Source of the DNA: Deuterostichococcus epilithicus
Lineage: Eukaryota > Chlorophyta > Trebouxiophyceae > Prasiolales > Stichococcaceae
Reading direction: 5' to 3'
Length of the DNA: 64,000 bases
NCBI GenBank assembly: GCA_033439295.1
Contig: JAVTLE010000013.1
Location: forward strand, 1,860,001-1,924,000
The notes below the pieces were generated by a model. That model ran no database searches. It worked only from the letters and a program-made list of their open reading frames with translations, and was not told where the DNA came from. Of the stretch, positions 1-64,000 are shown piece after piece. How positions within the stretch are numbered: position 1 is the stretch's first letter; every line of letters begins with the position of its first letter. Position numbers and translations under genes: made by a program.

Positions 1-448
1 CGGTGCCGACTAAGCGGTGCCGGCCGTCGCGTCGCAACGCGTTGTACCGGCGGTGAGCGCGCACCTTCTCAGCCAGAGCCTCGCCGCTGTGCATCGGTTT
101 CTAAGTAGATTCGCGAATTTCAAGCAACGTCAGCTCTCGGCATTGCCAACGACAGCGCAACCCACTCTGCGTCCGCTTTTGACACTAACACAGTAGTGCA
201 AGCAGCCGCAGCAGTGTTGCCGCTAGGACACGAAGTTTGAAGATACTCCGCGGCCACGTGCCCGGTGATCTGCCTCGCTCTGCCTGGCCATCAGTCTCAG
301 CAGGTGTGCGGCAACAGGCTGCGCCGCCGGCGCTCAGCTCAGCCAACTGTCATGCAGCAGCCACCTGATGCTTGAACGTGCCAGAACGTCGCATGCTTGC
401 ATCAGACGCTGACTCTGAACTGTCTGAAAGTGTATCAACTCGCGCAGG
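1..448. other. 5' edge, no gene seen
   Basis: This is non-coding sequence ahead of the first gene. No convincing exon, RNA gene or repeat was seen. It probably holds the promoter and 5' UTR of the PA14 protein gene that starts at 449. Confidence 0.5.
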
Positions 449-2361
449 ATGTCAGCGCGCTGTGTGACGCGGCCGCGCCGCCGATCGGAGGCGACGGCGG
501 CGTTGTGTGCGGCGCTGGTAGCCTTCGCGATCCTGGCAATCCAGCCGCAGCTCTCAGCAGCCCAGCCGGCGTGTGCAGTGACTGGCCTCTATTTGAACGT
601 CAGGCATTATGCGACGGACCTCAACGAGGTGAGGCACCCTCGATTTTCAATGCGGGCTGACGGCCACCTCTGCCGTCAGCTGTGCTCGCCTGACTAACCG
701 TGTTATTAGAATGTGCCAAAGCCCTTTCCTTGGAATGGCAGCTTCCGGACTGGACCACGGATGCCGGCTTCGACGTCGCTGACAACACGCTGACGGCGGC
801 GAGCCCCAGTGTGCCGGTCTCACCAGAGTTTAGCTATGGCCTCGAAGGCACCACGTACACGTCCAACGTCGCAATGCTCTTCACAGTGCGCTGCTGACTT
901 AACTTGTGACTCTGTCATCACAGCACCAAGCTGCTTTGTCCTGGAATGTCCTGTCGACACCATTGCCTGTCCTAACCTTCACCGCAACTCATGCTCACGC
1001 CATGCAGCCTATGCAATGCATTTCTGCGGTGGGTCCCCTCACCCTGCCGCCTCGGTTTCGTGTTGCACAGGGGTACATCTTCGTGAACGGGCCAACGACG
1101 CGGTACTTCCAGCTGCAATCAACAGATGGCTCCCGCCTGTTCATCAATGGCTTGCGGGTCATCAATCACGACGGCAACCACGATTACACAGCCAGCCGCA
1201 CTGTTGGATTCAGTTTCCCCACCCGCAATCGCTATCAGCTGCGCGTGGATTACTTCAAGGTGCAACCACGTCTGAGAGTCGAGACTAAAGCGGCTTGTGT
1301 GGGATCCTGTGCTGTGGACACATGCTCTCTGACGTTGCCTAATGATGTGCATGCAGGCTGCCTACATACAGGTTTTGCTGTTGATGTTGTGACGGCAACA
1401 CGCTGCAGTGTAAGAGTACAATGAATACGTCTCTTGCAGGGCAACAACGCCACCGCGGGTCTCGGAGGCGGCTTGACGCTCAGCTGGGCCGCGCCTTACC
1501 AGCCGCTCACAGTCATTCCTGCCGAGCAATTTTCGATCAACAGCATCGATGCCTGCGACTCTCCGCCTCCATGTGGGTGACTCTGTAACTTTGCAGCTGT
1601 GTCGAGTGCTGCCACTTATCGAGAGGTGCCAGTGAGGAGTCGAGCAGCACTCACAGCCGCATTCCACTGGCCGCATTTTTGTCTGTCATGATGAGCGGTG
1701 CTGGAACAGCTTTCGAAGTTTTCACGGACGCTGAGCCCCTCCATGATTGACTCCGCGCAGCCCCTCCAGCTTCACCGCCGCCGCCGCCACCTGATGAGGG
1801 CGGCATCATCAATGCGCCGGCCCCGTCGATTCCATCGCCACCGCCGCCATCGCCGCCGCCTCTGCCGCCACCGTCGCCGCCGCCACAACCGCCGCCGCCG
1901 CTGCCGCCAGCACAGGAGCTTCCCGGCTCAGGCGGCATTGAAGGGCGACGCATCCCGCCCTTGAGCTCCAGGCCGACTTCAGGTCAGACTCCAGTTCATC
2001 TCTTCGTGTCGCCATCTTGCACGCAGACCTGACACGTGCGTCCAAAACTGCTGCAGGACATGGCCGCAAATGTGTGCCTGCCGGAGCCGTACAATGGCAG
2101 GTTCAAGTAGTCAGACAGAAAGCATGTCATTCTCATCCACGGGGCCCGTTCGTAGATGCAGGCACGCCTACGAAGCAGCCCTCGAGCAGTCAGCCCGACA
2201 AAGCGCCCACAAGAAGCGCTGCCAAGCCGATTCGGCATGAGAAGCCAACGAGAAAGCCATCCAAGAAGCGGCCGACCAAACGAAAGTCAAAACCGACAAA
2301 GAAGCACAAGCCAGCCAAGAAAAAGCCCACGAGACGGCCAACCAAGGCCAAGAAAGGCTAG
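449..2361 (+). CDS. Secreted PA14-domain, proline-rich and lysine-rich cell-wall-type protein
   Basis: Six exons can be read: 449-628, 742-885, 1071-1259, 1440-about 1572, 1761-about 1983, and about 2161-2361 (TAG). Exon 1 starts with Arg-rich residues and then a hydrophobic signal segment (ALCAALVAFAILAI). Exons 1-4 form a PA14-like domain: GLYLNVRHY, then LPDWTTDAGFDV, FSYGLEGTTY, FQLQSTDGSRLFINGLRV, YQLRVDYFK and GLTLSWAAPYQ, in the order typical of PA14 folds. PA14 is a beta-barrel often involved in glycan binding. Exon 5 encodes a Ser-Pro/poly-Pro tract like volvocine and chlorophyte hydroxyproline-rich glycoproteins. The last exon is a basic Lys/Pro/Thr tail with repeated KPT and KK units. 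The likely location is the extracellular matrix or wall. The junctions of exons 1-4 keep frame; those around exons 4-6 are approximate. No catalytic domain is visible, so the role is inferred to be structural or glycan-binding. Confidence 0.72.
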
Positions 2362-2837
2362 GATGGTTGCTGTGCGTGGGCGGCGGCGGGTTCTTTCCCG
2401 ACGCATGGCGCCAGCATCTGTCGGCGGGCGGGCTAGTGATGCTACGAGGGCGACGTTAAGTGGTCCCCAATACCGAACTGATCTACTGAATCGAGGCAGC
2501 AATGAAACGCCAGCGCACGCTCGTGACAACTCATGCGGAAATATCGGCGGAGTGTGGAGGCCTGGAGTCCCACCATTATTAGTTGACCCATGAGCCCTCC
2601 CTCTGTCCAAGGGTGCCTGCACGCAAACGACACTTGCAGGTTTCGCAGCCGCTGCACAGCCGGGCAGCCGGTATTGCTTACGCACACGAAAGGTTCTTCG
2701 AAAACAATCTTCAGTCATTTGGTGGTACCTACGAGCCTTGCATGCCGTTGTAGCAGGCCACGACTGACGGCCCAGTAACCTGTATCTTCGAACAGTCGTC
2801 AAGGCCGTGCTCTGCCCTGCTCTGAACTGCATTCATC
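2362..2837. other. Intergenic, no gene seen
   Basis: Two same-strand genes are separated by about 475 bases. The stretch should hold the 3' UTR of the PA14 protein gene and the promoter of the cohesin gene. No conserved element was recognised. Confidence 0.5.
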
Positions 2838-5800
2838 ATGTTCTACTCCACTGAGCTCCTGGGCAAGAAGAGCGCCCTCGGTCAAGTCTGGTGAGATCTG
2901 CCACGTGCTAGAACTTTGAACTTGACAACTCGTTACCGTTCCCTCATTTGGCCTCCAGCAAGCAGCACCGCAGCTCTGTTGCAGCTGCGATCGGTCACGA
3001 TGCAGAGTATAGCTGCACTGCAAGAGTGTCCCAGCAATATTCATGCTCCAAAAGATGGTCGCCCGCTGCAGCCGCGCATGCCTGCCGCTGATCGAGTCCA
3101 CAAGAGCAACAGTTGCACGCCCCGTCGTGCCGTACGCTTATCATGTCAGACTTGATGGGTGGGCTTCGATGCAAGGACTGTAGTGAGTTTATTCGCATCG
3201 CACGGCACAGGATTGCGGCTCACGGCAAGAAGCTGGTGCGCGGCAAGGTCCTCAACGTTGACATCGTGCGGACATGGTGAGCGGATAATGAATCCGCGGC
3301 ACGGTGACAGCATGCCGCCCTGCGGCCTCACAAGTTGGCCATGGCAGGCTAACGACCGTGCACCTGGCTCCTCTGCCTTTTGCGCGTGGTGACAGGCTGA
3401 CACGATCCAGCCTGCTGCTGAATAACATGTGCCCTGCAGCGAGAAGATCCTGCACCCGGAGGTGCCGCAAGCGTTGCGGCTGCAGGGCATCCTGATGGGC
3501 GGCGTGGTCATCATCTACTCCCGCCAGACGCACTTCCTGCTGGAGGACTGCAAGGGCGTCATGGTGGGACACGATTTGTGGCACATCGATTTCAAGTTGT
3601 CAGACAGCCGGCGCACCCTGTTGGCGGGCGGCCCACCGTGGCATGCGGTCGGCGTTGACTTACTGTTGGCGTCTGGGCATGCCCTCCAGCGTAGAAGTGG
3701 CACTCGCATGGCGAGTGTGGCCATTTCGTGACATGTGTCGCTGCTGCTCATGCATAACTGGCTGCGCACATGTACCCCCTTCAGGGCGCCTTGACGATGC
3801 AGCGGCTGTTGATGGGCACATGCTCTCTTCATTCATGTGATTTTGACTGTCGTTACAACTGGTCTCTGCTGCAGAAAAAGTTGACCAGCACTGCAGCACC
3901 TCATGACGCCGGCACTGGCACCCTTCTGCAGAAGAACAAGGCCAGTGCCAAGTGCGCGAGTCTCCTCGTAGATCTCATGGTGTTGCACTGGTTGGCAGCT
4001 GACGATGTCAGCACCTGCCATTGCCTGGAGGCAGTCTGACTTGCCTGTACCTTGGACAAAAAGGTTGCCAGGCAGCCTCAACAAGGGCCACCAAGATGTT
4101 GCAACATACCGTTGCAGGCTTGAGGGTCTTCTGGCAGCGCACACAGTCGCCCAAGAGCAGACCTGAGGATCTATGCTTGGCAAACTTTTTTGTCGGATCG
4201 CAGGGCGGAGGCGATCACCATGCCAGATGCTGACGCACTCATCGACGCACACTTGGAGGACCTGCCGCTCATCGAGTCCGCCTTTGACGCCGGCGCTTCA
4301 GTGCGCGTCTCGCTTAGGCTTTGTATTGCACACCTTGACGAGTCACTGCTGTCTTCACAGGACGCAACACTCCTCTACAGGACGTCCTGGACACCTCTGC
4401 CATGCACTGCCAATCAGCGGTGCAGACTGCGGCACAGGAGGTCCTGAGTGCGGAGGTCTGGCAGTCAGACCGACCAGTGCCTCCGCCTTGCAACGCACCA
4501 ATGCTCGCCTCAAACCCAGCTGCTTCAGGGGCTTCGAAAACGAGTTATTGACCAATATGGACACCGTGAATGTGTATTCCGCAGCTGGGCTCGGACCTCT
4601 TCATGGTGCGCGGCATGCGGGACGAGGGCGGCGAGGAGTCGGGAGGAGGCCTGGAGGCGCTGCTGACCGATGGCCGGGCGCCTTCCCGCTTCCAGCTGCC
4701 GCCCGATCCCATGCCCATAGACCTGTGCGCCCGTCATGACCGCGCACCGCATGTTCTTCCTGTCATCTGGAGCCGAGGCGCAGATACGGCCACCAGGCCA
4801 GGCGAATCATTCACCCGCTGATACAGTGCCTGAGGCAGGGCCACTCGCTGCGGTTGATAGGGCAGTGTAAGCAACGGCTCTCAGGCGGATGATCGTCGCG
4901 CTGCAGGGCGGAGGGGCAGCAATGCTGCTCCTTGCTTGACATGGCCGACGCCACCACAGCCCCCTTCTCATAGTGCTCTTCAAGACGCCTTTCCTTGCCA
5001 CTTGGCGTAGGGGCGCTGCGGACATGTTCGAGCAGCCGGAGACCTTCGAGCAGCACGAGGCCTTCGAGCAGGGCTACGATGGGGGCGACATGCCGCCGAT
5101 GCCCGACGCGGACGAGGTGCCGCCGGCGCCGCACGCCACTGACGCCGCAGACGCTGCGCCGTCGCCGCCTGGCGTGGATCTTGGCGTCGAGCCCAGCAGC
5201 CCTGGGGCGCTGCAGCCAACCTCAGGTGTACATGTCGTCTTTCCATTCCATCCTGAAGGTCTTGCTGCATGTGTCACACATCTCATGGACAGCTTGCAGC
5301 GGATCTGACATTGACGCTGCGCTGTCGCCACTGTGGTGTGGATCTCTGCGATGCTGCAACCGACATGGTGGTGTGATGACGCTGCAGGTCAGGAGGGGAA
5401 GCCTGGGACGCCCCAACTGGATCTGCTGGCGGCGATGGCCCAGGAAAAGATTATGCCCGGCACCCCGGTGGTGTGCCACACTCTCTGTTGAGGCGGGCCA
5501 GTCTTTGACCAGGCACATTTATCCTGTGAACTTGTAGCGTCCTTCAGGAAGCGTGCGCAAGGACCTGCGGTGGTCGCTTGGTGCTGGACCGCCACTTGGA
5601 ACCTGCACCTGTGGATCTGTTTGGGCTACCGCACCTCAAAGTAGTCCGAGCTGCCCAACAAGCAGACGAGACACCACATCTGGTCGATGCGCCAGCCTGC
5701 CGATGGTGCCCTCCTTTAAGTCTTGGAAGATCCGTCGTGCAGCAAGAGGACAAGGCGGAGGCGCGGCAGGCGAAGCGGCGGGCCAACGCGGAGCGCAAGC

Positions 5801-8800
5801 GCCGCGCCAACCTGGTGTTCGACAAGACCGACGCGATGCAGGTCCCTGGAAAGGTGTGCCCCCAAGCCCCGCTGCAAGCTCGGCCGAGCCGCTCACGTCT
5901 GTGGCACCTCGCGAACGGGCGACGCCGGCATCCGGTTGTCGTACGCCACTGCCTTCCCCTCCTGATGCGTTTCTGCGACATGGTCCACACACTGTCCATG
6001 CTCCATAGCAGCACCAGGGCACCTTGCAGCAGCACTAGCTTCACACGGAGATTGCCCAGAAACTGGCCCGCAGTACTGCACGCATTCTTATATGTGTATT
6101 TTGTAACACCAGTACTGTCCAGTATACTGGCGAGGTTCATAAAGTGCTGGGCTGCTCAGTATCGGGGTGGCAACCTCCAGGATAACTGCGCAGCAGTTTT
6201 TTCATACTGGGTCGAGGGGCCGCAAGATACATGCGCCAGAGGGGCTGTCACCCACCATACTTGACTGCTGGAAAAGTACTGCCTTTCTGTCCGCGACACT
6301 GGGCATTACTGGGCGGGGGGTTTCTGATGGCCTGTAGGGCAGCCTGTGTTCCTGCAGAATCAGTCCGAGCAGTCGCCACCTGCATGTTACTTGCATGCTG
6401 CAGGTGTTCAGGGAGTGGACCCTGGAGCGCAACGACCTGCTGACGGTGCGGCCCGCCAAGGCAGCCCGAGCCTGCGCCGCCGCCCGCGGCCGCGCCGCGC
6501 CGCCGTCCCTCGACGGCCCGCCCCTCGGCCTGGCAGGTGTGGACCCTCGCAGGGGCACTAACATGCCGCTGCAGAATGACATGCGGTCGCAGCGACGTTC
6601 ACAATGGGTCCTGCATGCAGCACTGCATGTGCCTATGAGCGGGCGAGGGGGCTCATCTTGCGAGGCTGTGCTGCCAGCAGTGTTTCCTGACAGCGAGGCC
6701 AGGATAATACTGTGGGTTGCCTTCTGCAGGCGTGTGTGCCGCGCCGCTGCTGGAGCTTTTTCGGGCCGCCGCTGCACCGCGTGCCGCCAGCGCCGAAGTG
6801 ATGCCGCCTCCCGGCCCGGCGCTGCCCGCAGGTGTCCCTGCAGAATTCGACGATTGCGCGCTGTGCTAGCTTTCATGCTGCAGTGCACTGTTGATGGGAA
6901 ACCCACACTGGCCACACGAAAGTTGCTGGTCGCATCGCATCAGCACCCGTGCGATGGTCATCGCTGATGCACCGCTTCTTGCACCACCTTGATTATGGCA
7001 CCGCCTGCTTGCCACAGGATTCAGTGCGAGTGCTGTGGCTGCAGATTGCACATCCCGAGTTTGGCCTGGTGCGCGACCCTAATGAGCCACAGCTACAGGT
7101 GCCGAAAGCCCGATGCAGCTGGAGCTGCCCTTTGGCGACTCGCCGCCGCCGCCGCTGCCCAATGGCGGTGCTAGCGGCATGGAGGGCGGAGAGGGCGGCG
7201 CTGCTCCCGACGCTGCCGACATGGAAATCGAAAGGCGAGCTCCTCTGCGATACATCCCTCAACTTTGCGCCATGCCTACACCCGGGTGCACACGGTGGCT
7301 TTGTGCTCCTGCCTGCTATTACGCGTACGGCAAAAGCCATCGATTATGATTGCTCGTGCCGTTACTGGGCCGACTTCCCATGCATTGCTGACGCCCGCAA
7401 CCTGCTACCTACACTTTCGTTACCTTGTGATGTGGGCACCGTCTGTGTCGTTGCGCTGTGTATGCGAAGCCTGATGTCCGCCTGCGTGCGTCCGCTGCAG
7501 GCTGCGTGCGGCGCTCAACTCGCCGACGGACCGCGGGGACCTGCTGCGCACCGGCCTCACGCCCGCCAGCAACGCCACTGGTGAGCCTCGCAACATCTAC
7601 AGCGCAAATCTTCCATGGCGCCCGGGCGCTTGCATTCGGGCTGATGTGCACTGTCAGAACAACCACACATCAGAGCCTCAGCATGCTGAGCACCAAGGCT
7701 CTGCTGATCGCCAACAGCACTTTGCGTAGCAGATTCACCGGAAGGAGTTTTCGCAAAGAGCACAACTTTACCCGATGTGTGTGCGGTGTGCTGTAGGGAC
7801 AGACACGGGGGTGCAAAAGCGCCGCCGCTCCCGCACGACCCAGCCCGAGTCTGTGCCCGCGCTGTCCGACAGGTGGCCTCATCGACGCACCGCGAAATGC
7901 TGTGCTGCGCAGTGGCATTGCACCCCAAAACCTCGGCGACCTCTCGCACATTTGCATACACAGCAATGGCCACCGCATTGCTGAGTCGGTCCCCAGGCCT
8001 GCCGCAGTGTCGCTTGCCACTTGCCTGTGCAGACATCCAGTGCACTGTATGGCTGGCTCGGATGTGTATCGGCACTGCGGCCTGTCCACAGCCCCTTCTC
8101 TTGGCGCGCGGTCGCTGGCGCCAGCGCCTCCCCCCAGGCCGCTGTGGCCCTCAACCCCAAACCCTGGGCCTGCTGTCTGCGCCACAGCCCCCTGCCAGCC
8201 GGGCACTCACGCATGAAGGCGGGCTTCTGTAGCTGTGTGCCCGCTCCACACGCCCAGGTCGACGCCGCTGTCGCGGCACGGCTCTGGGGAGCTGGAGGCC
8301 GATGCTGCGGGGCCGGCGGGCGGTGGCGAGGAGGCGCTGCCCACCGTGCACGAGGACGACTTGCCAGAGCTGCCGGACGCTGAACAGGTGCCACCCCACC
8401 CCTTCTCCCGAGTCTGTTCCCGAGTATGCTCCTGCCTCTTATCTTGCAGAGCGCAACCGTTCAGGCACTGCTCTGCGAGCGGTGCTTCACACGCATCGCC
8501 AGTGTGCGCCTGCACTGTACACTGCTGTCGCCGAATCTGACGGCATACCGTGGGGGCTGTTCCAATGTTCGAGGTATTGCGAGTGGCTGACCACAGTCTC
8601 GTCACTGATCCCCGACAACAGGTGTCCGTGCTGACACTTGGGCACAGGGAGGGGGAAGGGAAGGAGTCGCGAGCTCGGGCATCGCGTGTGTCGCTGAGGG
8701 CACGAGGACTTTAGTGACATCGCCGCCGCCGCATGAGTGACGCACACGTCATGGTCTGCGCCACAGGAGGGCGGCGGGCTGACGCAGTTCCAGCTTTATG

Positions 8801-9513
8801 AGGAGTCGGGGCCCGGCACGCAGCTCACGCCGCACGACCCCATCAACAGCAACACACTCCGGATGCTGCAGTGCGTCACGGCTGTCATGTTTGCCTGCAT
8901 GCCCGCCTGCACAAGGCCGTGCGCCTGCCGCATGGTGTTGCATCATCCCAGGCGGGCAGTGCCTTCCCGACGGGCTTGCTGCTCAGCTGCTGTTGCCTCC
9001 CATAGGGCCCCTGCCACGTGCAGGTGCCCTTTGCACCAGAACTTCCGCAGATTGTAGGCGTCTGCGCTCAGGGGTCTTGACAGATAAGGCCGGGTTCACT
9101 GTGAGCAATGTCGACCTGCTGTGCCGACAGGGTGATGCAGCGGCAGTTTGAGGGCATGGAGGCTGCGGCGGCCGGCTCAGCGCGCATCAGCATCCACCAG
9201 CTCTCCGCCAAGCTGTCGCGACTGGAAGCAGCCCGCCTATTCTACCAAGTCTGCAGTGCGCAACCCTCCGCTTCTTGTTCCTGGCTCGAACCCCTGCTGC
9301 ATGGCGATTCCGCGCACACATAACGCCCGGCGCAGGCAGCCCGCAGAAGCACATGCAGGGTCACACGCGCCACTGCGCAGCTGTCATGGGTGCGAGTGAC
9401 GACAAAGCGACGCGCAATGCTTCGGCGCAGGCGCGACTGCCAGCCGGTACTTGGTTGCATGTCAGGATAAGCCCTTCAGCGACATCATCTTGATGCCCGG
9501 CGCACTGATGTGA
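2838..9513 (+). CDS. Cohesin alpha-kleisin subunit, Rad21/Rec8 family
   Basis: Alpha-kleisins close the SMC1-SMC3 ring to hold sister chromatids together in the nucleus and are cut by separase. The N-terminal Rad21/Rec8 domain reads clearly over exons 2838-2892 (MFYSTELLGKKSALGQV), 3211-3276 (AAHGKKLVRGKVLNVDIV) and 3440-3563 (EKILHPEVPQALRL, then GILMGGVVIIYSRQTHFLL). The phases match, TG|G then TG|C. An exon near 4203 gives AEAITMPDADALIDAHLEDL, the segment that usually follows the N-domain. Acidic and Pro-rich middle exons lie near 4585, 5010-5225, 5400, 5745, 7110 and 8260. The C-terminal winged helix lies near 9130-9250 (ARISIHQLSAKLSRLEAARL). The last exon, 9444-9513, ends DKPFSDIILMPGALM, resembling the C-terminus of animal RAD21. 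Mitotic Rad21 and meiotic Rec8 cannot be separated here. Middle exon boundaries are not solved. Confidence 0.85.
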
Positions 9514-10059
9514 CTGGCGCCTGAGCACACGCTCTGGAGACTTTGGCGATCCGCTGGAGGCCACCGACCTGGGGCATCACGAGTGATGGATGACCATGGA
9601 AATTCGCAGCACAGCTAATGGGCTTGGAATAATGACGCCGCATGGGGAAGTCAGAGGTACCGTAGGCTGCAGTAGGCCTTGGCTTGGCCGCAGACCGCCC
9701 AGCAGCAGAGTAATTGGCAATGCGCTTGCAGCTGGAACAAGCAACGACAGCACGGAATCTGCTGCTAGCGATAGCTGTCTATTCGACGAATCACCGCAGG
9801 ACAGTCGCAGTTGCATACGAACAAGGACCTCTGCTTGATATGGGTGTATGCCTGAGGTTTAGGAGACTGTCATGACCGAATGCTGATATCTGCTCTGACT
9901 TGAATCAGAACTCGCGTCAATGTGCCACAAACACAAGCAGTGCTGGTTCTTCCAATGTTCTTTGGTGGGACAAAAAGAACATGGGGGCATGGCGCCGCCA
10001 AGTCTGGAAGGCAGTGCTGGTGCAGTCAATTGACCGGTGCTTCGAGAGACAGCCTCCAA
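9514..10059. other. Convergent intergenic region, no gene seen
   Basis: This lies between the ends of the cohesin gene (+) and the alcohol dehydrogenase gene (-), so it should hold two 3' UTRs. A short open stretch at 9541-9586 (FGDPLEATDLGHHE) follows the cohesin stop. It could be an alternative last exon but is more likely UTR. Confidence 0.45.
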
Positions 10060-13507
<3,448 letters not shown>

Positions 13508-14086
13508 CAAGACTTCAAGATTTCAGCAACGTTGACATGATTTGCATGTGCAACTACGTAAACTGAAGTCGTAGTGAGCTTTGTCGCGCTTGGAATCTGC
13601 CTCGGCAGCCGTGCCAGACATGAACAGTACCGGCAATGCAGGGTGAGCGACAGGCGATGCAGCTGAAGCTGCCACCCCGATCGTATGTGAAGCACTTCCT
13701 ACTACGCAGTGCATAGCTGTGCACGTCATACCACGCAGATCGCACCTTTCCCGGCGCCATGTCTTACGTTAAGCGATGTCGGTTTCAAATCACTAGAGTT
13801 GCGACAGCGAGCAGATCGCGACAGTGCAGCTCGGTGTATGTACTGTTCCGATCGGCAGTCGGCTGCATGTTTCACCGTTGCACTTCGCCTGCTCCCCTCT
13901 GGCAGCCAAGCTGCAGTCACGCTGCGGGACCCGTTTTCAAAGCTTTTAACCAACGTGTGCCTTCTGGGGATGCATACGACGAATTTGGCGGTCGACACCA
14001 CAGGCAAGAGTGAGCTCATGCGTCACGCACAGTATCACTTGCAAGACGACTTTATGAGCAACCGCTCACCAGGACCTGGTTCTCTG
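13508..14086. other. Divergent intergenic / promoter region
   Basis: This lies between the start of the alcohol dehydrogenase gene (-) and the first firm coding segment of the hevein/glycosyltransferase-like gene (+). The reading frame of the latter stays open far upstream, with in-frame ATGs at 14018 and 14054, so the right part may be coding or 5' UTR. No other feature was recognised. Confidence 0.4.
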
Positions 14087-17000
14087 ATGCGCCGAGGCCG
14101 GGTCGAAATTGCGGATCATGCACCGCGCCCCGGAACTCCGAAAGCTCGCATTCACGCTGGTTGCCGCAAGCCTCGGGCGAGCGAACAACAGGGCTTTCAT
14201 GTCGTCAAGAGTCTCTGGCATGTGGCAGCGGGTTTACTGCTTATCCTGACACTTGAGGGTGCACTCCTCTACCAGCACGGCTTCGGCGCTGCGCCGCAGG
14301 ATGAAGCCTTCCGGCAGATGCAGAACGGTTTCCAGTCGCTCGGTGTCTTGTTGAGAAATTTGAATGTCTCTTTCGTGCCAAACTGGCGGACGACAGACCT
14401 ACGCTGCGGGCCGGGCTTCACAGCACCAGACGGCTCGCCAGCGGCAATCTGCAACCCATTCAGCGACAGCCACTTCTGCTGCAGCCACTGGGGCTGGTGC
14501 GGCGGTGGTGGTCAATATTGCGACCAAGGGGTCGCAGACCCCACCAACTCCACAGACACAGGCAAGCACTCTTTCCAAGTCCGTCCATGACCAGCTTCCC
14601 CGCCATGCAAACCGGCGTGCGCGCCCAGATCATTTGCCTCGTCAAGATATGCGACTCGGCTTTGTTCTGCTGCAGGCGTCACCCGGCTGTTCAAAGCCCC
14701 ATGGCGGGTGCTGACCCGCCGCTCGGACGCCTTCCACGCCCAGCGGGCAGCCGCGGCAGTCGCGGTCGTGCCGTACAGCCAGCTCCGCAGCCCGCTGCGG
14801 CCCGGGGCTGGCCACGCGATGCTGCGGGAGGTGGCCGGCCTCCGCGGGATGCTGCAGCTGGCGGCGCAGCAAATCGGCGGCACGGCCCACATCAGCTCCG
14901 AGGCCCTTGAGCTGCAAGAGGATGTCAGCCGCAGGCGCAAGAGCGACACCCGGCGACGCCACGGTGACGGCCGTGCGGCCGCGGCCAGGGCTGCCGCCCG
15001 CAAGCACGCCGCCGCCGTGGCCGCTTCTGCAAGCCGCCGCCGAGCCTCGCGCAGCCTGCTGCAGACCAGCGGCCAGCGGCACAGCAGGGGACGCAAACAT
15101 GATAGCAGTCGTGGAAACGGCAAGGTGCAGGATCGGCACGCACAGCATGGACAGCGGCGGCAGCAACATGCGCAACACAGCAAAGCCTCGCCTGCGCATG
15201 GCTCTTTCAAGGGCGACGGCGTTCATGGCGGTGTCCGCAACCCAGGCGCACTTTCGGCCTACACGCGCCGCAGAGCATGGCCCGCTGCAGCTGGCGGCCT
15301 CGGACAGCACCATGCCCACGTGAGGTGGCGCACCGGCCAAGCCGCTGGGAAGGTGGTGGGCGCCAGCAAAGGCATCGCAGGCCAAGGCTCACACCAGGCG
15401 GGCCTTCAGGAGCGGCGCAAGGCGCCTGCATGGCGGGGAGTCACCCGTACGCAAGTTCGTGGCAGTGGAATGGACAAGTTTGCTGGCAAGAGAGGCGCTG
15501 CGGCGCGAGGCAATCGGGCAGTGGCAGTGGGCGCGCTGCTGGGCTTCGAAAGCTCTGACTCGTCAGGTGGGCTGCCTGTGCCCGGTCTTGTTCAAAGCAT
15601 AACGTCAGTGGTTCTGCTGGTCGCAGTCTTCATTGTGCATGTGTCCGAGTTAAATATCAAAAGTGTGCTGTGCATCGGCGAACAACCACAACCCACAATA
15701 TCAGATCCGCCTCCGGACATTCTCCGAACACCGATATCGTACAAGAACTGCATACACACACGCGACCTTCGTGCGGAGCAAGGAGCGACCCGGACCTTCA
15801 CTGTCGGGTCTCGGTCACCTGCAGACCCGACATTAATGCGGGAGCACAAGCGGGCGGCGCTGCAGCCGCTGAGGAGCGTCTCCTCCCTGGACGGCCTGAC
15901 GGCCAGCAGGTGGCCATCGCCTGACCGGCGCTGGAACCTGTGCAACCCCCGCCGCTGGATCCACAGTGCGTTTTGCGCTGGACCCGAGTCATTCAGCCCT
16001 GAGCTGCTGACTCTGCTCGATGCACATGCAAATGACGCTCACCTGCACCAGACGAACACATCTTCAACCTCAACCCGTGGGTGTTACTCATTGCAGCAGT
16101 GACTGGAGCTCCTCTGGATTGGAACACATCCGCACCATATTCCTGCAGGCGCTCAGCAGGCAGCACCAGCACGCGCCACGCCCACAAAGCAGACAGAAGC
16201 GGCGGCGGCGGCGGCAGCGGCGGCGGCGGCGGCAGGAGGCGCCCAGATGGCGCAGCACGGCGGGCGGCTGGCGCCACAGCACAGGCTCCTGGTCGTCTAC
16301 CACTACTTCGAGCACCCGGGCATCTGCGAGGCTGACGAGGAGGTCCAGCTGATCCGCAGCAACCTGCTGTTCTTCCTCAGGTGCACCCTCTCTTCTTGCA
16401 CGAGCCCGCTGTGTCACTGTCAGAGTGTGTCAGAGTGTGATATACTTCTCAATTCCTGAGCACTGAGGACGGGACGCACTGCTGCATGTTCCGCAACTCA
16501 GGCCTTGACATGCGCAAGTTTACGCTCAGTGTCAGCCTGTGCAAGCACACATCGCTTCAGGCTCCTTGATGAATATACACTCCTAGACCTCATTGTTGGA
16601 TGTTCTCTCAGGGCGGCGGTGCGGTTGGACGACGGGGGCGATTACATCATCAACATGGGCGGCCGCGTGGCACCAGCCCTTGTCAGCCTGGTGCCTGCAT
16701 ACCCCAACGTGCGCATCCGGCTGGTGGAGCGCGAGACGCAGCACTCAGACACCTGCACCTTCTACCGCACCCTGCTGGAGCAAGGTCCGATGACATCGAA
16801 ACGTCCAGCAGCTGCGCTTGGCTGTCGGCGGTTTCTCAAGCGGAGCGGTGTGCCTCTCGGAATTCTTCATTCGTCAGGTGTGGTATGCCGCTGTCAGACA
16901 TCACTGCCGCATGAGGCCTGGGCCGCTTGCAGCACACCGACCGCCACAAGGCCGACTTCAAAACCGCTCCGCGCAGGCCCGGCCATGTTTGATGCCTACA

Positions 17001-18523
17001 CGCACTGGGCGGTCATCAACAACGGGATGCGCGGGCCGTTCATCGCCGCGGCCGATGCCGCGGCTGGTCGGCACTGGGCGTCGCCCTTCGTCGACCTGCT
17101 GCACGGCGACGTGCGCCTTGCCGGCAGCTACCTCAGCTGCGAGGAGGGGGTGCACCTGCAGGGCCCCTTCCTGGTGACCGACAGGTGCCCCGCTGCTGGT
17201 TCTGGCGACTGAGCGGCCGCCAATGGCGCGGCCGCCGGTGGCGGCGCAGATGGCCCATGGGAAGCAATGAGCTGTCAACCGCATGTGACCGCCACCTGGG
17301 TCTCATGTGGCAATGAACCTGCTTGCCAGTGAGAGCCGGTCATCGCGACAGACCTCGCACTGCGGATGCAGGGTGGGAGTGCAGGTGATGCTCGACACGC
17401 TGGGCAACGACACGTGCTGGAACGACCACGAGGCGGACATCAATTTTGGTGAGCTGTTCGGGACGATGTTTGCATCTCGCGCACCTTCACCAGTGTTGCA
17501 CGCAATGCAAGGGCCAATTCTGCTGCATTTCCGCCACGATGTGAGCGCAGCTGCACTGCACAGGCGAGGTGGGGTTGTCGCGGGCTGTGCTGAGGGCGGG
17601 CCACAACATCGCATCGTCGCAGCCGGAGTACGCCGGCATTGATTTCAGAAAAGTTTCGTGGGAGTTCCTACAGTGCCGTGGCAAGCGCAACCCCACCTTC
17701 TGCTGTGGCGCTCCAGGTGAGGCCGGCACATCAGGGATCACTTGGGCAGAACGAACCGCATAGTACGGTCTCAGCGTGCTTTGTGGGCTGTGTTCCATGC
17801 AGCATACCAGCTCGGGCAAACTGCTATGCGATCACGGTCGTCAATGTCCACAGTGAGCTGCCTCGCAGATGTGTTGCGGCAGAGGTGGGTGAAGTACGGC
17901 GGGCAGGTGTGGCGGCTTGGCCTGCTGCCAGCATCGTGGATCAGGTGCTTAGATGCATTCGTGTTCCTCCTGGCATGCGCAAAGCATACTCGAGTGTGGT
18001 ATGGTCTGTGATGGCTGGTGCACGAGGGCATCCTGCACCCCGAATCGTCTGTGCAGAGGCATCCAGAGGCAGAGGCATCTGCGGACATTGGCGATGCAGG
18101 ATTGTGGAGGCATTGACGCGGGCATCGCTGCCGCACCTGCCGCCGCTGAGCCAGACCAGGCACTGGGAGCCGGTGCTGGCGGAGGCGCAGGACATGAGCC
18201 GCAAGTCGGTGCAGCAGGCAGAGTCCAGCAGCCAGGCGACACTGTGGCTGAAGACGGCGCGCGTGTTCCGGAGCGCCTTTGGCAGCACCGGCAACCAGCT
18301 GTCTGGGTTGCAGGGAGAGGAAGCGGTTCGGTATATGGGCGAGCTTTCGGGGGACAAGTCCAAGGAGTTCCGATTCGCATTGTTCCCGCACCTGTCGGGC
18401 TTCGAGTCCACCGGGCAGCGCGATGGTGCCCAGGATGTGTCAGCGATTAGCGATTCCAAGCAGGAACACAATGCGCATGCTGACAGTAGCTTGCGAGACG
18501 TGCATTTTGACTACGAAGTGTGA
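14087..18523 (+). CDS. Type II membrane protein with hevein-like (chitin-binding) domain and algal glycosyltransferase-like domain
   Basis: The first exon (to 14561) has a basic N-terminus, a membrane anchor (AAGLLLILTLEGALLY) and a Cys-rich hevein-like module: CGPGFTAPDG, then FCCSHWGWCGGGGQYCD. A GC-AG intron (14562-14675) keeps frame into an Arg/Ala-rich exon starting GVTRLFKAPWRVLTRRSD. Poly-Ala precedes APQHRLLVVYHYFE (near 16260). Then come GGDYIINMGGRVAPALVSL (near 16640), YTHWAVINNGMRGPFIAA (near 16995), SPFVDLLHGDVRLAGSYLSC (near 17080), VGLSRAVLRAGHNIASSQ (near 17570) and WEFLQCRGKRNPTFCC (near 17670). Comparable segments occur in uncharacterised algal proteins annotated as glycosyltransferases, where a VRGPF motif precedes paired Cys and DR motifs. 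The likely place is the Golgi, acting on wall glycans. The last open segment ends with TGA at 18523. Exons between 15560 and 16190 and after 17760 are unsure, and this could be two genes. The start could also be 14018 or 14054. Confidence 0.55.
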
Positions 18524-18773
18524 TTGCAGCTGTTCAATCCCGACAGCAGTGTCCATTTTGCAGCCCTCCTTTGCCTACAGCACACTTCCTACCTACCTAA
18601 TGTACACCTCTGACTACCTCACACCTTTAAGATGTGAGGCTGCCAAGCTGAAGCGCTGATGTCGCCTTCGAGAGCTCACCTCACCCCCATCACGGGCAGG
18701 CAGGCATGGACTTCCGGTCTTGATATCTAACACCAAACTGTGTTGGTCCATCTCGTCATGCCACTGTAGAGTC
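18524..18773. other. Convergent intergenic region
   Basis: This is a 250-bp gap between two gene ends and holds both 3' UTRs. No canonical chlorophyte TGTAA signal was seen on either strand. Confidence 0.4.
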
Positions 18774-20018
18774 TCATGTGACCTTCAGCTCCTCCCCTGA
18801 TACCAACACGCCATCGCCGTCCGCATACAGCCAGTCCCCTGGGCGGAAGATGACGCCGCCAAACGACACCTAAATCACACAACTGCACGTCGGTCGTGGG
18901 TGTCACACGTCAGTCATGGGTGTCACACGTCGCTCGATCGATCATCGTGTGCATTTGAGTGTCACAGGCACCAGGACGCAGAGGAGTGAGGCAGCTGAGG
19001 CCGCACTGGCACGTTTTGCAGCCCGGGGTCCCGCTTGGAGCTCTTCAGCGGGTACGTCGCCAGAGCCTTCACACCCAGCGGCATTTTGGCAATGTCTGCT
19101 GAGTCGCGGATGCAGCCGTTGATGACGATGCCCTGCATGAACGACATGTGCAGCTGATGGAACCTGCATCAAGAGTGTGCCAAGCGCCAAGGTTCTACAC
19201 CTCCAGTTTGCAGCGCAGCACACAAGGCTCCTGTCTCAACGTGGCTGTCTCGACTATGCCTCGGATGGTGGACCCTTGATGTTGGAAACAATGTGCAATG
19301 CGCCACACTTTGAACGGCACTCACCGTCCAGCCGTTCTTGTAGGCCATCTCGGCAATGTTATCGCCCAGCAGCGCGCAGCGCATGGAGCCACCGCCGTCC
19401 ACCACCAGCACACGCCCCTCCCCTGGCTCCTCCAGGCTCTGCAGGCAGCAGGATCACTGTCTTGAATCACGTGCTTGCGTGCGACTGCGGGTCTGGTCTC
19501 TGATTGCTCACAAAGACAGCAGTCGCAGGCGGACGTAGGGAGGGCCCGACACCTAATACAGTGGTGCAAGCAGCTCGGAGGTGTACCTGCCGCACGAGCG
19601 GATTGTTCTCGAAGCATTTGACAGTGGCCACGCGCCCGCTGAATTTGAGGTTGCCGCCGAAGTCCCTGCATACATGCAGAGCGCATGGAAGGATCGAGCA
19701 TTGCTGTACATCGTCTGCTGAGCCAGGACTGTCTAACGATTGTGCCATGTGGCTGCACACACTGGCGGCAGCAGATCACCTGAAGATTGGCTGCGCGATC
19801 GATACAGGATGCTGCCGCACAACATCCACTGACTCCTTGATAAACACGTCGCACAGGTCAGCTGTCGCGCCCCGTGCCGCATCAGCCGGCGGCGTAGCCG
19901 TCTTGGGCCCCGTGGCGGCCATCCTGTACGCTGGAGCTGCTGCTGCAAAGGAGCCCTCGTGTGTTAGCCGGGCTGCTGCATGGAACGACCCTCGCCCCGC
20001 ACTCAAAAGTCGCAGCAT
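18774..20018 (-). CDS. RraA-like protein (4-hydroxy-4-methyl-2-oxoglutarate aldolase family), probably mitochondrial
   Basis: RraA-like proteins in plants and algae belong to the class II HMG/CHA aldolase fold, with possible aldolase or oxaloacetate decarboxylase activity. Some bacterial members instead bind RNase E. Five exons can be read on the minus strand. The first, 20018 to about 19783, carries a basic, Ala-rich presequence ([20 protein letters not shown]) followed by [20 protein letters not shown]. Later exons give [20 protein letters not shown] (about 19670-19588), [20 protein letters not shown] (about 19445-19327), [14 protein letters not shown] then [18 protein letters not shown] (about 19140-19020), and [19 protein letters not shown], ending LKVT and TGA at 18776-18774. 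The substrate-site patterns G-x-x-x-R-C-A-x-x-G-D and G-C-I-R-D are intact, so the fold should be catalytically competent. The substrate is not predictable. Confidence 0.88.
18893..18932. repeat. Tandem 20-bp repeat, two copies
   Basis: Two 20-bp units lie at 18893-18912 and 18913-18932 and differ at two positions. The shared core is GGGTGTCACACGTC. They lie in the last intron of the RraA-like gene. Confidence 0.85.
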
Positions 20019-20531
20019 GTGCCTTTAATGCTATCTTGCAGATTCCAGTTTTCAGAGAGACAAGCTGAGAACTTTAACTGCAATACAGCTGCGTTCGACC
20101 CTGAAAACAGAATCAGATTCAGCGATGTGCCAACGACGACCGTCCTGAAGCGCAGGATGGAGGCGCTACACGCCAGTTGCGGATCCAATCACGTATGCTG
20201 ACAGTAACATGACGTTTGGCCGGTGGATCATGCTTACAGCCGGACACAGCGGGTGCCCTCGTCGCTAGAGTCCCATATTCAGGTAGTCCCCGAGCAAATG
20301 GAGTCTCGGAGATCAGGGTTCTCTCTGTGGCCACAGGCGCAGCGCCGTGCACCATTTGATCTCTTCAGGTGCAGCGAGCTGACGCTGCACTCCAAAAGAC
20401 TGAGATCACTCGTGCGTGTGTTGATTTTCGATAGCTGATCAGCAGTGCACTTGTTCCTGTGCCCCTTTGCTAAGCTCAGCAAATTCCACCGAGCACCGTC
20501 GATAGCTCCTGTCCGAGTTGCTGTCGGCGAG
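20019..20531. promoter_or_regulatory. Divergent promoter region between RraA-like and mitochondrial carrier genes
   Basis: About 510 bp separate two start codons on opposite strands. Both products look mitochondrial, so a shared bidirectional promoter is possible, but no specific motif was identified. Open reading frames inside it are not conserved in any way I can see. Confidence 0.4.
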
Positions 20532-22522
20532 ATGGGAGACTCGCCCGGTCGCAAGTTCGTCAAGGATGTGATAGCTGGCACGACTGGTGCGCGAGATGTT
20601 AAGATCCCCGAGCGTTTTGAGGTGCTGCTGCCGAGAGCGTAGCGTCACTGACACACTCGCTGGCATGCAGGTGGCCTCGCCGTCGTGGCGGTAGGGCAGC
20701 CTTTCGACACCATCAAAGTCCGCCTGCAGACCCAGCCGTCCGTGAACCCGATCTACTGTGAGTCTCAAATTAGATGCATGCATCTTCTCCGCGGCCGCGC
20801 TGTGGCCGCATGTCTGTCGTCATGACTGGTGCTCTGTTGACCTTCATACTGACTCTCAAACTCCTGAGCGCTGTGCTGATCACTGTGCCTTGGATGCTCT
20901 GCTGCAGCGGGTTTCCTGGACTGTGCTAGGAAGACGATCGCATGGGAGGGTCCCACAGGCCTGTACAAGGTACCGGTCGTTTCTGGTTGTGCCTGGTCTC
21001 CGTGACGCAGCCAAAGGCGGAGGAAATCGTTGTCTGAGAACCTGTCGTCGTATCGCAGGGCGTCGCGTCTCCGCTGGCAGGCCAGATGGTGTTCAGGATG
21101 ACATTGTTCTCAGCCTTTGGTAGCGCAAAACGTTGGCTGTCAACAAATGCAGACGGCAGCACGCGTGCCCTCGTGACATCAGACTTCTACAAGGCGAGAG
21201 GCGACAGTGTGAAGCCTCAGACTGCCTTCCAGGTAGTTCAAACGTGTGTCGGACTTTGTTGTGAGCATGCCACAGACCGTGCTGCCTGGATGCAGGCCGG
21301 AGCGATGACCGGCTTTGCAGCAGCCTTTGCAGAGGGTCCAGTCGACTTTTACAAGTCGCAGATCCAAGTGCAGGTCAGTGAAAGGTCACTCTTGGCGTCA
21401 CTCTGCAGCTGTTGGAATTTCCGCAGCAATGAGTCTCATTTTCCAGATTTGTGCAGTTCGCACCTCCGAGTGCATGAAGTCCATTATGCTCATGCTGTAC
21501 TTGCCGCCACAGATCGTCAGGTCGAAGGTCAACCCAGACTATAAACGTGAGTGCTCAGTCAAGTCAGATGAAGATTGAGGTTACCAGAATCTCACTTACA
21601 GAAAGTCTGACGCTGTCTCCCCGCTGCTGCAGCGCCATTCACAAAGGTGCTGGACTGCGTGCGGCAAACGTTCAGGTACAATGGCGTCAGGGGACCATAC
21701 CAGGTAAGAGTGTCGTCCTGCCCTGACGAAAAACAGCACGTCGCTTGTTGCTGCATTCCTGCCTGCCCGCGCTGCAGCAATGCCATGTGCCGTGGCCAAA
21801 CCCCTCGGGCGCAGCTTCACCCCTTTTCATCCTGAGAGTTGGCTCCCCTGTCGCTTCAGGGCCTGGGCGCCACGCTCGTCCGTAATGTGCCGGCGAATTC
21901 TGTGTACCTGGGGTCCTTCGAGGTCATGAAGCGGGAGGTGGCAAAGTATCAGCAGCGGCCCGTCTCCGAGCTGCATCCAGGTGTGTAATCCCGACGCACT
22001 TGAAAATGGTGACACGAACTGCAGCACGGACGGTATGCGTTTTCCGACAGCCGGTCCTGGAGCTGCCGCAGCAGCTGCCTGGGGCGGCTCCCCTTGCCCT
22101 CCGAAAAGATTGTCCTGTGTCATGTGCCAGCGGTGGGCGTCTGAACAGCAAGTGTCTGTCCATCCCGCAGTCCGCTTGGGCTCAACATTGCTACTGAGGA
22201 CTTGACCGAATCCTATGCAGCATTGGAAACGGCGCTGGCCGCCTGGGCGACATATTCTCCTTTCTTTGCAACGCTTCTAAATCCTTGGGGATTGCTGCTG
22301 AATTCTCGGTTTATACTCCCTTGCAGCGACGGTGACGGCGCTTGGCGGGCTGGGCGGCATCTTCTACTGGATGGTCATCTTCCCGGTGGACGCCGTCAAG
22401 TCGGTCATGCAGACGGACGACATCCGCAAGCCGCAGCGCAAGTACCCCACCATGGCCTCCGCTGCACAGGTGCCGCACCACTGCTGTGGCTCCTTGCAGG
22501 CGTGGTAGATGCCAGAGCACCG

Positions 22523-22581
<59 letters not shown>

Positions 22582-22972
22582 GCTGCTGCCGCTGCTGCTG
22601 CCGCTGCGGCAGCTGCCGCTGCTGCTGCCGCTGCTGCCGCTGCTGCTGCTGCCACTGCTGCCGCTGCTGCCGCTGCCGCCGCCGCCTCAGAATTTCAACC
22701 TTATGCTCCCTGTGACGAGGCCGACTGCCTCGCCACCAATATATCATGTCCTGAAGGCAAACTTGTTGAGGGGAAGAGACTGTCCGATGTGCAGCTTGCG
22801 TGTCCTTCAAGCATCTGATATGGCTGTGTTTCCCGTGCAGCAATTGTGGGCTGAGGGCGGCCTGCGGCGTTTCTACAAGGGCTTCACGCCAGCCATCATC
22901 CGGGCGGCGCCAGCAAACGGTGTCATGCTGATGACGGTGGACAAGGTCACCATCTACCTGGCGGACAAGTGA
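20532..22972 (+). CDS. Mitochondrial carrier, SLC25A20/BOU (carnitine-acylcarnitine carrier-like) subfamily
   Basis: This is an inner-membrane transporter with three repeats of about 100 residues and six helices. Ten exons: 20532-20586, 20671-20757, 20908-20969, 21059-21193, 21296-21373, 21513-21546, 21633-21703, 21860-21980, 22327-22469 and 22841-22972. They total 918 nt, giving 305 aa plus TGA, the usual length for this family. The repeat signatures are GQPFDTIKVRLQTQP, EGPVDFYKSQIQVQ and VIFPVDAVKSVMQTDD, each followed downstream by a G-x-x-G-x-Y/F segment (EGPTGLYKG, NGVRGPYQG, EGGLRRFYKG). The first signature matches the SLC25A20/BOU group best. In Arabidopsis the related BOU carrier is needed for photorespiration. 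The substrate here (acylcarnitine, glutamate or other) cannot be read from sequence. Intron 4 is GC-AG (donor 21194). Intron 9 holds a long CTG repeat. Confidence 0.93.
22522..22685. repeat. CTG/CCG trinucleotide microsatellite
   Basis: About 160 bp of CTG triplets interspersed with CCG and occasional variants. The uninterrupted CTG run at about 22528-22580 is roughly 17-18 units. It lies inside intron 9 (22470-22840) of the mitochondrial carrier, on the sense strand. Long poly-Leu, poly-Ala and poly-Gln reading frames across it are artefacts of the repeat. Confidence 0.95.
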
Positions 22973-23596
22973 CGGCCAGCAGGCGATGGCTGCGCCTTTA
23001 GCCAGGCGGTTTAAAGGCTGCAAATCCATGGAGCATCTGGTTCCGTCGTGCCGCTGGTGTAACTGCTGTCGTGTGTGCTATTCTTTGACATTGTTCGAGC
23101 CCGCCTGGAAGTTGTCCAGCCCTGAGCCAGCTTTGGGCTCAAAATTTTGACCTGACATCCCTGATTCAGTGCGGGAGTGCAGTTGAGGTGTTCTGTTGTG
23201 AAGCCTGCCAGAACCAATCGAATTCTTTGCAACCTCTAGTGGCTCGTATTGCTCTCACAAGTTGGCGTGAGCCCTTGCAACTAACCAGAACAGAAAACCA
23301 GTGTTTACTCTTCCCGACCAACAATTACAGGTATCATACAGATATAAGATGCAACAAAGCATCGGGCCACAACAGTGAGAAGCTGAAATCAGTAAAGGTG
23401 CAAATGCTGATGAGTGTACACGATGCTGCAGCGTTGCTGCCCACATGTGTGCTGTGCAGATGGAGTGCTTTTAGCATGTTTGGTGCTGCATGCCGTGCCT
23501 GAGGGCTCCAACGACATCAGGTCGACTCGTGCAGTGCCAGCCTGCCGGGCATGGAGTTTGCAGCGCAAGCCTCGCCGCAGGGGCCCAACGCCGCAG
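22973..23596. other. Convergent intergenic region, no gene seen
   Basis: This is the 3' flank of the mitochondrial carrier (+) and of the flavoprotein gene (-). It contains a TGTAA on the plus strand at 23058 and its complement TTACA near 23326. Nothing else was recognised. Confidence 0.45.
23058..23062 (+). terminator. Candidate polyadenylation signal TGTAA
   Basis: TGTAA is the usual green-algal polyadenylation signal. This copy lies 86 bases after the stop of the mitochondrial carrier. The motif is short, so context is the only support. Confidence 0.45.
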
Positions 23597-26500
23597 TCAG
23601 AAAGCGAAGCTCTCCTGGTACGCGCTGGCCGGCGGGGTGCCCAGCGACAGCGCCGCAGCGATGACGGCGTCCATGAAGGCGTTTGGGCCGCACACATACA
23701 GGTCGCGACGAGCCGTGTCCGGCGCCGCCGCCGCCAGCACGGCGGCCGTCAGCCGCCCGCGCACCCAGTCGACCGCTGGCTGCTTGGGGCTGCCACTCGA
23801 GTCGTGGCTGGCGCCGCCATCTGCCGCTGGAGGGACGGCCGCGCCGCTGCCCGTAACCGACACGACTAGGCGCGCCAAGCCTGCCGGCGCGGCGGTGGCG
23901 GCGGCAGACAGCTCGTCCAGAAATGCGGCTTCAGGTGCGGAGCGGACGCTGTACACCACCACCGTGTCGACGCCGCGCTTGAGGGCGTCGTGGAACATGG
24001 CGCGGATCGGCGTGATGCCTGCACCGTGTGCAACACATCTGTCTCGCCACAATCTGAATTTCTTGGGGCACAGACATGCTCCTCTGCATTTGCTTGTGGT
24101 CTGAAGACAAGCATACGAGCCCTTCAGGTGCCACAACATGGCAGATGCGAGGCCCTTGCAAGGAAGCTGGGGCAGATCTTCATTGCGCACTCATCTCCAG
24201 GGACGCACCGATGCCGGCAGCGACGAGCAGCAGCGGCTTGGTGGTGGGCTGCGGCACAAACTCACCCTGCAGCCAAACCACGCTTGGTCTTGGAAGGTCG
24301 CATCCGGAACAAGAATCTCACAGGCGCCAGCTCCTGCCGCTCATGGGAACAGCAGCTTGCAGCAGCACATTAGCAGGATACTAAAACCCCTCATCGCAGC
24401 ATGTCTCAGATGTCGGGACGATCTCCCGACCGAAGTCGCGGACGACGCAGCCGGAATGATGCCGCACACACCTGCACGCCGCGCAGCGAAAGGGCGGCTC
24501 CTGGCTGCAGGCTGTCGTGCAGCCAGCTGGACACCAGGCCGGCGCGCTTGACGGTGATGGTGAAGGTGCCGCGCTGCGCCGTCTCGTCGGGGTGGCTGGA
24601 CACGGTCCAGGTGCGGTTGGTGACAACACCCTTCCCCTCCAGGCCCTGCTGGGTGACCAGGACTCCATTCAGGCATGCACGCAGGACCTGTAGTGCCGCC
24701 GCTTGCGCTTTGAAGGGTACAGCAGCGCAGGGGGACCGGTGCCTGGTGCCGGGTTGCTGGTGAGGGTTTGCACTGGCACATGTTGAGCGCTCCGAGTGAG
24801 GTGGCAAAGCGATGCAGGAGGGTCGTCCGAGGGTTTTGGCGCATGGAAGGTGTCACGACGCGCCTCGAAGTCGAAGGATGCATACATGCCGGGCTTGTAG
24901 GACAGCCCCGGAGGCGCCCGGAACTCGAAGGTGACGATGCCCTCGGCCTCAGGGCGCCTGTCTACGCACTCTACTTGCGTCGTCTGCGCAGCCGCCTCCG
25001 CCGCCAGCTGTGCGCACACCAGCAGGCACATGTCTGCTGAGTTCAGGCTCCAAACGAGGCCGCCAGGGGTACGGATTGAAGAGCTGGCTTTGTAGATCCG
25101 ACACAGGCAGTGTCACACGGGTACCTGTGGGTTGTATGGCGAGTACTCTTCGGGTCCCGTGGTGTGCACCGGCACCGCGCCGGCAATCTGTGTGCCAGGC
25201 GGATGGATGTCGAAGGGGTCAGAATCGATCCAGCAGAGGGCGTTGGCGCGCTGTTGCTATCAAGGCTTGATTGCAAAAGCCCTGGCAGCTGCCACTTCGT
25301 CTGCAGCGACTGCAGGACAGGCGGTTCTGGAAGACAGCTGTGCCAATGCGGTCATCTCGGAGGGGATCCGCGTGCCCTGCGCCCTCACAGCCTGAAGGTC
25401 TGCAAGGAGCTCAAAGCATGACGTTTGTGCTGTACCTGGACAAACTCGTGCATGCGGAAGGTGATAGACCGCTGCGCCCCCGGCCAGCCGTGCGTGTCCA
25501 TGTCCATCTGGGCTTCACCCTGCAATCCAAAGCGCACGGCCGTCGACCGCTGCATCGCACAAGTCGGTGTAAGGGCCCAACGGCAACTGTGGCAGATGCG
25601 TCCTCATAGTCTCAGAAAGCGATCCAGAGGCCGCTCCGACCTGGACTTCATGCCTGCTGACACGCCCCTCCCTTGCTGCATGCCGTAAGCGTCACCAGCA
25701 CCGACAACCGCGCACCGTCAGCTGCAAAGTGTCGCCGCTGAAGAAATCGACGAACAGCAGTCCCGCTTTTGGGTTGAGCGCCAGGTTTCCTGGCAGCAGA
25801 TGACATGAGGCTGTAACACAATCGTGCGTATCTAAGCATGCAGGCATGGATGCTGCCACAGATGTGGAGGAATCATACAGCACGATGCCTTGCCACGCGA
25901 AATCAACTCCGCACCCAGCGTATTGAAAAAGTTGTTGCCGAGATAGTCCGGCCAGGCGAGGCTCTGGCCGCCTGGCGCCACCCGCACGAACCCCGGTTCA
26001 CCTGTGTTCCAGCAAACATGTTTCTGTGGTGAGCATGGCGCCTGCCATTATAAGTGCTGCTGCTGGCAGGAGAAGGATCTTAGGCGGTAGGCATATCAGG
26101 ACGCTGCGGCCACAGCTGGCATCTCAGCAGCGATGCTGCAACTGAGTATGCAGGGCTGCGCAATTAAAAAGAGGCGGTCATGTGGGGGTCACAGAGTTTG
26201 GGACACCATGACCAGAAGGTAGAAATCCAGCAAGCTCACCGCCACGGTGGCTAACGTCACAACCGCGCGCCATTGCAGGGCCCGTGCCGTCAGTAGCATC
26301 TGCGGAGCACCAAGGAGCAGCACGATATCATGCTGCTCATGCAGCAGGATTCACCCACTCGGCATGTATCATGAGACTGGGGTTAAGACTGGGGAGGCGC
26401 ACGGTTGAGGCGGTTGACACGCCAGGCATTCTCTGAAGAACAAGCCCAAGCGGCATCCCAGCTCACATGTTGCAATGAAGAAGGTGGAAGCAGCCGTAAT

Positions 26501-27602
26501 GAAGGCGCGCTGCAGCGGGCCAAGGCTGGTGCCACGGAGCACCGGCCGCGGCTGCCCCATGGTGGCCAGGGCCTCCTCGTCCAACACGATTGTCCGGGCC
26601 TGCGTCAGCGCCAACACGACTGTGAGACCGAACAAGCTTCTCGACCATCGTGCCTGTGTCGCTGTGTCGCACGTGAAGCTGTGTCGCTCCCAAACCCAAC
26701 GCCTGACAAGATCGTGGTGCGGGACAGCCAGCGTGCAGACTCCGACAGCAGAACGAGGCAAGACTGCATCGTACCGTGATGTACTTGGGGCAGTTGCCGA
26801 ACGACTGGTCCACCTCGAGGTCGAGGAGCCCGGCGTCGGCGTCCCAGCTGCGCACGGTGCCGTTGAGGCGGTTGCGGCGGCGCGTGTGCAGCTCCAGGCC
26901 CAAGCCTCCCAGCTGGTGCCCCGGCCCCAGCGTGATGGGATCTGCAATGGCCAATGGACCATGAGCAGGACTGAACATGCGCGCCAGGCACGAAGGACGA
27001 CCATCCATTGTCAGGTGCAGCGCAAGTACGGCATGGCCTCGTCCGCTCAGGATGAACGAGCTGGAATGACATGGGAACTGCTGCCTGGAGATCTGCGGGA
27101 GCGCACCGCCATAGGCTGGCCGCGCGCGTACGTGGAGGTGCAGTGGATCAGGGGCGCGCAGGAAGCCGGGCCTGCCTGCGAGCACCGACGCCCAGGGGCG
27201 GTCCTGTGCGTCGACCGTGCCCACGAAGAGTGTTGGCAGCAGCGGCCAGAAGGCGCGGTGCTGGTCCAGCATGAATGTCCGAATGAAGGGCCCTGCAGGA
27301 AGTGATGGTCACTGAGTTTGTCATAGGAAATTCAGTATGCTGCATCTGCGCCTATCCATCATGTGTAGGTGACGGTCACCACTCTGTCAAGAGGCTGCGG
27401 TCTGGTGCGTCAACCATAACTGCAAGTACCTTGCGCCATCAGGTTCTGATGCCGCCTTGCGAAAAGGAACTGTCACAGCCGCCTCACCTGCGGCAGCGGC
27501 CTTCTCTCGGAGGCCGGTCATCTCCTGTACCTTCACCTCGCCGGCATGGAATGGACCCGGCACAGGCGCCGGGTGCATCACCGCGGCGGCCATCAGTGAC
27601 AC
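23597..27602 (-). CDS. Fusion flavoprotein: PNPOx-like FMN split-barrel domain plus FNR-like FAD/NAD(P) reductase domain
   Basis: The N-terminal half matches the pyridoxamine 5'-phosphate oxidase-like family seen in bacterial reductase fusions: PFHAGEVKVQEMTGLREK (start ATG at 27602), DQHRAFWPLLPTLFVGTVDA with RPWASVLAGRPGFL (about 27295-27095), LGGLGLELHTRRRNRLNGTV with LEVDQSFGNCPKYIT (about 26945-26778), and PGFVRVAPGGQSLAWPDYLG with NLALNPKAGLLFVDFFSG (about 25999-25720). The C-terminal half is ferredoxin-reductase-like: IVTFEFRAPPGLSYKPGMYA, RTWTVSSHPDETAQRGTFTI, the nucleotide site LLLVAAGIG then GITPIRAM across an intron, and RRDLYVCGPNAFMDAV, ending ESFAF and TGA at 23597. About twelve exons are visible. 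Related bacterial proteins often end in a 2Fe-2S ferredoxin domain; none is present here. An electron-transfer or detoxifying oxidoreductase is the likely role. The substrate is unknown. Confidence 0.82.
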
Positions 27603-28617
27603 AGCTCAGCGGCTCCACTGACCGGAACAGATGTTCAAGTTACACAGCTGATTGCTAGGGTAGGTCCCGCGCCGATGCGCAGGCCAAAGCTTGCACTCCT
27701 GTACGTGTCCGCGGGATCGCGTGAGGCACACAGACCCGGACAGATCGTAATAGGGCTCGCTGCAGATGAATGCAAGCAGCTTCGGACACGATAAAAGCTG
27801 CAACCAGCTGCTTGATTGAAAATAGCCTTGCGCGGGGTGGATCTTGCTTCATCTTGCTTATGAAAGCCCCGCCAGCTGGAGCGATCACCGTGAGCAGCAT
27901 GGGCACGTGAGTCCGTGCAGTCAAGACCATGGTGGAGCTGGGGCGGGTATGGGTAGTACATGGGTAGTAAAAAAAATGTAGGCCACAAGTCTTCGTCGTA
28001 TCCGTGATGAGGATGCAAGGCTTGAAACGGGTCTGGAGGGACATTGGCAGGGGGCCAATGGCGGCAGCAACGGCAGCGGCGACTGCAGTAGAGCATTCCA
28101 CTTGCAATAGTCACAGTGCCCCGAAAAATCACGTGAGAAGCCAGACACCTGGTGTGCCAGAAGCCGGAGACCCTTACACCAAGGGAACATTCCTACATCC
28201 GAAGAAACTTAGCTACATCCATTCGACAGGAAACTCTACGCACCTCAAGACACATTCTGAAGTGAATTTACGAAGCCTAAGTATCGTGCACATGAAACCA
28301 ATTGCATTTCAAGACGAGTGCCACGATCATCACGATGTAGGCTGCCCTGCAGGCTCCAGGGGACATGCAGCAGACGGAAACCGCCAAGGTGATGTCCCTT
28401 CCCAGCAACCGCTCCACCAGCAAAACCTGGCAAGCCGTGTCGGCTGCTTGACTCCAAAAATGTTTCGGCGCAGTTCTCTTGGCCAAATGTCTGTTACTGG
28501 CAGAAGCGCTTTTGTGCAACAAGGGCAGACGCGCTGACCAGCTGGGCTCGACCCGCTGCCGACCCGCCATGCGCAGCAGCAGCACACACTGTGGCGTGCG
28601 CTGTCCGGCACGCAGCC
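27603..28617. other. Long intergenic region between two minus-strand genes
   Basis: About 1 kb holds the promoter of the flavoprotein gene and the 3' UTR of the histone deacetylase gene. A plus-strand open frame at 28004-28537 has no visible domain and unbiased composition, so I read it as chance. No RNA gene or mobile element was recognised. Confidence 0.5.
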
Positions 28618-31600
28618 TCAGCTACTGTAAGCACGGCCAGCGGGGGGCGGCAGTGGCTGCGGCGGCGGCGGCGGCGCATCGCCAAAGACGCCGTCGAGCG
28701 AGCGGCGGCGCAATGGCGACAGGGGCGAGTGCTCGGCGTCCAGGGACAGGCTGGCGTGGCGCTGCGATGCCGCGTGGCCCGCATCGGCGCGGCGACGCTT
28801 GAGCGCCTTGAGGTTGGCGTGGTGCAGCTGCTGCATCTGCGGAGGCACCGGACGGGGCAGAGGGCGTCAGAATTGCTGCACAGCCCTGACCACGGTTCCC
28901 ACGGCTACTTTCGCATCGTGCGCCGCCGACAGCGGCTGCAAATCACAGCGTGTGCTTGGGCTTGGGGAGGCACGTGGCAGAGCTGGCGCCGTGCGCCCCA
29001 GTTGGCAGCCAAACCAGACGGCAGCACCAGGCGCCAGGTGTCTGTGTGTATGACTGGCGCCGTGCAAGCTGGAGCCACACTTGGGGCCACACTCACCAGG
29101 TGCAGGCGGCGCGCCGAGCGGCCCTGGCCGCCCCGGAAAGCCAGCTTGGTGCGCCGCGAGGCATGGTCGCCGTTCTGCGACCGCGGCGAAGCCGGCACAA
29201 TTGCATCCGAGCGGCCGTCGCCGGCGGCACAGCCGTTCTGGCACACCGCCACATGGCCGCGGCCGCTGCTCTGTTCCTCATGGCTGCCGGCGCCGCCGGG
29301 CCTGCCGGTGGGGCTGTGGCCGGTGCCGTGCTGGCTGTGCCCATAGCCGCCGGGCCTGTGGGCGCCGTTGCCATGGCCGGCTTGCAGGTGCCAGATCCGG
29401 AAGGTAGGATTGCCGCCGTCGGTGGCCGCAGCAGCCATGTCGACATCGGAACCTCCGGGATCTGCCGCCCGCACAGCCGCCTGTGCCGCCGCTGCGGCGC
29501 CTGCTATGGCCGCGGCCGGCGCTGGCTGTCGCGCTGGCTGAGCGCTGCTGAGGGACGCGTGTGCCAGCGGGAAAGCGGGCGGCAGCCGTGGCGTCGGCAG
29601 CGGCAGCAGGCCTCGCAGGCAGCTCCAGTGACGCGCCTGAGACGAGCCACCCGCTCTGTCAGATCGTGTACAACAATCACAGCAACGCAAAAATGGCGTT
29701 GAGCTCACCAGCGTCCAAGCCGCAGCAGTGCATGCCCACGCTGACGGCGCAGTCAAGAGAGCGAGTCCATCACAGCGGAGACAGCTGGAAAAAGGGCCGC
29801 AATGGCCTCCATCCATGGCTGGAGGCCCTGCTGCAGTGACAGCGTCAGCGCAGGCGTAGCAGGTTACAGCGTACAGCGTACCTGGATGATGAGCGCCTCA
29901 CGGATGGCTACAAGGCCCTCGGGCGAGGGCGCCGGCAGCAGCTGCCCGTCCGGCCGCAACGGCGGCGGCCGCTCGCCGAGGCACACCCGCAGGCTGGCCT
30001 CCACGCCCGCAGCCGTGGCGCCCAGGTTGTAGCCACCCTGTAGCATTGCCAATCAGGTGTTCCCTTGTCACATTATGCAGCGCCATTCACGAAACCGCAC
30101 AGGTCAAGCGTGACATCAGTGTGACGACATGCTTGCAGGTTTGCACCTGGGGCCAGGGAGAGCAGGCACGCTACAGAGGTGCCTGAATTGACGATGTGAC
30201 CGTTCGCACCTCCAGAATGAGCGCCAGCGGTGCGATGGACTGCAGCAGCCCCGTCATGGCAGCAAAGCCAGCTGACGTCACGTTGCAGCCGCCGATCGGA
30301 TCGCCTGCGCAGCGCCGTGAGGAGGATATCAGCAAATGCGCTCGGCAATGTAGAACGCTGTCTGCCGAGTCGAGGAGCCACAACGGATGCTGCCAGATTG
30401 GAAGCGTGCACATATCTACTGCACCCGAAATTGTTGTAGCAAACGAGAATTGCAGCAGGTTTGTACAGTCCTGCACTTCTGTGAAGCTGATTGCATACGA
30501 AAGACGAACTTGTCGCAGGTTCGCACCCTCGGCAGCATCAAAGCCGGCCGAAACGATGATGAGGCTGGGTGCAAACTGCGTAGCGATTGGCACGAGCACG
30601 TGGTGGAATGCAGCCAGGTAATCCGCATCGCCCTGTCGGGACAGCACACACGACAGCTAGTCAGTGGCAGTCGATGGCCAGCAGGGCATGCAACCACGAG
30701 TAGCCCGGCCGGTGTGCCCGGCAGGCGTCTGACGCTGACTAGCTCCAAAAGCAGACAGGTGACATGCACCGCGCATCATGCGTGCAGACTCAGTCAAGAG
30801 CCGCCAAGGCAAGAGACTACTACAGCTTAGTTACAGCTCACATGACGACCCAGAGGCTGGAGCAGAGGAGGCTTGAGCAAACGAAGCCGAGCGCACACCA
30901 TTCCTGGGCCGGACCAGGCCACATTGACGGTGTAGCCTTCTGCATCGCCGGTGCCCACCTCGTCTGCGGCGCCAGTGCCGGGGTAGAATGAGCCCCTGTG
31001 GTCAGCAGAGCACAATGCTGACTCGATCATCGTTCTCAACGTCACCGCAATCGAGTGCCGGCTGTCTCGATGTCTAGATGGGTTTCGATGCAAGCAACTT
31101 GTGCCACAAGGCTTGCAGAGTGCAAGTGAGTTGTTAGGTAGGGTTGGGACCGCTCCGAGAGGCGCACCCGTCATAGCGGTGCAGCGACATGTACATGATG
31201 GACGGGTCGTCGTCCAGAATGTGCGCGGTGCCGTTGCCATGATGCACGTCCTGCGGCAAAGCATACAGCCCCACCACATCAGGATACGGACAGACGGCAG
31301 CACTCAAAGTCATATGATGCATAGCATCTACCTGCATGGCCTCGATGGCCACGCAGGGGAAAGCAGGGCAGGAGGACCAAGCACTGTCACGAGGCAGCTG
31401 CAAGGAGAACTTTGGTGTCGAGCAATCGGCAACCGAACAGCGACGGCCGGCTCACCCAGTCGAGGATGAGCACGCGGGGCGCTCCGGCGGCCCGTGCAGC
31501 CTGTGCCGCAATCGCAGCATTGTTGTAGAAGCAGAAGCCCATGGCCATGGCGCTCTCAGCGTGGTGCCCTGGCGGCCGCACGATGGCGGCGCCGTTGCGG

Positions 31601-34579
31601 GCGGCGCCGCTCGCAACCGCCACTGCCACATCCACGCTCGCGCCCGCCGCCAGGCTGCAGAGCAGCGGATGGACCGTTGAGGAAGCTCAGGAGTTGCGCC
31701 CTTCGAACAAGGTCTCACAGCCTCTGCTTGTGCTTGTGCTTGTGCTTGTATCAAATGAGGAGCTGCGCAGCAGGATGCGCGAGAGGAAGGATGACATGGA
31801 TGATGCAGATGATGCAAAGCATCCGAGTTGCTGAGCAGACTTTTTGGGCGGCTGCATTCGCGGAACCAGGATGCGTGCCTGGCACAGAGGGAGGTGTGGC
31901 GGTTGGTGTAGGTGTCGGCTGTGAAGTTGACGAGGCCGGCCGTCTCCGGCGACGCCGTGGCCTCCACCACGCGGCGCAGCCTGCCGGTGTGGCAGGCCTC
32001 CACCTCCGCCGCCGTCGCCGGCCTCGCGAGCGCCCGCCGACACTGGCCTGTTCGTTCAGAGTAGCACATCCTCGCCAATTTACAGATCAGGTTTGTGCTT
32101 GCAGGTGCGCGCGGGGGCGCAGCAGGAGCTGTCAGTGACCTGCGGACATGCGACCATCCTGCTGCTGCGCGGAAGAGGCAAGGCAGAAGTCGGCTGGCCG
32201 GCCGGTTGAGGCCGCAGGGTGAGCCCAAGGGGCAGACCTGCGAGGCCGGAGGACAGGAGGCGCGCCATGACGGCCCGCAGGCGGTCGGGCCGCTCGGGGT
32301 GCGGGCTGCCATACACATCGTCCCCCTCCCTGCACACATCGCCCACAACGCCCGGGTCAGGCTCGTGCGGCTGCTGCAGACCCTGTCCTGCGCCCCTTGG
32401 CAGCCCTGGACTGCTGGCAGGACATGCAGTCAACGTCAGCGGGCGCGCGCTCGGCCCGGCAGCGGATGCCGGCGCGATGACACCTCGCAAAACAACTGGG
32501 CAGCTCGGCAGGAGAGTACATGCCTGTGCAGCTCCATGCGCTCGTCCCAGATGAGCAGCGTGTCGTCGGCGCCGGGCGGCCGTGGCGCCTCTGCGTCCGC
32601 CGCGGGCAGCGCGCCAAACAGCGCGTCGTCTGCGCCGAGCAGGTGCCCGCAGTCCTGCAACGGGGAAAACGACGCCAAGAGATTTCTCAAAGCAAATTTC
32701 GTGCTGCTTTAATGCGACCCATGCCCGGAGTGTGATCACGCTGCGAGTCGTCTCGTATGCAGGAAGCAGCAACGAGTGGGCGTGTGAGACTTGGATCGTT
32801 CTTGCATGGTCTCGCGATACCGCAACCTTCCTCTGCACCAGCCGCAGGGGCCGCGTCACTAAGAGGCATCGAGTGAGAAACGCACCATGCACAGGTCGCT
32901 ATCGAGCGCCCCGGTGCAGTTGACGCAGTACCGCATCGGCTCAAAGTCGTCGTCGAATGCCGACTCGAAGCCGCTGGTCTCAAAGCCGCTGCCGTCCGGC
33001 GCCAGCCGCCGCTGCAGGCTGTCTGCGAGGCCGACGCTGTCGGTGGCGCCGCCGCCCGACCGTGCGCTGCCAAACCCCAAGGCGTCGCTGTCGCTGTCGC
33101 TGTCGCCGGCGGCGTCCGTCGAAGACGAGGAAGAAGCGGCGCTGGCGGCGCCGAAAGGGTCCTGCTCCGCCGCTGCCGCCGCCGATGTCGGGCTGAAGAC
33201 TGCCTTGGGGCTGAAGGCTGCCATGGGGCTGAAGGGTGCGGCCGGATCTGCGTCAGGGCCGGATGCCACCGCCGCATCCGCAGTCGGGCTTTCAGCTGCC
33301 GCCGCGCCTGCTGGATAGAGCCCGTCCTGCGCTGGCGCTGCACTGGCGCCAGCAGACGAGGCGGGCGGCTGCCAGCCTGCCTCGAAAGGGCGCGGCGGCT
33401 GGCGGCCGGGCAGCAAATGCAGCGAGCCGCCCAGCAGCGACCTGCCCACCGCCTCCAGTGCCTTGTCGGCCTGTCAGCAAGCAGGCCTCGTTTGCAAGGC
33501 TTCTCAAATTTATGCACAAGTTCACAGGTGCGAGTATCGTCGCAATGTCTCTGCACCGCCTGCTGCAGAGACCTGCCGGCCATGGCATTTCATCCTAGAC
33601 AATGTGGATGGTGCGAGACAGGTTGGTGGAAAAGTTAAAATGGTGCACTGCGTGTCCTTGAAAGCGGCCTGGATCAACAGCGCTGTGCTGCTTGTGCCAC
33701 CAGCGATTGACAACGATGGCCTTGCTGTAAGAGAGTGCTGCAACAGCGCACCTGCTGTCGCGAACGCTGGTGGCCAGGCCGCCGCTGACTGTGCGGCTGG
33801 TGCGCCGCGCCCGGGGACGACTCTGTCGGGCTGTGTGCCGCGGCGGGTGGGCCGCCGCCGCCGCCGCTGGCGGACTCGGCGCCTGCCTGGCTGCTGGCCT
33901 TGAGCTGCCCCACCACCTCCATGCCGGAGGCCTTTGCGGCACAAGACAGCAGAGATCGTTCAAACGCCTCAACATGATCCTGATTAGTCACGGCGAGGAA
34001 TTCGGCAACACGGGACAGGACATCCCAGACCAGCAGATCAATAAGACACACGACCAGCGCAGGCGTGTCATCCCATTTTCAAAGTCACATGCGGAGGAGG
34101 CATGCCACCTCGTGGATGCCCGCCGCTGCTCCGCTGGGGCCGGCGTCGCTGTCGGCGGGTGACACCGCCGGTGACAGGCTGCCATCGTCCGCCGGGCTGC
34201 AGCTGCCCCAGGAGCAGTTGTGCGGCGAGGGGCGGCCGCCCTCCGCGGCTGCCGGCAGAGGCACGCTCAGTGGCAGGCCGCCATTGGGGCACTCCATCAG
34301 CGCGGCGCCCCAGTCGGCGATGCCGTCCTGTGAGGGGCACCAGGGCAGGGCGCCGGGACGAAACTCCGCTGCCGGCACCCAGGCGGACGCGAAAGGTGCA
34401 ATGGTACCCATGAGCGGCGAAGGCGGGCCCGAGCACGGGCCCACCTGCGTCTCTGCTGGCGGCTGCGGGCCAGAGTGCTGCTGCTGCTGCGGGTCCGACC
34501 CTTCGGAGACGCACGCCAGCGACGGCGAAGCCTCTGCGCTGTCTGACATCTGCTGCGGCGTCGACGGGTCGCTGTACAT
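28618..34579 (-). CDS. Class II (HDA1/RPD3-like) histone deacetylase with long disordered flanks
   Basis: Zinc-dependent lysine deacetylase acting on histones or other proteins. The long N-terminal region (34579 to about 32860) is Ser/Pro/Ala/Gly-rich and probably disordered. The domain runs from WDERMELH (near 32550) and [17 protein letters not shown] (near 32300), through [19 protein letters not shown] (tandem active-site His, near 31580), [15 protein letters not shown] (Asp-x-His zinc ligands, near 31240), [20 protein letters not shown] (near 30980), [13 protein letters not shown] (second zinc Asp, near 30550) and [20 protein letters not shown] (near 30030). All catalytic motifs are intact. 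A C-terminal Ala/His/Gly-rich extension ends AGRAYSS with TGA at 28620-28618. HPERP and GFCFYNN patterns favour the class II group. Exon boundaries in the flanks are approximate. A CAG precedes the first ATG, so a further 5' exon is possible. Confidence 0.88.
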
Positions 34580-35448
34580 GTCGAAGCCTGCAGGACGCTT
34601 GCAAGTTCAGGACGTGCTGACAGTGTGAGGTCATTGGTTGGTTGACTTAGGGCTGGCCGCCGGGTTTGACAGCTGGTGGTGCTGACCAGCTACTGCTTCC
34701 TACATCCTCTACTCTGCTTCCCTACTTCTGCTGCAACACGCACAGCGGCACTAGGAGGCCCCTGGTAACGTCAGCGTGCACATCAGATAGGCCCACATAT
34801 GCTGTAGTGAGGGCCCTCGGGCTTTACGCGCCTCTCAGCGCACCTGGAGCTGCCATCCGGATCAGCAAGTTGTGATGTAGCTGGTCATGTCTGATGCGCG
34901 AGGGGCCGTGGACCTCCCAACAGCCCTTTCGTTCAGTTTCAAGGACTCGTTGGTGCGGTCCCTGGCCTTCCCGAGCTCTTACGCCACCCCACGGCAACGT
35001 GTGGCGTTGCTGTGTGTACCTTCGGAATTACGGCGCGCCTTCTAAACCCTTTAATTCTGCGGTTATATCGACGGGAGAAGACCGCTAACACGAGGTGAAG
35101 TTAACGGGAGGGGCGGAGCCAGACGACGCCTACACGACTGAGAACCTCTGCTGAAGACCTCTCCGCGTGCCTTCTAAGAAGCCAGGCTGCTTCTTCAGCG
35201 GACAGCTAGGGTCCTTAGACGTGCGCCACCGCCTGCATGGAGGCTTCCAAGATTCACCTCCTGAATTCACCATCGTGTTGCACACCCAGAAGCCTTGCAT
35301 CTGCATGGAAGGACGCGGGCTAACATGCGACGGTGAAGCTGCGGTACCACAGGCTAGCAGTCACCTGTTGTTTGGCATGCTGGAGATGGTGACGTCTGAA
35401 AAATGGCAAGACCACCGCGGGCATGCTGGAAGACGCCATCCGAGGAGA
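34580..35448. other. Intergenic region between two minus-strand genes
   Basis: This holds the promoter or 5' exon of the histone deacetylase gene and the 3' UTR of the RING-H2 gene. An open frame at 35167-35565 has no recognisable feature and overlaps the RING exon antisense, so it is not annotated. Confidence 0.45.
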
Positions 35449-36776
35449 TCAGTCGAAGGTCAGCACGTGCTGGCACAGCGGACAGGTGGCCCTGGCGGCC
35501 ACCTTCAACCACTCATCCAGGCATCCCTGGTGGTGGAAGTGCGCGCACTGCAGGCGGCAACATAAGTGTGTCATCATGACTAGCACGCACACCGTGCAGA
35601 CGGAGCATGTCAGCACCGTATGGCACGCACAGAAAGAGTGCCGACCATGCAGAAGAGCGCACCGGCATGCAGCGAAGGCGATCGCCAGCATTGAAATCCA
35701 GCAAACAGATGGAGCACGGCTCCCCAACCAGCGGCGATGCCTCAGCGACCACCGTCACGCTGAGCTGCGCAAGCTGCGCAGGGCCGACGCCTGCGGGCTT
35801 GAGCCGCAGCGGCGTGTCCAACTGCGCTCCACCGCTCGAGGCATCGCCATGCAGCCGCAGCAGCAGGTCTCGCGCCAGCGCCGCCGCCGCCTCTGCTCTG
35901 TCATCGGCGTCGGTGACCATGGGCGGGAGCCTGTCGGGGGCGCCCCAGCCCTGCAGCACCTGCTGCGCCAGCTCAACGTGTGCAAGCGCCGTGCTGAGCA
36001 TCACGCTCGCCTGCTGTGCGATGCTCTCCTGGAGGCATGGAACAGCGAATGCTGAGGGCAGCAAGCAGAGGAGACTCTTGCAGAAGAAGAGGAGACTCTT
36101 GAAAACACAACATCGTAGGGAGTCCGCAGCACCAGGGCTGACATGTAGGCACGATTGACAACGCGACTGTGTGACGACATGCAGGACATCTGCCAACTCC
36201 TTCGCCAAAGGTCATGCAGTTCGCTTGTGGCAGGTCGCAAGCAATGCGGCCTTTCACCTGAATGGGGAAGCCTGTGAGGTGTGGCTCCGCCATCAGCAGG
36301 CACCTGAGGGCACGCAGCTGACACGAGCGCAGCCGCAGCTGACGGCGCCTCAGCTGCAGGAGGCTATCCAGCCCCGCGGCGTGCTGCTGCTGCACGGCAT
36401 TGGTGCCGCCGGGAGCTGCAGCCGCATCAACGCTCGCTGCCGTCACGCCGCTGAGCGCCGATGCAGAGCCATTGCAGGAGCATGGATTCGAGGGAGGAGC
36501 GACTGGCCTCTCTGCAGCTGTGCTCTGTCTTGCGCATGCTGCCTGGCTGGAACCCGCAGCCTGGGATGGAGCATCAACTGTGTCTCGCAGTGCGATGCTG
36601 ACACGTGAAGGCCGTGGCGAATGGGCGGCTTCTAGCTCTGCCAGCTCCAAGAGCAGCTCCGCATGCCTTTGCTGGGCCTCGGCTGCAGCGCGCAGCGTCC
36701 GCACTTCTGCTGTCAACGCGCGTGCCCGATCTATGGCGAAGTGCGCTCTGGCCAGCACCTCCTGGATACCTTCCAT
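35449..36776 (-). CDS. RING-H2 zinc finger protein, probable E3 ubiquitin ligase
   Basis: The start is ATG at 36776. Exon 1 is rich in heptad-like Ala/Leu/Glu (AEVRTLRAAAEAQQRHAELL), suggesting a coiled coil. It continues with LLQLRRRQLRLRSCQLRALR, also helical. The second exon (about 36030-35655) has SIAQQASVMLSTALAHVELA, AAAALARDLLLRLHGDA and the first half of the RING, EPCSICLLDFNAGDRLRCMP. The last exon (about 35560-35449) finishes it with CAHFHHQGCLDEWLKVAARA and TCPLCQHVLTFD, then TGA. The order Cys-x2-Cys, Cys, His-x2-His, Cys, Cys-x2-Cys is complete, typical of RING-H2. The finger is at the extreme C-terminus, and the substrate-binding part would be the coiled-coil region. No transmembrane segment is seen. 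Confidence 0.82.
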
Positions 36777-37088
36777 CGGAGCTACGAGAATCGCAAGCCT
36801 GGATCAAGTATGAGCGGCAGATTGAGCGTTCCGGAGTTCGGTGCAGAACCAATCAAGCAGTCGCTGGTCGACTGAGCACTCCAAGCCGTCGGATAACGAA
36901 AGAAGCTCAGCAGCAAAATTGAACTCCAGCTTGCGAGTGAGAAATGCGCAACACAAGCTCGCACGTCAGCAACGACCTCGCTAAAACAACGAGGGCAATC
37001 GCTCGCAGGCCCCCTTGATGTCGGTGCCATTTCGGCGCGCCTAAAATGCATTGCCATTCCGCTCTGCAACCGATAACAAGAACACACG
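36777..37088. promoter_or_regulatory. Divergent promoter between RING-H2 and DUF3783-like genes
   Basis: Only 312 bp separate the two start codons on opposite strands, so both promoters and 5' UTRs must fit here. A bidirectional promoter is likely. No named cis-element was identified. Confidence 0.5.
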
Positions 37089-40000
37089 ATGAACGTTATG
37101 CAGCGCAGCGCGTGCTGCGGCACGCCGCGCACTGGGACGGAGCTCCTCGCTTGCAGCAGTCTCCGCCGCCGCCATGTGCGCGCGGCCGGCAGGTGCGGGC
37201 CTGCAGCGCGAGTTAGAGCGACGCTGCAGCAGCCAGACGAGCCGGACTTCGATCAACTGAGACTTGACGAAAAGTTCTATGAGGAGCTGGGCCTCGAGGA
37301 CGACGAGCTGGATGCGCAGAAGACGTACGAGCCCGACGATATTGGTGCGGGTCAACAGAGACTGACAGCATCCCACAGCCAAGCGAACATTCCTGCGAGC
37401 GTCGGGAAACTGAGACTCCCCTTTGTTGCAATGCCGCAGATCCGATGGGGCAATACATGGACCTGGATTCGATGTTTCAGACGGACCCAGACGCGCCAGC
37501 GGACCTGCTGGACACCCTGTCTGCTCAGGATGCCTGGGGGCCCAAGGTGCAGTCCACATCCATCATGATGCATTGAGTCCACAAATACATTCAATGCTGT
37601 GTGGATATGTCATGGGCAGAGCATCACATCACCGCGCATGCAAAGCGGTAGACTGTCCTTACGCACGCCGCCGGTAGCGCATAATACTGAGTTGCCTGTG
37701 CGCATCATGGCAGGCGCTGCTGTGCGCCGGGCTGCGGGCAGAGGAGCTGGCAGTGACGCGTGTCATCATGGACGCGGCCGGCGCTGCCAACGTGAAGGTC
37801 AAGCCTCCGGTCATGCTCCTGTGCCACACGCTGGCCCCTGCCTCCCTTTGCATGTCACGGCATGGGCCTTCCGCCATCACGCTCTGCGAGCCCTTCCTGT
37901 AACGGCCTTCTCTGCGACTGCAGGTGGTGCCGTGCTCCGCTGCCATGCTGCATGAGCCGCTGGCCACCGCGCTTGCAACACCCGAGCCGGTCTGGGAGCA
38001 GCCGCGGCCGGCGGATGGGACACAGGGCGGCGGCTGGGGCTCTCAGCGCGTCGTCATGTTTTCTGGCCTCAGGTGTGGGACATTGTCGATACTACCGCGT
38101 ATGTGTGCAGCTAGTGCTGCCGTGCACACGTTGCAACACGTCGTGTGATGGTGCTGACTGGCATGCACGGACTATGCGCAGTTTGAAGGCGATCGCCACG
38201 GCGGTGGAGCTGCTGGAGGAGTCGGGGCTGCCGCCGCTGTGCGCAGCGATCGCCATGGAGGAAGACGCGCAGCGGCCACTCGGCCGCCTGCTTGCCGGGG
38301 CCGCAAAGGTGGGCTTCAGGTTTTTGGGCACGTCCTGTATGATAGGTGTTGCACCGAAGAGTTTTGAGTCAGGTGCAGCTGAAGGATTGTGGAACAGTTG
38401 ACCAGGATTGCAAGGCTTCAGTGAACGCCATTGAGTGTGGCGCCTTTGCTTCTCGGCGCGAACAGCTGAGACGGGTAAATGACATGCAATTGCTGCGCCA
38501 CAATCGTGCAGCAGGCTGCAGCCCAGACATGCTGGCAGGGGCCGAGCATGCCAGAGGCGCTCATGACTACTGCCAAAGACTGCGAGGAAAGCGGTCTGAG
38601 CGGCGGCAGAATGTTGACGCTGAGCTGTGCTGCAGGAGCAGCGGGGACGCAGAAATCCTGCGAAGCAGCTGTGGGAAGGCAGCGGCCGCATGTCGCCGGG
38701 GGATCTGCCCGATATTGACAGCGTCATCAAGAGCGCCACCGCAGATCGCCTGCAGGTGAGCACTATCCCACATCCTGGACTGCAAGGCAGCTGGTGCAGG
38801 GATGTATCCTGTCCCCATACATATTCAACCTCTTTTCTGCAGTACAGGTCAAAGGGACTGCTGTGCGCATGAAGCCTTGTTCAATGCTGCACACAACATT
38901 GCCAGTGGCTGTGATCCAACAGGAAATCGAGAAGGCGGCACAGGAGGGCCGCCTGGAGGAGGTGCTGGCAGAGGGCGCCCGTGACATGACGCCGGAGGAA
39001 ATCGAGCGTTTCGAATCACAGCAGGCCGCCGGCAGCGGCGTGCCTGCACAGCCGGGCAGCGCGGCGGCCGCCGACGCAGGACGGGGTGCTGCCGCTGAGG
39101 CCGGCTCCTTCGTGGCAGCCTATCAGCAGGCTCTTGAAGCAGGCGGTGCCGACACAGCGGACGCCGCCCCCGCGGTCGCACCTCCCGCGGGCGCCGCTTC
39201 TCCCGCGACTGTGCCAGAGCCGCGATCACGGGCGGCCGCTGCTGCACAGGCCAGCACCGCGGCGGCTGCACCATCGCCAGCAGCTTCGCCGGCTGCAGCC
39301 GAGGGCAGCCCTCCTGTGGCTGCAGCCGGGGCTCAGACGGCTCCGGCAGCACAGACGGCTCCTGCTGTGCAGGCGGCGGCCGCTGAGCATGCCTCCAGGC
39401 GGCGCCTCTACGAGCAGCCGGCGGGCCCGGCGCCGCCGCCAGGCCTGGCACAGCAGGCGGACCTGCGATCTGCAGGCCCGCAAAACGCAGCGGCAGCGGC
39501 GGCGCTGTCAGCAGGGGGCGGTTCAGTTCAGCAGCCCGCGTCGGCGCCCAGCAGCAGCCCGCAGGACACTGACGCCTTCCTGGCCAAGTATTCGTTCGAG
39601 TGCCTGGAGATGCAGCGCGAGGCGCGCGCCAAGGCGCCGCCGCAGCAGCCCGGCTGGGATGCGGCGCCCGTCCCGCTCGACTGGCAGTCTGAGCTGGCGC
39701 AGGTGGGGTCACGTCTTCCCAGGGCATCGAATCACTGGTCCACCCCAAGGTCGGTTCAGTCATGCTATTGACGCTAGATTTCGATGCACCACCGCTTGTG
39801 CAGCCCGAAATGCCAGCTGCCGTTGGCGAAACGATACAATGCGGCAGCCTCTGAGCTGCTTCGGGTTCGACCATGCGCAGGTGCAGGCTAAGGGTGTGAC
39901 GCGGTCGGACATACTGGCGGGTCGCAGCGAGGCAGACGGGCAGCCGCTGCGCCGCTTCCAGGACACTTCGGGCCTGGACATCATCGATCGCATCGCGGAG

Positions 40001-40912
40001 CAGCCCGCTGCCGCCGCCGCGGCCAGCGCGGACGGTCGTGCAGCCAGCGGCGGCGCCGAGCTGGGGGGGCCTGCGCCGCAGGGCGCTCCGATCAGCAGGT
40101 GGGCGTGGGCTGCGCTGAACCGCAGTTCTGTGGCCTGGTGTGGTGGCCGCCTCACTTCGTCTGGGCTCTGCGTGGCACGCTGCACCGCCCTGTCGCATTC
40201 AGGCTGCTGACGGATGATGTGACGCTGCGCTGTGGACCGCTGGAAGCAGGGAGGCGATCGAGGCGGCGCTGCAGGGGGGCGTAGACCCCGCCGAGCTGAA
40301 GCGGCTCATCGATGACGCCGCGGCCGCGATGCGGGGAGACAGCTTCAACGCGCAGTGGCAGCCAGACGGGCAGCCTGCCACCGCCCCGGCAGCTGGCAGA
40401 GGCGCGACCACCCGGCAGCAGCCTGCGAGCGGCCCTGCAGCCGGCCGGTCGGCCTCGCCGTGGCAGCGCGGCGCTGGGCCCGGCAGGAGGCGGCCTGGAG
40501 CGGCGCGCATGAGTCCCTTCGAGCAGCCAGCCCCAAGGTGAGCAAGCGGACCGGCTGTGGATGAGGGTTTCGGAAGACAGGTGGCCAAACACCTCTGGGG
40601 ATGCATGGCAGGTGCTGAAGACAGGGTCTCCTACGAGTTCGTGCCATGAGAGGCCGACAGGGTGGTACTTCGCATCCCGACCGTCAAGTCGCCTTTGCAC
40701 AGCGAACGACGAAGCACAGCTCTGGTAGCGTTGACAGAACGTGAGTATGGCTGTGCAGGGTGCGGCGGCAGGAATCAGATCGGAAGCCGGCGGTGCAGAC
40801 GATGACGGCCGAGGAGATCACGTCAGCGGCGCTGAAGCGTGGCAAGAACCCAGCAGCGTGGCTCAAGGACGCAGAGGAGCGTGGGATCAAGGTCGTGGCC
40901 GACAAGGCATAG
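37089..40912 (+). CDS. Plastid-type DUF3783-like protein with long Ala/Pro-rich extension
   Basis: Exons 37089-37344, 37440-37546, 37714-37797, 37924-38072, 38182-38308, 38636-38755 and 38923-39702 join with matching phases. They are followed by exons from about 39882, about 40255 and about 40790, ending TAG at 40912. This supports one gene rather than two. The N-terminus is basic and Ser/Arg/Ala-rich, like a chloroplast transit peptide, followed by an acidic stretch (FYEELGLEDDELDAQK). The middle, VTRVIMDAAGAANVKVVPCS then SQRVVMFSGL and ESGLPPLCAAIAMEEDAQRP, resembles the plant and algal DUF3783 family by my recollection of its pattern. A 260-codon exon of low complexity follows, with helical islands EIEKAAQEGRLEEVLAEGAR and SGLDIIDRIAEQ. 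The C-terminus is basic (ALKRGKNPAAWLKDAEERG). Function is unknown. Confidence 0.72.
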
Positions 40913-40988
40913 GTAGTTGGTGTGAGGCCAGGTTGTTGTTGGCGGGACATGGTTATGACCGAGCGTTGTCAAATCATCAGTTTCCCAC

Positions 40989-40993
40989 TGTAA
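40989..40993 (+). terminator. Candidate polyadenylation signal TGTAA
   Basis: It lies 76 bases after the stop of the DUF3783-like gene and just before the stop of the convergent gene at 41046. The two transcripts may overlap at their 3' ends. Confidence 0.45.
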
Positions 40994-41045
40994 ATCCAAG
41001 CAGCCGCCGACACCCACTGCTCCAACACTTCCCTACAAGCACGAC

Positions 41046-42003
41046 CTACACCTCATCGCTGCCTTCCTCCTCGTCCTCTTTCCGCTTGAGCTCCCAGCCA
41101 GAGTCTTCCAAAATGTTGAACAGCTTTTCAAACGCCCTAAGGTAGATGCCCTGCAGTGCACAACAGCAGCATCTCTTTGACATGCACAGCGCTGTCGGCA
41201 GGTTCCAAGGATACTGAATGCTGAAGCCCATGAAGACGGTGTGTTCATGGACATCCGTGTGCAAAATTGCACAGGTTAGCAGAGCTTTTCCGTTCCACGC
41301 ACGCTGAGCTGGAGCGACTCCGTGGGGAGCCTGTGTTCGGACATCTGATAAAGCGTGTAGATAAATATTGCGGCTGCCCTGCAGCCACATGGCGCAGGAA
41401 CGTTCTTGATTTTGTAAGACTTACAACAGGATGAGTCGCTTGTTTGCAGACAAGCAAAGTTGGATCTGCAATGATGCGGACAGCTATGCAGCCTCCCATG
41501 GGCACCCCGCATGCCTGAGGCGCCATGGGACACGCACCTGTTGCCCTCCTCCCCAAAATGGCTCCCATACTGCAGACAGTCGAAAATACAACTTCAGCTC
41601 TTCCAAGATCCGCAGCGCCGCCCAACGCCGCAAACAGTGACACCAGAGATTCATGAGCAGCTGCTGTGAACGCCAGTCTGCTACATGCTGCGGGCGCCAC
41701 CTGATTCAGCTCGTCCTGCCACTCGCTGACGCCCCGCCTATCGTCCTTCAGCATGGCTTTCAGGCCCACGTTGCACAATCGATTGACATCCTCCTGAAAT
41801 AGAGGGTCTTCCTCCGGCACGTAGTCATCGCCAGGTGCCACCGCGAGCTCCGACCACTCTGATGCAGCCTTTGACCCCTGCGAGCCCTGCGATGCCGCCA
41901 ATTGTAAATTCGTCATCGGGTGCGTGAACCTAGGGAATTGATGCGCCTGCTGGTCCTGTGCCGCCTGGGCAGATGATATAGGGGTGCCAGCGCTGCCGCT
42001 CAT
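41046..42003 (-). CDS. Unrecognised protein
   Basis: The ATG at 42003 opens a long exon: Ser/Gln-rich first (AQAAQDQQAHQFPRF), then a helical, more conserved-looking stretch (VPEEDPLFQEDVNRLCNVGL, KAMLKDDRRGVSEWQDELNQ, SLVSLFAALGG). A donor lies near 41610. The last exon, from about 41151, encodes GIYLRAFEKLFNILEDSGWE followed by an acidic tail (KRKEDEEEGSDEV) and TAG at 41048-41046. No signal peptide, membrane segment or catalytic motif is visible. The gene ends 133 bp from the convergent DUF3783-like gene. I do not recognise the family. Further small exons between 41600 and 41150 are possible. Confidence 0.55.
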
Positions 42004-42727
42004 TTCAAGCAGCCGCTCACCAGCGCGGCACAGGCGCAAAATCGGCCGCTCTGAGGAGGCAGGGGCAGGCCACTGGCGAGTTGTGCCGCGTCAGCGCCTC
42101 GCTGGCTGCACGCCTGCCGCGGCCAAGGTACGGAAGGCCACGAGAAGGCTCTGTGACGGCGCCGCGCCGCCGAGCTGCACTGTGACGAGAGTGTTACTTT
42201 GCAGTCCGTCACGCCGGCGTGCATGCTGTTCAAATGCACCGTATCCAAACTATCTGGCGCTTGCAGCATCGTTCTGGCTGCTATTGCAGTCTCTCCTTTC
42301 TTGATGCACGCAGATCTGCCCCCTGCACAGATCTGCCCTCGCGGAGTCGCGGCACATCCGCCAGCTTGACTTTGCCTGCTAGTTCGTCGTCTGAGTATCA
42401 CAGTGCTTGGAAGCTGCGTCCAATCAGTTGCAAGCTTCGTTGCACAATGTACACGATACATCTTCCTGAAATTTGAATTCGAGGGCAGTCCCCTGCACAG
42501 CCACGACAGCTGCTTAAGTGTACTGACCACGACGGGCGGAATCCGCAGGCATCTTGGCGTTGGTGCATAGCGATGCAGACCAAGGCCAGCGGCGGGGCCC
42601 GCCCTGCGAATCAGCGACCCAGTTGCTGTCAGCGACCCGCGCCGAGAAGCCAGACCGCATGGCCGCAGCAGGGACACGCTGCCAGCCACACCCACGTACC
42701 CAGAGTGAGGAGCCTGCCGCTGCCGCC
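42004..42727. promoter_or_regulatory. Divergent promoter region
   Basis: This lies between the starts of the unrecognised gene (-) and the armadillo-like gene (+). The frame of the latter is open from at least 42554 with an in-frame ATG at 42659, so the right-hand end could be coding. No motif was identified. Confidence 0.35.
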
Positions 42728-45016
42728 ATGTCTTTCAAGAAGTTGGCGGCCATCGGCGGCCTGGTCTGCCTGCTTGGTGCCCTGGAATGCGGCACCGCCA
42801 CCGCAGCTGCAGCCATGGCAAACACTGCTACCTCGATCGAGCATCCCCTCTTGGGTAAGATGCACCATCCTGCCATGCAGGCGACAGCGGCGCCGCCGGC
42901 ACCGGCGGCGGTGCGCACCAGCACGCCCGCCGCCAGCTGGACCGTGGACGACATGCTGGCCAGCCTGCGCAACGCCCAGAAGTTCGACCCGCAGGCGGCT
43001 GCCCTGTGGGACCAGCACGAAGCCAGCACCGCGGTCAGCCTGGCCAAGCAGACGCTCATGACGTTGGGGTATAATCAGCCGCTGCGGTCCGGCGTGCGCG
43101 ACAGGTGGCCCCCACGCCTGGAAGTTTGCAGCGGCTTGTGGCAAGCAGCATGTCCTACTTCACACAGAGGCCTTGCAGCCGCTCCTTGCCAAGGCACTGC
43201 AGCCTGCACGTGTTTGCCGCGGCGCACGTCTCTGCTGCTCGACCCTCGAGTCGCACGGCAGCGTCTTGCTCCAAGATAGAAGATGGCGGCTATGAGCGCC
43301 GCAGCACCTGCAGCTGACAGCCCGCTGACCAAGCAGCATGATGGCAGGGTTGATCATCTCACGAGGCCGGCAGTGCAGCATCATGTGACGACCCCTCCGT
43401 GTCGACCGCATGCAGCTTCTGCGAGGAGGGCGGCCTACAGGCGGTGCTGCAGCTGCTGCCACACCCCGAGCTGCAGTACCTGGCCATGTCGGCGTTGGTG
43501 GCATTGCTGGGCGCCTGGCAGGTGGGTGCCCCTGCTGCCGTCACTGACCAGCTTGCTGGCGCTACCGCCCACAGAGGCCGTGATGCTGGAGAAGACTCCT
43601 ACCCAATCAAGAGGCAGAAACCCCAGGTCGCTGGAGGATGTCAGCGGCTTGCCCCATGGCGAGGCCACCCAGCGAGGCTCCAGGTGACGCGCCTGCGATG
43701 GTGCCCACAGGGCGACTGCGCCGCGGACGCGGCGGCGGCGGCAGAGCGGCTGGGGGTGGCGGACGCGCTGCTTCCCTTGCTGGCGCCCGGCAACAGCTGG
43801 GTCATCCAGGGTCGCTGCTGCGGCGTGCTCACGCTGCTCATCCGGCAGGAGCTGCGCATGCACGTGAGCGCTACCGCCAGTATTTGACATGTTTTCTCGC
43901 GGGGCGCTCGATTCTGGGAATGAAGCTTGCAAATGTTCACGACGCCTCGTGTGACGATTGACTGGGGTGCCTCGTTGATGACGAGGCTGTTTGGGATGCC
44001 GATCAGGACCCGGGGCAGGACCAGCTACGGCAGGGCGTGCGGTGGCAGCTGCTGCACGGAGGCGGCATCCCCTCTCTCGCTACCCTCCTGCTCGGCACCA
44101 GCAAGGCGAGGCTGGCTCACCGTCCAGTGGCCCCTCTCTGCACTGTGACCCCAGCAAGCTGGGGGCAGAATTCATCAACAGCTCGCGTCCCGCCGACGTG
44201 CTCGGGCATGCTCGTTCTGAGCGCTGTTCTGAAGTCTGCTCGGAGTGGGCGCTGTGCCGAGCTGCACCCTTCGCATCATGCTACAAGAGAGTGCGAGTGC
44301 GATGAACTCCAGTGAACTACACTGAGTGGCTTCTCAGACGCCGTCTCCCTGACGCCAGAGCAGCATCACCTGCCGCAGGAAGCACAGCACCAGGCGAGCA
44401 CGACGCTGGCGATGCTGTCGCGCTTTGGCGCGCACTACCGGGCAGCGCTCCTATCAGAGACGGGGGTACTGGCATCGCTGGTGGAAGCCTGCGCCCAGTC
44501 GCCGTACAATGTGGCGCTGGATGTCGCCTCTGCCGTCGTCAACCTGTGCGACACCGACAGCGCGCCGCTGCAGCAGAAGGTTAGCGTTGTTGTTCTGGTT
44601 CTGTGATGGTGGTGCAGTGGAACTCTGGAGCTCTGGATAACCCCTGACAGTTCCGGTTTGGCCGCCGACCGGGAGACCCAGCGGGCATGGCCGGTTTCCC
44701 AGGTTCCCATCACCCGGGCCAGCCCTCCATTGGAAGCTACATGTCAGCAGTTCTTGGAATGAGGCTGTGGACCTTGTGCGCTGCACAGGTCGTCGCAGCG
44801 GGCGCGGTGCACGCGCTCATGCAGATGCAGAGCCTGGCGTACCAAGGTCCCTTCCAGCAGGCCGCGCGCGTGCGGCTGAAAGCTCTGGCGGCCGCGCAGC
44901 CGGCGGCTCGGCGCCAGATTCTGGAGACCGCCAACGTGGTGCAGCCGGCAGAGATGCAGCCTGCTGAATGGACCGCCTGGTGGCGGCAGCTGCGGTCGGA
45001 CGTTGGCCTTGCATGA
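42728..45016 (+). CDS. Armadillo-like repeat protein with N-terminal signal or anchor
   Basis: The chosen ATG at 42728 has a good context (GCCGCCATG) and opens a hydrophobic segment (KLAAIGGLVCLLGALECGTA), consistent with secretion, ER or lumenal targeting. An in-frame ATG at 42659 would add 23 residues. Next comes SWTVDDMLASLRNAQKFDPQ. Later exons carry armadillo-type helical repeats: EEGGLQAVLQLLPHPELQYL (near 43420), RLGVADALLPLLAPGNSW (near 43750), LLHGGGIPSLATLLLGTS (near 44050), SETGVLASLVEACAQSPYNV (near 44455) and AAGAVHALMQMQSLAYQG (near 44795). It ends SDVGLA with TGA at 45016. Such repeats form superhelical binding surfaces. A chaperone cofactor of the HspBP1/Sil1 kind is one possibility, but no diagnostic residue supports it. 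Exon ends are approximate. Confidence 0.68.
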
Positions 45017-45330
45017 TGCGCCGGCGGCGACGCAGCTCGGCTGCCTGCTGGCATGTGTGATGGCCGTGAGAAGCACGAGCTGTTTGATGTTCTAGATGAC
45101 CATTTGTATACCTATTGGATTGACCATGATAGGAAGATGGAAGCCCTAGCTGACATCTTGTCGCCTTCAACAAGAGCGCCTTCAACTTTCGCTTGAAGGC
45201 TACTAGCAATGGCTACTAGCAAGCTGCCACATCATTGCTGGCTCCAAAAATTGCCGAGTTGACCAACTCACAACAGGCAGTCGACCTCCAACTGAGTTGT
45301 TTGCTGTAATATCAACCGACAAGCTGGCTC
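45017..45330. other. Convergent intergenic region
   Basis: This 314-bp gap holds the 3' UTRs of the armadillo-like gene and hydroxypyruvate reductase. A TGTAA on the plus strand at 45305 could end the former. Nothing else was recognised. Confidence 0.4.
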
Positions 45331-48198
45331 TCAAGACTGGATTTCAAGGCTCAGGTCCTCGGCGTTGACGATGGACGGTGCCGCCTTGGGGATGGCGACA
45401 AAGTCGCCGTCCACCCAGGGCAGCACGTCCGGCTTGTTGGCCACCGGATACTTCTGCAGCACGCTCGCCACGTTGGCCGCCGCCAACGTTGCCTGCGCAG
45501 CACAACAGGTAATGGTTCGGCCGAGCTGGTCAGGTCACATCCCCAAAGCCTGCAGCACCTGGCAACCGGAGCTGCCAGGGGACTGCTGCTGGGTCAAGCA
45601 CTGCAAGCAGTGAGCTCAGCCATGTGAGATCTACAGTCACCGCAACTGGTGGTGCTCAAGAATGAAAAGACGAGCGCACCATGCCAGCACGAGTCCAGTA
45701 GGATGCGGAGGCGATGTGGGGCACGATAACTGCGTTCTCGCAGTCCAGCAGCCCGGGCTTTGTGTCCGGCTCGTCCTCAAACACGTCCAGGCCCACCCTG
45801 TGGGGTTGTGGCGCCACAGAAGCGCACCGTCATGCTGCTGGCACCTTGCATGCAGAGTGCAGGAGGGTGCGATGCGACATGTTGCACCCGAGCCGCGCCC
45901 TAGAGAGCTGCGAGTGCCGTGCACGTGCGTAGCCGATTGGCTGCCGACTTTCGAGGCAGCGCCAGTGCATGCTTCAGGAACAGCTGCGAGTGCAGTCGCT
46001 GTCGCCGCGGCAAGCTGCTGGCATGTGTGCCGCTCGCTGCTGAAGACCGGACGAGGCTGTGGGCCAGGGCCCCTGCATTGCGTGCCATGTCAGTCTGCAC
46101 ATGTCCCCCAAGCCCTGAAGGCTGACCTCCGACCCACCTGAAGTTGGGGTTGGCCTTGAGGTGCGCCACCAGGGCAACCTCATCGATGACGAGCCCCCGC
46201 GCCGCGTTGACCAGCACCGCGTCCTCCTTCATCATCCCCAGCCGCGCCTCGTTGACGAGGTGCTTCGTGTCCTTGTCCAGGTTGCAGTGCAGGCTGACCA
46301 CCTGCGGTTCACAACGTGCAGCTGGTGCCGTCAGCCGCAGGGCACACGGCGTCGTTGCTGCAGGCAGCCGCGGCTGAATGTGGTTGCTGCAGTCGGCCGC
46401 AGGCTCAGCGCACCGTGTTCGCTGCGAGTTGGTGGGGACCAGTGGCTTCCACGGGCGCCCGCTGCTACATGTCCCTGGCTGGCTCGCAGGCACCCAGGCA
46501 CGCACAGTCGAGCTGGCCACAGGACATCATAGTGACAAGCTTTGGGTCAATACGCTAAAGCAGGTGCATCTCATGCAGGTTCGACGGCATCAGGCGGCAT
46601 CAAGAGGGGTCCACACGTTGGAGGCCTTGAGCACGTCGTCAACGGAGTCGAGGCGGGTTACGGACAGCGGCTCCTCGCCGTGCGACTCCAGCAGCGCACT
46701 GTACTCCTTGGCATACTCCTCAAGCCGTGAGTTGGGGTACACATCGTAGTACACGATGTCGCACTTGTGGCCCTGCGGGTTTTGGCAGGGTGTTTTGGTC
46801 AGGAACATCGGGCGCCTGGAGGTCTGGCTGGTGCAGCTGCGACAGGGTCAGGCGCGCGAGGTTCTGCAAGCAGGGCCGGCCGCCTGCCTCGTCAAGTGAG
46901 CCGAACAGCAGGCAATGGTCCGGCGGTGGGCGTCACTGCCATGAAATTGGCGGGCACAGACGCTGGCGCAGTGCCGTCGCAGGTGGTACTGTGACGCACC
47001 TCCATCATCATGCGGGCATAGGCTGTGCCGATGCGCCCGGCACCGATGATGCCTACGGTCTTCCGCTGAAGCAGGTTGCCTGCTCACATAGGACATGCTC
47101 AACTGAACATCTGCAATAACCTGTACATGAAGAGGACTCCACACGGCTGGGCATGCTGACCTGGGCTGTCACTATGATCATCAACCACGCAGGAGGCTTG
47201 AACCCTTCCTTCCCTAGTCTTTGCGGGGCGGAAGGCGCACCGACAAACAGCTGCGGCAGCCAGCCCTCGTACTTGCCCGCCCGCATGAACTTGTCGCCCT
47301 CCACGACTCGCCGCGCCGCGGCAAACGTGAGCGCCAGCGCCAGCTCTGCCGTCGTCTCTGTCAGCACACCTGCGCCAGTCCTTGCCGTGCGAGGGCGTTC
47401 AGGATGCGTCCTCAACTTCCACGTCGAGTTGCATCCAATGCTCTGTGCAGGACAGCCTGCCGGTGCCTGTGCTGCGTGCATAGCGTCTCAGGCGGCATGA
47501 GCTGCGTGAGGGTCGTAGTCACAGAACGGCACACCTGGCGTGTTGCCAACGGCAATGCCACGCTCTGTGGCGGAAGGCACATCGACGTTATTGTACCCGA
47601 CCGCGTAGTTGCTGTAAGCTTTGCCGCCCGCTGCCTTGAGCGGCTCAAACAGGTCCGCGTTCCAGCCCTGAAATTTGGGTGCGTTGGTCTGAGAGGTATT
47701 GAAGACTGGCGGGCGGGCGGGACATGCATCAATCTGGATGCAGACCAGGGTATGGCAGCCATTACAATTCAACCGCATTCAATGAGATGTCTCACCTCTG
47801 TGAGCTGTCCGATCACTCCGTCGCACTTGTCACCGATCAGCTGCTTGATGTCCGAGTTGCTGAGGATGGTCTTTTCTGCCGTGCAGACTTCGACGCGGCA
47901 GCCGGTGGAGGTGAGCAGCTGCAGCCACCGCTCGCCCGGCAGGGTCTTGGTGACCAGCACTCGCTTCTTGCCGTCCTCGTTGTGTACCTGGCGACATGGG
48001 CATTGCTCGATCGCCCAGGGCGGCCAGGTGCACTCGAGGTGCAACGACGCGAGCTTTGCTAGTCATGGTGCAGACAGACCCCTCTCTTGCCTGCACAGGC
48101 AGATCGCTGGACTCCGACGACATCGCGCGTATGCCGCCAAACAGCCGCGCAGGTGCAGCCCTGCTGCGCAGCCCCAGCAGCGCGCTCCTCAGTGCCAT
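45331..48198 (-). CDS. HPR1: Hydroxypyruvate reductase (NADH-dependent D-2-hydroxyacid dehydrogenase)
   Basis: Reduces hydroxypyruvate to D-glycerate, the last reduction of photorespiration before glycerate kinase. Nine exons: 48198-48097, 47987-47796, 47667-47535, 47369-47241, 47079-47000, 46772-46617, 46301-46138, 45797-45680 and 45492-45331. They total 1236 nt, giving 411 aa plus TGA, close to known algal HPR1. Motifs are NYAVGYNNVDVPSATERGIA, VLTETTAELALALTFAAARR, the Rossmann motif GIIGAGRIGTAYARMM, VVSLHCNLDKDTKHLVNEAR, VLVNAARGLVIDEVALVAHL (catalytic Arg), GLDVFEDEPDTKPGLLDCEN (catalytic Glu) and AVIVPHIASASYWTRAGM (catalytic His). The N-terminus (MALRSALLGLRSRAAPARLF) looks like a mitochondrial presequence. 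The C-terminus ends LEIQS, not an SKL-type peroxisomal signal. It is the first of four adjacent photorespiratory genes. Confidence 0.96.
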
Positions 48199-49352
48199 CA
48201 ACGATCGCCTCCTGTCTTCTCGCGTACACCAGGGCAAGACGTCTCCTGATCAGCAGCGATACGCCAGACGCAGCAGAGTAGTTTGCAATGCTGATGGAGA
48301 AGCTTGATTGAACAGAAACGCGGTCAGTTCACGACCAGGCGATTACCCATCAGAGCCCATCAACCCTGACCTGATCGCATTTCCGGAACTCTCGCACCAG
48401 CAGGAAGCTGAAGCTGAAGCGCACTCACTGTCACTGTCCCCGCAACTAAGGAAACGAGAACCAAAGTGCGAGCGGGTGGAATGCACTCAGGCGGGGTCGG
48501 CCAAGCAGCATGCACACGACAGAACAGGCACCTGGCTCGAGGGTCAGGCTGACAGGAAGTGTCCCAGGTTCGCTAGACAGTCGCTGGTAGGGACCAGTGT
48601 CAATAGGCGAGGGCTATCGCAAAGTGTGATGATCAATGCGGTGTGCTATGCACCTAACGGCCCCCTGAAAAGCGCACTCACTGTCCCCGCCAGAAGGACA
48701 TATTTCAAAGCGCAGGTGAGTGGAACGCACTCAGACGGGGTGGGCAGGCACTCCCACATGCAGGAGAAGGCAGCGCAGTGACGCTCCGGCTGAAGCTAAA
48801 ACTGTGATGGGATTTCAATGATCATACAAATTACATTCCGAGCATGCCGGAAGAGTCCGTTCTCTTGCTGCCAACAGCCCGACTGAATATGAAGCACGCG
48901 GTCAATCCTCACCACAAAACTTTCAGTTCAAACAGTGGTGCAATGGAATGAAACAGACGACTGCTGCAAGACTGCGACAATTGACCGCGATCAGAGATGT
49001 AGCTGTGCACCTCCCGATGCACAGTCGCAACCCCCAAAACCGTTGCACTTGCTGGTGCCCCTCCCTATGCCAGCTCCCGGCTGCGGATGACCTTGCTCGT
49101 CGACTGCGAGTTAGAGCAGCCACGAAACTGAGGTTGTGTCGATTTGGGATTGTGGCAAAGCGAATGTGGCAGAATTCATGCAAAACGCCGAGTGCATCGT
49201 GCAGCAAAACACACATTCCGGTATGTTGCCTCGTCCGCACAGCCGTCTAACAAAAGGAGCCGGCGAGTGGCCAGGCAGCCTCGCAGACACACAGTTGGCG
49301 AGGCCCGAGTGCACAGGGTGGTAAAGCGTCTAAACCCAATGACTGTGCCCAC
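48199..49352. other. Intergenic region between two photorespiratory genes
   Basis: About 1.15 kb holds the promoter of hydroxypyruvate reductase and the unresolved last exon and 3' UTR of the serine-glyoxylate aminotransferase gene. The HPR1-proximal half carries a diverged direct repeat (48418 and 48671). No gene was recognised; open frames here lack any domain. Confidence 0.45.
48418..48746. repeat. Diverged direct repeat, period about 253 bp
   Basis: Segments at 48418-48511 and 48671-48746 both begin AGCGCACTCACTGTC and share a later block GTGGAA-GCACTCAG-CGGGGT with small indels. Both copies lie upstream of hydroxypyruvate reductase. Confidence 0.6.
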
Positions 49353-52200
49353 CTGCCAGTACTTGACGGCCTCGCCGACGCCGGCGCCGGGAGTGAAATC
49401 GGTGAAACCCGCATCCAGCAGCGCCATCTCCGCGCCCGCAATCGCAGACAGCATGCCCACCTCGTCCATGTTGCCTAGGTGCCCGATGCGGAACACCTTG
49501 CCTGACACCTGGCCCGATGATTCGAAAGCATGTTGACGAGTTTCTGACTGAGCTGACGTGATCGATGAGCACAGAGACCGCATGAGCTTGGTCACCAGCA
49601 GGCTGCACACAGGCGCCATTGATGCAAGGTTAGCAAGCACCCAAGGTCAGACACAGCGGGTCGCTCACCTTGGCCAGGCCAACGCCCAAGGAAAGGTTGT
49701 AGCGGGCGTAGGCATTGACCACCACGTCATCGGCGTTGATCGACGATGGCACCTCAACCACCGTCAGGCTGTCCGACTTCCACCGCTTCTCCTTGCACAG
49801 CAGGTCCAGCCCCCAGCCGGCAACCGCGCGCCGCGTGCCCTCGGCCAATCTGCAGCACACAAGAGCACATTGCATACAACAGCCGATTGTCTGCAGGGAG
49901 GCTTCAGGTGGCTTCATAAGAGTATGAGAACTTGGGGAACGACCTGGCCACCCATTGTGAACGATGGCAATGGCGATGCTAGAAACCGGCCGTGATATTG
50001 GCCAAGAAATGGAAGATGGCACACGCTGCCAGCGGGCCCACAGCATCCATTTTGTGTTGGATATTTTGGATATTTATTGGATTTCTTAACCGGTGGCTCG
50101 CAGACAACTGATCCTGCAGGAACCTACAGCAGACACCACAGGCTTGCATGTGAGCTGCAGTCTCACCGCTGGTGGCGCGTCACGACGTTGGCGATGCCCT
50201 CGTCCAGGAGCAGGTCCAGGGAGGCACGCAGGCCGTACAGCAGCGGGATGGAGGGTGTGTAGGGCACATTGCCCGAGGGGTTCATGCCCAGCTGCCAGTC
50301 CCAGTCGTAGTACATGCGTGGCAGCTTTGCGCTCTTGCGCATCGCCAGTGCCTGTGGGACGGGTGGCTGTGACCTTCAGCTGTGCTGCTGCTGTCAGTCT
50401 CGAGCCAAGCATTGGCAACAGGGCAAAGCCTGCTCATGCATGCACTAGAAGCACCGCACCACAATGCTGTAGCAATAGTGCATTCTTCCTTCAGTGTCAG
50501 CTGCATCAGGAGCAGGCGGTGCTTGGGAGGCGCCGCTGCTGGCACCTTTTCGGACACGGCCATCAGCGCAAGGCCGGTCGGCAACGACAGCGCCTTCTGC
50601 GAGCCGGTGACGGCGATGTCGACGCCCCACTTGTCCATCTCGAACGGCAGCGCGCCAATGGAGGACACGCCGTCGACCTGGGTGGATGACAACATGTTCA
50701 GGGATGATTCGCAGGGCTGCTTCTGGTGTCGGGAGTCACGGTGACGCTTGCCTGAAACCAATTGGCCTTGGGACGAATACTGAAAGATATGCTGTGTCTG
50801 CCCAGGGACAGCCGTCCTCTGTGCTGGCGACCAACAGGCAGGCGGCCTACAATTCTGTTCTCATTGCCAACTATCTGCAGGTTGATAAACGCACCAGAAA
50901 CAGGGCATCGTGCCCGGCGGCGTCCAGCGTCTCCCGGATGCGCGGCAGGTCGCTGGTGACGCCAGTCGCCGTCTCGTTGTGCACCACTGCCACCGCCTTA
51001 ATTTTGCCGCCAGTGTCTGCCTGCAGCAGCACAACCCACGCTGAGGAGGTGTAGTTCTCGCATTCTAAGTTGCATGTTGTTCTGATAACGCATGCGCTGG
51101 CAGCGTTGTCAGAACAACATGCAACTTGGAACCACTGAGAAAGAGTCCCATGTTGCTGTGCTCCGTCACAGGTCGCTGGTGTTGTGATTATTCTGGACTG
51201 CCACGACACCGGCTGGGATGATAATCATCATGTACCTTCAGGACCTCTGCGAGCTTCTCCTCATTGGCGCCCTCGCCCCAGGGGCAGTCGATGACCGTGA
51301 CGTCCAGCTGCAGCGCCTTCATCATGTCCACCTGCAGGTGACATGCATCAGAGTGAAGATCATCAAACAATGTCAGGCCTCGTGGGTCCTGAGGTGCATG
51401 CAAAAGGCGCATTGGTGACTTGCCTGCCCTTGGGGTCGGGTGACAGCTGATATCAACTCGCGTGGGATCTCACCCAGAGCTTGGAGAACTGGCCGTAGGT
51501 GAAGGTGACGATGCGGTCGCCCGGCGACAGCGTGTTGGAGAGCGCCGACTCCCACCCGCCGGTGCCGGTGCCCGGGAAAATGAAGGGCGTGATTTTCGAG
51601 CTGGGCGCCACGTCTGAGGTGTTGTAAATGACCTTTGAGTCCTCCAGGACCTTGATGAAGAAGCTCGCGAACCATGGGTCTCGGTGGTTGTAAGACGGCA
51701 CCGACATCGCCCGCCGCACCTTCTCGTGGATGTTGACCGGGCCTGCGGTTCCGCAATGCGGCAGGCATCTCAGTGCTTTGCGCTTGGACCGGGGGCAACC
51801 TGACAGCGCGATCGTGTGCGTCATGATGCAGCATGACACAGCGCCTGCAAGCGCACCGCACCTGGCACAAACAGGTGGTTCCTGCCCGGTGGGTCATAGG
51901 AGAAGTCTGCCGAGTCGGCGTATGTGGCCGCAGTCCTAGGGTGTGGCCCGCTGCTGCATGGTGCCTGCAAGCGATCGATTGGTGTCAGTGAGTGATCTGA
52001 CCTCGGGATGACGGGCTGACACATGACGATCGCCAAGCCATGCCAGAGCGGCCAAGATAGGTTGCCAACCCCTGCAGGCATCGGATCAGACGCGCCTGAA
52101 TGACCGATGACGCTGTTGCTGGCACGTCCGAACAGCACGCAGTACGAGCAAGCAGCGAGTTCAGCAGGCCCTTACGCGCGGCTGCCGCCTGCCGCAACAT
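49353..52200 (-). CDS. Serine/alanine-glyoxylate aminotransferase (class V, PLP)
   Basis: Transfers the amino group of serine (or alanine) to glyoxylate, giving glycine and hydroxypyruvate, the substrate of the adjacent reductase. Exons: 52200 (ATG) to about 52100, about 51950-51862, 51742-51474, 51331-51236, 51016-50895, 50677-50546, 50351-50167, 49849-49669 and 49508-49353. Motifs are [80 protein letters not shown], the PLP-lysine segment [40 protein letters not shown] and [20 protein letters not shown]. The N-terminus ([20 protein letters not shown]) looks like a mitochondrial presequence. A donor follows KYWQ at 49353, so a short last exon lies further left and was not found. Exon 1 end is unresolved. 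Confidence 0.93.
51067..51127. repeat. Long near-perfect hairpin (25-bp inverted repeat)
   Basis: Arms 51067-51091 and 51103-51127 are complementary at 24 of 25 positions around an 11-bp loop. The single difference would be a G-U pair in a plus-strand RNA. It lies within the intron of the glyoxylate aminotransferase gene between exons 51236-51331 and 50895-51016. Confidence 0.92.
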
Positions 52201-52460
52201 CGCAGCCGGCAACAAGAAGGCAGAGGAAACCGCTGGAATGCTACGCGCGGGCAACGGAGCTCGGCTACGCAGGATAAGGCCGTTCCACCATGTCCACACA
52301 TCAGCTCAGCAAGCAAACCTGCTCGCAGGGGAGATAATTGAAACGAGTCACAGAACGCGACACGTCACAATTATGTCAAAGCGCCATATCCAGTGCCACG
52401 AAGCAGGTGAAACTACACTTTCACGCTGCACACTGGTGCTGCACTAACGAACCAGCCACC
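52201..52460. promoter_or_regulatory. 260-bp bidirectional promoter between glyoxylate aminotransferase and glycolate dehydrogenase
   Basis: The two start codons face away from each other across only 260 bp, so both transcripts must initiate here or share elements. The right side ends in an ideal start context, GCCACCATGG. A GACACGTCAC element with an ACGT core lies near 52360 and could bind bZIP-type factors. No further motif is claimed. Joint control of two consecutive pathway enzymes is the natural inference. Confidence 0.65.
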
Positions 52461-55400
52461 ATGGGCCGCCGTGTGCTTACACGCACGCTGGGGCGGTCCC
52501 TCGCGCTGCTGAACAACGGTGCTGCTGGCCAAACAAGTCGGGGCCTCAACACCGGCCTGCTGGCCTCGCGAGGCGCCAGCATCCGCAGCGCTGTGGACAA
52601 AGCCACGCCGGCGCACCGCGATGCCCTCAGCGCGCCCCGGACCCTGGTCAGCGCGCTGCCAGCGGAGAAGGAGGTCTCCGACGATGAGTCTCACACCGTG
52701 CGCGGCCTGCCCAGCGACTCGCCGTCCGGCTCGAGGCCAGAGGTGGTCACGGACCACTTCGGCGCCATCAGCATGATTTGTGACGACAATGAGGAGGAGG
52801 TGAGCAAACGTTCGTGCATGTTTGCATCCGTGGCCTGGGGTCAGATTTTACTCGTACAACTGCTGTGCCGGATCGATTGGGGCGCGCATGCTTGGTTCAG
52901 TGTTCATCGGCAACGTCGTGGCTGCGCTGACGACGCCTCCGCCTCGGGATGCACATGGTGCGCTGCACCTGCGGCCAGCGCACCTTACTGCCCAAGGAGG
53001 TTGACACACCACCGCCTCTCCATATGCACAGCGGACCGCGAAGTGGGAGAACAAGGATGGTCGGCGCATCGAGGACGGCCGCTACGCCGCCTTCTCCGAG
53101 GCCATCTCTGGCTTTATCCCCAAGGACCGCCAGTTCACGGACCCCGTCCGCACCTTCGCCTACGGCACCGACGCCAGCTTCTACCGCCTCAACCCCAAGA
53201 TGGTGGTGAAGATCCACTCCGAGGAGGAGGTGGCCCGCATCCTGCCCATCGCGGCGCGCATGCAGGTGCCTGTCACCTTCCGCGCGGCGGGCACCAGCCT
53301 CTCCGGCCAGGCCATCACCGACTCTGTGCTGCTGAAGCTCAGCCACACCGGCAAGAACTTCCGCAACTACACCATCCACGTGAGTCCATCTTGGGTCTTC
53401 CTTCTGGGCCTCTGGTTTCCGAAGTCTTCATGAAAGCGCCACAGTGGCCTTTCATCATGTGACAAAGCCATGGTGCTCTCCTTTGCTTTCGCTTGGCCAG
53501 TATGTGGAATGCTATAAACTTTCCTTCTCCAACCAGTTTGGTGCACGACATTCATCTTCACTGACGGTTGTGGCCATTGCAACTCTTGATCAACCTTTCT
53601 GACGCAACAACAACCTTCATGAATACGACAGGGCGATGGCAGCCAGATCACGGTGGAGCCGGGGCTGATTGGCGGCGAAGTCAACCGCATTCTGGCGGCA
53701 CACAAGACGGCGCACAAACACCCGGTCCAGTACAAGATTGGGCCTGACCCGTCGTCAATCGACTCCTGCATGGTGCTGCTTCAGATCCTCGCTCCCTGTG
53801 TCTTGTGTTTACGTGCTGTGTGTTCATCCTACGCAGCTGTGGTCGCCCGCTGAACCTCGTAAGTGTGTCCAACCTGCAGCGCTGGCTTGCACAGCGCAAG
53901 CCAGTGCAGGATCTAATCACTCAGCGCTTTGCTCATTTCACTTGCTGCACTGCACGTGTGAATTGCTTCTGACCAGCCAACCTGCAAACACTTCCTCCTC
54001 CGCAGGTTGGTGGCATGGTATCCAACAACTCCTCTGGTATGTGCTGCGGCGTGAGCCAGAACACATACCACACGCTGCGCGACATGCGCGTCGTGTTTGC
54101 GGACGGCACCCTGCTGGACACAGCGGACCCCGACTCCCGCGCCGCATTCCTCGAGGTGGGTTTGGCTGGTCCATCGTAAAGCACGCTATCTGGCTGCTGT
54201 GGTATAATCTTTAAAATTTGCTATCTGGTTTGATACCATTGCAAAGCTTGCTATTCGGCTGCTTTGGTGCCATAGTGTACCAGCAGCTCGTGTGGCATCA
54301 TGTCTCATGTCCGGCCGATGCCGGGGGATCTCCGTCCTGCCTCCCCATACCATCAGCTTGACTCCCTTCCTGGGCCTTGCTGCAGCTGCTGAAGACATCG
54401 CATCCCCTCTTGCACTGGACCTATCTTGATAGCTTGTCTCGCTGCCTCCCTATGCTGCAGTCGCACAAGGAGCCGTGCCTCCAGGCGCTCACTGCGCCGG
54501 TTGAATTGCCTTCTACTGAACATCTCTTGACGCTTGTCCCTGCTGCCATGCATTGCAGTCGCACAGGGAGCTTTGCCAGGGCGTCCAGGCGCTTGCTGCA
54601 CCAGTCGACTCTGTCCTGACTCACAACTTTTTCTTTGGTACACGCAGTCACACAAGGAGCTGTGCGAGGGCGTCGTGGCGTTGGCGGCGGAGGTGCAGGG
54701 CGACCTACTGCTGACCAACCTCATCCGTCGCAAGTTCGCCATCAAGTGCACCACCGGCTACTCGCTCAACGCGCTGGTTGACTTCCCGCTGTCCGACCCC
54801 ATCGAGATCATCAAGCGCCTCATGATCGGCAGCGAGGGCACGCTCGGCTTCGTGTCGCGGGCGACCTACAACACCGTGCCCGAGTGGCCCAACAAGGTGA
54901 CACCCTCGATCTCAGTGTGCTCCAACGACAGTGTGGCACTGCTGATGTGGAAGATTAGAGGAGGTTCTGCACTGCGAGGGAGGCTGGACCCCACACACGG
55001 GCCAAACAGTCCTGTCCCTTGCGCATTGCTCTGCGGTGCACCCACGCTGGCGGCCACGGCTGCTTGTGCCCATCAGCACTGGCGACGTCAGGCTGCCAGT
55101 GTCTCTCTGTTGTTGCTGACCCTTGTGTTTGTGCTGGCCTGCAGTCCTCGGCGTTTGTGGTGTTCCCGGACCTGCACTCTGCGTGCGCTGCGGCGTCGGT
55201 GCTGCGCGACAAGACGGCAGTCGACGCCGTCGAGATGTTTGACCGCGCCTCGCTTAGGTGTGCTTTCACTGTGCCATGATGTCCCGTGCCATGATGTCCC
55301 GAAGGCCGCAGACGTGGGACCTGGTGCACCTGCAGCACGTCAGCATTTGGACTGCGACGATATCGGATATGATATATATATATATATATATATTCAGAGT

Positions 55401-58400
55401 ATGCCGGACAAGAGTATGCCGTACATATGCCAACAAGCTGCTGCGCTTGGAAACTGTCCGCCATGGCTTTGGGTAGGAGGACTTCTGGCAGAAGGACTCG
55501 ACCTGATGTGGCTGCTCTCCAATCTGTACCTTGTTTTCCCCATGAAACCCTACTCTCCATTGTGCCACAGGGAGTGTGAGATCGACGAGGACCTGGTGCG
55601 GTTGGTTCCTGACATGAAGGGCGCGGGTGAGGGTGCTTCCGCGCTACTCATCGAGTGCCGCGCCAACGGCCCCGATGCCCTCAAGGTGCCACCTCACTTT
55701 TTTTGTCACCGCTGCGTGCGTGACGCGCGACACGAACCTTTTTGACACGGAATATGCATTGCAGATGCTCTGGCGGAGTGCTATCTGGCCCCCGAGTGCA
55801 GATGTCCTGGCTGGGCACTGCGAGAGACTCTGCGCAGGCCTAGACACCGAGCCACACTTTACCTCGGAACACACCCTCTGCTGCTGCTGATGCACCACTT
55901 CGGAACCCGCTTCCCAGGAGCGCATCTACGAGGTGACGAGTGCGCTGCGGGAGAGCGGCCTCAAGTTTGGCGCGCACTCCGACCAGCTGCAGGACCTAGA
56001 CAACTACCCCTTCCGCAAGGACCCCGCCGAGTCCAAGGTGTTCTGGGACGTGCGCAAGGGCCTCATTCCCATCGTCGGCGGCGGCCGCGAGGCCGGTACG
56101 TGCTTTTGCACTATACCTGCGGCCTGCTGGGTGTTGACAGGCGTGCTGTTCAAGCATTGTGAGAAAATCATATTCAGTGATCTGCCAGCGTGCCCAGCCC
56201 ATCTACTAGAGCTGGCAACCTAGCCAGGCTGAGGCAGGCGCTGGTGTGCATTTCTGTGGGTATGCCGCAGGGTCTGTGAGCACTGCTGTCTGCATCATGT
56301 GTGCCGAGGCAATTGGATGTTGTGGCGTTATTCTGGCTTGCCGCGCTGTGTCACAGCCATCAGCTCGTCATTGGCCATCCCGCAGGCACCTCATTCCTGA
56401 TCGAGGACGTGGCCTGCCCGGTGGACAAGCTGGCGGCGATGACGCAGGACTTGGTGGACATGTTCAACAAGTTTGGCTACAAGGACGCCTCCTGCTTCGG
56501 CCACGCGCTGGAGGGCAACCTCCATCTGGTCTTCTCCCAGGTGTGTGCTCACCGCCCCGCTCCCTCCCCTGCACGTCGCCCGGGCTACTACATGGGATAT
56601 AAAGGCTACTAGGCAGCCACATGCTTTCGGCACAGGGCAGACACTCTGTCTTGGAGGGCTTGCACCGTAGCCTGTGGGTCCCCGCTGTGTGACGTCCAGC
56701 CAGGATGGATGCAAAGCACTTGCTGCACCCGTACGCACTGGCTGTGCGTGTGTCTCGCCAGCTTATGGTTTCCGCCCAGCGCTGCTGCAGGGCTTCCGCA
56801 CACCGGAGGAGGTGGAGCGCTTTGGCGCCATGATGGACGAGATGTGCTACATTGTCGCCACCAAGCACAGCGGCTCCCTCAAGGTGCGCACCTCTTGTGC
56901 TGCGCCTGGCGGCAGACGCCCACGAGGGGACCCGTCAGCAAAGCGTGCACGCACCGCTGCGTCGTGGCCGGTTCAGCCAGCCTGCACGGATGCACTTCTC
57001 GTCTCGTCCCCCCCTCCTCGGTTGTCTGCGGCCAGAACCTCAAGATGATGGTGCCACGTGATGTCAGGGTGAGCATGGCACGGGACGCAATGTGGCGCCG
57101 TATGTGGAGATGGAGTGGGGCGGCAAGGCATACGACCTCATGTGGCGCCTCAAGCAGCTGTTCGACCCCGCCGATGTGCTCAACCCGGGCGTCATCCTCA
57201 ACAAGGTGCATCCGAGTCCACTGCTGACTTCCAGTCCCAGGCTGTGGCTGTGACCGGGACCCGCTGTGGCTGTGGCCATGCCCAGCGGCACCTGTGCTTG
57301 CGACCTCTCAGCGCCTGATCGAAAGCAGATGCTCACCATAGCTCATCAGCAATCAGCGCCTGCCTCCTCTGAGCATCAACCATGCACATCATGTTTGCTG
57401 TGCCAGGGTTTCGTGCTCATCCCCTGCGTATCCCCTGGCTCATCCCCTGACCCAGCCTTTGGCACCGCTGCAGGACCCTAACCTGCACATCAAGCACCTG
57501 AAGCCGTCGCCGGTGGCCTCCGAGATCGTGGACCACTGCATCGAGTGCGGCTTCTGCGAGAGCAATTGCCCCAGCCGTGACATCACGCTCACGCCGCGCC
57601 AGCGCATCGCCTCCTACAAGGAGATGGCCCGCCTCAAGCAGCTGCCCGGCCCCACGCCCTCCGAGCAGCAGCGGTGTGCACCTGCCTTTCCTCAGCCCTT
57701 GACCAGCCTGCGTCTGCTGCGTGTTGCAACCGCTCTCCTGAAGTGGGTTTGCCCTGGACGAGAGGGCGAGAGGTCTGTGCGCTATCTGTGCGGCTGGGAG
57801 ATTGTCCACAGCTGCATTTGATACCCTGACGTTGACCCCAAGAACCCTCATCGTGCACACAGGCTGAAGGACTTCCAGCGCATCTACGACTACCAGGGCG
57901 ACGCCACGTGCGCCGCAGACGGCATGTGCCAGGAGAAGTGCCCCGTCAAGATCAACACCGGCGAGCTCATCAAGAGCATCCGGTCGGAGGAGCTCAAGGA
58001 GTGGAAGAAGGCCTCCGGTGGCGCCATGGTGCGACTTTTTCTCTGCGTCATCAGAACCAAAAGGGACTTTGCTATTGGTTCCCTCCACGCACTCGACGTG
58101 AGTCGCAGCGGAGACGGGCGTGTCTGCTTGTGGTGGAAGCTATCTTGATTTATGGGTGAATACGCAGCTTGTACATCGCCTGTGCCTCGCAGCCTGTCTA
58201 GCTGCACCAAAGGGCATCGGCTTGCCAGCTTGCGATCGGCCTACCAGGGGCAGACGTCTGTCGCTCGCTGAACGACACCCATCTCTGCCCGTCCTGCAGT
58301 CGCTGGCAAACCACTTTGGGGCGCTGAATGCGGCGGTACCGCCCTTCCTCAACGTGGTGGACTTTGCACACCGGCTGCTGGGCCCCTCGCCGCTGCAGTA

Positions 58401-60624
58401 CATCAGCAGCCGCCTCAACCGCGCCAGCAACCACCTCATCCCAGAGTGGAACCCCTACATGCCCAAGGTGCGCAGGAATGCAACTGCAGCCTGCTCGTGC
58501 TGCAGCTGCTGCTCCGAATGGCCGCCGCCCGGCCCATGCTCGGTGCTGGCAGCACCTTGCTCGTCTTGCCCAGACCTGCATCCTTTGTCGTGCCATGTTC
58601 CCTGCATGTGCAGGCTCTGCAGCGCCACAGGGCTTTGAGGTGGCGAACCGATTGGTAAAACCCTGATCTATCACATGCGTAGGGCGCCTCCAAGCTGGAC
58701 ATGAATCCGCCCAAGCCATCGGCGCCCGCCGAGGGCGTCCCCCGCCAGGTGTGTGACCCTCACCCCAGAGCCCACATACATGTGTTGCACACCTGCAAGC
58801 ACCACCTCAGCATCTGGCTGCTGTGACCGACGCTGCCCGCAGCGCTCCCGCCTGTAAGCGAGACTTGCCATGCACGGAAGGCGACCACGCCGGTGCAATG
58901 ACCACGGCGCCTACCGGCCGCAGGTGGTGTACATGCCAGCGTGTGTGACGCGCATGATGGGGCCGGCGCGCGGCGACGAGGAGACCGCCTCCGTGCACGA
59001 GAAGCTGCTCAGCCTTTTCGCCAAGGCCGGCTACGAGGTCATCTACCCGGAGGTGCGCCGCGTCGGGCGCCTTCTGTGCAGTTAGCAACAACCGCTCGCC
59101 GGCCGTCGCCACCAGTACAACGCCAGTAACGGCTGTCGGAGCGCCCAAGACTCTGCTGCCGAGTCAAATGCGAGCTCCGAAGTCGAAGCATGCCAGCCTG
59201 TCGCTTCACCATGCCGTGTTGTGTTCCGACTGCAGGGGCTGGGCAACCAGTGCTGCGGCATGCTGTTCAACTCCCGCGGCTTCAAGGAAGCCGCCGCCGT
59301 TAAGGCCGGCGAGCTGGAGGTGTGCTGCAGAACCCGTTCTGCTGAACAACTTCTAAGCAATCTGGCATTTCGAGAGCCTGCATACCCGCAGCAATGCACG
59401 CTTTTCTCGACTCGCAAGTGGCAACTGCTGCAGCATACCTCGGCGAGGGTTCCACATCAGAAGTGGCCCTCAAGCGCGTCGCAGCTGTGTCACCTTGCTG
59501 ATGGCTGTGGGTTGCTGCCACCGCAGGAGTCGCTGATCAAGGCCAGCCAGGGCGGCAAGCTGCCCATCGTGTGCGACACCAGCCCCTGCCTGTCCACGCT
59601 CAAGGGCGCGCTGACGAGCCCCGACCTCAAGTGAGCCCCTGCCTGCGCCGTCAAACCTCTACACGCGCATGAAACAGCCATGCTGTCGCAGCGCGCCCCC
59701 CCGGTCTCCCCACCTGCTGCAAGCGCCTGCAACGTCGACCACTATGTACTTGGGCATCATGTGCCTATGAGGTCCAGCAGTACCCGAAACATCCCCGAAG
59801 CCCAGCAACATCCGAACCTTCCCCGAGCCCCAACCAGCATCCGAAACATCCGAGCTCATATCCGCCCGCGAGGCACCAACCTACCTCTGCGCCCCCCGCA
59901 GGTTCTCGCTGTACGAGCCGGTGGAGTTCATCAAGCTGTTCCTGGCGGACAAGCTGGACTTCAAGAAGGTCAAGCAGCGCGTCGCCATCCACGTGCCCTG
60001 CTCCTCCAAGAAGATGGGCGTCTCCGACGCCTTCTCCCAGCTGGCCGCAATGTGCGCCGAGGAGGTGGTACCCTCCGGCGTGCCCTGCTGCGGTGCGTCC
60101 CCGCGGCCTCGCCGGTCCATCCTTTCCCTCCTCGCCCTCCCCCTTGCCGCTGGAGGACCATGTTCTTGACAGCGGGCTGATCTCGCAGCTGGCATGCGTC
60201 CCTAGAGTGCATGCTGTGCACCAGGTGCGGGCTTTTAGAGTAGTGTGTGGCAGTGCACAGACCCTTGAGTGCATGCTGTGCATCAGGTCCGGGCGTTCAG
60301 AGTCGTGTGTGGCGGTGCACAGTGTCGGTGGTGCAGTCGTAAAGTCGTTGGGTTCTCTGACTGGGTCACCCGCACGCAGGCATGGCGGGCGACCGGGGTA
60401 TGCGGTACCCGGAGCTGACGGGCGCGGCGCTGCAGCACCTGGAGACGTCTGGCTGCTCCGACGGCTACTCCACCAGCCGCACCTGCGAGATGAGCCTGTC
60501 TAACCACTCTGGCATCAACTTCCGCGGCCTGGTGTACCTGGTCGACCAGGCGACGACCGCCAAGCCCCGCGGCAGCGGCGACACTGCGGTGCCGGACGTG
60601 CCGGCCTCCACGGTCGACAACTGA
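52461..60624 (+). CDS. GYD1: Glycolate dehydrogenase (FAD-linked, Fe-S and CCG domains), mitochondrial type
   Basis: Oxidises glycolate (or D-lactate) to glyoxylate, passing electrons to the respiratory quinone pool in chlorophyte mitochondria. Twenty exons: 52461-52799, 53032-53379, 53632-53772, 54006-54155, 54648-54896, 55145-55257, 55571-55685, 55918-56095, 56386-56540, 56791-56883, 57068-57205, 57474-57673, 57863-58028, 58300-58467, 58683-58748, 58924-59052, 59236-59319, 59527-59630, 59902-60092 and 60380-60624. All phases match, giving 1123 aa. The presequence is MGRRVLTRTLGRSLALLNN. The FAD domain shows VPVTFRAAGTSLSGQAITD, VGGMVSNNSSGMCCG and GSEGTLGFVSRATYNT. The oxidase C-terminal domain ends GEHGTGRNVAPYVEMEWGGK and LFDPADVLNPGVILNK. 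The Fe-S domain has CIECGFCESNCPS and CAADGMCQEKCPVK. The cysteine-rich repeats give NQCCGMLFNSRGF and VPCCGMAGDRGMRYPELTG. The assignment is firm. Confidence 0.97.
54451..54702 (+). repeat. Tandem vestigial exon copies ahead of glycolate dehydrogenase exon 5
   Basis: Three segments, at about 54451-54505, 54551-54605 and 54641-54702, each contain a splice-acceptor-like GCAG followed by TCGCACAAGGAGC or close variants and then similar exon-like sequence. Only the third is continuous with the conserved reading frame (SHKELCEGVVALAAEVQGD). The other two break frame or lack a usable donor, so they are read as decayed partial exon duplications. Confidence 0.75.
55272..55301. repeat. Tandem 15-bp repeat, two copies
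   Basis: The unit TGCCATGATGTCCCG occurs twice in tandem within a glycolate dehydrogenase intron. A TA dinucleotide run of about 20 bp follows near 55373-55392. Confidence 0.85.
60206..60325. repeat. Tandem repeat, period 62 bp, two copies
   Basis: The copies start at 60206 and 60268, both with AGTGCATGCTGTGCA, and share most positions through GTGTGTGGC-GTGCACAG. They lie in the last intron of glycolate dehydrogenase. Confidence 0.85.
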
Positions 60625-61192
60625 CGCTGCTGCATCGTCGAACCGGTCGACCACCATCCTCGCTTGGGAACAGGCGGGGGCATCAAGGCTGCAGCGGTCG
60701 GGGGCTGCGCGTGGTTTTATTCCTTCTTGTTTGGCAGTCGGGAGAGAGGGTGAGAGCACGTTGGGATTAGAATTGACGTTTCTGCGATGGTAGCGACTGC
60801 TTCTGCGAATTGGTTGGGGGAGAAGACACGCGCTGCACCACCCCTCCAACAGAAACGGTGTTTGACGCAGTTCAGCTGACATGCCTGCAACCGTGCATGG
60901 AGTCTGCTGGGTCGTGCTGCCAAATTTTGCTGCATTGAATAACATTCGAAAAACATCTGCTCATCTTACTTCAAGCTAGTCAAGAAATATGTCGAAAACT
61001 TGAAAATATGAGCCAATAGCCATTACAGCATGGAGCATCCCTCAAAATTATTGCAGCGACATGCTTGGGCCAGATCAATCGTCCATGCTTTCGCTGTTGA
61101 CATGCCACATTTTGCAATCGTATGGTACAACAGCCACTTCCCCATCCCAGGAAATCACACAGCGACATGAAGCGGCCCTCCATCCTGCCCCC
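60625..61192. other. Convergent intergenic region
   Basis: A 568-bp stretch, AT-richer than its flanks, holds the 3' UTRs of glycolate dehydrogenase (+) and the alanine aminotransferase-like gene (-). Apart from one candidate polyadenylation signal nothing was recognised. Confidence 0.45.
61023..61027 (-). terminator. Candidate polyadenylation signal TGTAA (minus strand)
   Basis: It lies 166 bases downstream of the stop of the alanine aminotransferase-like gene on its own strand. The support is motif and position only. Confidence 0.4.

Positions 61193-64000
<2,808 letters not shown>

Follow-up and report, generated by a model that had tools for sequence, protein, structure and literature searches.

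Five adjacent, intron-rich genes predicted to encode photorespiratory enzymes lie on one contig (C11) of the nuclear genome of Deuterostichococcus epilithicus. In our judgement they probably make up a eukaryotic metabolic gene cluster that serves the glyoxylate half of photorespiration, whose products would work in the mitochondrion, whose divergent gene pairs would be coupled and whose linkage would be kept by selection. The window is the 64,000-nucleotide stretch C11:1860001-1924000 of the 46.8-Mb, 21-contig genome; the following 40 kb were also examined (104 kb in total). The block is 24.9 kb long, and its features, in window coordinates, are as follows.

45331-70248 (C11:1905331-1930248), both strands: photorespiration block, five adjacent intron-rich genes
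48198-45331, minus strand: HPR1, hydroxypyruvate reductase (9 exons, 411 aa)
52200-49176, minus strand: SGAT, serine:glyoxylate aminotransferase (9 exons, unbroken reading frame)
52201..52460, no strand: divergent spacer between SGAT and glycolate dehydrogenase, candidate shared promoter (260 bp between start codons)
52461-60624, plus strand: putative glycolate dehydrogenase, fused FAD and Fe-S parts (20 exons, 1123 aa)
66247-61193, minus strand: alanine aminotransferase, related to GGAT (13 exons, 533 aa; extends 2.2 kb past the window edge)
66576-70248, plus strand: AGXT-type alanine:glyoxylate aminotransferase (12 exons, 423 aa; outside the window)

Gene content and order of the block

Gene models were built by splice-aware alignment and exon reading. 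Whole-region gene prediction merged neighbouring genes, and its output was used solely to gauge coding signal and to read exons. Pfam domains were sought in the frames of 45.1-64 kb (per strand where genes were seen) and of 64-74 kb, and catalytic motifs were assessed by eye against consensus sequences. All five models run uninterrupted from ATG to stop with GT-AG introns, apart from a single GC-AG intron in the alanine aminotransferase gene, and the order is HPR1 (-), SGAT (-), glycolate dehydrogenase (+), alanine aminotransferase (-), AGXT type (+). A sequence-only reading of the window had described four of these genes, all of which are present in the order it gave. It had also suspected that the block might be larger than the window, and the fifth gene does lie wholly past position 64000. 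The enzyme families bear out its view that the genes cover consecutive or parallel steps of one pathway.

The spliced alignment of HPR1 scored 1080 over 376 residues of Arabidopsis HPR1. The model has the 2-hydroxyacid dehydrogenase domains PF02826 and PF00389 and contains NAARG, DVFEDEP and PHIAS (the Arg, Glu and His motifs). Its top solved entries are glyoxylate reductases, and its solved relatives in general carry the names of glyoxylate and hydroxypyruvate reductases, with no plant HPR1 in the best 60 of 85 matches. A scan of viral contigs with HPR1 gave no match.

SGAT and the AGXT-type protein both carry PF00266, the latter from the Pfam frame scan of the extension. The nearest solved entry to SGAT is 6pk1 ('Serine--glyoxylate aminotransferase', which we take to be of plant origin) at 431 bits, with the next entry at 158. 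The AGXT-type protein (query without the five residues of a small exon) matches 2huf (411 bits), 1vjo (403) and 1h0c (357), and scores 110 bits with 6pk1; its solved relatives carry the names AGT or serine-pyruvate aminotransferase. Both are class V aminotransferases, the first nearer to SGAT than to AGXT and the second nearer to AGT/AGXT than to SGAT. They are only 27% identical to each other, which rules out recent tandem duplication as the origin of the block. The SGAT model is least certain at the donor site of the first exon and at the 3' end (read-through to the stop at 49176 or splicing to a further exon). In the AGXT-type gene a 19-base exon, supported by a paralogue on C4, restores the frame after the seventh exon.

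The fourth gene, which the sequence-only reading had called an alanine/glutamate-glyoxylate aminotransferase homologue, does encode an aminotransferase of that group (PF00155), but it is nearer to alanine aminotransferase (55% identity over 433 residues) than to GGAT (50% over 474). Its best solved entry is 3tcm, 'Alanine aminotransferase 2', at 571 bits. Its 3' part (61193..64000) is inside the window and the remainder outside. The sole ambiguous base of the block, one N at 64441, falls within an intron. Among the best candidates scored, genome searches with the alanine aminotransferase query found this single copy and no second gene, and thus no separate GGAT.

The putative glycolate dehydrogenase contains PF01565, PF02913 and Fer4_8. 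It has the GYD1-type layout of GlcD-like FAD domains fused to a cysteine-rich C-terminal Fe-S part. The protein scored 159 bits against glcD and 144 bits against YdiJ, both under the cut-off, and its C-terminal part scored 84 bits against the GlpC model NF008369 (cut-off 278). Related fused enzymes use other 2-hydroxy acids, as in YdiJ, a D-2-hydroxyglutarate dehydrogenase; glycolate is the putative substrate here. Among the matches listed, none of the NCBIfam models, which are made for prokaryotes, was reached at its own cut-off.

The earlier claim that no unrelated gene lies between these genes agrees with a codon-score test for which HPR1, SGAT and alanine aminotransferase were the training set. 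The top stop-free stretches of the gaps scored 5.6-6.9 (one 73-base sub-stretch, 2.4), within the range of introns (n=28, median 4.95, maximum 7.7). Exons of glycolate dehydrogenase and AGXT outside the training set (n=30, two short AGXT exons left out) had a median score of 20 (range 3.7-58.6). Since some exons score as low as 3.7, the test could miss an isolated, very short exon within a gap.

Origin of the adjacency

We take a eukaryotic metabolic gene cluster to comprise at least three adjacent, non-homologous genes of the same pathway. The five genes of the block belong to four protein families, and no gene was detected between them. If the genome is assumed to hold 9,400 genes (one per 5 kb), 17 of them in the pathway, random order would be expected to yield about 1e-10 runs of five contiguous pathway genes. 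The adjacency is not due to random order.

An assembly artefact joining separate loci is very unlikely. The block is known from one assembly, but it is inside a 3.08-Mb contig, the 104 kb examined contain no N run longer than one base, the spacers are continuous and each gene is complete.

Acquisition of a complete glycolate operon from bacteria by horizontal transfer, with introns gained later, appears more improbable still. Bacterial relatives of the glycolate dehydrogenase cover nearly the whole of a 989-residue query and are up to 46% identical to it in their best segment, and the bacterial BhcA family matches SGAT at 481 bits, under its cut-off of 650. However, no relative of the other four proteins was found at E <= 1e-8 in the flanking DNA (8 kb at most, often less) of 37 bacterial loci. 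The best neighbour at E <= 1 had a value of 0.011, with the block itself as positive control, so that none of these loci offers a neighbour in support of an operon origin. HPR1, SGAT and alanine aminotransferase align almost full-length with the Arabidopsis enzymes, and the block genes are intron-rich and on both strands, which also argues against transfer. The bacterial glycolate operon, glcDEF, resembles the block in that glycolate dehydrogenase is clustered with glyoxylate metabolism. It differs in that the block has one fused protein, separate spliced genes and two coding strands, and has aminotransferases and HPR1 instead of malate synthase.

Neutral linkage is a more serious alternative, although we consider it rather unlikely. 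It would mean that a chance rearrangement produced the block, or that a loose ancestral set was compacted here, with no present selection or co-regulation. Support for it comes from Chlamydomonas reinhardtii, in which these genes had been said to be scattered. Table 2 of PMC8320531 lists the enzymes under the names GDH (Cre06.g288700), AAT (Cre10.g451950), AGT1 (Cre06.g294650), SGAT (Cre01.g005150) and HPR1 (Cre06.g295450). Matched by name, the genes that are adjacent here thus lie on chromosomes 6, 10, 6, 1 and 6 and are non-adjacent there, as claimed, but three of the five share chromosome 6, which is partial linkage rather than full dispersal. In the same list, GDH, AGT1, HPR1, SHMT2 and GDC-H are all on chromosome 6, where SHMT2, HPR1 and AGT1 fall within 30 locus steps (PMC8320531). 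In simulations based on these listed loci, three of five genes on chromosome 6 had a chance of 0.04 (assumed chromosome lengths). Some three of 17 genes fell within 30 locus steps with a chance of 0.006, for a span picked post hoc and an assumed step size. That some pair of the 17 should lie within 16 steps, as AGT1 and HPR1 do, is unremarkable (0.22). The chromosome 6 grouping suggests that loose linkage may be ancestral and older than this block.

In D. epilithicus, too, one SHMT gene is on C11, and the block has no clear shared promoter motif, both of which are consistent with neutral linkage. Against it stand the strict adjacency, which loose ancestral linkage alone does not yield, and the expected number of about 1e-10 for such a run, in which five genes from four families follow one another and no further gene was detected. 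Chlorophyll synthase, presumably a near neighbour of Chlamydomonas AGT1, was a candidate for microsynteny. Its matches, exon pieces that are each under the whole-protein cut-off, are on C19, a contig other than that of the block. These exons point to a phototroph, and the fused glycolate dehydrogenase and the type of SGAT are suggestive of a chlorophyte.

Adjacent primary-metabolism genes of one pathway are also seen in the nitrate-assimilation clusters of fungi and other eukaryotes (PMC2040219, PMC6400420). Those clusters concern another pathway, and no transport gene was found in the block.

Predicted compartment, regulation and metabolic role

The reaction steps of the block are peroxisomal in land plants, in which they are carried out by GOX, GGAT, SGAT and HPR1. 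The reaction set is thus shared with land plants. Theirs, however, uses a peroxisomal glycolate oxidase, whereas here the enzyme is a dehydrogenase whose N-terminus is Arg-rich, and HPR1 lacks a C-terminal SKL. The N-terminus of HPR1 is Arg-rich and its C-terminus is LEIQS; that of Arabidopsis HPR1 is, we assume, SKL. Counted over 25 residues, the N-termini of HPR1, glycolate dehydrogenase, alanine aminotransferase and the AGXT-type protein contain 3-5 Arg and zero acidic residues. SGAT has a weak mitochondrial signal (2 Arg, 1 acidic residue). The AGXT-type protein ends in GKL, which we take to be a faint likeness to a peroxisomal signal. In Chlamydomonas, glycolate oxidation, the transaminase steps and hydroxypyruvate reduction are mitochondrial (PMC8320531, PMC4867895, PMC8264790). 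By analogy with that routing we think it most likely that the block proteins work jointly in the mitochondrion. The AGXT paralogue (C4:981812-986001) is 63% identical to the block protein over 366 residues. No Arg-rich presequence is apparent by eye in the frames upstream of it, which suggests that the two copies may serve different compartments.

Two pairs of genes in the block are divergent with short spacers. The 260-bp spacer between SGAT and glycolate dehydrogenase has no coding signal and no motif was found in it, and 328 bp separate the start codons of alanine aminotransferase and the AGXT-type gene. Shared promoters are possible for at most these two pairs, because HPR1 has a tandem arrangement and the genes for glycolate dehydrogenase and alanine aminotransferase converge. 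A promoter comparison found no motif common to all three upstream regions. The two spacers have a slight excess of common 7-mers (15 vs 11 in shuffles) and 8-mers (5 vs 2.9) and have no 9- or 10-mers in common. The EE-1 motif occurs once, upstream of HPR1. In Chlamydomonas, AAT1, GDH, HPR1 and SGAT1, which correspond to four of the five enzymes, depend on CIA5 and CO2 (PMC8320531). Because of this dependence, co-expression of the block genes would be expected here whether they were clustered or not.

The reaction scheme that follows draws on what is known of these enzyme families. Glycolate dehydrogenase would convert glycolate to glyoxylate, from which the AGXT-type enzyme would form glycine and pyruvate with alanine as amino donor, and alanine aminotransferase would renew the alanine from pyruvate and glutamate. 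This pair is a plausible stand-in for the plant glutamate:glyoxylate aminotransferase. SGAT would convert glyoxylate and serine to glycine and hydroxypyruvate, which HPR1 would reduce to glycerate. The two divergent pairs with short spacers probably tie the enzyme that makes toxic glyoxylate to those that remove it, and the linkage was probably retained because imbalance among these steps would be costly.

A stronger reading, which we hold only tentatively, is that the block is a selected supergene: steps that are peroxisomal in land plants would, in green algae, have shifted to the mitochondrion, and would here be united in one co-regulated block, with alanine aminotransferase and AGXT replacing GGAT. 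To our knowledge, gene clusters for primary metabolism are uncommon in photosynthetic eukaryotes, and aimed searches of the open-access literature found no report of a photorespiratory gene cluster among the matches listed. If the supergene reading is true, this would be the first such cluster known in a eukaryote. Conservation of the block in relatives would make the idea that toxic intermediates favour clustering testable on a central pathway. Alanine aminotransferase together with AGXT is a candidate answer to how glutamate nitrogen is supplied for glyoxylate transamination in chlorophyte mitochondria, and the block defines a small set of genes that one could delete or relocate as a whole.

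Other pathway genes and the neighbourhood of the block

The genome was searched exon by exon and the best candidates were scored, so that the counts are lower bounds. These searches found no other close copy of HPR1, SGAT, alanine aminotransferase or glycolate dehydrogenase. Besides the block, HPR1 had one weak match (28%, on C5), and the matches of SGAT outside its own locus were the two AGXT genes. Five HPR candidates are given for Chlamydomonas (PMC8264790), and by analogy this genome may encode further enzymes with HPR activity.

The pathway search covered GDC-P, GDC-T, GDC-H, SHMT and PGP. GDC-P was found on C18, GDC-T matches on C14 and C18, GDC-H on C3, and SHMT on C5, C1 and C11, the last at C11:1318971-1321554, 0.58 Mb from the block. 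A PGP-like gene is on C1, and one more piece, a weak match, is on C5 (exon pieces under the family's whole-protein cut-off). The extension of the block to GDC, SHMT or PGP that the sequence-only reading had hoped for is thus not present, with the matches for these genes located elsewhere, and the block amounts to a single sub-module, which leads from glycolate to glycine and from serine to glycerate, rather than the whole pathway.

A mitochondrial carrier gene at 20562-22919 (+) was considered as a member. It was rejected: its similarity to Arabidopsis BOU, a photorespiratory carrier (36%), and to human CAC (38-39%) is about equal, and further predicted genes occupy the 22 kb that separate it from HPR1. 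Pieces of the flanking genes, joined by eye (42.7-44.9 kb on the plus strand, about 41 kb and 70.6-72.6 kb on the minus strand), matched no Pfam family. The product of the flanking gene at 70.6-72.7 kb (-), of which the scanned piece had no Pfam match, apparently has a thylakoid-lumen-like signal and a Pro-rich stretch. At about 24-34 kb of the window (-), a rough prediction gave genes that, as named by eye, resemble a histone deacetylase and a reductase whose C-terminal part is FNR-like.
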